From: an uncultured Pelagibacteraceae bacterium
GTDB taxonomy: Bacteria; Pseudomonadota; Alphaproteobacteria; Pelagibacterales; Pelagibacteraceae
Reading direction: 5' to 3'
DNA: 64,000 bases
NCBI GenBank assembly: GCA_902624315.1
Contig: CACNXC010000002.1
Coordinates: 124,001-188,000, forward strand
Positions 1 to 64,000 of this stretch are shown here, one piece after another. Under the pieces are notes generated by a model. That model had not been told where the DNA came from, did not search any database, and saw only the letters and a list, made by a program, of their open reading frames with translations. Made by a program: the position numbers and the translations under genes. Positions within the stretch are counted from its first letter, which is position 1; the number at the start of each line of letters is the position of its first letter.

Positions 1-83
1 TCAGTTTTGATTAATCTTCTTCCATAGAGAATACAGCCAATTACTGCAAAAAAAATTAAAAAGGTGACGATTTGAGTTAACAT
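1..83 (-). CDS. tauC: N-terminus of probable taurine ABC transporter permease (partial, runs off window start)
   Basis: Minus-strand ATG at 81-83 followed by open frame MLTQIVTFLIFFAVIGCILYGRRLIKT to window edge; hydrophobic; follows the SBP and ATPase genes in operon order. Confidence 0.5.
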   Translation of the reverse strand, partial: MLTQIVTFLIFFAVIGCILYGRRLIKT

Positions 84-881
84 TTAATTATCTTTCCCCA
101 TAATTTCTTCTTCCATATTCCAAATCATCTCTAATATTTCTTCACGTTTCGCAGAAAAATCTTTGTTTTTTTTAATCTCTCTTAGATCTTCTTTCAGTCC
201 CATAGAGGCAAATGGAAGATTATATTCTTTATGAATTCTACCTGGTCGAGGTGCCATCACATATAATCTCTCACCAAGTAAAAGAGCTTCTTCAACTGAG
301 TGGGTAATTAAAATAATTGTTTTACCTGTCTCTTTCCAAATTTTCAAAACTAGAGACTGCATTTTTTCTCTTGTTAATGCATCAAGGGCTCCTAAAGGTT
401 CATCCATTAAGATTAGATCGGGATCATTAATCAAACATCTTGCAAGAGCAACTCTTTGCTGCATACCCCCAGAAAGTTGATAGGTTGGGGTGTTACCAAA
501 ACCTTTTAAGCCAACTATTTCCAACCATTCATCAACTTTTTTTTGAGTTTCAATTGGATCTTTTTTTTTCATTCTTAATCCAAAGTTGACATTTTCAGCA
601 ACTGTTAGCCATTCAAACAAAGCACCTTGTTGGAAAACCATTCCTCTCTCTACACCGGGTCCATCAATCTCTTTACTATTTAAAGTAATACTTCCGGAAG
701 TTGGTCGAATAAATCCTGCAGTAATATTTAATAAGGTTGTTTTTCCACAACCTGATGGTCCAAGAACTGTTAATAGTTCTCCTTTTTTAAGAGTAAAATT
801 TAAATCTTTTAGAGCGTGAACAGTTTCTCCTTTTGGAGTTTTGAAAATCATATTAAGATTTTGAGAAACTAGATCACTCAT
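84..881 (-). CDS. tauB: ABC transporter ATP-binding protein, taurine/nitrate/sulfonate family
   Basis: Walker A GPSGCGKTT, signature LSGGMQQRVALARCL, Walker B LILMDEP; adjacent to TauA-like SBP. Confidence 0.9.
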   Translation of the reverse strand: MSDLVSQNLNMIFKTPKGETVHALKDLNFTLKKGELLTVLGPSGCGKTTLLNITAGFIRPTSGSITLNSKEIDGPGVERGMVFQQGALFEWLTVAENVNFGLRMKKKDPIETQKKVDEWLEIVGLKGFGNTPTYQLSGGMQQRVALARCLINDPDLILMDEPLGALDALTREKMQSLVLKIWKETGKTIILITHSVEEALLLGERLYVMAPRPGRIHKEYNLPFASMGLKEDLREIKKNKDFSAKREEILEMIWNMEEEIMGKDN

Positions 882-915
882 TTGTTCACTTTATATTAGA
901 ATTTATAGTAAAAAA

Positions 916-949
916 ATAGGCACCAATTTAATAAAAAATTGGCGCCTAT
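916..949 (-). terminator. Strong stem-loop with T-run between tauA and tauB (candidate attenuator)
   Basis: Minus strand ATAGGCGCCAATTT-TTTATT-AAATTGGTGCCTAT-TTTTTT; 14-bp stem with one G-U pair. Confidence 0.75.
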
Positions 950-971
950 TAAAATTTTAATTACCTTTAGA

Positions 972-1913
972 TTATAAAGGTAAGAAACTTGTATCTACGT
1001 TTCCTCTTGGTGTTCCCATTCCTTTTAGGAATGCATCAAGATTTCCACTTTCCATAGAACTTTTTGTTTCCTCTGGAGTTAGAAATTTGAAACCACTTAA
1101 AGTTTCTTTCATGTCAGGAATTTTCATTTCTGAAGCTTTTGACATTGCATTCATATCGCTTTTTCCAGCTCTATATCTTGCATTAGCTTCATGAGTTACT
1201 TCGATGAAAGTTCTTAACATTCCTGGGTTTTCCTTCATAAACTTTGTGGTTACAGAAGTAATATCAATCCCTAGGATACCTGCATCTCTAGCTTCTTGAA
1301 CAGTTAATAATCTAGATCCAACTGCAGTAGCAGCTTTAATAGAATTACCACCAAATAAACATGCCATTACAACATCACCGCTTACTAAAGCAGCAGCACC
1401 TTCTTCAGGGTCCATTTGAATGATATCCATTTTTTTTCTATCTGCCCCAACAACTTTCATACTCTCATCAAAAACATATTCCGCCATTGTTCCAAGTGGA
1501 ACAGCAACTTTTTTACCTTCTAATTCAGTTGCGTTGGCTTTTGTAATTCCAGATGCATTAGATGTAACACAAGTTGTTCCTCCCATTCCGTATTCCATTG
1601 CAATATCAACTAATTTGATAGGTGCTTTAGATTTTACAGCGTTAATGAATGGAACTAAACCTTGAGAATATGAAATATCAATATCTCCTGCTAACATCGC
1701 ATCAGTCATAGCACCACCATTAGTAAAGTTAGTCCACTTTACTGGAACCCCTAGAGCTTTTGCGAAGTTTTTCTTCATCATGTCCTCTAGATTTGGACTT
1801 GGCCACTCTAAGAAGTAAGCAACTCTAACTTCATTTGCTGCTGAATTAGCAACAGATATTGAAAGATTAAGAGCTACAAAACATCCAAGAATAAAACTTA
1901 TTATTTTTTTCAT
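972..1913 (-). CDS. tauA: Taurine ABC transporter periplasmic substrate-binding protein
   Basis: Signal peptide, NMT1/TauA-like SBP sequence (VAYFLEWPSPN...), adjacent tauB and tpa. Confidence 0.85.
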   Translation of the reverse strand: MKKIISFILGCFVALNLSISVANSAANEVRVAYFLEWPSPNLEDMMKKNFAKALGVPVKWTNFTNGGAMTDAMLAGDIDISYSQGLVPFINAVKSKAPIKLVDIAMEYGMGGTTCVTSNASGITKANATELEGKKVAVPLGTMAEYVFDESMKVVGADRKKMDIIQMDPEEGAAALVSGDVVMACLFGGNSIKAATAVGSRLLTVQEARDAGILGIDITSVTTKFMKENPGMLRTFIEVTHEANARYRAGKSDMNAMSKASEMKIPDMKETLSGFKFLTPEETKSSMESGNLDAFLKGMGTPRGNVDTSFLPL

Positions 1914-2000
1914 TTATGCCTCTTCCTTGTTTATTTATATGTTTCAATTTTAAGATTAATTTGACCTATATGTAAAACAAAAAAATGGTCATTATAGTTA

Positions 2001-2017
2001 CACAACTTAAAGTTGTG
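2001..2017. promoter_or_regulatory. Perfect 17-bp dyad, candidate operator in divergent tauA/tpa intergenic region
   Basis: CACAACTT-A-AAGTTGTG. Confidence 0.5.
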
Positions 2018-2088
2018 ACATTATTTTGGTGGTTAATTTAAGTTAATTAGTCTAAGGATTCATTTATTAAGTATTTTAAAATTTAATT

Positions 2089-3435
2089 ATGAGCTCAGAA
2101 AAAAGAACTTCAGTACCTAATTCACTTAATGAACATTGGATGCCATTTACATCTAATAAGGATTTTAAAGAAAATCCAAAATTAATTGTTGAGGCTAAAG
2201 GTGTTTATTTAAAAAATCATCACGGCAAAACACAAATTGATGCAAGTTCAGGATTATTTTGTAATCCTTTAGGACATGGAAGAAAAGAAATCATCGAGGC
2301 AATTACAAATCAATTAAATACTCTGGATTATTGTCAGCCGTTTCAACAAGGTTTTGGTGGTTCATTTGAATTAGCAACAAGAATTTCAAAACACACACCC
2401 GGAAACTTAAATAAAATTTTTTATACGATATGTGGATCAACTGCAGTAGAAACTGCAATTAAGATTAGTATCGCTTACCATAAAGCAAGAGGTGAGGGAC
2501 AAAGATTTAGATTTGTTGGAAGAGAACGAGCTTATCATGGAATGAACATTGGAGCCACATCAGTAGGCGGCATGATCAATAACGTTAAAGCATACGCAAG
2601 TGTATTGATGCCAGGTGTCGTTCATATGAGACATACACATTTAGATGAACATAAATTTATTTCAGGACAACCTGAAACAGGAGCTGAGATTGCAAATGAT
2701 TTAGAGAGAATTTGTACTAATTTTGGTTCTGAAAATATTGCAGCTTGTATTGTAGAACCTATTGCAGGTTCAACAGGAACATTAGTGCCACCAGTTGGAT
2801 ATTTACAAAGACTAAGAGAACTTTGTGACAAACATAAAATACTTTTAATTTTTGATGAAGTTATTACTGGTTGGGGAAGAACTGGTTCAGCTTTTGGAGC
2901 TCAAGAGTTTGGTGTAACACCTGACATAATGACAATGGCAAAAGCAACAACTAATGGGATAGTTCCTTTTGGTGTAGTTGCATGTAAAGAAGAAATTTAC
3001 GATGCAGTGATGGATAATTCTCCAAAAGGTGCAATAGAATTATTTCATGGTTATACATACTCAGGAATTCCTGTATCAGTAGCTGCAGCATTAGCCGTTC
3101 AAGATATTTTTGAAAAAGAAGATATCTTTAATAGAGCAAAAGAACTTGCTCCTTATTTCCAAGAAGGTCTATTTTCTCTTAAAGATATTGATGTAGTAGA
3201 TAACATAAGAGGTTATGGAATGATGGGTGGAATAGATATTAAAACTGATGGCAGACCTGGTAAAGCAGGTTTAGCTACTTTCAAACATTGTTACGATGCA
3301 GGAGTAAATTTCAAAGCGACTGGTGATTGTTTAATTATTGCACCAATGTTTATTTGTGAAAAAAAACACATTGATGAAATCATAGAAAAACTAAGAACTG
3401 GAATTACTAATTACGCAAAGAGTAAAAAGAATTAA
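2089..3435 (+). CDS. tpa: Class III aminotransferase, probable taurine--pyruvate aminotransferase
   Basis: Class III PLP aminotransferase motifs (LLIFDEVITGWGRTG, TMAKATTNG); divergent from tauAB, followed by ald. Confidence 0.8.
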   Translation: MSSEKRTSVPNSLNEHWMPFTSNKDFKENPKLIVEAKGVYLKNHHGKTQIDASSGLFCNPLGHGRKEIIEAITNQLNTLDYCQPFQQGFGGSFELATRISKHTPGNLNKIFYTICGSTAVETAIKISIAYHKARGEGQRFRFVGRERAYHGMNIGATSVGGMINNVKAYASVLMPGVVHMRHTHLDEHKFISGQPETGAEIANDLERICTNFGSENIAACIVEPIAGSTGTLVPPVGYLQRLRELCDKHKILLIFDEVITGWGRTGSAFGAQEFGVTPDIMTMAKATTNGIVPFGVVACKEEIYDAVMDNSPKGAIELFHGYTYSGIPVSVAAALAVQDIFEKEDIFNRAKELAPYFQEGLFSLKDIDVVDNIRGYGMMGGIDIKTDGRPGKAGLATFKHCYDAGVNFKATGDCLIIAPMFICEKKHIDEIIEKLRTGITNYAKSKKN

Positions 3436-3444
3436 ATTTCGTTA

Positions 3445-4563
3445 ATGAGAATTGGCGTACCTAAAGAAATAAAACCTCAAGAAAATAGAATTGGCCTGAC
3501 ACCAGATAGTGTGAAAACTCTCGTTTCAGAGGGTCATGAAGTTTTAGTTGAAAATAATGGAGGTTTTGAAGCAGGTTTCGATAACGATCAGTACAAAAAT
3601 GCTGGGGCAAAAATTATAGAAAAAGCTACTGATATTTTTAATGATGCTGAGATAATTGTTAAAGTTAAAGAGCCTCAAAAAGTTGAGGTTGAAATGATTA
3701 GGGAAAATCAAATTGTTTATACCTATTTACATTTGGCTGCTGCAAAAGAATTAACTGAGGGTTTGGTAAAATCAAAAAGTATTAATATTGCCTACGAAAC
3801 CATTACAGATGACAATGGACGACTTCCTTTATTAGCACCTATGAGTGCTGTAGCTGGACGTATGTCAGTTCAAGCTGGAGCGCATTGTCTAGAAAAAAAT
3901 CAAAAAGGCAGAGGAGTTTTATTAGGAGGAGCTCCAGGCGGTGAGCCTGCAAATGTTTTAATTTTAGGTGGAGGGGTTGTAGGTGAAAATGCTGCAACAA
4001 TAGCAACCGGTATGAAGGCAAAAGTACACGTTGTCGATAAATCAGAGGCAAGATTAAAACAATTAGTTGAAATGTTTGGAGATAAAATTATTCCAGAACA
4101 AAGTGACAAAATAGACTTAAAAAAGTTAGTGGCTGAGGCAGATTTAATTGTGGGTGGAGTTTTAATCCCTGGCGCAGAGGCACCAAAATTAGTTACGAAA
4201 GATATGCTTAAATTAATGAAAAGAGGCTCTGTAATTGTTGATGTTGCAATCGATCAAGGCGGGTGTGTAGAAACAAGTAAACCCACAACTTTTAATGATC
4301 CAACTTTTATAGTGGATAATGTCGTTCATTATTGTGTAGCGAACATGCCAGGTGGAGTTCCAAGAACGTCTACTATCGCATTAAATAAAGCAACACTTCC
4401 ATATTTGGTAAAATTAGCTAATAAAGGTTATCAAAAAGCTCTTGGTGAAGATAAAAACTTTTTAGCAGGATTAAATGTTCACAAGGGTCATGTGACTTAT
4501 AAAGCGGTTGCAGATGTTTTTGGACATGAATATGTTAATCCGGGAGATGCAATCAATAACTAA
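3445..4563 (+). CDS. ald: Alanine dehydrogenase
   Basis: MRIGVPKEIKPQENRIGLTP N-terminus, ANVLILGGGVVGENAA nucleotide-binding motif. Confidence 0.93.
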   Translation: MRIGVPKEIKPQENRIGLTPDSVKTLVSEGHEVLVENNGGFEAGFDNDQYKNAGAKIIEKATDIFNDAEIIVKVKEPQKVEVEMIRENQIVYTYLHLAAAKELTEGLVKSKSINIAYETITDDNGRLPLLAPMSAVAGRMSVQAGAHCLEKNQKGRGVLLGGAPGGEPANVLILGGGVVGENAATIATGMKAKVHVVDKSEARLKQLVEMFGDKIIPEQSDKIDLKKLVAEADLIVGGVLIPGAEAPKLVTKDMLKLMKRGSVIVDVAIDQGGCVETSKPTTFNDPTFIVDNVVHYCVANMPGGVPRTSTIALNKATLPYLVKLANKGYQKALGEDKNFLAGLNVHKGHVTYKAVADVFGHEYVNPGDAINN

Positions 4564-4567
4564 TTAA

Positions 4568-7012
4568 ATGGAAAATAAACTTCCAAGTAGCACAAAAGTT
4601 GTTGTGATAGGAGGTGGGGTAGTAGGTTGCTCTGTTGCTTATCATTTAGCTAAATTTGGTTGGAAAGACACAATCCTTTTAGAAAGAGATCAATTAACGT
4701 CAGGAACAACTTGGCATGCGGCAGGCTTAGTAAGTCAATTAGGTCCAACTGCAGCAGTTACAAAAATTAGAAAATATACTTTAGATTTATATAAAGAACT
4801 TGAGAAAAAAGTTGATCATTCTGCAGGGTTAAGATTAAACGGAGCCCTTTCAATCGCTCAACATAAAGGCAGATGGCAGGAACTTCAAAGACAAGCAACG
4901 ACAGCACAACTTTATGATGTTGATGTAAGAATTTTAGATAAAAATCAAATTAAAAAAGACTACCCCATAATCAATACCGATGAAGTCATTGGAGGAATTT
5001 TAATGCCAGGCGATGGTGCTGCTGATCCTTCAGGTGTCACCCATATGCTGGCTAAAGCAGCAAGAATGGAAGGTGCACAAATTTTTGAAAAGTCACCAGT
5101 TGAGGAAATTTTAACGAAAGATGGAAAAATTTCTGGAGTTAAAGTTAAAGGTCAAAAAATTGAATGTGAATATATCGTTTTAGCCTCAGGTATGTGGTCA
5201 AGGCAAATAGGAGAAAAAGCTGGTGTCAGTATCCCATTATACCCAGCAGAACATTTTTACATCATAACTGAACCAATTGAAAATTTATCTAAAACTTTAC
5301 CAGTGGTAAGAGATTTTGATAATCGAACTTATATAAAAGAAGATGCAGGAAAAATACTCGTTGGAATTTTTGAAGGAAATTCAATTCCTGCTTGGAATAA
5401 AACTAATAAAGTTCCAGAAGATTTCTCCTTTGGTGAGTTTCAAGAAAATTTCGAACATTTTGAACCTTATTTAGCCTCAGCAATTAAAAGATTTCCAATT
5501 TTAGAAACTGCTGGAATAAGAAAATTTTTTTCAGGCCCAGAGTCTTTTACTCCTGATACCAACACTCTATTAGGAGAAGTTCCTGAGATTAAGAACTTTT
5601 TTGTATGTTGTGGGTTAAATAGCATTGGTATTGGTAGTGGTGGTGGTGTTGGTAAAGTTACAGCAGAGTGGTTGATGACTGGCCATATTAATGAAGATAT
5701 CTTTAGTTATGATATAAAAAGATTTCAAAAGTTTCATTCAGAACTAAGTTTTATCAAAAAAAGAATTACAGAGTCATTAGGAGATTTGTATGGAATGCAT
5801 TGGCCCTTTAAACAGCACAAAACTTCTCGAGATATAAAAAAACTTCCACATCATGATAATTTAAAAAGTTTTGGAGCATGCTTTGGTGTCTCTGGTGGAT
5901 ATGAAAGACCAATGTGGTTTGCACTAGATGGTGAAAAGGCAGAGTATGAATATAGTTATGACTATCAAAGCTGGTATCCCTCAGCTGAGTATGAAACAAA
6001 TAATACACTTAAAAATGTTGGGTTATTTGATCTAACTCCTTTTTCAAAGTTTGAAATTAAATCCGATAAAGCCCATCAAGAATTACAAAGAATTTGTACT
6101 GCAAATATTAAGAAAGATGTTGGCAAATGTACCTATACTCATATGTTAAATTCAGATGGCGGTATAGAGACTGATTTAACTATAGTGGCGATAGATGAAA
6201 ACCATTTTAGAATAATTAGTTCTGCCGCAACAAGAGAAAGAGACAAGCACCACATCAAAAAACATTTAAATAAAGATATTGAATTGAAAGATGTAACTGA
6301 TGATTATTGTGTTTTTGGTTTATTTGGGCCCAAAAGTAGAAATCTTTTAAGTTCATTAAGTAAAGATAATTTTGATAATGAAAATTTCAAATTTGGAACA
6401 GCAAAATTTATTTCAATCGAAGATATTAAAATTTGGACACAGAGGTTGTCTTATGTTGGGGAGTTAGGATATGAACTTTACGTTGAAGCTAATGATGCGA
6501 AAAAAATTTATGAATTAATTATAGAAAAAGGTAAAAATTTTAATCTTTCAAATTGTGGAATGCACGCAATGGATATTATGCGAATGGAAAGTGGCTTTCT
6601 TCATTGGGGTCACGACATTTCCCCTGAGGAAAATCAATATCAGGCGGGTTTATCGTTCACAATCAGTAATAAAAAAAATGTAGACTTTATCGGTAAGTCA
6701 GCTCTTGAAAAGATTGATAAAGAAAAGATTAAAACTAGATTTGCTATGTTTACATTAAAAGATAGTAAACCTGGAGAACCACTATTACTTCATGATGAGC
6801 CTATTTATTTAGAAGATAAGATAATAGGAAGATCAACTTCAGGAAATTACTCTTTTAACTTTAAGAAAAATCTGACTTTTGGTTACATCAAAAACGATTT
6901 TTCCAATGAAAAATTGAGAGATAGTAAATTATTTATAGAGATTGAGAAAAAGAAATACGAAATTGAATTGATTAACAAACCAATAAAACAGACCAATTTC
7001 AAGACAAATTAA
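4568..7012 (+). CDS. FAD-dependent oxidoreductase fused to GcvT-like domain (dimethylglycine/sarcosine dehydrogenase family)
   Basis: N-terminal VVVIGGGVVGCSVAYHLAK FAD motif, DAO domain, C-terminal GcvT-like region; 814 aa. Confidence 0.88.
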   Translation: MENKLPSSTKVVVIGGGVVGCSVAYHLAKFGWKDTILLERDQLTSGTTWHAAGLVSQLGPTAAVTKIRKYTLDLYKELEKKVDHSAGLRLNGALSIAQHKGRWQELQRQATTAQLYDVDVRILDKNQIKKDYPIINTDEVIGGILMPGDGAADPSGVTHMLAKAARMEGAQIFEKSPVEEILTKDGKISGVKVKGQKIECEYIVLASGMWSRQIGEKAGVSIPLYPAEHFYIITEPIENLSKTLPVVRDFDNRTYIKEDAGKILVGIFEGNSIPAWNKTNKVPEDFSFGEFQENFEHFEPYLASAIKRFPILETAGIRKFFSGPESFTPDTNTLLGEVPEIKNFFVCCGLNSIGIGSGGGVGKVTAEWLMTGHINEDIFSYDIKRFQKFHSELSFIKKRITESLGDLYGMHWPFKQHKTSRDIKKLPHHDNLKSFGACFGVSGGYERPMWFALDGEKAEYEYSYDYQSWYPSAEYETNNTLKNVGLFDLTPFSKFEIKSDKAHQELQRICTANIKKDVGKCTYTHMLNSDGGIETDLTIVAIDENHFRIISSAATRERDKHHIKKHLNKDIELKDVTDDYCVFGLFGPKSRNLLSSLSKDNFDNENFKFGTAKFISIEDIKIWTQRLSYVGELGYELYVEANDAKKIYELIIEKGKNFNLSNCGMHAMDIMRMESGFLHWGHDISPEENQYQAGLSFTISNKKNVDFIGKSALEKIDKEKIKTRFAMFTLKDSKPGEPLLLHDEPIYLEDKIIGRSTSGNYSFNFKKNLTFGYIKNDFSNEKLRDSKLFIEIEKKKYEIELINKPIKQTNFKTN

Positions 7013-7860
7013 ACTTTATTCTTAAAAAGAAAAACAAATATAAAACCAGTGATGTACATAATCAAAGCATAAGCAGCTGTTGGAGTTATGTAGACTATAT
7101 CTGTGCCAAATATTTGTGTCGAAACAAATATTGCCAAAGTTCCATTTTGTAATCCACATTCTAAAGCAATACATTTTTGTTGTTTTATTCCTGAGGCAAA
7201 AGTTTTACCAAGGTAATAGGCCACAATCATCATTGTTATATTTAGAATAAAAGTAATGAAACCTGCTTGCATTAGAAAATCTAAAAAACTTTCTCTTTCT
7301 TCATAAAATGCAGCTATAAAAAAAATAACAAATAATATTATGTTGAGTTTTTCAAATATTTTAATTTTCGAATTTACAAAATTTTCAGCAAATTTTCTTA
7401 TAATCATCCCTAAGATTACCGGAACAGTTACAACCAAAAACATTTTTAGCGCTATACCAGTCATTGAAATATTTTGAGAAATATTTGTAATTCCAAATAA
7501 ATCAGCAGATGTAAAAATTATAAGAGGAACAGTAATAATAGAAATTAAACTGATTACAGCTGTTAAAGAAATAGATAAAGCAACATCTCCATTAGCAAAT
7601 TTGGTTAATATATTAGATGTAACTCCACCTGGTGCAGCAGCGATAATCATAACTCCAATTGCTATTTCAGGTGGTACTTTTAAAATAATAATTAATAAGT
7701 AAGCAACTAATGGAAGAATAATTAATTGAGAAAAAAAACCTACAAAAAAATCCTTTGGAGTTTTTAATACTCTTGTAAAATCCTCAATCTTTAATCCCAA
7801 ACCTAAACCCAACATTATTAATGCGAGTATGATAGGTGCTATTTTTGTTACTATCTCCAT
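7009..7860 (-). CDS. Bile acid:sodium symporter (BASS) family transporter
   Basis: Multi-TM, AAPGGVTSNILTKFANGDVALSISLT motif typical of the family. Confidence 0.85.
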   Translation of the reverse strand: MEIVTKIAPIILALIMLGLGLGLKIEDFTRVLKTPKDFFVGFFSQLIILPLVAYLLIIILKVPPEIAIGVMIIAAAPGGVTSNILTKFANGDVALSISLTAVISLISIITVPLIIFTSADLFGITNISQNISMTGIALKMFLVVTVPVILGMIIRKFAENFVNSKIKIFEKLNIILFVIFFIAAFYEERESFLDFLMQAGFITFILNITMMIVAYYLGKTFASGIKQQKCIALECGLQNGTLAIFVSTQIFGTDIVYITPTAAYALIMYITGFIFVFLFKNKV

Positions 7861-7903
7861 GACCCCTCTGTTAATAGTATAACTTTTATAATTTATTTAA
7901 GAT

Positions 7904-8884
7904 TTATGAAATTACAAGAAGATTTAGAACTTTACGTATAAATTTAGCTTTAAACTTAAAAGCTTCAGTTTGGTAAGGTAAAATTTTCTTAAAATTGAAT
8001 GAGGATAAAGTATACTGTTTTTTCTCATTAAGTTTTATCAAATCATTTTTTATTAAGTATTTGCATTTTCTTATTACTGTTGCTCTTGGTATTAATGTCA
8101 TGTCTGAAATAGACATTGCGCTTATACCTGAAGATGAGCCAACATTATCAATTAGTATTTTACTTGCAGCACCATGATCTAGTGGTAATTTTTTTGTTTC
8201 TATATTTTTTAAATTTTTGGTTACGTTCAATGATTGATTCATACAAATAGTTCCCCAGACATGAAACGTGCTTAGATCTTGCATGAATTTGTGATACCCA
8301 ATTACTAATGGTATTTGCATTCGATAAAACCACCGCCAACATAATGTAAATTTTTTTTTGATTAAACTTTCAATTAACTTGACATCAACTTTTTTTGAAA
8401 AATGCTTATCTCTATATAAAGCTTCAGCCACTAATAAGATATATTTTGATGAAAGTTTAATTTGATTTTGAGGTTTAACAAAAGCAAAAGCTTTACTATC
8501 AATAACAATTTTTTTTTTGTCTCTTTTAATAACACCCTCTTTCTCAAGTTCTAAAACTTTTCTTCTTATCGTTTCTTTTGGCAGATCTAATTTTTCACAT
8601 AGTTCAGTAATACTAAACTTATCTATTTGAACATATGATTTAGAATAATAATCATCATACGATTGCTGAATATTCATTTGATCATAAAATTGAAGTGTTT
8701 TTTCTATAAGTGAAATTATAATCATGTATTTGTAGTGATCATTAAAAGCCCAGTACACATTGTTCATCCAATTCCACTGATGTGATATCCATTCATTAGC
8801 TAATTCAGAGTAGTTATTCATTATACTTTCATAAACCTGATCGTCGGTTAAGGTTTTACTGAAATCGATTTGTTCTAAACTCAT
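7904..8884 (-). CDS. Uncharacterised regulator with two helix-turn-helix segments (ORF extends to 8929; start at 8884 preferred)
   Basis: HTH-like segments FSITELCEKLDLPKETIRRKVLELEKEGVI and MSISDMTLIPRATVIRKCKYLIKNDLIKL; internal ATG at 8884 lies just downstream of a sigma70-like promoter. Confidence 0.65.
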   Translation of the reverse strand: MSLEQIDFSKTLTDDQVYESIMNNYSELANEWISHQWNWMNNVYWAFNDHYKYMIIISLIEKTLQFYDQMNIQQSYDDYYSKSYVQIDKFSITELCEKLDLPKETIRRKVLELEKEGVIKRDKKKIVIDSKAFAFVKPQNQIKLSSKYILLVAEALYRDKHFSKKVDVKLIESLIKKKFTLCWRWFYRMQIPLVIGYHKFMQDLSTFHVWGTICMNQSLNVTKNLKNIETKKLPLDHGAASKILIDNVGSSSGISAMSISDMTLIPRATVIRKCKYLIKNDLIKLNEKKQYTLSSFNFKKILPYQTEAFKFKAKFIRKVLNLLVIS

Positions 8885-8900
8885 AAAATTTGAATTCGAG

Positions 8901-8929
8901 AATATTGACCCAAATTGAACACATGTCAA
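8901..8929 (-). promoter_or_regulatory. Sigma70-like promoter TTGACA-N17-AATATT for the 7904-8884 gene
   Basis: Minus-strand TTGACA (8924-8929), 17-bp spacer, AATATT (8901-8906). Confidence 0.5.
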
Positions 8930-8952
8930 TCTAATAGTGACCCAAATTGAAC
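8906..8952. repeat. Two 15-bp direct repeats TGACCCAAATTGAAC, 32 bp apart (candidate operator)
   Basis: Identical copies at 8906-8920 and 8938-8952. Confidence 0.8.
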
Positions 8953-8997
8953 TTCAGGAAAATTGTTCGACAAACATTTTAATGTATTAATTCTGCC

Positions 8998-9219
8998 ATG
9001 AACAATAAAGGCTTTGCAGAGACACATATTAACATCGAGACCCCAAATGATGTTGATGTTGCTGAAAAGCCTTTAAAAACATTAAAGAAGAGAGTTGATA
9101 TAAATATCCTGAAGTCAAAGCTAGAGGAAACAGAAGCAAAGGAACTCAAAAAAAATATTTTCATTTTATCGTTGCTGATAATTGGTGTTGGGTCCTTTGG
9201 AATTTATCTTTCTTTCTAA
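8998..9219 (+). CDS. Small C-tail-anchored membrane protein, uncharacterised
   Basis: 73 aa, charged N-terminus, single C-terminal TM IFILSLLIIGVGSFGIYLSF. Confidence 0.6.
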   Translation: MNNKGFAETHINIETPNDVDVAEKPLKTLKKRVDINILKSKLEETEAKELKKNIFILSLLIIGVGSFGIYLSF

Positions 9220-9259
9220 GAAATTTGCAAAAATCAGTTATACGTGATTAAATAAGTTT

Positions 9260-9466
9260 ATGAAAAATTCAGGTATTAACGTTAAAGAAAAGCTTATAGC
9301 TAGATACCTTGAAAAAGATCCACCATCAACTCAATCAAAAAGTAGCAACATAAACGTTCTTTTAAATAGAATTGCAGTTAATAAAAAAAATGAAAGCAGA
9401 AAAAAATTGTATTTTTCAGCAGCTGCTTCAACAGGGTTGATTTTATTTGGTCTAATCATTTTTTAA
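9260..9466 (+). CDS. Small C-tail-anchored membrane protein, uncharacterised, similar layout to preceding gene
   Basis: 68 aa, single C-terminal TM YFSAAASTGLILFGLIIF. Confidence 0.55.
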   Translation: MKNSGINVKEKLIARYLEKDPPSTQSKSSNINVLLNRIAVNKKNESRKKLYFSAAASTGLILFGLIIF

Positions 9467-9559
9467 GAGAATATTATTAAATTTTCTCTAAATTAATAAC
9501 TTTTACTTAATTAATAATTATTGAATCAAATTATTAAACTATTATAAATCTCATCAAAA

Positions 9560-9636
9560 GGCGGGGTAGCTCAGTTGGTTAGAGCGCGGGACTCATAAGC
9601 CCGAGGTCAGTGGTTCGATCCCACTTCCCGCTACCA
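9560..9636 (+). tRNA. tRNA with CAT anticodon (elongator Met most likely; Ile2 not excluded)
   Basis: 77-nt cloverleaf GGCGGGGTAGCTC...CTCATAA...GGTTCGATCC...TCCCGCTACCA, encoded CCA. Confidence 0.93.
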
Positions 9637-9652
9637 CAATTAGTAAATTGAT

Positions 9653-10495
9653 ATGAAAACTTTTGATTTAAGTGTCATAATAACTTCATTTCATAGTAGA
9701 GATAAAATTTTTAGCTGCATCGAGTCGATTGAAAAAGGTGTTAAAGTTATTGTAATTGAAAATTCAAATGATCAAAAATTAAAACAAGAAATTGAGACTA
9801 AGTATCAGAATGTTGAATGCATTTTATCTGAAGAAAACCTAGGATATGGGGCAGGAAATAATCTAGGTTTATCAATGGTTAAAACAACTTATGCTCTGAT
9901 ACTAAATCCTGACGTAACTTTAATAAATGATGCTATTAGAAAATTTTTTTTGTCCATTAATAATTTAGAGGATTTTGGAGTTATTGCACCTGTATCTCAT
10001 AATGAAAAATATAATAATTTTAATATTGCTATTGATAAAGTAATTAAAGAAGTTGATAGTGTGAAAGGTTTTGCCATGTTTTTGAATATGAAAAATCTTA
10101 AAAAGATTAATTTTTTTGATGACAATTTTTTTCTTTATTTTGAAGAAATTGACTTATGTAGAAGACTCAAAAATAATAATTCAAAAATATTCATAGATCC
10201 CTCAATAGAAGTAAATCATTTAGGAGGAACTTCTCATAATTCACAAATTGAAAAGCCTATGGAGCTTTCAAGAAATTGGCACTGGATGTGGTCGACATTC
10301 TATTTTCATAAAAAACATTATGGGTACTTATCTGCGACAATAAAGATTCTCCCAAAATTATTTTCATCTTTTTTTAAATTCATAATATTTTTTATAACAT
10401 TTCAAAAGTACAAAAGTGAAATCTATAAACATAGGTTATTAGGGATTATTAATTCTGTTCTATTGAGAAAATCATCTTTTAGGCCTAAGCTATAA
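9653..10495 (+). CDS. Glycosyltransferase family 2
   Basis: SVIITSFHSRDKIFSCIESIEKG, LSEENLGYGAGNNLGL, LNPDVTL; rhamnosyltransferase-like GT2. Confidence 0.85.
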   Translation: MKTFDLSVIITSFHSRDKIFSCIESIEKGVKVIVIENSNDQKLKQEIETKYQNVECILSEENLGYGAGNNLGLSMVKTTYALILNPDVTLINDAIRKFFLSINNLEDFGVIAPVSHNEKYNNFNIAIDKVIKEVDSVKGFAMFLNMKNLKKINFFDDNFFLYFEEIDLCRRLKNNNSKIFIDPSIEVNHLGGTSHNSQIEKPMELSRNWHWMWSTFYFHKKHYGYLSATIKILPKLFSSFFKFIIFFITFQKYKSEIYKHRLLGIINSVLLRKSSFRPKL

Positions 10496-10531
10496 ATAAT
10501 TCTTGTGTTAGTCTTTTAGAAATTTATCAAA

Positions 10532-11209
10532 TTAATATTTTTTTTTTAATTCCTCTACACTAATTACTCTTAAAAATTTTTTATAATTTTCATAATAATC
10601 TTTAAACTTCAGATTAACTGGACTTTTTTTTATTTCTAAAATTGATGAATTTTTCTCTTTTTTTATTATTCCAATACCTTGATCCATTTCACAAGTAAAA
10701 ATTTCCAAGTCTTCTCTTTGCCTTAAGTCAACTATTGCTTTCCAAACATCCCCATTCCATATCATTCTATATCTCGGAACAGCTTGTTTACTGAGGCTAT
10801 CGGGCATGCAATCGTGCACCAATATAATACCATTTTCTTTTAAAAAATTTATTGAATTTAATATATCTTTTTTTACTTGATCATATGTATGTAGGCCATC
10901 AATGAAAACTATGTCAAATTTTTTCTTATTTTCTCTAAAAAATTCATCACTTGTTTTTCTTACATTCCCACCACTACTTGGGTCTACACCAACTTTATTT
11001 TGTATCTTAATTTTTGAAAACAACTGATCTTGATCACAGCCTATTTCCAAGTAATCAGAATATCCATATTTATTAATCAAATATTCAATAAGATCCCAAC
11101 GAAAATAATTTTGTGGGAAATTGTAATGAAGTTTACCTTTAAAATTTTCGACGAAAAGGTTGTAATATATTTTGTTAAATATTTTAGAAATTTTATTTAA
11201 TCTCTCCAT
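10532..11209 (-). CDS. Class I SAM-dependent methyltransferase
   Basis: YLEIGCDQDQLFSKI, FDIVFIDGLHTYDQVKKDI. Confidence 0.75.
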   Translation of the reverse strand: MERLNKISKIFNKIYYNLFVENFKGKLHYNFPQNYFRWDLIEYLINKYGYSDYLEIGCDQDQLFSKIKIQNKVGVDPSSGGNVRKTSDEFFRENKKKFDIVFIDGLHTYDQVKKDILNSINFLKENGIILVHDCMPDSLSKQAVPRYRMIWNGDVWKAIVDLRQREDLEIFTCEMDQGIGIIKKEKNSSILEIKKSPVNLKFKDYYENYKKFLRVISVEELKKKY

Positions 11210-11211
11210 TT

Positions 11212-11739
11212 TTAATGACCTGGAAAATCAATTAAATTTTCAACTTTATAACCTTTTTTTACTAATTTGTTCGTCCCATTGAGATCAAACAAATTTATAA
11301 CAAAAATAAAAGCAGCAACTTTTCCTTTTGAAATTTCAACTAACTTAGCTGCTGCCTCAGCAGTACCACCAGTTGCGATTAAATCATCAATAATTAAAAC
11401 ACTTTCATTTTCATCAATAGAATCTTTATGCACCTCTATTGTTGCTGTTCCATATTCAAGCTCAAAATCTATTGAATGAACATCAGCAGGTAATTTATTT
11501 TTTTTTCTTAGCATCACAAATGGTTTCTTTAATACAAATGAAACAGCAGACGCAAAGACAAAGCCTCTTGATTCAATAGCTGCAATTTTATCAAATTTTA
11601 CTTTTTTACTCCTTTCAACTATCTGATTAATTGTTTCAGAAAATGCTTTTTCATTTTTAATCAATGTGGTTATATCTCTGAATAGTATCCCTTTTTTTGG
11701 GTAATCCGGAATAGATCTAATAAAATCTTTTAAATTCAT
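11212..11739 (-). CDS. apt: Adenine phosphoribosyltransferase
   Basis: IRSIPDYPKKGILFRDITTL; PRPP motif VLIIDDLIATGGTA. Confidence 0.95.
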   Translation of the reverse strand: MNLKDFIRSIPDYPKKGILFRDITTLIKNEKAFSETINQIVERSKKVKFDKIAAIESRGFVFASAVSFVLKKPFVMLRKKNKLPADVHSIDFELEYGTATIEVHKDSIDENESVLIIDDLIATGGTAEAAAKLVEISKGKVAAFIFVINLFDLNGTNKLVKKGYKVENLIDFPGH

Positions 11740-11781
11740 AAGGTTAAATTATATATTAATAATTAATTAAAATATTTTAAG

Positions 11782-12654
11782 ATGACAATAAATAAATTAG
11801 CAATCATTGGTGGAAGTGGTTTATATGATGTTGAGGAATTTGAAAATCGAGAGTTAGTTGATTTACAAACTCCCTGGGGGAAACCTTCAGATCAGATTTT
11901 AAAGACAAAATATAAAAATAAAGAGGTTTATTTTTTACCAAGACACGGAAGGGGGCATTTTATTTCACCTTCAAAAATAAATTTTAGAGCTAATATTGAT
12001 GCGTTAAAACAATTAGGTGTTTCTGACATTGTTTCTGTATCAGCTGTCGGATCTTTAAAAGTAGACTTACCACCAGGTAAATTTGTAATCGTTGATCAAT
12101 TTATAGATAGAACTTTTGCAAGAAACAAAACATTCTTTGATGACGAAATCGTTGCCCATGTTTCTATGGCCCATCCAACATCCAATGGTCTAATGAATGC
12201 GTGTGAAGAAGCTATTAAAAAAGAAAAAATAGAATATCAAAGAGGTGGAACTTATATAGTTATGGAAGGTCCGCAATTCTCAACTTTAGCTGAATCCAAT
12301 CTTTATAGATCGTGGAAAGCTGATGTAATTGGTATGACTAATATGCCAGAAGCCAAATTAGCTAGAGAGGCAGAAATTAGGTATGCATCTGTTTCAATGG
12401 TAACAGATTATGATTGTTGGCATCCAGATCATGAAAATGTAGACGTGCAACAAGTAATAAAAGTTCTTTTAGGAAATGCGGCTAAAGCAAAAAATATGAT
12501 TAAAAATTTGATAGAAAATTTTGAAAATCATATTGATCCTAAAGATCCAACAAACAATTGCTTGGATGTTGCTATTATTACTGCACCAGAAAAAAGAACA
12601 AAAAAAACTATAGATAAACTTAAAACAGTTGCGGGTAGAGTTCTAAATAAATGA
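11782..12654 (+). CDS. mtnP: S-methyl-5'-thioadenosine phosphorylase
   Basis: IIGGSGLYDVEEF, PRHGRGHFISPSKINFRANI, TNMPEAKLAREAE. Confidence 0.93.
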   Translation: MTINKLAIIGGSGLYDVEEFENRELVDLQTPWGKPSDQILKTKYKNKEVYFLPRHGRGHFISPSKINFRANIDALKQLGVSDIVSVSAVGSLKVDLPPGKFVIVDQFIDRTFARNKTFFDDEIVAHVSMAHPTSNGLMNACEEAIKKEKIEYQRGGTYIVMEGPQFSTLAESNLYRSWKADVIGMTNMPEAKLAREAEIRYASVSMVTDYDCWHPDHENVDVQQVIKVLLGNAAKAKNMIKNLIENFENHIDPKDPTNNCLDVAIITAPEKRTKKTIDKLKTVAGRVLNK

Positions 12655-13721
12655 GAATTGAAGGAAAAGAGTATCGTACTATTTGGTTTGATGATAATGT
12701 TGTAAAAATTATTGATCAAACAAAACTACCACATCAATTTATCATAAAGGATCTAAAGACAGTTAAAGATGCAATTAATGCTATAAAGACAATGGAAGTA
12801 AGGGGTGCACCTTTGATAGGTGCTACCGCAGCTTATGGACTAGTTTTAGCTATTATTGAAAATAATGATCAATCATTTTTGAAAAAATCTGCAGATGATT
12901 TAATTAGTTCAAGACCTACAGCAATCAATTTAAAGTGGGCTGTTGATAGAATGTTGAATAGATTATCAGGTTTAAATAGTGATAAAATTTTAGAAATAGC
13001 TCTTAGTGAAGCAAAAGATATATGCGAAGAAGATATAAAATTTTGTGAAAATATAGGATTAAATGGTCTTAAAATAATAGAGCAAATTTATAATAAAAAA
13101 AAAGATACAGTTAATATACTAACTCATTGTAATGCAGGTTGGCTTGCAACAATAAATTGGGGGACCGCAACTTCTCCTATCTATCATGCACACAAAAAAG
13201 GAATTCCTGTTCATGTATGGGCAGATGAAACTAGACCAAGAAATCAAGGGGCAAATCTTACTTCTTACGAATTAAATGAAGAGGGAATTAAGAACACAAT
13301 CATTGCAGATAACACAGGTGGAATTTTGATGCAAAGAGGAGAGGTTGATATGTGTATTGTGGGAACAGACAGAACTCTAGCCAATGGAGATGTTTGTAAT
13401 AAAGTTGGAACTTATCTAAAAGCATTAGCAGCTCATGATAACAAAATTCCTTTTTATGTTGCACTACCAAGCTCAACAATTGACTGGAATATAAAAGATC
13501 ATAAAGATATTCCAATTGAGGAGAGAAATTCAGAGGAATTATCTCATGTAGAAGGTTTAGATGAGAAAGGAAATGTAAAGAAAATACAAATTTATCCAAA
13601 AAAAAGTAAAGCTATGAATTTGGCTTTTGATGTAACTCCAGCAGAATATGTTACAGGATTAATTACCGAAAAAGGCATATGTGAAGCATCAGAAAGAGGA
13701 CTAAAAAAATTATTTAAATGA
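12651..13721 (+). CDS. mtnA: S-methyl-5-thioribose-1-phosphate isomerase
   Basis: MEVRGAPLIGATAAYG, ILTHCNAGWLAT, GTDRTLANGDVCNKVGTY. Confidence 0.94.
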   Translation: MRIEGKEYRTIWFDDNVVKIIDQTKLPHQFIIKDLKTVKDAINAIKTMEVRGAPLIGATAAYGLVLAIIENNDQSFLKKSADDLISSRPTAINLKWAVDRMLNRLSGLNSDKILEIALSEAKDICEEDIKFCENIGLNGLKIIEQIYNKKKDTVNILTHCNAGWLATINWGTATSPIYHAHKKGIPVHVWADETRPRNQGANLTSYELNEEGIKNTIIADNTGGILMQRGEVDMCIVGTDRTLANGDVCNKVGTYLKALAAHDNKIPFYVALPSSTIDWNIKDHKDIPIEERNSEELSHVEGLDEKGNVKKIQIYPKKSKAMNLAFDVTPAEYVTGLITEKGICEASERGLKKLFK

Positions 13722-14374
13722 AGAATTTAGACCAAAGAAATCAAATTATTGAGCATTCTCTAAAATTGAACTCTACAAATCTTTCACCGCTTCGATCAGG
13801 AAATATATCTTTGAGAGCAGAACAAGATAATATTCAAGGTTATTTAATTACTCCATCAGGAAAAAAATATGAAACATTAAAGCCAGAAGATATTGTTTTT
13901 ATGGGTTTAAATGAAGAAGCAGAAAATAACGATACAGTAAACAAACCCTCATCCGAATGGAGATTTCATAGAGATATTTATATTAATAAAAAAGATGCCA
14001 AAGCAATTGTTCATGCACATTCTCCACACGCAACAGCTGTATCTTCACACGGAAAATCCATACCTCCGTTTCATTACATGATTGCTCTTGCAGGAGGAGA
14101 AGACATTAAATGTGCTGAATACGCTACTTTTGGGACAAAAGAACTTTCACAAAATGTAATTAAAGCTTTAGAAAATAGAAGTGCCTGTTTGATGTCTAAT
14201 CACGGACAGGTTGCTTTTGGAAAAAATCTAGACCAAGCATTTGAACTAGCACAAGAGATAGAAAATATTTGTCATCAATACACTATTGCACTAAAGTTAG
14301 GTGAGCCAAAGATTCTTTCATTAGAAGAAATGAAGAAAGTTTTGGAAAAAGCTAAAGATTATAAAAAAGGGTAA
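13718..14374 (+). CDS. Class II aldolase, FucA-like (candidate 5-methylthioribulose-1-phosphate aldolase)
   Basis: LRSGNISLR, PSSEWRFHRDIY, VHAHSPHATAVS, HYMIALAGGEDIKCAEYATFGT; ATGA overlap with mtnA. Confidence 0.82.
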   Translation: MKNLDQRNQIIEHSLKLNSTNLSPLRSGNISLRAEQDNIQGYLITPSGKKYETLKPEDIVFMGLNEEAENNDTVNKPSSEWRFHRDIYINKKDAKAIVHAHSPHATAVSSHGKSIPPFHYMIALAGGEDIKCAEYATFGTKELSQNVIKALENRSACLMSNHGQVAFGKNLDQAFELAQEIENICHQYTIALKLGEPKILSLEEMKKVLEKAKDYKKG

Positions 14375-14375
14375 T

Positions 14376-15416
14376 ATGATAAAAGTAGGGGAGCACATTA
14401 CTTTAGATATTATTGGTACTGATAAAGAATATGATCCATCAGTTTATGAAAGAGTTATCAAAGAGATTGCTAAAGTAGCTAAAGTTACAATCTTAAATAT
14501 ATCAAAATATAAGTTTGAACCGCAGGGCTTTACAATTCTTGCATTATTAGCTGAAAGTCATATCAGTTTTCATACATTTCCTGAAAAAGGAATTATAAGT
14601 TTTGATTTCTTTACTTGTGGAAAAATCAGTCCCTCAGTAGCGATTGATATTGTTAAAAAAGAATTTAAGCACAAAAGAATTGTAAAAAAAGAATTTAACA
14701 GAGATACAAGATCTCTTTATCACGATATTTACAGCTCCCCAGGCTTACAAAAATCATATGTTGTAAATGAAGTTTTGGAAGATTTTAAATCAAAGGTGGG
14801 TCAACATATTGAGATTTTAGAGTTAGAGCAATTCGGAAAATCGTTGTTTATTGATGGTGAAATTCAAGTAGCTGAGTCTGATGAACATTTGTACAGCTCA
14901 ACATTTGTGGGTGCAGGGTTAAAATTAAATAAAAAGAATGAAAGAGCTGCAATCATTGGTGGTGGTGACGGAGGAGTTGCCAGAGAATGCATATCTAAAA
15001 AATTTAATTTTATCGATTGGTATGAGCTTGATCCTGAGGTAGTTGAAGTTTGTAATAAACATTTAGGGGACATTGGAAAAAAAGCCACAGAGAAAAATTC
15101 AGTTAAATGTGTTTGGGGGGACGCGTTTCATAGTATTAAATCAGTAAAAGACGATACATACGATCATATTTTTGTAGATTTAAATGATGACCAGTTTTGT
15201 ATAGATTTGGCTGCAAAAAATATGGACTCTTTAGTAAGAATATTAAAACCAAAGGGTGTGATCACAGCACAAGTTGGCAGCCAAGATAAAAAACCTCTTC
15301 AAGTTGAAAATTGGATGAATGTTTTTCATCATCATTTTGGAAATACCAAATTATCTAGGGTTTATGTACCCAGTTTTGATTGTTCTTGGAATTTCTCGTC
15401 TTCAATAAATCATTAG
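14376..15416 (+). CDS. SpeD-SpeE fusion: S-adenosylmethionine decarboxylase-spermidine synthase
   Basis: N-terminal AdoMetDC with processing motif AESHISFHTFPE; C-terminal aminopropyltransferase with GGGDGGVARE and DLNDD. Confidence 0.92.
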   Translation: MIKVGEHITLDIIGTDKEYDPSVYERVIKEIAKVAKVTILNISKYKFEPQGFTILALLAESHISFHTFPEKGIISFDFFTCGKISPSVAIDIVKKEFKHKRIVKKEFNRDTRSLYHDIYSSPGLQKSYVVNEVLEDFKSKVGQHIEILELEQFGKSLFIDGEIQVAESDEHLYSSTFVGAGLKLNKKNERAAIIGGGDGGVARECISKKFNFIDWYELDPEVVEVCNKHLGDIGKKATEKNSVKCVWGDAFHSIKSVKDDTYDHIFVDLNDDQFCIDLAAKNMDSLVRILKPKGVITAQVGSQDKKPLQVENWMNVFHHHFGNTKLSRVYVPSFDCSWNFSSSINH

Positions 15417-15476
15417 TTTTTTCTTTTTAAAGTCTCTGATTTGTGAAATAATATTTTTTTATTAAAGGAGAGAACG

Positions 15477-16304
15477 ATGAATATATTTAAAAAAACTATT
15501 TTTTCAGTTTTATTTTCATTATTGATTATTGGAAATGTTAATGCTGATAAAATTAAAATTGGAACAGAAGGTGCTTATCCTCCATGGAATTCTAAAGATG
15601 CATCAGGTAAATTAATTGGATTTGAAGTTGAATTAGCTTACACACTTTGTAGATATATTGGACAACAATGTGAGATTGTTGAACAAGATTGGGATGGAAT
15701 GATACCAGCTTTAATTATGAGAAAATTTGATGCAATTATGGCAGGTATGTCTATTACTGCTGAAAGACAGAAAGCTATTAGCTTTTCTCAAGGTTATGCA
15801 GACGAAGTTGCATCTTTAGCAGTTATGAAAGGTTCTGACCTTGAAGGTATGGATACTCCAGAGGGGATCAATCTTACTTTAGGTGGTTCAGGTGTTAAAA
15901 AAACTTTAAAAACTTTAACAGGTGCACTTGCTGGTAAAACTGTTTGTACACAAACGGCAACTATTCACCAAAACTTTTTAGAATCTGGTGATGTTGGAAA
16001 AATAAATCTAAGAACTTACAAAACTCAAGATGAAGTCAACTTAGATTTAGCATCAGGAAGATGCGATGTTGCATTAGCAGCTGCAGTTGCTTTTACAGAT
16101 TATGCTGAAAAATCTGGTAAACCAGTTGTTCTTGTAGGTCCAACTTTTTCAGGTGGAGCATTTGGTAATGGTGTAGGAGTTGGAATTAGAAAAGACGATA
16201 CTGAATTATTAAAAGCATTTAACAAAGCAATCGAGAAGGCTAGAAAAAACGGAGACATTAGTAGAATAGCTACAAAATGGTTCGGTTTTGATGCCTCTAT
16301 GTAA
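15477..16304 (+). CDS. Amino-acid ABC transporter substrate-binding protein (SBP family 3)
   Basis: Signal peptide, GTEGAYPPWNSKDASGKLIGFEVELA; AGMSITAERQKAISFS. Confidence 0.9.
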   Translation: MNIFKKTIFSVLFSLLIIGNVNADKIKIGTEGAYPPWNSKDASGKLIGFEVELAYTLCRYIGQQCEIVEQDWDGMIPALIMRKFDAIMAGMSITAERQKAISFSQGYADEVASLAVMKGSDLEGMDTPEGINLTLGGSGVKKTLKTLTGALAGKTVCTQTATIHQNFLESGDVGKINLRTYKTQDEVNLDLASGRCDVALAAAVAFTDYAEKSGKPVVLVGPTFSGGAFGNGVGVGIRKDDTELLKAFNKAIEKARKNGDISRIATKWFGFDASM

Positions 16305-16316
16305 TTAATTTTAGAT

Positions 16317-16343
16317 TTGGCGACTATGATGTATAGTCGCCAA
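16317..16343 (+). promoter_or_regulatory. Perfect 10-bp stem-loop ending 5 nt before the permease start codon
   Basis: TTGGCGACTA-TGATGTA-TAGTCGCCAA; ATG at 16349. Confidence 0.75.
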
Positions 16344-16348
16344 TCTAT

Positions 16349-17041
16349 ATGGAACTTCTAGCATTTGGAGACAGTGGATGGGGTGACGAGTTATTTCGTG
16401 CCACTTTAATGACTATAGCTGTTTCAATTACAGCAATGATTATAGGTTTTCTTTTTGCGTTAATCTTTACTCCATTAAAATTATCTAAAAATAAGTTTTT
16501 AAATTTCATAGCTAATTCTTACACAACTATAATAAGAGGAGTCCCAGAATTATTAGTAATTTATCTTTTCTTTTTTGGTGGAACTGGTGCAGTTATGTTT
16601 GTTGCATCAATATTTGGTTATAATGAGTATATTGAAATAAATGCATTTATCACAGGTGCATTTGCAATTGGAATAATTTCTGGCGCTTATTCAACTGAAG
16701 TTTTTAGGGGAGCAATTCAATCAATTGATAAAGGTCAGTTCGAAGCTGCCAATGTATTAGGTTTAAATAAATTTGGAAAATTTTTTAAAATTATTTTACC
16801 TCAAACACTAAGATTAGCTATTCCAAATCTAAGTAATGTTTGGCAGATAACTCTAAAAGACACTTCTCTAATTTCAGTTACAGGTTTAGTTGAAATCATG
16901 AGACAATCTTATATTGCTGCTGGATCGACGAGAGATCCATTATTCTTTTATTCATTTGCTGCAGTTTTGTATTTACTACTTACTTTTGTGAGTATGAAAT
17001 TAATTAACAGATTAGAAGTTAAATATAGTAGGGGGTACTAA
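16349..17041 (+). CDS. Amino-acid ABC transporter permease
   Basis: HisM-type permease; EAANVLGLNKFGKFFKIILPQTLRLAIPN EAA loop. Confidence 0.9.
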   Translation: MELLAFGDSGWGDELFRATLMTIAVSITAMIIGFLFALIFTPLKLSKNKFLNFIANSYTTIIRGVPELLVIYLFFFGGTGAVMFVASIFGYNEYIEINAFITGAFAIGIISGAYSTEVFRGAIQSIDKGQFEAANVLGLNKFGKFFKIILPQTLRLAIPNLSNVWQITLKDTSLISVTGLVEIMRQSYIAAGSTRDPLFFYSFAAVLYLLLTFVSMKLINRLEVKYSRGY

Positions 17042-17715
17042 TGGATCTTGAATTAATGATTAATAGTCTGCCAAAGTTACTAAATGCTGCTGTAATAACT
17101 TTAAAACTTCTTTCAGTTTCTTTAATAATTGGATTATTCATTGGATTATTTTTTGCAATTCTAAGATTAAATAAAAATATATTTATCAATAGATTTGCTT
17201 ATGGATATTCTTATGTTTTTAGAGGTACACCACTTTTGGTACAGATATTCATTATTTATTTTGGATTAGGTCAGATTGAATATTTAAGATCGACAGTTTT
17301 ATGGGTAATTTTAAAAGAACCATATTGGTGTGCAATAATTGCTTTTGCTCTAAATACGGGTGCTTACACTTCAGAGATATTGAGATCAGCGTTTCAAACC
17401 ATTAAACTTGGTATAATAGAGGCCGGTAAAAGTTTGGGAATCTCAAATAAAGTAATCTTTTATAAAATTCAAATTCCCATCGCTATTAGACAATCTTTAC
17501 CAGCTTATGGAAATGAAATTATACTAATGATGAAAGGAACTTCTTTAGCAAGTACAGTCACCATAATGGACCTTACAGGTGTTGCAAAATATATAATTTC
17601 AACAACTTTTAAACCAATCGAGGTATTTATTGTTGCTGGTGGTATTTATCTATTTATGACATTTATAATTCATAATGTTATTAAGTTTTTAGAAAAGAAA
17701 TACAGCTTTAATTAA
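17041..17715 (+). CDS. Amino-acid ABC transporter permease
   Basis: EAGKSLGISNKVIFYKIQIPIAIRQSLPAYGNE EAA loop. Confidence 0.9.
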   Translation: MDLELMINSLPKLLNAAVITLKLLSVSLIIGLFIGLFFAILRLNKNIFINRFAYGYSYVFRGTPLLVQIFIIYFGLGQIEYLRSTVLWVILKEPYWCAIIAFALNTGAYTSEILRSAFQTIKLGIIEAGKSLGISNKVIFYKIQIPIAIRQSLPAYGNEIILMMKGTSLASTVTIMDLTGVAKYIISTTFKPIEVFIVAGGIYLFMTFIIHNVIKFLEKKYSFN

Positions 17716-18863
17716 AGCACAACTAAATCAATTTTTTGTTTACCAAGTCTCTCGTTACCTTGTTCAGTAACTAAATAAGTTTCACCTAAGTTCATTGCTA
17801 ATTGATTTTCTGAGTCCATTAATATCATATGCATAAAAAAAACATTTCCAGGCTCAATTACATATGGATTTCCGGTATATAACATTGGCCAATCCATCCA
17901 ATTTGGAGCAAATGTAGTGCCTAAAGAATATCCACATGCATTCATTCTTGCTTTATTAAAACCAAGATCATCAAAAGTTTTTGCGTGAATATCAAAAACC
18001 TCTCCAATTTTATTTCCAGGTTTTAATTTATTTTCACAATTCTTTAACGCTTCAACACACGCTTCATGCATTTTATGATGTTTAGGATCTGCTTTACCTA
18101 TAGGAATTGTTCTAAACATTGCTGAATGGTAATGTCTATAAGTACCTGCCCATTCTATAGTTAATTGATCTTGATCATTTAAAGTTTGTTTTTCTGATTG
18201 ATAACGGCAAAGAAGAGCATTTTTTCCTGAACCAATAATAAATTCATTTGCGGGATAATCTCCGCCTCCTTCAAATATAACTTTATTCATTTCAGCTAAA
18301 ATCTTAGACTCATTCACACCCGCTTTGGCATATTTCCAAACTTCACCCAAAGCTTGATCAGCTAGTTCTGCAGCTTTTTTTACATAAACAATTTCCTCTT
18401 TGGATTTAATTACTCTTAACTTTGTTATTAAGTCCGATTTATCTTCAACAGAACAATAATTTTCTAAAGACTTATTAAGCTTCAATGTATTTTTTCCGGT
18501 CAATCCATAAGCATCATATTCAACTCCTAATTTTTTTCCTTTGAGATTTAGCTCATCCAAAATAACTTTAAGATCATCGGTTGGGTTTGATCCATCTTTA
18601 TCAACCCAAATTCTTATATTTTCAATATTGGATGTATTTTGTGCCTGTCTTAAATCTGGAGCTCTAGTCAGTAATATTGTGTTTCCTTTTTTATCTAAAA
18701 TTAATGTTTGAAAGAAAACATATCCAAATGTGTCATAACCAGTTAACCAATACATAGATTCTTGTCTAAACATTAATAAAGCATCTATGTCTTGATCTTT
18801 CATGGAATCTAAAACTTTGGATTTTCTAACTTTAAATTCTTCTTTTGAAAAATGAAGTCCCAT
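17712..18863 (-). CDS. M24 family metallopeptidase (Xaa-Pro aminopeptidase-like)
   Basis: Creatinase N-domain (MYWLTGYDTFGYVFFQTLIL) plus M24 catalytic domain. Confidence 0.82.
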   Translation of the reverse strand: MGLHFSKEEFKVRKSKVLDSMKDQDIDALLMFRQESMYWLTGYDTFGYVFFQTLILDKKGNTILLTRAPDLRQAQNTSNIENIRIWVDKDGSNPTDDLKVILDELNLKGKKLGVEYDAYGLTGKNTLKLNKSLENYCSVEDKSDLITKLRVIKSKEEIVYVKKAAELADQALGEVWKYAKAGVNESKILAEMNKVIFEGGGDYPANEFIIGSGKNALLCRYQSEKQTLNDQDQLTIEWAGTYRHYHSAMFRTIPIGKADPKHHKMHEACVEALKNCENKLKPGNKIGEVFDIHAKTFDDLGFNKARMNACGYSLGTTFAPNWMDWPMLYTGNPYVIEPGNVFFMHMILMDSENQLAMNLGETYLVTEQGNERLGKQKIDLVVL

Positions 18864-18870
18864 TAATGAT

Positions 18871-19260
18871 TTAATAACTAGTGTATTCTTTTATTTCTTT
18901 GATAGTTGATCCAGTGTGATTGTTAATCTCTAATTTAATTTTTGCCCGATCATCATTTAGAAAATGAACATCTCTTGAAAGCTTAATAAATTTTTCTCCA
19001 AAATTCTTATCTTTCTCACATTGTCTTTTATCATCCTCGATAACCCAAAGTTTTGAGTTAATTACTTTAAGAGTTTGGTAAAGTTTATTCAGCTTTTCAT
19101 CAGATTTGATATTTTCATCTAACTGATTTTTAAGAATAGAGTGTTCATTATTAATGAATTTTAATTTTTCAGCATCTTTTATCTTTTCTTTTTTAATCTC
19201 TAAAATTGAAATTTTATCTAAAAGTTCTCCAACTGAAACTTCTACTATAATTTTATTCAT
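18871..19260 (-). CDS. DUF6165-like hypothetical protein
   Basis: VEVSVGELLDKISILEIKKEKI N-terminus. Confidence 0.65.
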   Translation of the reverse strand: MNKIIVEVSVGELLDKISILEIKKEKIKDAEKLKFINNEHSILKNQLDENIKSDEKLNKLYQTLKVINSKLWVIEDDKRQCEKDKNFGEKFIKLSRDVHFLNDDRAKIKLEINNHTGSTIKEIKEYTSY

Positions 19261-19292
19261 AAAATTTAATACTATGTTATCTTGTTATAAAT

Positions 19293-20234
19293 ATGTCTAA
19301 TATACTAATTATCAAACATGGATCTTTAGGAGATATATCTCAAGCTAGTGGTGCTATTCAAGACATATCTGAAAATCATAAAAATGATCAAATCCATCTT
19401 CTTACTACAAAACCATTTATTAATTTATTCAAAAAAAATCCATTTATTCATAATGTTATTTTAGACAAAAGACTACCTAGGTTTAATTTAATATATTTAT
19501 ATTTTTTAATGCGTGAAATAAAAAAACATAACTTTTCTAAAGTTTTTGACTTGCAAAATTCATCTAGAACTAATTTTTATAAGAATATTCTTTTTCCAAA
19601 AGCAGGTAAGGAAATATGGTCGAGCTCAAAAACGACTTTACCAGCAGGAAAAAATAAAAGTGAATTTGACAAAAATTCTGTTCTCGAAAGATTTGAGTAT
19701 CAATTGAAAGACTCAGGATTAAGTACATTGAATACACTAAGGCCAGATTTTAATTGGGCTGCTACAGACATAAGTGAAATTAAAAACTTTTATAAAATAA
19801 CAAAATATATTTTATTATTTCCTTTCTGTTCGCCTCATTTAACGATTAAAAAATGGCCTTATTACAACAAGCTTATTGATTTAATATCGAACAAGTATGG
19901 TGAAGAATATAAAGTTATTACAGCTCCTGGACCAACTGAAATCAGTGAAGCAAAAAATATTAATGCATTAGCTTTACTGGATAATGGAAGAGCGCTAGAT
20001 ATTTCTCAACTTACTGCCTTGATAAAAGATAGTTCATTTGTTGTTGCAAATGATACTGGTCCTGCGCACATAGCTGCTCATGTAGGAGCCAAAGGTCTTA
20101 CATTATTCGGCAAACATACAACAGCGTACAAAGTAAGTATTGAAAGAGAAAATTTTAAACCAATTGAAGTTACTGATCTAAAAAACTTAAGTGCTGAAAG
20201 AGTTTTTGAAAGATTATCTAATTCTTTAACCTAG
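19293..20234 (+). CDS. Glycosyltransferase family 9 (LPS heptosyltransferase-like)
   Basis: ILIIKHGSLGDISQASGAI; VVANDTGPAHIAAHVGAKGLTLFG. Confidence 0.85.
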   Translation: MSNILIIKHGSLGDISQASGAIQDISENHKNDQIHLLTTKPFINLFKKNPFIHNVILDKRLPRFNLIYLYFLMREIKKHNFSKVFDLQNSSRTNFYKNILFPKAGKEIWSSSKTTLPAGKNKSEFDKNSVLERFEYQLKDSGLSTLNTLRPDFNWAATDISEIKNFYKITKYILLFPFCSPHLTIKKWPYYNKLIDLISNKYGEEYKVITAPGPTEISEAKNINALALLDNGRALDISQLTALIKDSSFVVANDTGPAHIAAHVGAKGLTLFGKHTTAYKVSIERENFKPIEVTDLKNLSAERVFERLSNSLT

Positions 20235-21297
20235 TTTTTTCAATTATTCTTAAGATCACTGGCACGACAAAGAGTATAAATAACAATCTTATAATATGAT
20301 GAAAAGCAACAAAATCTGGCTCAAGGTCAAAAGCAATCGCTATTACTGCCACTTCATAAATGCCTCCAGGGCAAAAGGATAAGATCAGTGATAAAATGTT
20401 ATTATCTACAAAAAATGTAGCAACGTATGCTGCAATCAGACCTAATAAAACTAAAAGTATGGTTGCAACTAATCCATGAAAAGAGTTGGTTGCAACTTCT
20501 TTAAATGTTTTATTTGCAAACCTACATCCAACAGAAGCTCCCAAAATTAATAAACAAAAATTTATTGATGCATCAGGTAATTTGTATGACGCTATGTCAG
20601 ATATTTGTAAAACTCCACTTGCAACTAGTGTTCCAGATAATAGTGCAGCTGGAACTTTAAATTTATCAAAAAAAAATATGAACACTAATGAAACAATAAT
20701 TAATAAAATTAATTCCCAATGGTTTTGAGACATGTAATCAAATTTTTCTAATTCTAAAGCTTCATCTGGGTAAAGATTAACTATGATAAAAGGGAATAAA
20801 GTTATTATAATTATTAATCGAATTAAATGAGCTGTAGCTACTTGAGATAAATCTGATTTTTCATACTCTGCTAAAATCATTAATGGTCCTAAAGCACCTG
20901 GGGCAGCAGAAAATATTGATGTTTTTTCTTTGTAATCAGAAAATTTTTGTAAATATTTAGAAACAATTAGAATGCTAATAATAATATAAAAAAACATTAT
21001 AATTGTGGTCCAAATCCAATTAACCATCTGATTAAGTAAATTTTGATCAATATAGTTTCCAATATGTAATCCTAAAATAATTAAGATTGAGCTAAGGGCT
21101 AATCTTGGCATTATTACTTGAAAACCTTTTAGGGCAAACAAAGAGGTTGTTATCATCGGACCAATCATCCACGCAAGTGGGACCTTAAAAAAGTCAGCGA
21201 CAATCGCACTAGGAATAGAGATTACAATAACTAATAAAAATTTTTTTGATAATAATTGCCCAAAACTTTCTCGGTTAAAGGGAATCACGTTCTGCAT
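20218..21297 (-). CDS. AbrB-family membrane protein (putative ammonia monooxygenase-type transporter)
   Basis: Multi-TM with repeated GxxxG/PGG motifs (SAAPGALGPLMILAEY, SFCPGGIYEVAVIAIAF). Confidence 0.75.
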   Translation of the reverse strand: MQNVIPFNRESFGQLLSKKFLLVIVISIPSAIVADFFKVPLAWMIGPMITTSLFALKGFQVIMPRLALSSILIILGLHIGNYIDQNLLNQMVNWIWTTIIMFFYIIISILIVSKYLQKFSDYKEKTSIFSAAPGALGPLMILAEYEKSDLSQVATAHLIRLIIIITLFPFIIVNLYPDEALELEKFDYMSQNHWELILLIIVSLVFIFFFDKFKVPAALLSGTLVASGVLQISDIASYKLPDASINFCLLILGASVGCRFANKTFKEVATNSFHGLVATILLVLLGLIAAYVATFFVDNNILSLILSFCPGGIYEVAVIAIAFDLEPDFVAFHHIIRLLFILFVVPVILRIIEKTRLKN

Positions 21298-21315
21298 GTG
21301 CTCTATCTTTGGTTG

Positions 21316-21344
21316 TTGACTAGATTACTAAAAGTATGTTTAAT
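21316..21344 (+). promoter_or_regulatory. Sigma70-like promoter TTGACT-N17-TTTAAT upstream of tctC
   Basis: TTGACT 21316-21321, TTTAAT 21339-21344. Confidence 0.5.
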
Positions 21345-21377
21345 CTATGTAATTAACTATAACAACGAGAGGAAATA

Positions 21378-22358
21378 ATGAAACTAATTAAATCTTTTTT
21401 TTCAGTTTTATTCTCTGCCGCTCTTTTATTATCAACAACTACAGTCAACTCAATTGCAATTGATAAACTACATTTTGTAATTGGTGGTGGTGCTGGTGGT
21501 GGTTGGGATGGAACTGCTAGAGGTACTGGAGAAGCTTTGACAAAAGCTGGATTTTTAAAAAGCGCATCATTTGAAAATATGTCAGGTGGTGGTGGTGGAA
21601 AAGCTCTTGCTTACATGATTAATACTAAGCCAGAAAATACAATCTTAGTTCAATCAACACCACTAGTTTTGAGATCAATTACAAGACACAAAGGTTATGT
21701 CAGTGGAAGTGGAACTTTGTCTTATAAAGATGTTGTGCCAATTGCTGGAGTAATTGGTGATTATGGTGCAATTGCAGTTGCAAAAGACTCACCTTATAAA
21801 AACTTTAAAGATGTTGTTGATGCATACAAAGCAAACCCTAGTTCAATTAAAATGGCTGGTGGTTCAGTTAGAGGAAGTATGGACCATTTAATTGGTGCTT
21901 TAGCATTTCAAGCTGCTGGTGCAGATCCAAATGCTGTAGCTTATATTCCTTATGATGCAGGAGGAAAAGCATTAGCTGGACTTTTATCTGGAGAAACTCA
22001 AATTATATCTACAGGTTTAGGTGAATTAATGGGAGCAAGAGACCAAGTAAGAATCATTGGTATAACTGCGCCTGATAGAGTTGGTGATGCACCTGATGCA
22101 CCTACACTTAAAGAGCAAGGATATGATGTACAATTCGTAAACTGGAGAGGATTTTTTGGTCCTCCAGGTATGAGTAGCAAAGATAAAAAAGCTATTGCTA
22201 AAATGTTAGGCGATGTACAAAAAACTCCTGAATGGGAAGCGGTAAGAGCAAGAAATGCTTGGGTAAATATTTATAACCCAGACAAAAAGTTTGTTAAGTT
22301 TTTAAAAACTCAAACAAAAGAAATGACAGCTCTTATGAAGAAATTAGGAGTAATTTAA
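21378..22358 (+). CDS. tctC: Tripartite tricarboxylate transporter substrate-binding protein
   Basis: Signal peptide, Gly-rich VIGGGAGGGWDGTARGTGEAL; followed by TctB and TctA. Confidence 0.88.
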   Translation: MKLIKSFFSVLFSAALLLSTTTVNSIAIDKLHFVIGGGAGGGWDGTARGTGEALTKAGFLKSASFENMSGGGGGKALAYMINTKPENTILVQSTPLVLRSITRHKGYVSGSGTLSYKDVVPIAGVIGDYGAIAVAKDSPYKNFKDVVDAYKANPSSIKMAGGSVRGSMDHLIGALAFQAAGADPNAVAYIPYDAGGKALAGLLSGETQIISTGLGELMGARDQVRIIGITAPDRVGDAPDAPTLKEQGYDVQFVNWRGFFGPPGMSSKDKKAIAKMLGDVQKTPEWEAVRARNAWVNIYNPDKKFVKFLKTQTKEMTALMKKLGVI

Positions 22359-22378
22359 TCCTCTGGATTAATTAATTT

Positions 22379-22428
22379 AAAGAGCAGTGAATATAAATAC
22401 GACAAAAATTATATCACTGCTCTTTTTT
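22379..22428 (+). terminator. Terminator-like hairpin containing the tctB start codon
   Basis: AAAGAGCAGTGA(22379-22390)...TCACTGCTCTTT(22414-22425)+TTT; 12 bp plus 5 further pairs around one bulged A; tctB GTG at 22387. Confidence 0.75.
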
Positions 22429-22857
22429 ATTTTCTCAGCATTCTATTTATATACAGCTTATCAAATACAAGTTTTTGCGTTCGATGAAAATGCACCATTT
22501 AATGCAAGAACATTTCCAATTTATTTAGGATATGCTGGTTTATTTTTTTCTGGTTTAAAATTAATCTTACCAGATCCAGATACTATAAAAGTTGAACATA
22601 GAACTTTAGAATATAAAAAAACGGCAGTACTAATTGTAATTGCAATTATCTACGGGGCAACAATTTTAAAAGTAGGTTACTTTTTAACTACATCTTTATT
22701 TTTATTTGCTTCTTATTACTTTTTAGGTGAGAGAAGATGGGTTTTAATGTTTTTACTTTCTTTTCCATTTGTTGCTGGATTTATGTATTTGCTTCACGGA
22801 GTTCTTGAAATTTATTTAAGGGATCCCTTTTTAAAATCTATTGGAGTGATGGGATGA
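22387..22857 (+). CDS. tctB: Tripartite tricarboxylate transporter small membrane subunit (GTG start)
   Basis: 4-TM protein between tctC and tctA; in-frame TAA at 22378 restricts the start to GTG 22387. Confidence 0.83.
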   Translation: MNINTTKIISLLFFIFSAFYLYTAYQIQVFAFDENAPFNARTFPIYLGYAGLFFSGLKLILPDPDTIKVEHRTLEYKKTAVLIVIAIIYGATILKVGYFLTTSLFLFASYYFLGERRWVLMFLLSFPFVAGFMYLLHGVLEIYLRDPFLKSIGVMG

Positions 22858-24356
22858 CAGAAGGAATATTAATTGGTTTAACTACAGCATTATCACTTCA
22901 AAACATTTTTATGGTGATGATTGGCTGTTTCTTTGGAACAATTATTGGAATGTTACCTGGTTTAGGTCCCATGACAGCGATTGCTTTAATGATACCAATT
23001 ACTTATGGTTTTGATCCTGCAACGGGCCTGATTTTAATGGCTGGAGTTTATTACGGGGCAGTATTTGGTGGTTCTACTTCCTCCATTTTGTTAAATGCAC
23101 CAGGAGTTCCAGGAACTGTCGCAACTTCTTTTGATGGATATCCTATGGCACAACAAGGAAAAGCTGGTAAAGCATTAGCTATCGCCGCCTGGAGTTCATT
23201 TGCAGGTGGAACACTATCAGCAATTTATTTATTGTTTATGGCTCCAAGTTTATCAAAAGTAAGCTTATCTTTCAGATCGCCAGATTATTTCGCATTAATG
23301 ATTTTAGGCTTAACAGCAATAGCAGCTTTTTCATCAAAGGGACAATTCTTAAAAGCGATGATGATGGTTGTGCTTGGTTTGATGCTTGCATCTGTTGGTC
23401 AAGACTCTCTTTCTGATATTACAAGATTTACATTTGATAATATGAATTTAACAGATGGAATAAGCTTCGTTTTGGTGGTTATGTCAACATTTGCTATGAG
23501 TGAAGCCTTAACAATCATATTAAAGCGAAATGATCCAACAGCGGCAGCAAAACAAGTTTCTCTAACGGAACTTGGATCAATAAGAATTAATAAAGAAGAA
23601 AGAGGTAAAATGTATAGAACTATTCCAAGATCTTCAATTATTGGTTTCTTGATTGGAGTATTGCCTGGTGCGGGAGCCACTATTGCATCATTCTTAGCTT
23701 ATGGAATGGAAAGAAATTTAGTTAAGGATGAAGAAAAAGAAAAATTTGGAAAAGGAAGTGTAAATGGATTGTCTGCACCTGAAACAGCTAATAACGCAGC
23801 ATGCTCTGGTTCTTTTGTACCAATGTTAACTTTAGGTATACCTGGAAGTGGAACTACAGCGGTTATGCTTGGAGCACTTTTGGGATTTGGTATTCAGCCA
23901 GGTCCAAGACTTTATATGACCAATCCAGAAATTTTTTGGTCAGTGATAATGTCGATGTATATTGGAATGGTAATATTATTAATATTAAATTTACCATTAA
24001 TTCCCTACATCGCTAGGATTCTAGCGGTTCCAAAAAATTATTTAATTCCGTTGATATTATTTTTTTCAATTACAGGAATTTATGTAATGTCATTTAATAA
24101 TTTTGACATTTATTTAATGATAGGAATAGCTGTTGTTGCAACTTTTTTAAGACTTTATGATTTTCCCATGCCACCGCTAATACTAGCTTTTGTTCTTGGT
24201 GGATTGATGGAGGAGAATTTAAGAAGATCATTACTTTTAAGTAATGGATCTTGGGAGTTTTTATGGGACAGAACTCTTACAGTTTGTATATTGATCACAA
24301 CAATTCTAATTGTTCTTTGGCATATCTACAAAACTTTTACAAAAAATAAATCTTAA
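22854..24356 (+). CDS. tctA: Tripartite tricarboxylate transporter large membrane subunit
   Basis: GTIIGMLPGLGPMTAIALMIPITYG, YYGAVFGGSTSSILLNAPG. Confidence 0.95.
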   Translation: MTEGILIGLTTALSLQNIFMVMIGCFFGTIIGMLPGLGPMTAIALMIPITYGFDPATGLILMAGVYYGAVFGGSTSSILLNAPGVPGTVATSFDGYPMAQQGKAGKALAIAAWSSFAGGTLSAIYLLFMAPSLSKVSLSFRSPDYFALMILGLTAIAAFSSKGQFLKAMMMVVLGLMLASVGQDSLSDITRFTFDNMNLTDGISFVLVVMSTFAMSEALTIILKRNDPTAAAKQVSLTELGSIRINKEERGKMYRTIPRSSIIGFLIGVLPGAGATIASFLAYGMERNLVKDEEKEKFGKGSVNGLSAPETANNAACSGSFVPMLTLGIPGSGTTAVMLGALLGFGIQPGPRLYMTNPEIFWSVIMSMYIGMVILLILNLPLIPYIARILAVPKNYLIPLILFFSITGIYVMSFNNFDIYLMIGIAVVATFLRLYDFPMPPLILAFVLGGLMEENLRRSLLLSNGSWEFLWDRTLTVCILITTILIVLWHIYKTFTKNKS

Positions 24357-25435
24357 ATTAAAATTTTTTTATATTGTTCAAAAGCATTGGACCAATCGAA
24401 TTTAGATGATAGTTCTTTTGCATTTTTACCAAAATGTAAATATTTTTTATTTTCAATCATTGAATTTAATGATGAATAAATTTCATCCAGATTGTTTCCA
24501 TCACATATTAAACCAGTTTTATCATGTTGAATTGCATCTGCAGCACCACCATCAGCTCCACCTAAAGAAGGAACTCCATATTGGGCGGCTTCTATATAGG
24601 CTATTCCAAAACCCTCAACTGAGCTTTTATGCTTTATAGATGGCATCACAAATATATTTGATTTTGCAACCAAAGCGTTTTTAAGGTCATTTGTTATTTC
24701 TTTAAAAAACATTACTTGTCCACTTAAGTCGAGTTCTTTGACTAAATCTTTTAAATTTTGCTCTTCATCTCCATAGCCAACACAAATGTAAACTATATTT
24801 GGATATATTTGCTTTAAGTTTCTCAGAGCCATTAATACTTTTTCATGATTTTTTCTTTTATCAAATCTAGAAACTGTAATTAAGCGTGGTGTTTTTGTTT
24901 TTAGCAAACTCTCAACTTTAATTAATGATTTTTTGTTAAGTTCTTGAGCGGGATTTATTCCTGGATTTATTACAATAACTTTTTCTTGTTCTATACCATT
25001 TTCAACTGCTAAGTTCTTAGTAAATTCAGAATTTGCTATTATTTTTTCTACACTATTTAAAACTTTATTTATTCTTTTATTTAAAGAGCTACCTTTAGGA
25101 TGATTAATTTCTTTTCCATGGATTAAACAATACTTTTTTTTATCAGTCTTAATCAATTCCAAACTCTTCCAATGATCAGCTATAATGCCCTGAACTTTAT
25201 TTTCTTTGACATATTCATTAATTAATTGTGCTTTTCTTATTTTTCTTAAAAATTTAATTCCACCAACTCTTTCTATTGAGAAATTTTCTTTTTTATCAAA
25301 TTGGTTATGATTTTCGTAGTAATCCGCAAAAACCTTGGTCATGAAGTTTTTGGACATTTCTTTAGCTAGTCCCCACATTAAATTTTGCATACCACCCACC
25401 TCTGGTGGAAAAGATCTGGTGACAATCAAATACAT
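24353..25435 (-). CDS. Glycosyltransferase family 4
   Basis: SFPPEVGGMQNLMWGLA, TVSRFDKRKNHEKVLMAL, EGFGIAYIEAAQYGVPSLGG. Confidence 0.9.
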   Translation of the reverse strand: MYLIVTRSFPPEVGGMQNLMWGLAKEMSKNFMTKVFADYYENHNQFDKKENFSIERVGGIKFLRKIRKAQLINEYVKENKVQGIIADHWKSLELIKTDKKKYCLIHGKEINHPKGSSLNKRINKVLNSVEKIIANSEFTKNLAVENGIEQEKVIVINPGINPAQELNKKSLIKVESLLKTKTPRLITVSRFDKRKNHEKVLMALRNLKQIYPNIVYICVGYGDEEQNLKDLVKELDLSGQVMFFKEITNDLKNALVAKSNIFVMPSIKHKSSVEGFGIAYIEAAQYGVPSLGGADGGAADAIQHDKTGLICDGNNLDEIYSSLNSMIENKKYLHFGKNAKELSSKFDWSNAFEQYKKILI

Positions 25436-25989
25436 TAATTAGTTTTCCACTTAATACTACATCCAGCACTAGGAGTTTGGTTTTCAGGTCCTTTACCAGT
25501 TTTAGCAATTTGTTTCATTGCATTAAATAAATCACTATCACCATTTCTTACAGGAACTAATTTTTTTAATTCTCTTAATCTTCCTCTGTATTGAAGCTCT
25601 AAATTCTTGTTATACCCAAAGAAATCTGGAGTACATACGGCATCATAAGTTCTTGCTACCTCTTGTGTTTCATCAACTAAATAAGGGAAATCAAATTGAT
25701 TTTTTTTAGCAAATTCAATCATATTTTCAAATGAGTCTTCAGGATAATTCTCTGCATCATTGGCACAGATTGCTACAGAACTAATTCCTATATCTTTTAA
25801 TTTTTTTGTCTCTTCAGCAATATCTTTTGTAACTGCTTTCACGTATGGACAGTGATTACAAATGAACATGATTAATGTTCCATTTTCACCTTTAACATCT
25901 TCTAAAGTTAAAATTTTATTATCAGTTGATTTAAGCTTAAAGTCATGGGCCTTTTGACCGAAATCACATATTGGAGTTTGTATTGGCAT
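25435..25989 (-). CDS. Thioredoxin-like/AhpC-TSA family redoxin (start MPIQTP preferred over longer ORF to 26067)
   Basis: LIMFICNHCPYVKAVTKDI; upstream extension overlaps the divergent gene at 26010. Confidence 0.82.
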   Translation of the reverse strand: MPIQTPICDFGQKAHDFKLKSTDNKILTLEDVKGENGTLIMFICNHCPYVKAVTKDIAEETKKLKDIGISSVAICANDAENYPEDSFENMIEFAKKNQFDFPYLVDETQEVARTYDAVCTPDFFGYNKNLELQYRGRLRELKKLVPVRNGDSDLFNAMKQIAKTGKGPENQTPSAGCSIKWKTN

Positions 25990-26009
25990 AATGTAATAAT
26001 ATATAAATA

Positions 26010-26522
26010 ATGTTTTACGATTTAAAAGATAAAAAACCAAAAAACTCTGGCGAAAATTGGGTAGCACCTAATGCAGTAATTATAGGTGATGTAACTTTAG
26101 AAAAAAATACAAGTGTTTGGTTTAATGCTACTTTAAGAGGAGATATTGAAAATATTCATATAGGCGAGGGATCAAATGTTCAAGATGGTTGTGTGCTACA
26201 CACAGATCCTGGATGTCCTTTGAAAGTTGGAAAAGATGTAACCATTGGACATTTAGTTATGCTTCATGGATGTACGATAGGGGATAATAGTTTGATAGGA
26301 ATTGGCGCAGTCATTCTAAACAAATCTAAGATTGGTAAAAATTGTATTATAGGAGCAAAAGCTCTTATAACTGAAAATAAAGTAATACCAGATAATTCCC
26401 TAGTGGTTGGTTCTCCAGGTAAAGTTGTAAGGGAAGTCACTGAAGAGGAAAAGCGAGCAGTTTGGGAGAATACTAAACATTATCAAGATAATTGGAAAAA
26501 ATATTCTAAATCAATTTTTTGA
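26010..26522 (+). CDS. Gamma carbonic anhydrase-like hexapeptide-repeat protein
   Basis: WVAPNAVIIGDVTLEKNTSVWFNATLRGD, GCTIGDNSLIGIGAVILNKSKIG. Confidence 0.9.
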   Translation: MFYDLKDKKPKNSGENWVAPNAVIIGDVTLEKNTSVWFNATLRGDIENIHIGEGSNVQDGCVLHTDPGCPLKVGKDVTIGHLVMLHGCTIGDNSLIGIGAVILNKSKIGKNCIIGAKALITENKVIPDNSLVVGSPGKVVREVTEEEKRAVWENTKHYQDNWKKYSKSIF

Positions 26523-26540
26523 ATCTTAAGTTATTTATTT

Positions 26541-26843
26541 TTATAAAACCTTTTCAAAGCCCTCAAAATTTGGTGCACCTAAATATAAATCTTTATGTTT
26601 CCCAGCATCTTTGTGAGCAAGTCTAAATGCTTCTGATTTTGTCCAATTCCAAAAATCTTCTTTTGAATTCCATATGCTGTGAGATGCATATAAGGTATGA
26701 TCATCTTTTTCCTCACCTTTAACTAAATTAAAATTTTTAAAACCTGGCACCTCTTCTAAGTGAGTCTCTCTGTTTTTCCAAACATTCTCAAACTCCGTCT
26801 CTTTACCCTTTACGATCTTAAACCTATTCATTGCAATAAACAT
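26541..26843 (-). CDS. Antibiotic biosynthesis monooxygenase (ABM)-fold protein, heme-monooxygenase-like
   Basis: MNRFKIVKGKETEFENVWKNRE; ~100 aa dimeric ferredoxin-like family. Confidence 0.75.
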   Translation of the reverse strand: MFIAMNRFKIVKGKETEFENVWKNRETHLEEVPGFKNFNLVKGEEKDDHTLYASHSIWNSKEDFWNWTKSEAFRLAHKDAGKHKDLYLGAPNFEGFEKVL

Positions 26844-27042
26844 ATTCCTCCTAAATTTTGCCTATACCAAAAAAAGTACCCGCAATTATTATTAACCAAA
26901 TTATTCCTTTTATTAAAAAAAAAGAAAAACCACCTACTAACAAATACTTTTTAATTTTTTTTTTCACAAATTAAAATTTACCCATTAAAAAATATGTATC
27001 GATGCGATATTTAGACTTATATTAGATATTCAATAACTTGGT

Positions 27043-27642
27043 TTATGGAACTAGCCAAGCATTTTTGCTATTTTCAAAATCAAATTTTGCTCTTCTATGT
27101 CCTTTTGCAGCAAGATAAAGCCATTCAACAGATTTTATTTTACATTTTATTACAGTAAAGTTCTTGTAACCTTCTTCACTTTGTTCCATAGAATAATCAA
27201 AATCTTCTAATTTAGATATCATTCCAGATGTTGGTTTATCTGAGGTAGTTCCTGGAGGGCTATCAGTTAAATAGCATCTTCTGCTTATATGCTGGGTTTT
27301 TTTCCAAGAGGCTTCCGTTGTAGAATTTTGATTATTAACCTCGCACTCAACCCTTACTCTTAATTGAATCTTCTCTTCCTTATCATAAAAAATTAAAGAC
27401 GCATTTTTATTTTTATTTAGAATGTTTACTTTTGGTGATCTAAAATCAGTATGAAATTGTAATAGGTTACTATTTCTGTCTGATTTACGTAAAACAACAA
27501 TCCTACCATCAACTTCATTTTGATTTGCACAGATAAATACCGGGATTCTAAAAGGTGAACCTCTGTTAGTCACAGCATCATCGAGCATAGACCAATACTT
27601 ATTTTGAATTTCTTCTAAGTTTTCATAGTATGCAGGTTGCAT
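27043..27642 (-). CDS. Pyridoxamine 5'-phosphate oxidase family FMN-binding protein
   Basis: VVLRKSDRNSNLLQFHTDFRSPKVNIL, ASLIFYDKEEKIQLRV. Confidence 0.82.
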   Translation of the reverse strand: MQPAYYENLEEIQNKYWSMLDDAVTNRGSPFRIPVFICANQNEVDGRIVVLRKSDRNSNLLQFHTDFRSPKVNILNKNKNASLIFYDKEEKIQLRVRVECEVNNQNSTTEASWKKTQHISRRCYLTDSPPGTTSDKPTSGMISKLEDFDYSMEQSEEGYKNFTVIKCKIKSVEWLYLAAKGHRRAKFDFENSKNAWLVP

Positions 27643-27645
27643 ACA

Positions 27646-28515
27646 TTACTTTCTAAATCTTTTAATTAAGCTTGAAGTATCCCAACGATTTCCACCTATA
27701 CCTTGTACTTCTCCATAAAATTTATCAACTAATTCCGTAACAGGTAACAGAGAACCATTATTTTTTGCTTCATCCATTGCAATCTTCAAGTCTTTTCTCA
27801 TCCAGTCAACTGCAAAGCCAAAATCAAATTTATCATCAATCATTGTTTTATATCTGTTTTCCATTTGCCAAGATTGTGCAGCACCTTTTGAAATTACATC
27901 AATAACATCTTCCATGTTTAAACCAGCTTTCATTCCAAAATTTATACCCTCTGATAATCCTTGAACCAATCCAGCTATACAAATCTGGTTCACCATCTTA
28001 GCTAATTGTCCAGAGCCAGCGTTACCAAGTAATTTCATTTTTTTGCTGTAACAATCAATTTTATCTTTCGCTTTATCAAAATCTGCTTGATCACCACCAA
28101 TCATTACTGTTAGCGCACCATTTTCTGCGCCAGCTTGTCCTCCTGACACTGGGGCATCTAAAGCACCAAATCCATTTTTCTTTGAATAATCATAAATCTC
28201 TCTAGCAATTGTTGCTGATGCGGTTGTGTTATCGATATAGACAGCACCCTTCTTGATCGTTTTAAAAGCTCCTTTATCACCGAAAGTTACTTCTTTTAAA
28301 TCATTATCATTTCCAACACAGGTAAAAATATATTCTGCATCCTTTGCGGCATCAGCTGGGGTTTCAGCCATTTTACCTTTGTGTTCCCCAATCCATTTTT
28401 CTGCTTTTGACTTTGTACGATTAAAAACAGTTACATTGTGACCACCTTTTGATATATATCCAGCCATGGGATAGCCCATAACACCAAGACCTATGAAAGC
28501 AACATTACAGCTCAT
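27646..28515 (-). CDS. 3-hydroxyisobutyrate dehydrogenase family NAD(P)-dependent oxidoreductase
   Basis: AFIGLGVMGYPMAGYI, FGALDAPVSGGQAGAENGALTVMIGG. Confidence 0.9.
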   Translation of the reverse strand: MSCNVAFIGLGVMGYPMAGYISKGGHNVTVFNRTKSKAEKWIGEHKGKMAETPADAAKDAEYIFTCVGNDNDLKEVTFGDKGAFKTIKKGAVYIDNTTASATIAREIYDYSKKNGFGALDAPVSGGQAGAENGALTVMIGGDQADFDKAKDKIDCYSKKMKLLGNAGSGQLAKMVNQICIAGLVQGLSEGINFGMKAGLNMEDVIDVISKGAAQSWQMENRYKTMIDDKFDFGFAVDWMRKDLKIAMDEAKNNGSLLPVTELVDKFYGEVQGIGGNRWDTSSLIKRFRK

Positions 28516-28521
28516 AATTTT

Positions 28522-29730
28522 ATGTTTAAAAGTTTAAGTTTAAAAGTAATTATATTTGGATTTATCTTTACATTTTTTTCTAGTTTTGGACAGAGTTTTT
28601 TTTTAGGGTTGTTCAATTCAAATATTAGGGAAACACTTTCTATTTCTCATGGACAATTTGGCTCAATCTATGCCTCTGCTACATTGTTAAGCAGCTTTCT
28701 TTTAATTTGGGTGGGTAAAAAAATTGATGACATAAATATTTTTAGATTTGCTTTATATGTAACTCTTTTGTTAGCTTTCTCCTGTTTTTTCTTTTCAAAA
28801 ATTTCATCAATAGTTTTTTTATTCATTGCTGTTTTTTTAATGAGGTTTTCTGGTCAAGGATTAATGTCTCATACAGCAACTACAACGATTTCAAGGTTTT
28901 TTACTAAATCTAGGGGTAAAGCTCTAAGTATCTGTTGGTTTGGATTATCAACTGCAGAATTTATTCTACCAGTTTTAATAGTCTATTTACTTACTTTAAC
29001 TGCGTGGCAAAATATTTGGCTATCTATTTCTGTATTAATCTTATTTTTTTTACCATTTATATCTTTTGCATTAATCAAAAACTTAAACTTTGATTCAAGA
29101 GAAGAAGTAAATGATCAAAATCCTGTTGAAAAAGAAATTAAAAATTGGACTAGAGTTGAGGTTTTAAAAGATTATAGGTTTTATATAGTCTGTTTGAATA
29201 TGCTTGCTATGCCCTGGATTGCAACAGGTGTATTTGTTTATCAATCATTCATAACTGACTCTAAAGAGTGGGGTGAATTTGTTATAGCTCAATCTTTTAT
29301 GGCCTATTCATTATTATCTGTAATTACTTTGGTAGGTTCTGGTTTTTTGATTGATAAATTTACAAGTAGAAGATTATTAATATTTATGAATATCCCTTTG
29401 TTAATCTCAATGTTAGTTTTATTCTACATAGACATCTCTATTTCTGCTTTTATTTTTCTTGGTTTAATTGGCATTTCAAATGGGTTAGCCAATGTTCTAG
29501 GCTCTTCAACTTGGGCTGAGATTTATGGCGTTAAACATATAGGATCGATAAAAGCCTTGACTACAGCTTTAATGGTATTTTCCACAGCTTTTGGAACAGC
29601 TTTATTTGGATTATTAATTGATAAAGGCTTTTCAATTGAGCAAATAGCAGTGATTTCATTTTTATATATTTTTTTATCTTTAATTGCTCTATTTGTGGTT
29701 AGAAACAGATTAAATCCTAAATATATTTAA
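28522..29730 (+). CDS. MFS transporter
   Basis: 12-TM, FGQSFFLGLFNSNIRETLSISHGQFGSIYA. Confidence 0.85.
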   Translation: MFKSLSLKVIIFGFIFTFFSSFGQSFFLGLFNSNIRETLSISHGQFGSIYASATLLSSFLLIWVGKKIDDINIFRFALYVTLLLAFSCFFFSKISSIVFLFIAVFLMRFSGQGLMSHTATTTISRFFTKSRGKALSICWFGLSTAEFILPVLIVYLLTLTAWQNIWLSISVLILFFLPFISFALIKNLNFDSREEVNDQNPVEKEIKNWTRVEVLKDYRFYIVCLNMLAMPWIATGVFVYQSFITDSKEWGEFVIAQSFMAYSLLSVITLVGSGFLIDKFTSRRLLIFMNIPLLISMLVLFYIDISISAFIFLGLIGISNGLANVLGSSTWAEIYGVKHIGSIKALTTALMVFSTAFGTALFGLLIDKGFSIEQIAVISFLYIFLSLIALFVVRNRLNPKYI

Positions 29731-29772
29731 ATAATCCTTGATTTTTTTTATCTCACCTTATAGATAACCGGC

Positions 29773-30300
29773 ATGGCAAGAGTAACTGTAGAAGATTGTA
29801 TTGATAAAGTAGATAGTCCTTATGAATTAGTTCTAGTTGCAAAAGAGAGAGCAACTCAACTTAATACTGGCATCGAACCTACATTAGATCGCGATAATGA
29901 CAAAAACACAGTTATTGCATTAAGAGAAATAGCAGAAGAAAATATTAAAGTAGACGATCTTACTGAAAGTGCAGTCTACAAACTAAGAAAACATGTTGAA
30001 CAAGTTGATGATGGTGCCGAAGCAGACGAAGATGTGGGAGATGATTTTGAAAGTTTATATAAAGGAGAAATTTCAAAAAGTGGAACACCTATTCTTCCAT
30101 CTAAAAGAGCAAGAAAAGCACCTGAAAAAATTCAAGTTTCTAAAGATGATTTAGCAGAATTATCTGAAACTGCTCAACCAGATGTGCCTGAAACATCTGA
30201 ATCTGAGGAAAGTGATACTGACCAAGGAGATGTTTCACTAGACGAAGTTTCTGAAAGTGAAGATCAAGCAGCAGACGATACTGACACGTCAAATTCTTAA
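29773..30300 (+). CDS. rpoZ: DNA-directed RNA polymerase omega subunit with long acidic C-terminal extension
   Basis: [30 protein letters not shown] omega signature; Asp/Glu/Ser-rich tail. Confidence 0.92.
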
Positions 30301-30306
30301 AGTTTA

Positions 30307-31452
30307 TTAATTACAAAATTCCTTCATTATTTTTTGTCGGTGTTCATCTAGGTCAGGTATGTCACCTCTTGTTTTTTCATCTTTATAAGAAGACATTTTA
30401 ATTGGATTTCCTGCTAATTTAAAATCACCAACAACCTTATGAAATGCTTTAACAATCATATTTCTCGACTCTACCTGAGGGTTCTCAACTGCTTCCTTAA
30501 TATTAAATATTGGTCCACATGGAATTTTATCTTTTTCCATTTCATTAACCCATTCACTAGTTTTTTTAGATGACAGTTTATCTTCTAAAATTTTTTTAAG
30601 CTCATCCATATTTTTTGCTCTAGATGAGTTGTCTGAAAATTTTGGATCTTTACATACTTCTGGAATTTTAAGTAGGTTACAAAGTTTTTCAAAAAGTTTA
30701 TCATTTCCAGCAGCAATTATTATGTAACTATCTTGCGTTTTAAAAGCTTCAAAAGGTGCAATTGATGGATGTCTTGATCCCATTGGTTTTGGAACTTCAT
30801 TATTAGATAGATAACGTGCTATAGCATTTTCCAGGATAGCTATTTGGCAATCGAGCATAGAAACATCTATGAACATTCCTTTTCCAGTTTTTTGTCTATC
30901 ATATAAAGCTGCATTAATACCTATCGCAGTAAAAAGCCCAGCAGTAATATCACCAATTGATGTTCCAACTCTAGTTGGCCCAGAGTTTGGTTGACCAGTA
31001 ACACTCATTAAACCACCCATGCCTTGAACTACCATGTCGTAAGCTGGTAACTCTTTAAGTGGACCAGTTTGACCAAAGCCTGATGCTGAAGCATAAATTA
31101 GTTTTGGATATTTCTTATTAACATCTTTCCATCCAAACCCCCATTTTTCTAAAGTTCCAGGTTTAAAATTTTCAACTAAAATATCTGCTTTAGATAAAAT
31201 TTTTTCAAAAATTTTTTTATCTTCATCATTCTTTAAATTAAGTGCAATACTCTCCTTTCCTCTATTAAGAGACATGAAATAAGCAGAGTAATCTTTTATA
31301 AATGGTCCAAATTTTCTTGAGTCATCTCCAATTTCAGGTGCTTCAACTTTGATTACTCTAGCTCCTAAATCAGATAATATCATAGTGCAGAAAGGACCAA
31401 CTAATACTCTTGTTAAATCAATTACCAGCAGGTTTTTTAAAGGTCCATCCAT
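30307..31452 (-). CDS. CaiB/BaiF family CoA transferase
   Basis: VIDLTRVLVGPFCTMILSDLGARVIKVE, SLNRGKESIALNLK. Confidence 0.92.
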   Translation of the reverse strand: MDGPLKNLLVIDLTRVLVGPFCTMILSDLGARVIKVEAPEIGDDSRKFGPFIKDYSAYFMSLNRGKESIALNLKNDEDKKIFEKILSKADILVENFKPGTLEKWGFGWKDVNKKYPKLIYASASGFGQTGPLKELPAYDMVVQGMGGLMSVTGQPNSGPTRVGTSIGDITAGLFTAIGINAALYDRQKTGKGMFIDVSMLDCQIAILENAIARYLSNNEVPKPMGSRHPSIAPFEAFKTQDSYIIIAAGNDKLFEKLCNLLKIPEVCKDPKFSDNSSRAKNMDELKKILEDKLSSKKTSEWVNEMEKDKIPCGPIFNIKEAVENPQVESRNMIVKAFHKVVGDFKLAGNPIKMSSYKDEKTRGDIPDLDEHRQKIMKEFCN

Positions 31453-31483
31453 ATTATTTCATCTTACATGAGTTTTTGTCGAC

Positions 31484-31512
31484 TTGACTCTTATTAATAA
31501 GTTCACTTTAAT
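31484..31512 (+). promoter_or_regulatory. Sigma70-like promoter TTGACT-N17-TTTAAT with internal 12-bp palindrome CTTATTAATAAG
   Basis: TTGACT 31484-31489; CTTATTAATAAG 31490-31501; TTTAAT 31507-31512. Confidence 0.55.
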
Positions 31513-31547
31513 TGATATATTAAAAATAACAATAGAGGGAAAAAATA

Positions 31548-32558
31548 ATGTTAAAAAGAATATCTTTATATTTAACTTCATTAGTTTTTGTTTTTACTAC
31601 TATTGGTTCTGCTTATGCAGTCACGCTAAAAGCAAGTCACCAATGGCCCGGTACTCCAAGAGCTGATGGATCTTATGATCCACGTCATGAAATGGTTCAA
31701 ATCATTGCTGACGAGGTTAAAAAAGCAAATGTTGGAATAGATATCAGAATTTATCCAGCAAAATCATTATACAAACCAAAAGAACAGTGGAAACCTATGA
31801 CAACTGGTCAGTTAGATATTTCAGCTTTTCCTTTAGCATATGCATCTAAGTTTCATCCAGAATTTGATGCAACGTTAATGCCAGGAACTGTAAAAAATCA
31901 TGATCATGCATTAAGATTTAATAAAGGTCCAATGATGACTGAAATTAAAAAAATCATTAATGATGCGGGTGTTGTAGTTTTGTCTGATGCTTGGTTAGGT
32001 GGAGGTTTTGCTTCAAAAACAAAATGTATTAAAAATCCTAGCGATGCAAAAGGACAGGTGATGAGAGCTGCGGGTAAAGCATTTAACCAAATGCTTGAAG
32101 CTGCAGGAGCTGGTATACAAAGTATGCCATCATCTGAAATTTATACTGGTTTACAAACAGGTGTATTAACAGGTGCAAATACTAGTTCAGGAAGTTTTGT
32201 GAGTTACAAAATTTATGAACAAGTATCATGCGCAACTCCTCCAGGAAAATTTGGATTATGGTTTATGTATGAGCCAATTCTGATGTCTAAAAAGTCTTTT
32301 GATGCTTTAAATTCTAAGCAACAAAAAGCTTTGATGAAAGCAGGAAAAGTTGCTGAAAAATACATGACAGCTCAAGTTGAAAACTTAGATAAAAAGTTTG
32401 AAGAAGCTTATAAAGCTGCAGGTGTTAAATTAGTATACATGAACGAAAAAGATCATGCTGCGTGGGTAGAGATTGCAAAAAAATCATCTCACAAGGCATT
32501 TGCTGATAAAGTTCCAGGTGGCGATAAGCTTATGGAAATGGCTTTAGCAGTCAAATAA
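31548..32558 (+). CDS. dctP: TRAP transporter substrate-binding protein (DctP family)
   Basis: Signal peptide; DctP fold (RIYPAKSLYKPKEQWKPMTTGQLDISAFPLAY); followed by DctQ/DctM. Confidence 0.88.
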   Translation: MLKRISLYLTSLVFVFTTIGSAYAVTLKASHQWPGTPRADGSYDPRHEMVQIIADEVKKANVGIDIRIYPAKSLYKPKEQWKPMTTGQLDISAFPLAYASKFHPEFDATLMPGTVKNHDHALRFNKGPMMTEIKKIINDAGVVVLSDAWLGGGFASKTKCIKNPSDAKGQVMRAAGKAFNQMLEAAGAGIQSMPSSEIYTGLQTGVLTGANTSSGSFVSYKIYEQVSCATPPGKFGLWFMYEPILMSKKSFDALNSKQQKALMKAGKVAEKYMTAQVENLDKKFEEAYKAAGVKLVYMNEKDHAAWVEIAKKSSHKAFADKVPGGDKLMEMALAVK

Positions 32559-32572
32559 AATAATATATAAAG

Positions 32573-32608
32573 AACCCCTATTTATTCTTATTAAATAGGG
32601 GTTTTTTT
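32573..32608 (+). terminator. Perfect intrinsic-terminator hairpin between dctP and dctQ, T-run abutting dctQ ATG
   Basis: AACCCCTATTTA-TTCTTAT-TAAATAGGGGTT-TTTTT, ATG at 32609. Confidence 0.9.
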
Positions 32609-33103
32609 ATGAAAGAAAAATATCTTAAATTTTGTGATTTTATAGCAAAAGCTTGTGGTGCTTTTGCGGTATTAGCTTTGCTCTTATCAATTTTAGTTAT
32701 CGTAGAGCTAGTTTTTGAGAGATATTTTTTTCAAAGAGCAATTACATGGCAAACAGAATTAGTTACCATGTTATTAGTTGCATCAACTTTCATAGGAAGT
32801 GTGTATGTACTTAGTGAAAAAGCTCACGTTAGTATGGAATGGATTTATGATTTCCTATCTAAAAAAAATATCATTCGCTTAAAAATTTTTACTTCCTTAT
32901 TAAGTTTATTATTTTTTCTAATTTTATTTTATTTTGGATTTTTAATGGTTGAAGAAGCATTTACCAAAAATTATTCAACCGGAACAGTTTGGGATCCACC
33001 TTTATGGATACCATATTCTTCAATGGCTTTAGGCGCTATACTAATGATTCTTCAATATATAGCTGAAATTATCAAACTCACTGACGATAAGGATTATAAT
33101 TAA
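32609..33103 (+). CDS. dctQ: TRAP transporter small permease
   Basis: 4-TM, AITWQTELVTMLLVASTFIGSVYVL between dctP and dctM. Confidence 0.87.
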   Translation: MKEKYLKFCDFIAKACGAFAVLALLLSILVIVELVFERYFFQRAITWQTELVTMLLVASTFIGSVYVLSEKAHVSMEWIYDFLSKKNIIRLKIFTSLLSLLFFLILFYFGFLMVEEAFTKNYSTGTVWDPPLWIPYSSMALGAILMILQYIAEIIKLTDDKDYN

Positions 33104-34434
33104 TGGACCCATTAATAATAGCTATAATCGTTGCAGTTTTTACTTTGATGGTCCTATTTTCTGGAATTCCAATTGCTTTTGGTTTGAGTTTTGTATCAAT
33201 AGTACTTTTAGTATCATTTGAGGGTTTTCAAATGCTCGATGTTTTTGCTGAAACATTCTTTGCTGGATTAAATTCATTTGTTTTACTTTCAATACCAATG
33301 TTTATTTTGATGGGAATGGCTGTTGCTAATTCTCCTGCAGGTAAAGATTTATACACAGGATTAGATAGATGGCTTTGGAGAGTGCCAGGTGGATTGGTTA
33401 TTTCTAATATAGGAGCATGTTCAATTTTTGCTGCATTAAGTGGATCAAGTCCTGCAACTTGTGCAGCTATTGGAACTATGGGAATACCAGAAATGAGAAA
33501 AAGAGGGTATTCAGATCAAATAGCTACCGGAACTATTGCGGCTGGTGGAACATTAGGAGTTTTAATTCCCCCAAGTATTGTCTTAATTGTTTATGGAATT
33601 GCAACTGGAACATCAATTGGAAGATTATTTTTATGTGGATTGGTGCCAGGTTTCATGTTGGCGGGTATGTTTGCAATTTGGGCACTTATCCATAGTTATT
33701 TTATAGATAAAGATGCTGCAAAAGCTTTGAGAAACAGGGTAAAGCCAACATTAAAAGAAAAACTTGAGGTATTACCCAGAATTCTTCCATTCCTAGCAAT
33801 TATTGCTGGAGTTTTATATGTTTTATATGGTGGTGTTGCAACTCCATCCGAGGCATCTGGAGTTGGGGCATTTTTAGTTTTTGTCTTGATAGCTGTTGTT
33901 TACAAAATTTATCAGCCAAAAAAAATTTGGAACATTGTCAAAGTATCAATGAAAGAAAGTGTAATGATCATGTTTATTATTGCAGCTTCTTATCTTTTTG
34001 CATTCACTCTTTCACAACTTTATGTAACTCAGTCCTTAGCCCAAAGTATGGTCGAGTTGAGCTCTAATAAGTGGGTCGTATTTATTTTAATAAATATATT
34101 TCTTCTTATTGCTGGTTTCTTTTTACCACCAGTGGCTGTAATTGTAATGACCTCTGCAATTTTATTGCCAGTAATTACAACTTTAGGATTTGATCCTTAT
34201 TGGTTTGCAATAGTGTTTACTATCAATATGGAAATAGGATTGATAACTCCTCCTGTTGGATTGAATCTTTATATTATAAAAGGCATTACCCCAGATGTGA
34301 GTTTATCTGAAATCTTAAAAGGCTCTATTCCTTTCATGATAATAATGGCATTGGCTATTTTAATTCTATGTATTTTTCCTGAAATTGTTACATGGTTACC
34401 TGATAAAATTATGGGTAAAGCACTTGGATACTAA
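33103..34434 (+). CDS. dctM: TRAP transporter large permease
   Basis: SIPMFILMGMAVANS, AGGTLGVLIPPSIVLIVYG, LITPPVGLNLYI. Confidence 0.95.
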   Translation: MDPLIIAIIVAVFTLMVLFSGIPIAFGLSFVSIVLLVSFEGFQMLDVFAETFFAGLNSFVLLSIPMFILMGMAVANSPAGKDLYTGLDRWLWRVPGGLVISNIGACSIFAALSGSSPATCAAIGTMGIPEMRKRGYSDQIATGTIAAGGTLGVLIPPSIVLIVYGIATGTSIGRLFLCGLVPGFMLAGMFAIWALIHSYFIDKDAAKALRNRVKPTLKEKLEVLPRILPFLAIIAGVLYVLYGGVATPSEASGVGAFLVFVLIAVVYKIYQPKKIWNIVKVSMKESVMIMFIIAASYLFAFTLSQLYVTQSLAQSMVELSSNKWVVFILINIFLLIAGFFLPPVAVIVMTSAILLPVITTLGFDPYWFAIVFTINMEIGLITPPVGLNLYIIKGITPDVSLSEILKGSIPFMIIMALAILILCIFPEIVTWLPDKIMGKALGY

Positions 34435-35428
34435 AAAAAAAATTAACAGAAAAGTTTCAGTTGCCCCAATGATGGATTGTACCGATAGGCACGATCGTTT
34501 TTTTCTCAGATTAATGAGTAAAAATGTAATGCTTTATACCGAGATGGTCGCCACAAAATCTGCAATTCATGGAGATAGAAATAAAATTTTATTATTTAGC
34601 CCAGAGGAAAAACCCTTAGCTTTACAGGTTGGTGGCTCTGATAAAGAAGAATTAGCAGAGGTTGCAAAAATTGCAGAGGACATGGGCTATGATGAAATAA
34701 ATATTAATCTTGGATGTCCAAGTAAAAAGGTTCAAAAAAATAAGTTTGGCGCATGTCTCATGAAAGAACCTGATTTAGTAGCAGAATGTATAAACTCAAT
34801 GGTAAATTCTTGTAAAATTCCAGTTACTGCTAAAACAAGAATAGGATTTGATCAAACAGAAGATTTTGATTACTTGCATAATTTTATAGCAAAAATGAAT
34901 TCTGCTGGATGCAACACTATTATTTTACATGCTCGAAAAGCTATACTTTCTGGATTGTCTCCAAAACAAAACTTAAATATCCCCAAATTAAATTACCAAA
35001 TGGTTTATGATATAAAAAATAAAAATCCAAATTTAGAAATAATAATTAATGGAGGTATTTCTAAAATAGAAGAAATAAATAATCATTTAAAAAAATGTGA
35101 TGGAGTAATGATTGGGAGATCTATATATCAAAATCCTTATTCCTTAGTAGAAATTGAAAAAGAAATATTTAAAACAAAAAATAATCCAACAAGAGAGCAG
35201 GTTGTTGAAAAATTATTGGACTATTTAAAAAAAGAAGTAAGTGTTGGGACTAAAGTAAACCATATAATGAGACATACAGTTGGTCTTTATCACGGTCAGG
35301 TTGGATCAAAAGATTGGAAAAGATATCTTAGCGACAATATGATGGCTCGTGACTCTGATTTTCAAAAAACAAAACACATAATGACGATTGTTCAAAATAA
35401 TGAAAAAGCCAATCAAGCAAGTTCATAA
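34424..35428 (+). CDS. dusA: tRNA-dihydrouridine synthase A (probable TTG start at 34424; ORF track start 34385)
   Basis: VSVAPMMDCTDRHDRFFLRLMSK, ININLGCPSKKVQKNKFGACLM. Confidence 0.92.
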   Translation: MDTKKKINRKVSVAPMMDCTDRHDRFFLRLMSKNVMLYTEMVATKSAIHGDRNKILLFSPEEKPLALQVGGSDKEELAEVAKIAEDMGYDEININLGCPSKKVQKNKFGACLMKEPDLVAECINSMVNSCKIPVTAKTRIGFDQTEDFDYLHNFIAKMNSAGCNTIILHARKAILSGLSPKQNLNIPKLNYQMVYDIKNKNPNLEIIINGGISKIEEINNHLKKCDGVMIGRSIYQNPYSLVEIEKEIFKTKNNPTREQVVEKLLDYLKKEVSVGTKVNHIMRHTVGLYHGQVGSKDWKRYLSDNMMARDSDFQKTKHIMTIVQNNEKANQASS

Positions 35429-36264
35429 TGGAAATTTTAAATTTTAGTGAATTGTTTAACCTTTTGATCGTCTTAGGCATAGCTGCTGCAGTGGCAGGTT
35501 TTATGGCTGGTTTACTGGGTGTTGGTGGGGGAATAATTATGGTCCCAGCCTTATATTACGCGTTTACTGTATTAGATTTTGATATTGTTACCAGAATGCA
35601 TTTATCCGTTGGTACTTCATTAGCAATAATAATTCCCACATCAATTATATCAACAAAAACTCATATGGAATATGATGCGGTAGATTTTAAGATGGTAAAA
35701 TCTTTTGGAATTTTTATCTTGATCGGTGTTATTGCTGGAACTTTTTTAGCTGTAAATCTAAAAACACCTGCTCTTGTTTTATTTTTTTCAATTTTTGCAT
35801 TTATGGTAGGGCTTTTTTTTATTTTCTTGAGGGAGAAACTTGTTGATAATCCAAAAAAAATATCTGATTTTATTAAAAATACCTCAGGGGTAATGATTGG
35901 ATTTATATCTGTGCCTTTAGGAATAGGCGGTGGTTCATTGATGGTGCCTTTTATGAGAACATTTGGTTATGATATAAGAAAATCAATTGGCACAGCTGCT
36001 GCAGTTGGATTTTTAATTGCTATAACTGGCACAATTACCATGATAATGGGGGGCAAAATTATCGATAATGTTAACACTCCTTATAGTTTAGGTTACATAA
36101 ACTTACTTGGTTTCATAGTTTTTGTTCCTGTAACAATGATAATGGCAAGACTGGGTGCAAAAGCTGTTTACAGGATAGATAAAAAACTATTAAGTAAAAT
36201 ATTTGGAACTTTTTTAATATTGGTATCTATAAGATCTTTTCTTGAATATATGTCAATTAACTAA
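35428..36264 (+). CDS. Sulfite exporter TauE/SafE family protein
   Basis: GFMAGLLGVGGGIIMVPALYYAF, IGFISVPLGIGGGSLMVPFMR. Confidence 0.9.
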   Translation: MEILNFSELFNLLIVLGIAAAVAGFMAGLLGVGGGIIMVPALYYAFTVLDFDIVTRMHLSVGTSLAIIIPTSIISTKTHMEYDAVDFKMVKSFGIFILIGVIAGTFLAVNLKTPALVLFFSIFAFMVGLFFIFLREKLVDNPKKISDFIKNTSGVMIGFISVPLGIGGGSLMVPFMRTFGYDIRKSIGTAAAVGFLIAITGTITMIMGGKIIDNVNTPYSLGYINLLGFIVFVPVTMIMARLGAKAVYRIDKKLLSKIFGTFLILVSIRSFLEYMSIN

Positions 36265-36273
36265 AAGCCTTAT

Positions 36274-36477
36274 TCATTGATTGGTTCCCCATTTTACTCT
36301 ATTCCAAACTCTTTCATGGAAATAGTAAAAGAAAAGTGGAATAATTGAACCAAACCCCAGTATACTTGCTCCTTTAAATGTGCCTGTGAATATATATCCA
36401 AATATCATCCAATATATAAAAATTAACAACCTCCAGGAAAATGTTTTTGCAACCGATCTAATTTTTTTATCTGCCAT
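36274..36477 (-). CDS. DUF2061 domain membrane protein
   Basis: RSVAKTFSWRLLIFIYWMIFGYIFTG. Confidence 0.78.
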   Translation of the reverse strand: MADKKIRSVAKTFSWRLLIFIYWMIFGYIFTGTFKGASILGFGSIIPLFFYYFHERVWNRVKWGTNQ

Positions 36478-36630
36478 ATTGATGTTTTATATAGGAAATA
36501 TGATAAAGAATGAATATTAAATATTCATTAAAATAGACTATTATACAAAAACTTAAGTATTCGAATCTTATTTGAAATTGGGACAATTTTTATATTTAGA
36601 TATCTTAGTTTATAATTTATTTAATAAATA

Positions 36631-37281
36631 ATGAGAGAAATTATAAAAAGTGTTAAAAAAAAACTTGTAGCTAAATATTTAAAAGATGGCTCCATAGAAA
36701 ACTACTCAAAGAAAGCTAAAAAATTTAAACCGAGAATAAAAGCAAGAATTAGAAAAAATAAACAACTTATAGGTAAAAATATTGGTAATTTTTTTGATTG
36801 GATTAAAGGTGCAGAGTTAGTTGAATTAAAAGAGTGTAATACTGAAGAAGATCCAGTAAGGCCAGAACTTAATAATACTTTCAGAAGAAGTTATGGAAGA
36901 AAAATTTTTGGAGTGAAGTATAAAGGGGAAATTCATGCGGTAATGTGTTTTGCTTATACGAATGAAATACCAAAGTCTGTAGAAGAGCTAGATATTATGA
37001 GTCAAGATGCTCACTTACAAAGTACCTTGAGAGGACAGAATGTAGGAAAAATTGCAATTGCTTATACTGTTTGGTCAAAAAAAAAGGGTGGCGGTAAATT
37101 AATTGTTAAAGAAGTATTTAACAAAATAAAAAAATCAAATCATCTCAATAGATTAGTTACTTTGTCTCCTTTAACAGATATGGCTTATAAATTTCATATA
37201 AAAAATGGCGCCAAACTAATTTGTGTAAATGAAACAACTCAAAATTTTGAATACACAGTTATAAAGAATAAAAAGTACTAA
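36631..37281 (+). CDS. Hypothetical protein, weakly GNAT-like
   Basis: 216 aa open frame; LRGQNVGKIAIAYTV and AYKFHIKNGAKLICVN resemble acetyltransferase motifs. Confidence 0.6.
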   Translation: MREIIKSVKKKLVAKYLKDGSIENYSKKAKKFKPRIKARIRKNKQLIGKNIGNFFDWIKGAELVELKECNTEEDPVRPELNNTFRRSYGRKIFGVKYKGEIHAVMCFAYTNEIPKSVEELDIMSQDAHLQSTLRGQNVGKIAIAYTVWSKKKGGGKLIVKEVFNKIKKSNHLNRLVTLSPLTDMAYKFHIKNGAKLICVNETTQNFEYTVIKNKKY

Positions 37282-37282
37282 G

Positions 37283-37319
37283 AAAAAAAAAGGGTGGCTT
37301 CAGTCTCCCTCTACCACCC
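37283..37319 (-). terminator. Intrinsic-terminator hairpin on minus strand with no annotated minus-strand gene directly upstream
   Basis: Minus: GGGTGG-TAGAGGGAGACTGAAG-CCACCC-TTTTTTTTT. Confidence 0.65.
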
Positions 37320-37473
37320 ATAGATAATAATTATTTGATTCTCCTTACGAATCAAAATATTTTTTTTAAAAAAGGATATATAATTGTGCACGTACAAATT
37401 GAAATAATTAAAAAACCTCAATTTAAACACATGGTTTATATTTAAAATAATTAAAATAGTGTTACCTTTTAAT

Positions 37474-38544
37474 ATGGCTTTAAAAAAAAGAGATAACAAA
37501 AAATCTAATGGTCGAAATAATAAAAAGGGCAAATTTGACTTGAATCCATTTAATTTCATCGAGGAAAGTAAAAATAAATTAGATAATTTTTATAAAAAAC
37601 TTCAAAAAGAAAGAAAAATAAGCAAAGAGAGATCTGACAAGCAGAGGATTATTAACGAAAAAAGAGAACTTGAGAACCAAAAAAAACAAGCACAAAGAGA
37701 AAAAGAAGAAAGAATAAAAGAGGAAAAAAAACAAATTCTTGAACAAAGAAGACTGATTATTGAAAACGAGAAGCAAATTAAAAAAAATGAGGAAAAAAGA
37801 AAAAAAATCGAGGCTAAAAGGATATTTATTGAGGAACAAAAAATTAAAGACGAAGAAGCTAAAAAAATAAGGGAGGATGCAAGAAAGATTAGAGAGGAAG
37901 AGCTCAGATTAAGCATGCTAGAGAGACAGAGAGTTCGAGATGAAAAAATAAAAGCAAAAGAACAAGCTTTAAAAGAAAAGGAAATTAAAGCACAGCAACT
38001 AAGAGAGGAGAAAGAGAGAGAAAGACAAGAGCAAATTAGACTTAACGAAATAGAGAGACAAAAAAGATTAGAAGAAGAGCAAAGGACACGAGAAGCAGCT
38101 AGAAAATTAAAATATGAAGAAGAAAAACTTAAAGAATCAGAATTAAGATTGAAAGAGATCGAAAATGAGAGACAAAAAGAGATAGAAAGACAAATCTTAA
38201 AAGAGCAAGCAGAACAAAGAGTAAAAGAAGAGGAACTAAGATTAAAAGAGGAAAAAATTAAAGCCGAGGAAGAAGAGAGATTTGCCCGACAAAAAGAAGA
38301 ATATGAAAGAGCAGAGAAATTAAGAAAAGAAGAAGAGGAGCAAAAAAGAATTGAAGAGGAAAAAGAGCGAGAGACTAAACAAAAATTAGAGGAAGAACAA
38401 AGAATTCAAGAAGAAGAGAGAAGATTGAAAGAGTGGGAAGAAAAATTTGATTTAGAGCAAAAAAAGAAGGAAGAAGAATTAATTAAAAAATTTTATAATG
38501 ACAATTCTTCCAATAAAAATGAAACCGAAGAAAAGAATGATTAA
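37474..38544 (+). CDS. Highly charged coiled-coil/single-alpha-helix protein (ATG 37474; ORF track GTG 37459)
   Basis: Long uninterrupted E/K/R/Q-rich helix, no Pro/Gly for roughly 270 residues. Confidence 0.7.
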   Translation: MALKKRDNKKSNGRNNKKGKFDLNPFNFIEESKNKLDNFYKKLQKERKISKERSDKQRIINEKRELENQKKQAQREKEERIKEEKKQILEQRRLIIENEKQIKKNEEKRKKIEAKRIFIEEQKIKDEEAKKIREDARKIREEELRLSMLERQRVRDEKIKAKEQALKEKEIKAQQLREEKERERQEQIRLNEIERQKRLEEEQRTREAARKLKYEEEKLKESELRLKEIENERQKEIERQILKEQAEQRVKEEELRLKEEKIKAEEEERFARQKEEYERAEKLRKEEEEQKRIEEEKERETKQKLEEEQRIQEEERRLKEWEEKFDLEQKKKEEELIKKFYNDNSSNKNETEEKND

Positions 38545-39999
38545 TTAAATTTTTTGGTCATATTCACCAATTTTACCTGTTTTTTGAAGTAGAGAGTCTA
38601 TAAATCTAAATATTTTTAACTTTCTATCATCGGATGTAGGACTTTCTGTTACAATTACTAATGAAGGTTTATTAGAGGAGGCTCTAATCAAACCCCATGA
38701 GCCATCTTTAAACGAAAATCTCACTCCATTTACTGTCAAAATTTCATCAATTTCCTGATTATCTATTTTAATTTTATCATTTTTAATTTTTTTAATATCT
38801 TTTACAATTTTTTCGACTAAAGCGTATTTTTCTTCATCCTTACAATAAGGAGCCATAGTAGGTGTTTGAAATGTTTTTGGAATTTCTTTAATGATTTCAT
38901 CCATTTTTTTGCTCTGATTATCTAGTAAATGACAAACTTGGATCGCTGAATTGATACCATCGTCGTATCCATAACCTAAAGGTTGATTGAAAAAAAAATG
39001 TCCGCTTTTTTCAAATCCAGCTAAGGCGTTTTCATTGTAAACTTTTCTTTTGATATGTGAATGGCCAGTTTTCCAATAAATTGTTTTACATTTATTAGAA
39101 TTTAATAACTTATCATTTGTATATAATCCTGTTGACTTAACATCCACTACAAAAACTGAATTTTTATATTTATTTGACAAACTTCTTGCAATTAATAATC
39201 CTATTTTATCTGAAAATATTTCATTTCCCTCATTATCAATTACTCCTACTCTGTCGCCATCACCATCAAATCCAAAACCTATATCAGCATTATTTTTTTT
39301 AACGGCATCAGAAATTGCATTTAACATTTTTAAGTCTTCCGGATTAGGATTATATTTTGGGAAGGTCCAGTCTAAATTACAATCAAGTTCTATTACGTCA
39401 CAACCAATTCCACGCAAAATATCAGGAGCAAAAATTCCGGCAGTTCCATTACCACAAGCAACCACTGCTTTAATTTTTTTTGCGATTTTATTGTTATTTA
39501 TTAAGCTTTGCTTATATATATCTTGAAAATTTTCTATTTTTTTTTCCTGACCTTGTCCGTTTACAAAGTTTTCACTTAATGTTATTTCTTTTAACTCTTT
39601 CATTTCCTCAGGAGCATGTGTTAATCCTTTCCTAATACCCATTTTAACACCTGTCCAACCATTGTCGTTATGACTTGCAGTTACCATTGCAACAGCATCA
39701 GAATTAAAATGAAATTGCGCAAAATAAACCATTGGAGACAAAGACAAACCTACATCGTCAACATAGCAACCTGTTGAAACTAAACCTTTTTTAAGTGCTA
39801 CTTTTATACTCTCGCTATAAGACCGATAATCATGACCAACGATTACTTTTGGATTAGCCTTGTTGGTTTGTTTTATAATTTGTGTGCCTAATCCTCTGCC
39901 AAGATTCGTTATGCCTAAGAGATTAATGTCTTTTTCATACAACCATCGAGCGTCATACTCTCTAAAACCATAGGGGTCGATTTTTAAATTTACTGGCAT
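38545..39999 (-). CDS. Phosphomannomutase/phosphoglucomutase
   Basis: AMVTASHNDNGWTGVKMG active site, DIGFGFDGDGDRVGVID metal loop. Confidence 0.93.
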   Translation of the reverse strand: MPVNLKIDPYGFREYDARWLYEKDINLLGITNLGRGLGTQIIKQTNKANPKVIVGHDYRSYSESIKVALKKGLVSTGCYVDDVGLSLSPMVYFAQFHFNSDAVAMVTASHNDNGWTGVKMGIRKGLTHAPEEMKELKEITLSENFVNGQGQEKKIENFQDIYKQSLINNNKIAKKIKAVVACGNGTAGIFAPDILRGIGCDVIELDCNLDWTFPKYNPNPEDLKMLNAISDAVKKNNADIGFGFDGDGDRVGVIDNEGNEIFSDKIGLLIARSLSNKYKNSVFVVDVKSTGLYTNDKLLNSNKCKTIYWKTGHSHIKRKVYNENALAGFEKSGHFFFNQPLGYGYDDGINSAIQVCHLLDNQSKKMDEIIKEIPKTFQTPTMAPYCKDEEKYALVEKIVKDIKKIKNDKIKIDNQEIDEILTVNGVRFSFKDGSWGLIRASSNKPSLVIVTESPTSDDRKLKIFRFIDSLLQKTGKIGEYDQKI

Positions 40000-40083
40000 T
40001 ATTGTTAATTACTTACATTTTTTTGAATTTTTTTATTGATTTTTTTTTCGTGTGTTCTATAAATGTTCTGTTGATTTGTTGTT

Positions 40084-40125
40084 TATATAGTGTATTAACG
40101 CTAAGCGCACACAACATATAGTTGT
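40084..40125 (+). promoter_or_regulatory. Candidate paired NrdR boxes upstream of nrdA
   Basis: TATATAGTGT (40084-40093) and ACAACATATAGTTGT (40111-40125), centres about 33 bp apart. Confidence 0.4.
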
Positions 40126-40158
40126 TTTCGTACTAATAACAAAATATAATACAAAAAT

Positions 40159-42099
40159 ATGAATAAAATTCTATCGCAGGCCCTGAAGAAAGCTGTCTCT
40201 GAATATAGCCCACAAGTTAAAGAAGTAGAAAAAAATAACAGACCAGATCTTTTTTCACTTAATAATGAAACTGAACTTTTTCAAAATGATAAAGGCATCA
40301 TAATTAAAATAGATCGTTCTCGAGACGCTAATCTAACTGATTTTGGTAAAGCAACTTTAAAAGATAGATATCTTGGCCATAACGAGTCTTTCCAGGATTT
40401 ATTTGCAAGAGTTGCGAGCACATATGCTGATGATAATTTACACGCTCAAAGAATTTATAATTACATCAGCAATCTTTGGTTCATGCCCGCAACCCCGGTT
40501 TTGTCGAATGGTGGAACAAAAAGAGGATTACCCATTTCTTGTTTTTTAAACGAAGCCTCAGATAGTCTAGGCGGTATTTTAGATCTCTGGAGTGAGAATG
40601 TTTGGCTGGCTGCAAAGGGTGGGGGTATAGGAAGTTATTGGGGTAATTTAAGATCAATTGGTGAAAAGATTGGTAAAGTTGGAAAAACTTCTGGGATAAT
40701 TCCATTTATTAAAGTTATGGACTCTTTAACCATGGCAATCAGCCAAGGATCTTTAAGAAGAGGTTCAGCTGCTTGTTATCTTCCTATTGATCATCCTGAA
40801 ATAGAAGAGTTTATTGAAATGCGAAGACCGACTGGAGGTGATCCAAATAGGAAAGCTTTAAATCTACACCATGGAGTTTTGGTTTCAGATGCGTTCATGA
40901 GAGCTGTTGAAACTGATGATCAATGGGCTCTAAAAAGCCCAGCAGATGGATCAATACAACAAACTATATCTGCAAGAAATTTATGGATTAGATTGTTAAC
41001 TGCAAGAATTGAAACTGGAGAACCATATATAATTTATATAGATACTGTAAATAGACAAATTCCACAACACCATAAGCTTGCAAATCTAACTGTAAAAACT
41101 TCTAATTTATGTAGTGAAATAACTTTACCGACAGGAATTGATAAAGATGGAAATGACAGAACAGCTGTATGTTGTTTATCATCTCTTAATTTGGAAAAAT
41201 ATGATGAGTGGAAAGATGATACCAACATGATTAGTGATGTTATGAGATTTTTAGATAATGTCTTATCAGATTTTATTAATAAAGCTCCTGAACAATTTAA
41301 AGATGCAAAATATTCTGCAGAAAGAGAAAGAAGTGTTGGCCTTGGAGTAATGGGTTTTCACTCATTTTTACAAAAACATAGAATCCCACTTGAGTCGGTA
41401 ATGGCTAAATCTTGGAACAAAAAAATATTTAAACAAATTGATGAACAAGTTAATAAGGCTTCAAAGGATTTAGCTGAAGAAAGAGGTGCTTGTCCAGATG
41501 CAGCAGAATATGGATTTAAAGAAAGATTTTCAAATAAAACAGCAATAGCGCCAACAGCTTCTATTTCAATTATATGTGGAGGAGCTTCTCCTGGTGTTGA
41601 ACCAATTGCAGCCAATAGTTATACGCATAAAACCTTATCAGGCTCATTTAATGTTAGAAATAGATATTTAGAGGAGATCTTAGAAAGTCACGGCAAAAAT
41701 GATGATGAAACTTGGTCAACAATAACAACTAATCAAGGATCAGTATCTCACTTAGATTTTTTAACTGATTTAGAAAAGGATGTTTTTAAAACTGCTTTTG
41801 AATTAAATCAAAAATGGATTATTGAACTGAGTGGGGATCGAACTCCATATATTTCACAAGCACAATCAGTTAATTTATTTTTACCCGCAGACGTACATAA
41901 AAGAGAATTACATAGAATTCATTTTGATGCATGGAAAAAAGGTTTAAAAAGCCTTTATTATTGCAGATCGAAATCAATTCAAAGAGCTGAAAATATCAAT
42001 AATGCTAAATCAACTGATATTACAGCCAATGTATATAAATCAAAAAATCAACAAACTAACGAACAACCAGAATATGAGGAGTGTTTATCATGTCAGTAA
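40159..42099 (+). CDS. nrdA: Ribonucleoside-diphosphate reductase, class I alpha subunit
   Basis: PATPVLSNGGTKRGLPISCFL, C-terminal ECLSCQ redox motif, followed by nrdB. Confidence 0.95.
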   Translation: MNKILSQALKKAVSEYSPQVKEVEKNNRPDLFSLNNETELFQNDKGIIIKIDRSRDANLTDFGKATLKDRYLGHNESFQDLFARVASTYADDNLHAQRIYNYISNLWFMPATPVLSNGGTKRGLPISCFLNEASDSLGGILDLWSENVWLAAKGGGIGSYWGNLRSIGEKIGKVGKTSGIIPFIKVMDSLTMAISQGSLRRGSAACYLPIDHPEIEEFIEMRRPTGGDPNRKALNLHHGVLVSDAFMRAVETDDQWALKSPADGSIQQTISARNLWIRLLTARIETGEPYIIYIDTVNRQIPQHHKLANLTVKTSNLCSEITLPTGIDKDGNDRTAVCCLSSLNLEKYDEWKDDTNMISDVMRFLDNVLSDFINKAPEQFKDAKYSAERERSVGLGVMGFHSFLQKHRIPLESVMAKSWNKKIFKQIDEQVNKASKDLAEERGACPDAAEYGFKERFSNKTAIAPTASISIICGGASPGVEPIAANSYTHKTLSGSFNVRNRYLEEILESHGKNDDETWSTITTNQGSVSHLDFLTDLEKDVFKTAFELNQKWIIELSGDRTPYISQAQSVNLFLPADVHKRELHRIHFDAWKKGLKSLYYCRSKSIQRAENINNAKSTDITANVYKSKNQQTNEQPEYEECLSCQ

Positions 42100-43106
42100 C
42101 AGATAAAATTAAGACAGAAAAGAAAGAAATAATTCAACCTAAAAAAATGGGATTATTAGTGGAGAATCCTGTTTATAAACCATTTAGATATCCTTGGTGC
42201 TATGATGCGTGGTTAACTCAACAAAGAATACACTGGCTACCAGAAGAGGTCCCACTGGGAGACGATGTAAGAGATTGGCAAAAAAACCTATCTCAGCCAG
42301 AAAAAAATTTGGTAACACAAATTTTTAGATTTTTTACTCAAGCAGATGTTGAAGTAAATAATTGTTATTTAAGACATTACACAACTGTTTTTAAGCCAAC
42401 AGAAGTTTTAATGATGATGACAGCTTTTGCTGCAATGGAAACAGTACATGTTGCGGCTTACTCTCATTTACTTGATACAATTGGAATGCCTGAGTCCGAA
42501 TATTCAGCTTTTATGAAGTATAAAGAAATGAAAGATAAATACGATTACATGCAAGGATTTAATGTAAACTCAAAAGAAGATATTGCCAAAACTGTTGCAG
42601 TGTTTAGTGCCTTTACAGAAGGCTTACAACTTTTTGCAAGTTTTGCAATTCTTTTAAACTTTCCGAGACATAATAAATTAAAAGGAATGGGTCAGATAGT
42701 AACCTGGTCAGTCAGAGATGAAACTCTTCATTGTAATTCTATGATAAGAATTTTTAAAGAGTTTATAAAAGAAAACCCAGAAATCTGGACACCAAAATTA
42801 AAAAAAGAACTTTATGAAGCATGCAGAACAATTATTTCTCATGAGGATGCTTTTATTGACCTAGCTTTTGAGATGGGTCCAATGGAAGGCTTAACTGCAC
42901 AAGAAGTTAAAGACTACATCAGATTTATTGGAAATAGAAGATTAGTTCAACTTGGTCTTGAACCTATCTATGATGTAGAAAAAAATCCTCTAGGATGGCT
43001 TGATACTATGTTAAATGCTGTTGAGCATATGAACTTTTTTGAAGGTCGTGCAACAGAATATTCTAAAGCATCTACTCAAGGTACTTGGGTTGAAGCATTT
43101 AGTTAA
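42081..43106 (+). CDS. nrdB: Ribonucleoside-diphosphate reductase, class I beta subunit
   Basis: METVHVAAYSHL and VRDETLHCNSM metal/tyrosyl-radical motifs. Confidence 0.96.
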   Translation: MFIMSVTDKIKTEKKEIIQPKKMGLLVENPVYKPFRYPWCYDAWLTQQRIHWLPEEVPLGDDVRDWQKNLSQPEKNLVTQIFRFFTQADVEVNNCYLRHYTTVFKPTEVLMMMTAFAAMETVHVAAYSHLLDTIGMPESEYSAFMKYKEMKDKYDYMQGFNVNSKEDIAKTVAVFSAFTEGLQLFASFAILLNFPRHNKLKGMGQIVTWSVRDETLHCNSMIRIFKEFIKENPEIWTPKLKKELYEACRTIISHEDAFIDLAFEMGPMEGLTAQEVKDYIRFIGNRRLVQLGLEPIYDVEKNPLGWLDTMLNAVEHMNFFEGRATEYSKASTQGTWVEAFS

Positions 43107-43111
43107 TTCAA

Positions 43112-43738
43112 TTGAAATATAAAAAATATTTTAGAAAAACAAGTCTTAAGCAAAATGGTGTAGGTGAGTTTTTTCTTGATGATGTAAAAGCAAAAAGTCC
43201 TAAAATTTTTTTAGAGGTTGGAGTTTTTCATGGTGTTACAGCGAGAAATATTTGTGAATTGTTATATACATTACACAAAGATGATTTCAAATATATTGGT
43301 TTAGATTTATTTGAAATAAATGATGAAAATAAATCTGAGGTAATACCCAATACATCTTTTTCTAACCCATTTAAAAAGATTTACTTTAACTATATTAAAA
43401 AACAAAATCCATATAGCAAAGAAGCAGTGGAAGATCTTTTAAAAAAGTTTAAAAATAATATTACGTTAATTAAAGGTAATTCAAATTTAATCTTAAAAAA
43501 AATTGACATGTCAAAAGTTGACTATGTATTTTTAGATGGAGGACATTCTTATCAGACAGTTAAAAATGACTTAGAGTGCTGTTTAGAAGTTGTTCAAAAT
43601 AATGGAACAATAATGTGTGATGATTATAATTTTGGTCATTTACCAGATGTAAAAAAAGCAATAGATGAATTTGTTAAAAACAATAAATTAAAATATGAAA
43701 TATTATTCGATGGTAGATTTGCAAAAATTCAAAAGTAA
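43112..43738 (+). CDS. Class I SAM-dependent methyltransferase (TTG start)
   Basis: FLEVGVFHGVTARNI, VDYVFLDGGHSYQTVKNDL. Confidence 0.75.
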   Translation: MKYKKYFRKTSLKQNGVGEFFLDDVKAKSPKIFLEVGVFHGVTARNICELLYTLHKDDFKYIGLDLFEINDENKSEVIPNTSFSNPFKKIYFNYIKKQNPYSKEAVEDLLKKFKNNITLIKGNSNLILKKIDMSKVDYVFLDGGHSYQTVKNDLECCLEVVQNNGTIMCDDYNFGHLPDVKKAIDEFVKNNKLKYEILFDGRFAKIQK

Positions 43739-44863
43739 CTATCTTTGGTTTAGTTGAACAACTTTTCTATGTTGATTTCCTTTATAACTTGCTAGTGGCC
43801 TAATTAATTTATTAGCAGCATGTTGTTCCATTATATGAGCTGACCATCCTGTAATTCTTGAGACAACAAATATTGGTGTAAAAAAGTCTGTATCAAAACC
43901 CATTAAATGGTATGTTGGTCCAGTCGGGTAGTCAACGTTTGGATAAATATTTTTTCTTTCAATCATTACCTTCTCAACAATATCGTAAATTTTTTCAAAT
44001 TTTTTGTCTTTTTTAATTTTAGCTACCTTTGCAAAATATTTTCTCATAGTTGGAACTCTAGAGTCTCCAGATTTATAAACTCTATGACCAAAGCCCATCA
44101 CTACTTCTTTTTTATCTAGAGCATTATTAATCCATTTAAGAGCATTTTTTGGACTTTTTATTTTATTCATCATATGCATAACTTCCTCATTAGCACCGCC
44201 ATGAAGAGGACCTTTTAGACTTGCTATTGCACCAGTTATAGCACCATGAATATCTGACAGGCTACTAGTGATGGTTCTTGCAGTAAAAGTTGATACATTA
44301 AAACTATGTTCTGCGTATAAAATTAGAGAAACATCAAAAGCTTTTACAATTTCTTTTTGAGGCACTTTACCAAAACACATGTAAAAAAAGTTTTCTGCTA
44401 TATTTAAATCTTTTTTAGGTTTAATAATCTTTTTTCCTTTTCTTATTCTATAAAATGCAGCAAGTGCTGTTGGGGTTTTGGCTAAAATTCTTATTGCCTT
44501 TCTCATATTTGCTTCTTGGGAAGAGTCTGTAGTCTCTTTATCCTCAAGTCCCATTATACTTACAGCAGTCCTAGCAACATCCATCGGATGTGATTTTTTT
44601 GGCATTTTTTTAATTATTGAATAAAGATCATTTGATAAATCCCTATTATTTTTTTCTTCTTTTTCAAATTTTCTAAGTTGTATTGTATTTGGTAAATCTT
44701 TATTTAAAATTAAATAAGCAACTTCTTCAAATCTACAATATTCACACAAATCTTGTGCTGCATACCCTCTGTATGTTAAAGAGTTAATTTCAGGCATAAC
44801 TTTAGAAACTTCCGTTTCGTCAACCACTATACCTAATAAACCTTTTTTAATATCGTCACTCAT
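43739..44863 (-). CDS. prpC: 2-methylcitrate synthase/citrate synthase
   Basis: GPLHGGANEEVM, VMGFGHRVYKSGDSR; clustered with prpB and prpD. Confidence 0.93.
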   Translation of the reverse strand: MSDDIKKGLLGIVVDETEVSKVMPEINSLTYRGYAAQDLCEYCRFEEVAYLILNKDLPNTIQLRKFEKEEKNNRDLSNDLYSIIKKMPKKSHPMDVARTAVSIMGLEDKETTDSSQEANMRKAIRILAKTPTALAAFYRIRKGKKIIKPKKDLNIAENFFYMCFGKVPQKEIVKAFDVSLILYAEHSFNVSTFTARTITSSLSDIHGAITGAIASLKGPLHGGANEEVMHMMNKIKSPKNALKWINNALDKKEVVMGFGHRVYKSGDSRVPTMRKYFAKVAKIKKDKKFEKIYDIVEKVMIERKNIYPNVDYPTGPTYHLMGFDTDFFTPIFVVSRITGWSAHIMEQHAANKLIRPLASYKGNQHRKVVQLNQR

Positions 44864-45759
44864 TATTCATGTCCCTCGGTACTAAAATTATAAATTTTTT
44901 CATCTAAACTATTGTATTTTTCGTAATCAACAAGTTCATACAATCTTTTTCTAGTTTGCATTTTATCTATTATGTTATTTTGATGTCCATTTGCATAAAT
45001 GTCTCGTAATCCATCTTCTACATTTTTCATAGCTAGTCTCTGTGTAGTTACTGGATAAATTACAATATTGTAGCCAAATTTTTCCAATTCTTTATAATTA
45101 AATAATTTAGATTTTCCAAATTCAGTCATATTGGCTAATAAGTAACAAGATAATTCTTTTCTAACTTTTTCAAATTCTTTTTCATCTTGTAAAGCTTCTG
45201 GAAAAACTATTTCTGCTCCAGCATCAATGTATGCCTTACATCTTTCTATCATTTTGTCTATCCCTTCAACACTTTTTGCATCAGATCTAGCTATGATTTT
45301 AAAATTTTTATCTTTTTTTGCTGACACACAATCCTTAATTTTTTTCACCATAGCATCAGTTGATATCAATTCTTTATTATCAAGATGCCCACATCTTTTT
45401 CTTTCAATTTGGTCCTCCAAATGAACCGCTGCAACCCCAAAATCTTCAAAAGTTTCAATTGTTTCTATACAAGATTTAAAACCAGTATCAATATCAACAA
45501 TAGTTGGAAGATTAGTCACTCTCGAAATTAGATAAGATCGTGTGCTTACATCTTGTAAAGTCGTCAATCCAATATCAGGAAACCCCAAATCATTTGCCAT
45601 GACTCCACCAGAAACATAAACTGCATCATACCCAATTTCCTCAATTAACTTTGCAGTTAAAGGGTTGTATGCACCAGGCACTCTTAAAATCTTGCCAGAT
45701 TTTAATTTATCAACAAAGTCCTTTCTTTTTTGGACCGGTTCTTTTTCTATAAAATGCAT
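44863..45759 (-). CDS. prpB: Methylisocitrate lyase
   Basis: LRVPGAYNPLTAKLIEEIGYDAVYVSGG, ERKRCGHL. Confidence 0.93.
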   Translation of the reverse strand: MHFIEKEPVQKRKDFVDKLKSGKILRVPGAYNPLTAKLIEEIGYDAVYVSGGVMANDLGFPDIGLTTLQDVSTRSYLISRVTNLPTIVDIDTGFKSCIETIETFEDFGVAAVHLEDQIERKRCGHLDNKELISTDAMVKKIKDCVSAKKDKNFKIIARSDAKSVEGIDKMIERCKAYIDAGAEIVFPEALQDEKEFEKVRKELSCYLLANMTEFGKSKLFNYKELEKFGYNIVIYPVTTQRLAMKNVEDGLRDIYANGHQNNIIDKMQTRKRLYELVDYEKYNSLDEKIYNFSTEGHE

Positions 45760-47261
45760 TAAAAAATACCCTTTTTAAAATTTCTTTTTAGTTTACTCTT
45801 TTTTACCTCAATATTTAACTTATCAAGTTGACCTGATTTTAATTTTTTTAAATTTTGTACAGCCTTTAAAAATCTATCACTTTCTTTTTTTTCCAAGATA
45901 TTTTCAGTTAAAGTTAAAAATTTATTAATATAATTTTTTCTTTTGAAAGGACGTGAACCATAAGGATGTGCATCTGCTACACCTTGTTCCTGAGTAATTT
46001 TTTTACCATTATTAAGCGTTATTACTACTTTTGCACCAAATGCTTTTTTTTTTGGGTTTGGATCATGGTAATTTTTGGTCCATTTTTTATCTTCATGGGT
46101 TTTTATTGATCTCCAAATCTTAATTGTACTTTTCTTTTTTGCTCTAGCTTTTGTATAAGATTTTTCATGATGCCAAGTGCCATCTTCAAGTGCAACGGCA
46201 AATATATACATTATTGAGTGATCTAAAGTTTCTCTGCTTGCTTCAGGATCCATTTTTTGTGGATCGTTTGCACCTGTCCCGATTACATAATGAGTATGAT
46301 GACTTGTAAAAATATCTATTTTTTTTATCTGATTAAGATTTCTAACTTTCTTTTTAAGTTTTTTTGCTAAATCAATTAAAGCTTGAGATTGATACTCTGC
46401 AGAATACTCTTTAGTGTAAGTTTCTAGTATCGCTTTTTTTGTTTCACCTTTTTTTGGTAGTGGAACTTTATATAAAGCCTTCTTACCATCAAGAATTCTT
46501 GCTATCACGCTGTCTTCACCTTCATAAATTGGACTTGGCGCTCCTTCACCACGCATGACTCTATCAACAGCTTCTATAGCAAGTTTACCCGCATGAGCTG
46601 GAGCATACGCTTTCCAACTTGAAATTTCACCTTTTCTAGATTGTCTCGTGGAAATTGTTGTATGTAGTGCCTGCTGGACAGCTTGATAAATAGTTTCAGT
46701 TTTTAACCTTAACATTGAACCAATTCCAGCTGCTACACTTGGACCGAGATGTGCTATATGATCTACTTTATGTTTATGTAAACATATTCCTTTAACTAAA
46801 TTAACTTGGACTTCATAAGCAGTTATGATCCCTCTTAAAAGATCTAAACCACTTTTTTTATTTTGTTGGGCAACGCTTATTAGAGGAGGAATATTGTCTC
46901 CAGGATGACTATAGTCAGCAGCTAAAAAGGTATCATGGAAATCTAATTCTCTTACAGCAGTTCCATTAGACCATGCTGCCCATTCACAATCAAATTTTAA
47001 TTTACTATCAACACCGAATAATGTTGCACCATTTTTTCTTGAATGTTTTAGAGCCATCTCTCTAGATGAAATAACAGGTCTTCTGTTAAGTGATGCTATT
47101 GCAACTGATGCGTTGTCTATTATTCTATTTATTGACATTTCAATTGCATCTTCATTTAGCTTAGAATTATCACTTGCAATTTCTGCAATTTTCCAAGCAA
47201 GTTGATTTTTTTTTGGTAGGTGAATTTTAGATGGGTAAACTTTAATTTTATGAACTATCAA
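45759..47261 (-). CDS. prpD: 2-methylcitrate dehydratase
   Basis: MmgE/PrpD family: [41 protein letters not shown]. Confidence 0.92.
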
Positions 47262-47315
47262 AATAACTCCTAATTAACGTGATTGTTTTTAATAGTTAAA
47301 AAAAAATAATCAATA

Positions 47316-47999
47316 TTAAAGATATTTTGATACTATCTTTTCGATACCAACAAAGTCTTTTACTAAGTGATTATGGTAAATTTCATTAGTTTTTTTTTCA
47401 GTATATCCATCTTCCATTAAGATAACTGGTATCCCAGCATTTTTTGCTGCATTTGCATCAGTTTCACTATCTCCAATCATTAATGATTTTTTTATATCAC
47501 CCTGTAATATTTCAATTACTGATGTTAGGTGTCTAGGATCAGGCTTACAATAATCGAATGTATTATGTCCAGCAACGTATTCAAAAAAATCATAAATCCC
47601 AATTTTTTTTAAAAGATCGACGGCTAGGTAATCAGTTTTATTTGTACAAACAGCCATAGAAATATTATTTTTTTTTGACCATATTAGAAAATCTTTGACA
47701 CCATTTATTAGTGTACTTTCGTTAACAATGTTTTTTCCATAGAAGTCAGTAAAATCTTTTATCATTTCTTTTTTAATCTTTTCGTCTTGCACTTTTCCAA
47801 ACTCTTTTTTAGCTTGTCCCCAAATTGACCTTCCAAGCATTGCACCAGCACCTTGGCCTACAAGATTCCTTATTTCCTCAGTAGACTTTGTAGGGTAACC
47901 AAATTTTTTCATCACATGATTATGCGCACGCATTAAATCTGGAGCCGTATCAACTAAAGTTCCATCTAAATCAAAAAGAATTGTAAAATTTTGTAGCAT
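47316..47999 (-). CDS. HAD family hydrolase, phosphoglycolate phosphatase-like
   Basis: ILFDLDGTLVDTAPDLMRAHN, MIGDSETDANAAKNAGIPV. Confidence 0.87.
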   Translation of the reverse strand: MLQNFTILFDLDGTLVDTAPDLMRAHNHVMKKFGYPTKSTEEIRNLVGQGAGAMLGRSIWGQAKKEFGKVQDEKIKKEMIKDFTDFYGKNIVNESTLINGVKDFLIWSKKNNISMAVCTNKTDYLAVDLLKKIGIYDFFEYVAGHNTFDYCKPDPRHLTSVIEILQGDIKKSLMIGDSETDANAAKNAGIPVILMEDGYTEKKTNEIYHNHLVKDFVGIEKIVSKYL

Positions 48000-48070
48000 A
48001 ATTAAAAGTTTTTTTAAGAAATATTATGTGAATTAAGAAACATGCATACTTAATATAAAGGATTTTATAA

Positions 48071-48694
48071 ATGAAACAATTAAATTTACAAAAGCTTCAA
48101 AATGCCCTTCGAAAAAAATTTTTAAAAGTTGGAGTAAAAATGATTGGTCCTGAAACAATTTTTTTTTCAAAAGATACTAGGATAGGTAGGAATGTTATTA
48201 TAGAACCCTACGTGGTAATTGGTCCAAAAGTGAAAATAGGAAATAATGTTATAATTAAATCTTTTTCACATTTAGAAAATTGTAAAATAGAAAATAAAGT
48301 TGATATTGGACCATATGCTAGAATAAGGCCAGGTGTGGTTTTAAAAAGTGGTTCAAAAATTGGAAATTTTGTTGAAATTAAAAAAAGTACTTTAGGTGTA
48401 AACTCAAAAGTAAACCATTTAACATATATTGGTGATAGTAATATTGGTAAATCAGTCAATATTGGTGCTGGAACAATTACATGTAATTATGATGGAGTAA
48501 AAAAAAGTAAAACCAAAATAAAAGACAATGTATTTATCGGTTCAAATTCATCATTAGTAGCACCACTAACAATTGAAGAGGGCAGTGTTGTTGGAGCTGG
48601 TTCAGTAATTACAAAAAATGTAAAAAAAAAATCATTAGCACTCACAAGAAGTTTACAAACTGAGATTAAAAACTATAAAAGAAAGTCTAAATAG
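48071..48694 (+). CDS. Stand-alone GlmU C-terminal acetyltransferase (left-handed beta-helix) domain
   Basis: [60 protein letters not shown]; no nucleotidyltransferase domain. Confidence 0.88.
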
Positions 48695-48696
48695 TT

Positions 48697-50517
48697 ATGT
48701 GTGGAATAATTGGAATTAATAGCAATAAACCCGTATCAGCAACTATAATTAATTCTTTAAAAAAATTAGAATATAGAGGTTATGACTCAGCTGGAATAGC
48801 AACCTTATATGATGGATTAATAAATGAAGTAAAATATGAGGGCAGAGTAGAAAATTTGGAAAAAAATTCCTTAGTTCAAAGCATGGAGGGAACTATTGGT
48901 ATTGGTCATGTTCGATGGGCAACACATGGGCTCCCCAATAGTATTAATGCACACCCGCACTCTTCTCAGAATGTTTCTATTGTTCATAATGGAATTATTG
49001 AAAATTCAACAATTTTAAAAAAATTTTTAATTGGGAAAGGTCACAAATTTAAATCTCAAACTGATACAGAGGTAATAGTTCATTTAATTACTGAAAATCT
49101 TAAAACAGAAAACATTGTTAATTCAATTCAAAAAACTTTGAAATCTTTACATGGAAGCTTTGCACTTGGTATAATTTTTAAAGATCAACCAGATTTAATT
49201 GTTGGTGCAAGAAGAGGTTCACCATTAGCTGTTGGTTATGGTCCTAATGAAAATTATCTGGGTTCAGACTCCTATGCGCTTAAATCGATGACAAATAAAA
49301 TTACCTATTTAAATGATGGTGAATTTTGCATTATTAAAAAAGATCACGTTGAATTTTTTAGTGAGGAAGGAACCAAAATTAATAAAAAAGTTTTAGAATT
49401 GTCATCTACAGAAGAAAAATATGACAAAGGTGATTACAAACATTTTATGGCTAAAGAAATTGAAGAACAACCAAACACAATTAGAAATGGAATTAATGAG
49501 TATATTGATATGTCAAATAAAGATATTAATATTTATAACTTTCCTTGGAAAAGTAATGAGATTACATCAATAACCTTGATTGGATGTGGAACAGCGTATC
49601 ATTCATGTTTAATGGCAAAATATTGGTTTGAGGAAATAACGTCATTAGATGTTAATATAGATATAGCATCTGAATTTAGATACAGAAAAAATAGATTTAA
49701 GAAAGATACACTTTATGTATTTGTCTCACAATCTGGAGAAACAGCAGATACTTATGCTGCTTTAGATCTTTGTAAACAAAGCGGTGTTAAAACATGTGCA
49801 GTTGTTAATGTGGTGGAAAGCTCGATTGCAAGAGACTCTGAATTTGTATTACCAATACATTGTGGAACTGAAATAGGTGTTGCTTCAACTAAAGCTTTTC
49901 TTGGACAAATATTAATTTTATATATTTTAGCTTTAAAACTTGCTTTATTGAGAAAAGATATTGAAAAGACTCATTTTGAAAATAAAATTAATGATCTTAA
50001 AAATTTACCAAAACTTGTTGAGCAAACATTATTGATAGATAACAAAATACAAACAATTTCAAATACTTTTAATGATGCAAAGGGTTCTATGTTTTTGGGA
50101 CGTGGTTTTTCTTATCCGATTGCTCTTGAAGGTGCATTAAAACTTAAGGAACTTTCATACATTCATGCAGAGGGGTATCCTGCAGGAGAAATGAAACATG
50201 GACCTCTTGCCTTAATAGAGGAGGGTATGCCAGTTGTAGTTTTGGCTCCAAGAGATAATTATTATAAAAAAACAATTTCAAATATGCAGGAGGTAATTGC
50301 AAGGGGGGCTAAAGTTTTATTGATCACAAATAAAAGTAAAGATGAGGTAATTTCAGAAAATATTTGGGAGAAAATCGAGGTTGAAAGCACTAATGAGGAC
50401 CTACTACCTTTTCTTTTAACCATTCCGTTGCAAAAATTAGCTTATTATTCAGCGCTAAAAAAAGGTTATGATATAGATAAGCCCAGAAATTTAGCAAAGT
50501 CAGTAACTGTAGAGTAA
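48697..50517 (+). CDS. glmS: Glutamine--fructose-6-phosphate aminotransferase
   Basis: MCGIIGINSNKPV, LEYRGYDSAGIA, two SIS domains, C-terminal DKPRNLAKSVTVE. Confidence 0.97.
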   Translation: MCGIIGINSNKPVSATIINSLKKLEYRGYDSAGIATLYDGLINEVKYEGRVENLEKNSLVQSMEGTIGIGHVRWATHGLPNSINAHPHSSQNVSIVHNGIIENSTILKKFLIGKGHKFKSQTDTEVIVHLITENLKTENIVNSIQKTLKSLHGSFALGIIFKDQPDLIVGARRGSPLAVGYGPNENYLGSDSYALKSMTNKITYLNDGEFCIIKKDHVEFFSEEGTKINKKVLELSSTEEKYDKGDYKHFMAKEIEEQPNTIRNGINEYIDMSNKDINIYNFPWKSNEITSITLIGCGTAYHSCLMAKYWFEEITSLDVNIDIASEFRYRKNRFKKDTLYVFVSQSGETADTYAALDLCKQSGVKTCAVVNVVESSIARDSEFVLPIHCGTEIGVASTKAFLGQILILYILALKLALLRKDIEKTHFENKINDLKNLPKLVEQTLLIDNKIQTISNTFNDAKGSMFLGRGFSYPIALEGALKLKELSYIHAEGYPAGEMKHGPLALIEEGMPVVVLAPRDNYYKKTISNMQEVIARGAKVLLITNKSKDEVISENIWEKIEVESTNEDLLPFLLTIPLQKLAYYSALKKGYDIDKPRNLAKSVTVE

Positions 50518-50521
50518 AAAT

Positions 50522-51337
50522 TTGTTTAAAATAAACTTTAATAATGAAAAAGTAGAGTTTCATAGATTAGCTGTAACTGCAAAAAAAAATAAATTAAATC
50601 ACAAAGAGTGCTTGATGCAGGCCTTTAATCAAAACGTTTTGGTAGAAGATAATAAAGATTTATTAAAAAATTTTATTGATAGTTTTGATAAAATAGAAAA
50701 AGTTTATTCTCAATTATATCAAGATGCTTTCGCATCATTTTTAATAGGAGATAAATATGAAAAAAGTTATCTTGAATTTGGCGCTACTGATGGTTTAGAT
50801 TTATCAAATTCTTATTTACTTGAAAACTCATATAATTGGAAAGGTGTGTTATCAGAACCAAGTGTTCAGTGGCACGAATTATTAAAAAAAAACAGAAATA
50901 ATACTCAAATAATAACAAAGTGTATTTGGAAAGAGTCAGGAAAAAAATTGGATTTTTTTATGTCAGATAATGGTGAACTTTCTACTTTAAAAGATTTCGT
51001 TGAAAGTGATAAAACTTCAATGCCAGGTAATACTGATTTAAGAAAAAAAAGTGGAAAAATGATTTCTGTTGAAACAATATCTTTAAATGACGTAATAAAA
51101 GAATATTTTCGTGATATTTGTCCATCTTATATATCTATTGATACCGAAGGTTCAGAGTATGAGATTTTAAAATCATTTAACTTAAATAAATTTAGACCAA
51201 AATTTTTTACTATTGAGCACAATTTCACAGAAAATGAGTCAAAAATTGATGAACTTTTAATTATTAATGGTTATGTGAGAATTTTTAGAAAATTAACTAG
51301 TTTTGATGCTTGGTATATTCAAAAAGAAGATCTTTAA
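50522..51337 (+). CDS. FkbM family methyltransferase (TTG start)
   Basis: YLEFGATDGLDLSNSYLLE, ISIDTEGSEYEILKSF. Confidence 0.85.
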   Translation: MFKINFNNEKVEFHRLAVTAKKNKLNHKECLMQAFNQNVLVEDNKDLLKNFIDSFDKIEKVYSQLYQDAFASFLIGDKYEKSYLEFGATDGLDLSNSYLLENSYNWKGVLSEPSVQWHELLKKNRNNTQIITKCIWKESGKKLDFFMSDNGELSTLKDFVESDKTSMPGNTDLRKKSGKMISVETISLNDVIKEYFRDICPSYISIDTEGSEYEILKSFNLNKFRPKFFTIEHNFTENESKIDELLIINGYVRIFRKLTSFDAWYIQKEDL

Positions 51338-51383
51338 TTGGATAAGTTGAATAATAATAAAATTCTGATACAACAATCTTGAG

Positions 51384-52769
51384 TTGAATATGAAAAATTG
51401 GAAAGTAAATAGTTGGAGAAAATATCCAGTTAAACATATCCCGGAATATCCGGATAAAAAAGAATTGGATCAAGTTTTGAATAAAATTAAAACTTTTCCA
51501 CCTTTGGTTTTTGCTGGAGAAACAAGACATTTGAAACAACAACTTGCTGAAGTTGTGGATGGAAAAGCTTTTTTATTACAAGGTGGAGATTGTGCTGAGA
51601 GTTTTGCAGAATTTCATCCTGACAATATAAGAGATACATTTAAAGTTATTCTTCAAATGTCCTTAGTATTAACTTACTCAGCATCGTTACCGGTTGTTAA
51701 ACTTGGAAGGATAGCTGGTCAGTTTTCAAAACCAAGAAGTGCTCCTACTGAAATACAGGGCGGTAAAGAATTACCAAGTTATTTAGGTGACAATATAAAT
51801 GCTATCGATTTTACAGAAAAAGCAAGAAGACCAGATCCAAAAAGAATGTTCAAAGCTTATTCACAATCAGCATCAACTCTAAATATTTTAAGAGCTTTTT
51901 CTAAAGGAGGTTTTGCAGATCTAAATAAAGTCCATCTATGGAACTTAGATTATATTAAGAAAAGTCCTCAAGCTAAAAAATTTAAAGAGTTAGAGGATAA
52001 AATTGCCGATGCATTAGCATTCATGGAAGCTTGTGGAATAACTTCAGATTTTAATAATAGATTATATACAGTTAATTTCTGGACCTCACATGAAGCTTTA
52101 CATTTACCTTTCGAGGAAAGCATGACTAGAATTGATTCTACTACTGGAGAATACCATGATACCTCAGCTCACTTTGTCTGGATTGGGGACAGAACAAGAC
52201 AGATTGATGGTGGACATGTAGAATTTTGTAAAGGAATTGAAAATCCCATAGGAATAAAATGTGGACCAACTTCTAAGCCAGACGAAATTGCAAAAATTTG
52301 TGAATTAATTAATCCAAATAATGAAAAGGGGAAAATTACATTAATATCTAGATTTGGTCATAAAAATGTTGAGAAATTTTTACCAAAATTAATTAGAGGA
52401 ATTAAAAAAGAAGGTTTAAATGTTGTTTGGTCATGTGATCCAATGCATGGAAATACAATTAAATCAACAACAGGTTTTAAAACAAGACCGTTTAATGATG
52501 TTGTTAGTGAGGTTAAAAATGTATTTGCTGTTCACCAGTCTGAAGGTTCATATGCTGGTGGTTTACACGTTGAAATGACTGGACAAGATGTGACAGAGTG
52601 TACAGGGGGTGCAAGAAAAATATCTGATGCTGACTTATCCAGTAGATATCACACTCATTGTGATCCTCGTTTAAACTCAGATCAAGCAATTGAATTAGCA
52701 TTTTTAATTTCTGATGAGATTAAAAAGAATAGCAGCTATTCAAAAAATGCTATTCAAGCGGCATCTTAG
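51384..52769 (+). CDS. Class II 3-deoxy-7-phosphoheptulonate synthase
   Basis: PPLVFAGETRHLKQQLAEV, FLLQGGDCAESF, WSCDPMHGNT. Confidence 0.97.
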   Translation: MNMKNWKVNSWRKYPVKHIPEYPDKKELDQVLNKIKTFPPLVFAGETRHLKQQLAEVVDGKAFLLQGGDCAESFAEFHPDNIRDTFKVILQMSLVLTYSASLPVVKLGRIAGQFSKPRSAPTEIQGGKELPSYLGDNINAIDFTEKARRPDPKRMFKAYSQSASTLNILRAFSKGGFADLNKVHLWNLDYIKKSPQAKKFKELEDKIADALAFMEACGITSDFNNRLYTVNFWTSHEALHLPFEESMTRIDSTTGEYHDTSAHFVWIGDRTRQIDGGHVEFCKGIENPIGIKCGPTSKPDEIAKICELINPNNEKGKITLISRFGHKNVEKFLPKLIRGIKKEGLNVVWSCDPMHGNTIKSTTGFKTRPFNDVVSEVKNVFAVHQSEGSYAGGLHVEMTGQDVTECTGGARKISDADLSSRYHTHCDPRLNSDQAIELAFLISDEIKKNSSYSKNAIQAAS

Positions 52770-52808
52770 ACTGTTGTTTTCAAATCAATATAAATTAAAT
52801 AATAAGCT

Positions 52809-53546
52809 ATGAACCCTGGAGAAAAAGTAAAATATATATCAAATTGGATCAAGAGTTATGTTGATCAAATGCCAAATAAAGCTCAATCTTTAGTGATTGG
52901 TATCTCAGGAGGTATTGACTCCTCTGTCTCAAGTACTTTAAGTGCAATGACAGGTTTAAAAACAATCGTTTTAACTATGCCAATAAAACAAAAAGTAAAT
53001 CAGCATGATTTAAGCTTAAAGCACCAAGAGTGGTTAACAAAAAAATTTAAAAATGTTGAAGCTTATACTATTAGTTTAGATAAATTATTTGAAACATTTT
53101 CATCTACTTTAAATAAGTTTGACAATGAGCATGGTTATGCGAATTCTAGAGCAAGGTTAAGAATGACAACTCTTTACCAAGTAGCTGCAGCTAACAAAGG
53201 TATTGTTGTTGGAACTGGAAATAAAGTTGAAGATTTTGGTGTTGGTTTTTACACAAAATATGGTGATGGAGGTGTTGATATTTCCCCAATAGCAGACTGT
53301 AACAAAACAGAAGTATGGGAATTAGGTAAAGAACTTGGAATATTAAAAGAGATAATTGATGCTCCACCAACTGATGGATTGTGGGATGATGGCAGAACAG
53401 ATGAGGGTCAATTAGGATTTAATTATAGTGAGTTAGAAGATGCAATGAGCAACCCGAACTCACCACACAGAGACCAATACGAAAAAATTAGAAATCAAAA
53501 CTTGCATAAAATGGAGCCTATTCCAGTTTGCAAGATTCCTAGTTAA
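52809..53546 (+). CDS. nadE: NAD+ synthase (ammonia-dependent)
   Basis: LVIGISGGIDSSVSSTL, KYGDGGVDISPIADCNKTEVWELG. Confidence 0.93.
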   Translation: MNPGEKVKYISNWIKSYVDQMPNKAQSLVIGISGGIDSSVSSTLSAMTGLKTIVLTMPIKQKVNQHDLSLKHQEWLTKKFKNVEAYTISLDKLFETFSSTLNKFDNEHGYANSRARLRMTTLYQVAAANKGIVVGTGNKVEDFGVGFYTKYGDGGVDISPIADCNKTEVWELGKELGILKEIIDAPPTDGLWDDGRTDEGQLGFNYSELEDAMSNPNSPHRDQYEKIRNQNLHKMEPIPVCKIPS

Positions 53547-53594
53547 TCAATTAGATTAACAAATCACCAAATAAGGTATATTTCTTAATCATAG

Positions 53595-54941
53595 ATGATG
53601 GATATTTTTTTAACAAACAATTTAACAAATAAAAAAGAGCAATTCATTCCAAAAGATAGAGAAAAAATAGGAATGTATGTTTGCGGACCTACTGTATATG
53701 ATGATCCACATATTGGTAATGCAAGACCTTTAGTTGTTTTTGATATCTTATTTAGAATACTTAAAAATAATTTTTCAAAAGTAACTTATGTTAGAAATAT
53801 AACTGATATTGATGATAAAATTATCAAATCGTCTCAAGAACAAAAAATTTCCACAAAAGAACTTACTGAAAAAGTGACTTCAAGCTTTTTAAAAGATTGT
53901 GAATTTTTAAATTGTGAAAATCCAACTCATCAACCTAAAGCTACCGAACATATAGACCTAATGATAGAGATGATTACAGAACTTATTGAAAAAGGTTTTG
54001 CTTATGAAAATCAAAAACATGTATATTTTGAAGTAAACAAATTTGCTGATTATGGAAAATTATCAAATAAAAATTTAGACGAGTTGATTGCTGGATCAAG
54101 AATAGAAATTAGTGAAAATAAAAAAAATTCTGAGGATTTTGTTTTATGGAAACCGTCAACTGATGATGAACCTTACTGGGAGTCTCCCTGGGGAAAAGGT
54201 AGACCTGGTTGGCATTTAGAATGTTCTGCAATGTCTAAAAAATTTTTGGGCAATGAATTTGATATTCACGGGGGCGGTATAGATTTAATTTTTCCACATC
54301 ACGAAAATGAAATTGCTCAATCTAGATGTGCAAATGAAACAAAAGTTTTTGCAAAATATTGGATCCATAACGCGTTTATCACAATGTCTAATGAGAAAAT
54401 GGCTAAGTCCCAAGGAAATATCTTAAAGATTAAAGATTTTAGAAATAAGATTAGTGGTCAGATTATTAGATTGGCTCTAATGAGCACACATTACAAACAA
54501 CCACTTGATTGGAATGATAAGTTATTAAGTGATTGTGAAAATACTTTAGACAAATGGTACAGAGTCTATTCATCTGATTTAAAATCAATTAAAGTTCCAG
54601 ATAAAATTTTAAAGCCATTATATGAAGATTTGAACACACCTGGTTATATTGCAAACCTTCACAATTTATTTGAAAAAGCCACTAAAGGTGAAGGCATAGA
54701 CTTATTCATATCAGCATGTAAATTTATAGGTTTGATGAATGAAAGTACTGAGCAATGGAATGACTTTAAAAAGAATAAAGCATCTATTAGTGAGTCTGAA
54801 ATTAAAAACATGCTTAGTTTAAGAGATAAAGCTAGAGAAAATAAGAATTATAAAGAAGCAGATAGAATTAGAGATGAACTTTATGACAAAGGTGTTTTAA
54901 TAGAAGACAAAGATGGTAAAACACTCTGGAAATTTAAATGA
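53595..54941 (+). CDS. cysS: Cysteinyl-tRNA synthetase
   Basis: MYVCGPTVYDDPHIGNARP, GWHLECSAMS, KMAKSQGN (KMSKS-like). Confidence 0.97.
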   Translation: MMDIFLTNNLTNKKEQFIPKDREKIGMYVCGPTVYDDPHIGNARPLVVFDILFRILKNNFSKVTYVRNITDIDDKIIKSSQEQKISTKELTEKVTSSFLKDCEFLNCENPTHQPKATEHIDLMIEMITELIEKGFAYENQKHVYFEVNKFADYGKLSNKNLDELIAGSRIEISENKKNSEDFVLWKPSTDDEPYWESPWGKGRPGWHLECSAMSKKFLGNEFDIHGGGIDLIFPHHENEIAQSRCANETKVFAKYWIHNAFITMSNEKMAKSQGNILKIKDFRNKISGQIIRLALMSTHYKQPLDWNDKLLSDCENTLDKWYRVYSSDLKSIKVPDKILKPLYEDLNTPGYIANLHNLFEKATKGEGIDLFISACKFIGLMNESTEQWNDFKKNKASISESEIKNMLSLRDKARENKNYKEADRIRDELYDKGVLIEDKDGKTLWKFK

Positions 54942-56539
54942 GCAAAGAAAGATTATACATATTTGATACAACTCTTAGAGATGGAGCTCAAACTCAGGGT
55001 GTTGACTTTTCTTTGGAGGATAAAGAAAAAATCGCCTCAGCTTTAGATAATTTAGGTGTTGATTATATTGAAGCAGGATGGCCTGGTGCTAATCCAACAG
55101 ATACAGAATTTTTTCAAAAGAAACATAATTTTAAAAACTCAAAGCTAACATCTTTTGGGATGACTAAAAGATCTGGAAGAAGTGCAGAAAATGATACTGG
55201 TTTATCAGCACTCATGAATTCAAATACCTCTGCTGTTTGTTTGGTAGGAAAGTCCTGGGATTTTCATGTTGATGTAGCTTTAGGAATAACAAATGATGAA
55301 AATTTAGATAATATTTCTGAAAGTGCCAAACATTTTGTAAAAGCAAAAAAAGAATTCATGTTTGATGCAGAGCATTTTTTTGATGGTTATAAAGCAAATC
55401 CAAAATATGCATTGTCTTGTATAAAGGCTGCATATGATCAAGGTGCAAGATGGATCGTTTTATGTGATACGAATGGAGGAACATTGCCTCACGAAGTTAC
55501 ACAAATAATTACCGAAGTTTCTAAAGTTGTTCCAGGAAAGAACCTGGGAATCCATGCACATAATGATACTGGCAATGCAGTTGCAAATTCATTAGCTGCA
55601 GTATTATCTGGAGTGAGACAAATTCAAGGAACAATCAATGGTTTGGGTGAAAGATGTGGTAATGCGAATTTAATGTCATTGATTCCAACATTTTTTTTGA
55701 AAAAAGATTTCTCATCTCAATTTGAAATCAGTATTAAATCAGAAAACATTAAAAATTTAACTGAATGTTCACGACTATTAGATGAAATTTTAAACAGAAA
55801 ACCTAATCAGCATTTACCTTATGTTGGTGCTGCAGCATTTTCACATAAAGGAGGATTACATGTTTCTGCTGTGCAAAAAGATCCAAAAACTTATGAGCAT
55901 ATCAATCCAGAGGAAGTTGGTAATACTAGAAATATTGTTGTTTCAGATCAATCTGGAAAATCAAATATAATATCTAGATTAAAGAGTATCAAAATTAACA
56001 TTGAGGAAAGTGATCCAAAAATCAAAAAGTTATTAGACGAAGTCAAGGATAGAGAATTTATTGGCTATAGTTATGATGGGGCTGATGCCTCGTTTGAGTT
56101 GTTAGCTAGAAGAATTATTGGAGAAATACCAAGGTATATTTCAATTAATGAATATGATGTTTCTGTTAAAAAAAATAAGTCTGGAGAAATAGTTTCTTCT
56201 GCAAAAGCTCAATTAGAAGTGGATGGAGAAAAAATTATGTGCGAAGGAGAGGGGAATGGACCAGTGAATGCATTAGATAATGCTATTAGACAAAACGTTG
56301 ATAGACTGGCAAAATATTCAAAATATCTTAAAGATTTAAAACTTGTTGATTATAAAGTAAGAATTCTAAATACAGGAACAGAGGCTGTTACCAGAGTGTC
56401 TATTGAAAGCACAGACTCAAAGGGACAGAATTGGTTTACTATTGGTGTATCGACAAACATAATTGATGCTTCGTTTAAAGCATTAATTGATAGTTTGGAT
56501 TATAAATTATTTAAAGATAATGCTCCAGCTAGTAAATAG
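54938..56539 (+). CDS. cimA: Citramalate synthase
   Basis: LYIFDTTLRDGAQTQGVDFSLEDK, GLGERCGNANLMSLIPT. Confidence 0.95.
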   Translation: MSKERLYIFDTTLRDGAQTQGVDFSLEDKEKIASALDNLGVDYIEAGWPGANPTDTEFFQKKHNFKNSKLTSFGMTKRSGRSAENDTGLSALMNSNTSAVCLVGKSWDFHVDVALGITNDENLDNISESAKHFVKAKKEFMFDAEHFFDGYKANPKYALSCIKAAYDQGARWIVLCDTNGGTLPHEVTQIITEVSKVVPGKNLGIHAHNDTGNAVANSLAAVLSGVRQIQGTINGLGERCGNANLMSLIPTFFLKKDFSSQFEISIKSENIKNLTECSRLLDEILNRKPNQHLPYVGAAAFSHKGGLHVSAVQKDPKTYEHINPEEVGNTRNIVVSDQSGKSNIISRLKSIKINIEESDPKIKKLLDEVKDREFIGYSYDGADASFELLARRIIGEIPRYISINEYDVSVKKNKSGEIVSSAKAQLEVDGEKIMCEGEGNGPVNALDNAIRQNVDRLAKYSKYLKDLKLVDYKVRILNTGTEAVTRVSIESTDSKGQNWFTIGVSTNIIDASFKALIDSLDYKLFKDNAPASK

Positions 56540-57253
56540 ATGTGTAAAAATAACATCTCATTTATTTTACACAAACCTCAATTGTCAGAAAATATTGGTG
56601 CATGTGCTAGAGCAATAAAAAATTTTGATTTTAAAAAATTAGTTTTAATAAATCCAAAGCCTATTTTTCCAAATGATAAAATCTTAGCCACATCAGTTGG
56701 TGCAAAAGACGTCATTAATCAAAGTAAAAAATACGATAATTTAGAAAAAGCTTTAGAAAAGATTGACATTTTAATTGCTACTTCAGCAAGATTTAGAAAT
56801 AAGAATATAAAACATATTAATTTAGAAGACTTAAAAAAGATTAATTTTAAGAAGAAGGTTGGTTTTTTATTTGGGTCAGAAGCATCAGGTTTATCAAATG
56901 ATGAAGTTAGTTATGCCAATTACACTTTACAAATACCAAGTAATCCAAATTTCAAGTCTTTAAACTTATCTCATAGTTTAATTATAATTGCACAATATGT
57001 AGATAGTCTTATTAAATTAAAAAAAATTCCGTTTAAAAAATCAAAAAAGGTTAAATCAGCAAGTAAAAAAGAAATTCAATCAATGTTAGGCCTTTGCATT
57101 AAAAATTTAGATGAAATAAATTTTTTTAGACCTAAAGAGAAGAGACCCAAAATGCTAGAAAACCTTAGAAACATTTTTTACAAAATGGACTTATCTGATA
57201 AAGAAACACGTATATTATCTGGTGTATTTGCAAGTTTGGGTAAAAAACGTTGA
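56540..57253 (+). CDS. SpoU/TrmH-family RNA methyltransferase (TrmJ-like)
   Basis: FILHKPQLSENIGACARAIKNF, FLFGSEASGLSNDEVSYA, SLNLSHSLIIIA. Confidence 0.9.
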   Translation: MCKNNISFILHKPQLSENIGACARAIKNFDFKKLVLINPKPIFPNDKILATSVGAKDVINQSKKYDNLEKALEKIDILIATSARFRNKNIKHINLEDLKKINFKKKVGFLFGSEASGLSNDEVSYANYTLQIPSNPNFKSLNLSHSLIIIAQYVDSLIKLKKIPFKKSKKVKSASKKEIQSMLGLCIKNLDEINFFRPKEKRPKMLENLRNIFYKMDLSDKETRILSGVFASLGKKR

Positions 57254-57281
57254 TTGACAAAATAATGAGTAAGTTTATAAA
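57254..57281 (+). promoter_or_regulatory. Sigma70-like promoter TTGACA-N16-TATAAA for rpsD
   Basis: TTGACA 57254-57259, TATAAA 57276-57281. Confidence 0.65.
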
Positions 57282-57293
57282 GCCCTCTATTAA

Positions 57294-57911
57294 ATGACTA
57301 AAAGATTAAACTCTAAACATAAAGTTGACAGAAGATTAAAAGTAAATCTCTGGGGAAGACCTAAAAGCCCGTTTAATACAAGAGCCTATGGACCAGGACA
57401 ACATGGTCAAACGAAAACTTCAAAACCTTCTGATTATGGAATTCAGCTACAAGCAAAACAAAAACTAAAAGCTTATTATGGAAATATTAATGAGAGACAA
57501 TTTAGAAATATTTATAAAAAAGCTAGTATGCTTAAAGGTGACACGAGTGAAAACCTAATTGGTTTATTGGAAAGAAGATTAGATGCAGTGATATATAGGG
57601 CAAAGTTTGCAACTACAATTTTTTCTGCAAGACAATTAATCAACCATGGACATGTAAAAGTTAATGGAAAAAAAGTAAATATTTCTAGTTATTCTGTTAG
57701 AGAAGAAGACTCTATAGAAATTAGAGATAAGTCAAAACAACTTGCAATAATCGACATTGCATTAGCTAGTAAAGAGAGAGAAGCTCCAGAATATATTCAA
57801 ATGGATGAAAAAAATAAAAAATTTAAGTTTGTTAGAATTCCAAAATTTGAGGAAGTACCATACCCAGTTGTTATGGAGCCAAATTTAGTAATTGAATATT
57901 ACTCTAGATAA
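57294..57911 (+). CDS. rpsD: 30S ribosomal protein S4
   Basis: [40 protein letters not shown]. Confidence 0.98.
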
Positions 57912-57914
57912 TAA

Positions 57915-58247
57915 TTATTTTTTATAGTTAATACCTTTATCATCAAATACTTTTTTTAATTCTCCACTTTCATACATTTCTTTGATGATATCACATCCAC
58001 CTATAAATTCTTTTTTGATGTAAAGTTGAGGGATTGTTGGCCAATCACTAAAAACTTTAATTCCATCTCTCAAAGATTGATCTTCTAATACATTTACACC
58101 TTTAAAATTTATTTCTAATATTTTAAGTATATTTGAGACAGTCATTGAAAAACCACATTGTGGTTGATCTGGAGTGCCTTTCATAAAAAGGCATACATCA
58201 TTAGTATCAATATGATTTTGAATTAAACTTTTTGTTTGATCATCCAT
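57915..58247 (-). CDS. grxD: Monothiol glutaredoxin (Grx4 family)
   Basis: VCLFMKGTPDQPQCGFSM, WPTIPQLYIKKEFIGGCDII. Confidence 0.96.
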   Translation of the reverse strand: MDDQTKSLIQNHIDTNDVCLFMKGTPDQPQCGFSMTVSNILKILEINFKGVNVLEDQSLRDGIKVFSDWPTIPQLYIKKEFIGGCDIIKEMYESGELKKVFDDKGINYKK

Positions 58248-58477
58248 TATTGTTCCTTTGTTTTAATTGCTAAAGCGTGTAGTTCATTTCCCATCTTACC
58301 TTTTAATGAATTATAAACCATTTTATGTTGTTCAATTTTACTTTTACCTGCAAATTGAGAAGATATTATAGTCGCTGAATAATGATTACCATCTCCAGCT
58401 AGATCTTGAATATCAATTACTGCATCTGGCATAGCTTCTTTGATATATTTTTCGATTTCTTTTAAATCCATTGCCAT
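58247..58477 (-). CDS. BolA family protein
   Basis: DGNHYSATIISSQFAGKSKIEQHKMVYNSLKGKMGNELHALAIKT. Confidence 0.95.
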   Translation of the reverse strand: MAMDLKEIEKYIKEAMPDAVIDIQDLAGDGNHYSATIISSQFAGKSKIEQHKMVYNSLKGKMGNELHALAIKTKEQ

Positions 58478-58480
58478 TTT

Positions 58481-60670
58481 TTAACTCATATACTTCGATA
58501 ACCAATTTGTATAATAAGACTTCAATTCGTCAATTGTAACTTTTGTCTTTTCATTAATAATCATATCGTTTTGTGTGATAATACCTAATTCCTCATGATG
58601 TACTGAGTTTTTGTTTAAAATTTTTGTAACTTCTTTTAAATCCTTTTTATTCACCTCTATTAAGTATCTACCTTGATCTTCTGCAAAAAAATACTCAATT
58701 TCATTTACTAAATTCTTTGACTTATTAATTTTAATTCCCTTATTACCTTTAATGCACATTTTACTTATCGCAACCAATAGACCTCCTAAAGATATGTCAT
58801 GAGCACTTCTCACGTATCCTTTATCAATTAAATTTAATATTGATTCTCCATTATTTTTTTCATTAAAAAGATTTACCTCTGGTGGAGGTCCATTTTTTTC
58901 ATCTAAAATGGTTCTGGCAAATAAACTTTGGTCAATATGACCTTCTGTTTTACCAATGACTAAAACTAAATTATCTAGTTCTTTTAAATCCATCGAAATC
59001 ATCTTTTTATAATTTTTAATAAGACCCACACCACCTATTGATGGAGTTGGTTTGATCCCAACGTCTTTGGTTTGGTTGTAAAAAGATACATTGCCAGATA
59101 CCACTGGAAAATTTAAATATTTGCTAGCTTCACCTATACCTTGAACACATTCAACAAACTCACCCATGTTGTCTTCTTTTTCTGGACTTCCAAAGTTTAA
59201 ACAATTAGTGATAGCGATTGGTGTTGCTCCAACTGAAATTAAATTTCTCCAACTTTCAGCGACAATCTGTTTACCTCCTGTTAATGGGTGAGCCCAACAA
59301 TATACAGCTGAGGAGTCCACTGATGCTGCTACAGCTTTGTTTGTTCCATGTACTCTTACCACACCAGAGTCTCCGCCTGGTTTTTGAATAGTGTCACCCA
59401 TGACTGTATGATCATATTGTTGCCAGATCCATTCCTTACTACATATATTCTGATTAGACAAAATCTTCTTGAGTACATCTTTTATTTTTAATTTATTCAG
59501 TACTTCATTCTTAAATTTATTTTTTTTTGGTAATTTTGATTTTTTCCATTTACGATCGTACATTGGGGAATTTTCAACAAGAATATTAACAGGTATTTTT
59601 GCTACTTGCTCTTGATTAAAAATTAATTCGATGCTTTTTGAGTTTGTTGTTTTTCCAATGACTGCAAAATCTAAATTCCATTTATCAAATATTTTTTTTG
59701 CGATTTCTTCTTTGCCATTTTCTAGAACAATTAACATTCGTTCTTGGCTTTCGGACAACATAATTTCGTAAGGAGTCATTTTAGTCTCTCTGCATGGGAC
59801 TTTACTTAAATCAATTTCAATGCCTAAATTTCCCTTTGATGCCATTTCAATACTCGAAGAAGTTAAACCAGCAGCCCCCATATCTTGAATAGCAATAATT
59901 GAGTCACCAGCCATCAATTCTAAACATGCCTCTAATAAAAGTTTTTCTGTAAAAGGATCTCCAACCTGTACAGTCGGTTTCTTTTCTTCAATTTTTTCAT
60001 CAAAACTAGCTGAAGCCATACTTGCACCATGAATCCCGTCTCTACCAGTCTTAGAACCCACATAAATCACAGGTTTGTTTAAACCAGCGGCTTTTGAATA
60101 AAAAATTTTATTTTTTTTAACTAAACCAAGTGTCATTGCGTTGACCAAAATATTTCCATTGTAAGAACTATCAAAAGAAGTTTGTCCAGCTATGGTTGGC
60201 ACACCCATACAATTTCCATAGCCGCCAATACCATGTACAACTCCTCGTAAGAGATTTTTTGTTTTTTTATGTTGCGGGGATCCAAAATGTATTGAATTTA
60301 AATTTGCTATCGGTCTTGCTCCCATTGTAAATACATCTCTCATAATTCCACCAACACCCGTTGCAGCCCCTTGATATGGTTCAATAAATGAGGGATGATT
60401 ATGGCTTTCAATTTTAAAAACAATTGCATCTCCATCTTCAATATCGATAACACCTGCATTTTCTCCTGGACCTTGAATTACTTTTTTTCCTTTGGTTGGT
60501 AGTTTTTTAAGGTGAAGTCGCGATGACTTATATGAACAATGTTCATTCCACATTGCAGAAAAAATCCCAAGTTCAGTAATATTTGGAGTTCTCTTAAGTA
60601 ATTGACAAATTTTTTTAAATTCATCAGACTTAAGACCATGATCTATAGCAATTTGTTCATTAACTTCCAT
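58481..60670 (-). CDS. purL: Phosphoribosylformylglycinamidine synthase subunit PurL
   Basis: MWNEHCSYKSSRLHLKKLP, GPGENAGVIDIEDGDAIVFKIESHNHPS. Confidence 0.98.
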   Translation of the reverse strand: MEVNEQIAIDHGLKSDEFKKICQLLKRTPNITELGIFSAMWNEHCSYKSSRLHLKKLPTKGKKVIQGPGENAGVIDIEDGDAIVFKIESHNHPSFIEPYQGAATGVGGIMRDVFTMGARPIANLNSIHFGSPQHKKTKNLLRGVVHGIGGYGNCMGVPTIAGQTSFDSSYNGNILVNAMTLGLVKKNKIFYSKAAGLNKPVIYVGSKTGRDGIHGASMASASFDEKIEEKKPTVQVGDPFTEKLLLEACLELMAGDSIIAIQDMGAAGLTSSSIEMASKGNLGIEIDLSKVPCRETKMTPYEIMLSESQERMLIVLENGKEEIAKKIFDKWNLDFAVIGKTTNSKSIELIFNQEQVAKIPVNILVENSPMYDRKWKKSKLPKKNKFKNEVLNKLKIKDVLKKILSNQNICSKEWIWQQYDHTVMGDTIQKPGGDSGVVRVHGTNKAVAASVDSSAVYCWAHPLTGGKQIVAESWRNLISVGATPIAITNCLNFGSPEKEDNMGEFVECVQGIGEASKYLNFPVVSGNVSFYNQTKDVGIKPTPSIGGVGLIKNYKKMISMDLKELDNLVLVIGKTEGHIDQSLFARTILDEKNGPPPEVNLFNEKNNGESILNLIDKGYVRSAHDISLGGLLVAISKMCIKGNKGIKINKSKNLVNEIEYFFAEDQGRYLIEVNKKDLKEVTKILNKNSVHHEELGIITQNDMIINEKTKVTIDELKSYYTNWLSKYMS

Positions 60671-61353
60671 TATTTAATATTATTCATAAGGTTTTTGAAA
60701 AAAATTGAGCCATCTTCCCCAGATAAACTTTGGTCTATCATTCTCTCAGGATGAGGCATCATTCCTAATACATTTTTTTCTTTATTAAAAATGCCTGCAA
60801 TATTCTTTATTGAACCATTTGGATTATATTGGTCTTCTATCTTGCCTTCTTTATTACAATAATAAATTGCTATTTGATTATTATCTTCAATTTCTTTCAA
60901 TTGATCTTTAGTACAAAAATAATTTCCTTCATTATGAGCAATATGAAATTCTAAAATATCTTTATTAAGATTTTTAAAATAAGCATTTTCTTTGTTGTCC
61001 AATTTCACGAAGACATTTTTACATATAAACTCTAAATATTTATTCCTCAATAAAACTCCTGGCACTAAACCTGTTTCAACCAGTATTTGAAATCCATTAC
61101 AAATTCCCATGACCAATCCCCCAGATTTTGCAAAATTTATAACTGATTGCATTATCCTAGATTTTGAAGCCATACTTCCACATCGTAAGTAATCTCCATA
61201 GGAAAAACCACCTGGAAGTACAACTAAATCACTTTTGGGGAGTTCATTTTCATCATGCCAAACCATCTTGTTGTGAAACCCAAATTTCTTGAGCGCAACA
61301 TCCATATCTCTATCACAATTTGAGCCAGGAAAAGTTATTACAGATGACTTCAT
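60670..61353 (-). CDS. purQ: Phosphoribosylformylglycinamidine synthase subunit PurQ
   Basis: VITFPGSNCDRDMDVAL, LPGGFSYGDYLRCG, GICNGFQILVE. Confidence 0.98.
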   Translation of the reverse strand: MKSSVITFPGSNCDRDMDVALKKFGFHNKMVWHDENELPKSDLVVLPGGFSYGDYLRCGSMASKSRIMQSVINFAKSGGLVMGICNGFQILVETGLVPGVLLRNKYLEFICKNVFVKLDNKENAYFKNLNKDILEFHIAHNEGNYFCTKDQLKEIEDNNQIAIYYCNKEGKIEDQYNPNGSIKNIAGIFNKEKNVLGMMPHPERMIDQSLSGEDGSIFFKNLMNNIK

Positions 61354-61356
61354 TAA

Positions 61357-61599
61357 TTATTGTGTTTCAATAATTTTAAAGTTTTCGATTACAAGATTAG
61401 CTAAAAGTTTTTTACACATGTCCTCTACAACAGCTTTTGCTTTGTTTGGATCATTTTCCTTAACATCTATTTCAAAATATTTACCTTGTCTTACTTCACT
61501 TATATTTTCAAAACCCATTCCATCCAATGCTTGATGTATGACTTTACCCTGTGGATCAAGAACATCTTTTTTTAATGTTATTATTGCTGAAATTTTCAT
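61357..61599 (-). CDS. purS: Phosphoribosylformylglycinamidine synthase subunit PurS
   Basis: ITLKKDVLDPQGKVIHQALDGMGFENISEVRQGKYFEI; adjacent purQ/purL. Confidence 0.96.
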   Translation of the reverse strand: MKISAIITLKKDVLDPQGKVIHQALDGMGFENISEVRQGKYFEIDVKENDPNKAKAVVEDMCKKLLANLVIENFKIIETQ

Positions 61600-62381
61600 T
61601 TACTCTTTTTTTTTATGGATGAAAGTTTAGTTACATTAACCGCAGATACGTTTGATTGTTCATGAAGAATTCCAAGTCGTTTTGCAACCTCAGTATAAGC
61701 TGGTATCAAATCCCCCAAATCTTTTCTAAATCTGTCTTTATCAAGTTTTTTGTCAGTAATTGAGTCCCACAATCTACAAGTATCAGGGCTGATCTCATCT
61801 GCTAAGATAATATTATTTTTTCCACTTTCATGAGTGAAGCCAAACTCTACTTTAAAATCGACTAATTTAATTCCAATACCTCGAAATAAACCTAGTAAAA
61901 AATCATTCAATCGTTTTAAATTTTCATCAATTAAATTAAGCTGAATAGCTTTAAGCCAATTAAATGCCAGGATGTGTTCTCTGCTTATGTTCGGATCACC
62001 CAATTTATCATCTTTGAGACAATACTCTATTAATGGATAGTCAAGTACAGTCCCATCCTCAATACCCAATCGTTTTGTGAGAGAACCAGTTGCAATATTT
62101 CTTACAATGAACTCAATTGGAATTATATCAACAAGTTTCACAAGTTGTTCTCTCATATTTAGTCTTTTTACTAAATGATTTTTAATTCCAATTTGATTTA
62201 AGTTTGAGAGTATATGTTCTGAAATTCTGTTATTTAGGACACCTTTCCCCTCAATAGTAGTTTTTTTTTGATTATTAAATGCTGTTGCATCATCTTTAAA
62301 ATATTGAATAACTAGATTTTTATCAGAAGTTGCATAAATAATTTTAGCTTTTCCCTCATAAAGTTTTTTTCCTTTTTTCAT
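61596..62381 (-). CDS. purC: Phosphoribosylaminoimidazole-succinocarboxamide synthase
   Basis: KLYEGKAKIIYATSDKNLVIQYFKDDATAFN, VDFKVEFG, DEISPDTCRLWD. Confidence 0.98.
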   Translation of the reverse strand: MKKGKKLYEGKAKIIYATSDKNLVIQYFKDDATAFNNQKKTTIEGKGVLNNRISEHILSNLNQIGIKNHLVKRLNMREQLVKLVDIIPIEFIVRNIATGSLTKRLGIEDGTVLDYPLIEYCLKDDKLGDPNISREHILAFNWLKAIQLNLIDENLKRLNDFLLGLFRGIGIKLVDFKVEFGFTHESGKNNIILADEISPDTCRLWDSITDKKLDKDRFRKDLGDLIPAYTEVAKRLGILHEQSNVSAVNVTKLSSIKKKSK

Positions 62382-63673
62382 TATTTAATTACTCTTCTAA
62401 AAATAAAATTTATATTTTTCATATGTTTTGAATAGCTAAATATTGATTTTAATTTTTTTATTGAGATTTTGTTCATTATATATTTATCAGATTGCGCTAC
62501 ATCAAATAAATTTAAATTTTCAGCAAAACACTTTTTTGAGAAACTTTGAACCATCCGATATGATTTTTCTCTAGTTAATCCAGTTTTTGTAAGTTCAAGC
62601 ATCAACTCTTGTGAAAAAATTAAACCTTTCGTTATGTTCAAATTCTCTAACATTTTTTTTGGATAAACAATCATATTATCCAAAATATTGGTTAATCTTA
62701 CTAAAGCAAAATCAATAGTTATATTAGCATCTGGGCCAATGTTTCTCTCTACACTTGAATGTGAAATATCTCTTTCGTGCCACAAGGCTATATTTTCAAG
62801 TGCAGGAATTACAGTACTTCTAACCATTCTTGAAAGACCTGTTAAATTTTCACTCAAGATAGGATTTTTTTTATGTGGCATAGCAGATGAACCTTTTTGT
62901 TTTTTTGAAAAAAATTCTTGAAGTTCGTACACTTCAGTCCTTTGTAAATGTCTAATTTCAATAGCCACTCTTTCAATTGAACCAGCAATAATTCCAAGAA
63001 CTGAAAAATAAAAAGCATGTCTATCTCTTGGAATAACTTGAGTAGAGATGGGTTCAATTCTTAAGCCAAGTTTTTTAGCAACATGTTTTTCTACATTAGG
63101 ATTTATATTAGCAAAGGTTCCAACTGCACCTGAAATAGCACATGTTGAGACCTCATCTATTGCATCGACTAATCTTTTTCTATTTCTTTTAAATTCTGCA
63201 TAAAAAGAAGCAAGTTTTAAACCAAAGGTAATAGGTTCAGCATGTATACCATGACTTCTTCCCATGCAGGGTGTAAATTTATATTTGTTTGCTTGTTTTT
63301 TTAATACTTTTAAAATTTGGTCAATGTCTTTGAGAATTATTTTTCCTGACTGAACTAATTGAATATTGAAACTTGTATCTAAAACATCTGATGATGTCAT
63401 CCCTTGATGAAGATATCTTGCTTTAATTCCAGCTTTTTCTGTTACGGAAGTTAAAAAAGCTATGACATCGTGTTTGACTTGAGATTCAATTTGATGAATT
63501 CTCTTAACATTAATTCTCGCTTTTTTTCTTACAATTGAGGAGACCCCTTTAGGAATTTGGTTTAATTTTTCCATAGCTTGTGCTGCAGCTATCTCTACAT
63601 CTAACCAAATTTTGTATTTATTTTCTTCTGACCAAATATCAGTAAGTTCTTTTCTCGAATATCTTTTAATCAT
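62381..63673 (-). CDS. purB: Adenylosuccinate lyase
   Basis: GMTSSDVLDTS, GSSAMPHKKNPILSENLTGL signature. Confidence 0.98.
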   Translation of the reverse strand: MIKRYSRKELTDIWSEENKYKIWLDVEIAAAQAMEKLNQIPKGVSSIVRKKARINVKRIHQIESQVKHDVIAFLTSVTEKAGIKARYLHQGMTSSDVLDTSFNIQLVQSGKIILKDIDQILKVLKKQANKYKFTPCMGRSHGIHAEPITFGLKLASFYAEFKRNRKRLVDAIDEVSTCAISGAVGTFANINPNVEKHVAKKLGLRIEPISTQVIPRDRHAFYFSVLGIIAGSIERVAIEIRHLQRTEVYELQEFFSKKQKGSSAMPHKKNPILSENLTGLSRMVRSTVIPALENIALWHERDISHSSVERNIGPDANITIDFALVRLTNILDNMIVYPKKMLENLNITKGLIFSQELMLELTKTGLTREKSYRMVQSFSKKCFAENLNLFDVAQSDKYIMNKISIKKLKSIFSYSKHMKNINFIFRRVIK

Positions 63674-63676
63674 TAA

Positions 63677-64000
63677 TTATAAATATGGAGGCTTTGAATA
63701 ACCTTTAGCAGATTCTGTAAAAATTTCATAACCATTTTCTGTTATCCCAACTGTATGTTCAAATTGCGCTGACAAAGATTTATCTTTTGTAACTGCTGTC
63801 CAACCATCATTAAGCATTTTTGTAGCAAATTTACCTGCATTAATCATTGGTTCGATTGTAAATGTCATTCCTGGTTTGAGTTCCATTCCTGTATTTTTAG
63901 TTCCATAATGTAAAATATTTGGTGACTCATGAAAAGTTGTTCCTATACCATGTCCACAAAAGTCTCTGACAACTGAAAAACCTTTTTCTTCTACATATGT
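63677..64000 (-). CDS. map: Methionine aminopeptidase, C-terminal part (runs off window end)
   Basis: Minus-strand frame continues past 63886 to the edge: TYVEEKGFSVVRDFCGHGIGTTFHESPNILHYGTKNTGMELKPGMTFTIEPMI. Confidence 0.93.
   Translation of the reverse strand, partial: TYVEEKGFSVVRDFCGHGIGTTFHESPNILHYGTKNTGMELKPGMTFTIEPMINAGKFATKMLNDGWTAVTKDKSLSAQFEHTVGITENGYEIFTESAKGYSKPPYL

Follow-up and report, generated by a model that had tools for sequence, protein, structure and literature searches.

Why should a transporter gene begin, start codon included, inside a perfectly paired stem? The question is raised by the tripartite tricarboxylate transporter operon tctC-tctB-tctA, which occupies positions 21378–24356 of a 64,000-nucleotide stretch of Pelagibacteraceae (SAR11) DNA, here called the window. 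All three genes were called as ORFs on the + strand and assigned by Pfam: tctC, the substrate-binding protein (21378–22358, 326 aa, PF03401, E = 7e-17), tctB, the small membrane subunit (22387–22857, 156 aa, PF07331, E = 9e-14), and tctA, the large membrane subunit (22854–24356, 500 aa, PF01970, E = 4e-153), which overlaps the tctB stop codon. A gene for an AbrB-family (PF05145) membrane protein, at 20218–21297 on the − strand, is the divergent neighbour of tctC. An earlier note on this DNA had proposed that the beginning of tctB is itself an intrinsic terminator, in which the same bases code for protein and hide the start codon.

The hairpin at the tctC-tctB junction

All elements of the junction lie on the + strand. 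The left arm AAAGAGCAGTGA (22379–22390) is the exact reverse complement of the right arm TCACTGCTCTTT (22414–22425), giving the 12-bp pairing described in the earlier note, and folding recovered the five further inner pairs around one bulged A. The left arm contains a weak Shine-Dalgarno region and, base-paired within the stem as had been claimed, the GTG start codon of tctB (22387–22389); the inner stem (five A-U pairs and the bulged A) and loop make up codons 2–9 (22391–22413), the right arm makes up codons 10–13 (Ser Leu Leu Phe), and a U-run region CTCTTTTTTATTTT (22420–22433) covers codons 12–16. The right arm and T-run together encode codons 10–14, TCA CTG CTC TTT TTT (22414–22428), or SLLFF, as first read. 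The in-frame TAA at 22378–22380 is also present. In the orthologue of the complete relative G082, which starts at the equivalent place, the next in-frame ATG, GTG or TTG is about 51 codons on.

Folding of 131 nt across the junction gave a minimum free energy of −27 kcal/mol (z = −3.6), and 0 of 200 shuffles folded equally well. Perfect stems (at least 10 bp, at least 5 G-C pairs, loops of 3–32) were counted in the complete 1.44-Mb Pelagibacter genome G082 (29% G+C) and in Markov-1 random genomes matched to its dinucleotide composition, yielding 32 versus 2, 0 and 2. The 32 stems mostly have loops of 3–6 and lie between genes, and the tctB stem differs from them in its long loop and in having a start codon within it. 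When the pattern AGCAGTGAN{12,34}TCACTGCT was searched in 101 genomes of the genus, 36 had exactly one site per genome, and a reversed control pattern had none (0); all 36 carry tctB, and the motif-less carriers among the 101 show partial or weak matches only. The built-in terminator scan of the window did not pick up the tctB hairpin, because the loop limit of the scan was 8. The hairpin at the tctB start is far beyond chance. Ranked by folding energy, tctB was 25th of 2095 candidate gene starts, so stability alone is not unique, and what is distinctive is the perfect stem and its conservation.

Another start with a stable fold was observed in G082, at G082:C1:1400240-1400572 on the − strand, where the ORF of a small membrane protein (MSLATSYLFLGIAVFLG..., very tentatively NuoK-like) begins at an ATG within a stable hairpin, AGCGGGATTTCATTTAATATTATTAAATGAGTCTCGCT, and has a start region of −26 kcal/mol over 80 nt.

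Conservation, covariation and codon choice

Absence of the pairing in orthologues would have counted against the earlier note, and this was checked with 206 related loci, which were drawn from several Pelagibacteraceae genera and comprise 112 distinct blocks and 167 distinct coding sequences. All 206 loci keep the stem with the tctB start codon inside it, and that codon is GTG in every one. With the G of GTG taken as hairpin position 0, ten core pairs are retained across the 112 blocks, the sole exception being C3-T27, in 4 of them. On a tree built from the remainder of tctB, pair G-5:C35 changed to A:T four times by parsimony, on both sides each time, and the remaining changes to core pairs are G-U wobbles (T1:G29, G-1:T31, G0:T30, G-6:T36). 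Inner pairs are re-formed as G-C or A-U in other genera, and among the 25 sequences with C at position 38 (Phe codon TTC), 21 have the pairing G at −8.

The coding sequence shows the same restraint. Codon 11 is CTG in 166 of 167 coding sequences and codon 12 is CTC in 156 of 167, with CTT in the others; in the window, CTG and CTC account for 2.1% and 2.2% of Leu codon usage. Synonymous identity is 0.92 at codons 10–12 versus 0.62 from codon 15 onward. Where synonymous changes do occur, at Lys7, Ile9, Ser10 and Leu12, the amino acid stays the same, which shows that the stretch is translated. Since rare codons are held, compensatory changes occur and the stretch is translated, the same bases are under both structure and protein constraint, and the dual-coding constraint proposed earlier gains support from the retained CTG and CTC, from changes that are either compensatory or G-U only, and from the low synonymous variation. 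Judged from these substitutions, the stem is evidently selected as a stem, on top of coding.

Two explanations that dispense with an RNA structure bear directly on these data. Were the pairing a matter of chance, or a by-product that follows from a conserved peptide, the conservation of the N-terminal residues Ile9 Ser10 Leu11 Leu12 would be in its favour; CTG and CTC are kept, however, at about 2% each and with six codons available for Leu, and the non-coding left arm upstream of the GTG co-varies. Because codon choice and upstream bases track each other, this explanation is already refuted, and we give it practically no credence. It is also very improbable that the element is a DNA-level inverted repeat, serving as a regulator binding site rather than as RNA structure: every hairpin is also an inverted repeat, and a single site per genome would suit a regulator, but the tolerated sense-strand G-U wobbles break DNA symmetry and keep RNA pairing, and the half-sites are 23 bp apart.

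Conservation has its bounds. An alphaproteobacteria-wide feature was considered and rejected, 0 of 30 class-level TctB loci placing any candidate start codon inside a perfect stem that reaches 8 bp. The gap between tctC and tctB is 28 nt in the window and 17–34 nt in relatives, and folding places a small hairpin, TTAATCC-TCT-GGATTAA (22355–22371, 7 bp in the window), across the tctC stop codon. A survey of 96 distinct spacers found this small hairpin at 6–8 bp in 70, re-formed with different bases in many relatives. Many genus g4 loci have only a weak form of it or lack it, so that it is not essential; an ancient two-hairpin element was rejected.

Variation in the U-run and the ribosome-binding region

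A U6 run follows the stem in 87 of the 112 distinct blocks (most Pelagibacter), and the U-run region is broken in some other lineages: loci L176, L191 and L192 keep the stem with no U-run to speak of, and genera g2 and g4 have a longer stem, in which CTC TTC TTT pairs with a strong Shine-Dalgarno sequence (AAGGAGG), and a tail poorer in U. As the U-run is lost in lineages that keep the stem, it is the stem that stays constant and the U-run that varies, and in lineages without a proper U-run termination cannot be the whole story. The intrinsic terminator originally claimed is thus only partly supported: most Pelagibacter have a U-run behind the stem, L176, L191 and L192 do not, and several hairpins after other binding-protein genes have none either.

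A plain intrinsic terminator, with tctC normally a single-gene transcript and tctBA transcribed mainly from elsewhere, would account for the stem of 10–12 bp and the U6 run in most Pelagibacter. The three loci that lack the U-run count against it, and tctBA would need a promoter of its own within tctC; a promoter scan covering sigma-70-type sites gave none relevant on the + strand near the junction. We regard this explanation as improbable.

The hairpin was also considered as a translational gate, in which the stem would hide the ribosome-binding site and GTG until opened by a coupled ribosome, by a protein or by a small RNA, with termination incidental. The pattern expected of a sequestered ribosome-binding site was found, in that the GTG is paired in all loci and the strong Shine-Dalgarno sequence is paired in g2 and g4; moreover, the GTG is invariant, the stem lengthens over AAGGAGG in the genera that have it, and lineages that have lost the U-run still keep the stem. 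Several observations weigh on the other side. The tctC stop codon is some 20 nt upstream of the arm, and judging by footprint size a ribosome finishing tctC would not be expected to open that arm. A search of Rfam at gathering and permissive thresholds gave no credible match at the junction. As a candidate alternative structure there is only the small upstream hairpin, with its gaps in g4. A riboswitch was rejected on similar grounds, with no Rfam aptamer and nothing upstream of the junction except tctC coding sequence and the short spacer.

Other tctB genes and their relatives bear on the gate as well. The second TctB of the genome from which the window comes (tctB2, on G000:C7) has a hairpin, AAAGGGGCAGAC-(7)-GTTTGCCCCTTT, with a U8 run in codons 8–19, straight after its own binding-protein gene, and this hairpin is kept among 24 loci with compensatory changes (AAAGGGCAAAC:GTTTGCCCTTT; AAAGGGACAAAC:GTTTGTCCCTTT). 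In a third, distant TctB (tctB3, locus L337), the hairpin lies just upstream of the ATG. With the tctB2 hairpin lying beyond its start codon, concealment of the start is not the purpose that these hairpins share; of the hidden start codon proposed in the earlier note, the pairing of GTG in every locus is upheld and a general role is not. With tctB2, tctB3 and the mostly intergenic hairpins described below all speaking against it, a gate is an unlikely explanation, though a better one than the plain terminator. As a separate observation on tctB2 (locus L309, G000:C7:55500-57600, at about 1215–1290), its ATG lies in a loop between GTACAT and ATGTAC repeats, conserved in relatives.

Hairpins after binding-protein genes

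Hairpins were surveyed across the complete genome G082 using simple ORF calls. An unbiased scan identified 28 same-strand junctions with a hairpin and T-rich tail, 24 of them with dG ≤ −15.5. A binding-protein gene lies upstream in 20 of these 24 strongest junctions versus 1 of 20 control junctions (Fisher p = 1e-7), and the genes scanned downstream of the hairpins are mostly permeases. The upstream families of the 20 are DctP, TctC, SBP_bac_1/3/8, OpuAC, Peripla_BP_4/6, NMT1 and PstS; the remaining 4 upstream genes encode a rhodopsin, an OmpA protein, a symporter and RecA. In the sole control junction with a binding-protein gene, that gene too has a perfect hairpin after it, one that lacks a U-run. 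The lowest folding energy among the junctions of this first scan (−24 kcal/mol) was seen after the proteorhodopsin gene, G082:C1:565312-566076 on the − strand.

For the converse survey, binding-protein genes were found by Pfam search, and a hairpin was accepted at dG ≤ −12 within 130 nt. A hairpin follows 16 of the 18 binding-protein genes of G082 that have a same-strand next gene versus 18 of 965 other junctions (p = 1e-23). ABC, TRAP and TTT systems were all among the genes tested, several of the hairpins have no U-run, and most of those other than at tctB are intergenic. In a second genus, g2 (400 kb of genome G215), 8 of 281 junctions have a hairpin, 5 of the 8 after binding-protein genes, including tctC-tctB; two of the three that are not after binding-protein genes lie wholly within coding sequence. 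The window shows the same arrangement, with tctC (PF03401) followed by the hairpin and then by tctB and tctA. The earlier note was sound on the hairpin as a single object, but treated it singly and missed the genome-wide class found after binding-protein genes.

Proposed function

We consider it likely, from comparative sequence evidence, that the tctB hairpin is a post-binding-protein hairpin, a leaky terminator and/or 3′-end stabiliser that would keep the binding protein in excess and has been placed inside tctB. Within tctCBA mRNA, the hairpin would mark where the tctC message has its 3′ end. A share of transcripts would end at it, as at a leaky intrinsic terminator wherever the stem has a U-run behind it, and/or it may halt 3′–5′ exonucleases, leaving the tctC part to outlast the rest of the message; by either route, TctC would be made in excess of TctBA. 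With a tctC-tctB gap of only 28 nt, the hairpin is presumably built into tctB for that reason, its left arm written as ribosome-binding region and GTG and its right arm as codons 10–14. It should also slow the initiation of tctB on messages that read through, which would shift the ratio further towards TctC; since tctB2 does without it, covering of the ribosome-binding site is taken as a secondary effect. Two points sit less easily with this proposal: the tctB loop (23 nt nominally, 12 nt counting the inner stem) is longer than the 3–6 of most other post-binding-protein hairpins and is not ideal for an intrinsic terminator, and termination would be insufficient in lineages without a proper U-run.

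We lean, by a smaller measure, towards a broader proposal, that SAR11 may use post-binding-protein hairpins genome-wide to keep binding proteins far more abundant than permeases. Where the streamlined genome leaves no spacer, the hairpin would extend into the opening codons of the permease gene; in this tctB it takes in the start codon as well, and a single sequence would then set transcript end, translation start and protein. The survey suggests a simple, directly testable way in which a genome that has few regulators may set this ratio inside single operons, nearly all of the binding-protein genes examined having a hairpin after them. At tctB, the putative device persists under strong space pressure by overlapping the protein start, and rare codons and an unchanging GTG are the price. 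For gene calling and for work on codon usage, this is a warning that the first codons of such genes cannot vary freely.

Comparison with known systems

In a search of open-access papers, neither the tctB hairpin nor a rule of hairpins after binding-protein genes was found reported for SAR11, and no report was found for tripartite tricarboxylate systems or for such a hairpin holding the downstream start codon. Translational attenuators and RNA thermometers resemble the tctB hairpin in pairing the ribosome-binding region and start codon with early codons; they differ in that no switch partner or aptamer was found here, and in that the tctB2 hairpin leaves its start codon uncovered. The tctB stem is probably too stable for a thermometer.

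Ratio setting by a hairpin within one operon is described for the intercistronic stem-loop of the Rhodobacter puf operon, as cited in PMC5927463. The tctB hairpin would likewise be an alphaproteobacterial ratio-setting hairpin within an operon, its ratio effect being putative, whereas puf comprises photosynthesis genes. To our knowledge, the puf stem-loop does not lie in the downstream start codon. At malE-malF, the same article summarises an intercistronic hairpin with which the binding-protein message outlives the permease part (Dar and Sorek 2018, PMC5927463). Both that hairpin and the present one are directly 3′ of the binding-protein gene; the malE-malF hairpin is intergenic and free of coding, whereas the tctB hairpin must encode protein, and its stabilising effect is putative.

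A further related system is found in ABC importers of Ruminiclostridium cellulolyticum, where leaky internal terminators after binding-protein genes, with lower downstream transcript, were measured (Wu et al. 2022, PMC9045158). Most of these have fewer than five U in the tail, with termination efficiencies of 21 to 96% (PMC9045158), and the looseness of the U-run at tctB can be likened to theirs. As in Ruminiclostridium, a single hairpin with a long stem, an often poor U-tract and no riboswitch lies between binding-protein and translocator genes. Unlike the intergenic terminators of those ABC operons, the tctB hairpin lies in the start and first codons of a tripartite tricarboxylate transporter gene and is held by rare codons. 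Ratio-setting hairpins after binding-protein genes are therefore known, and, as far as the literature searched extends, the form embedded in a start codon and the genome-wide use in SAR11 look new.
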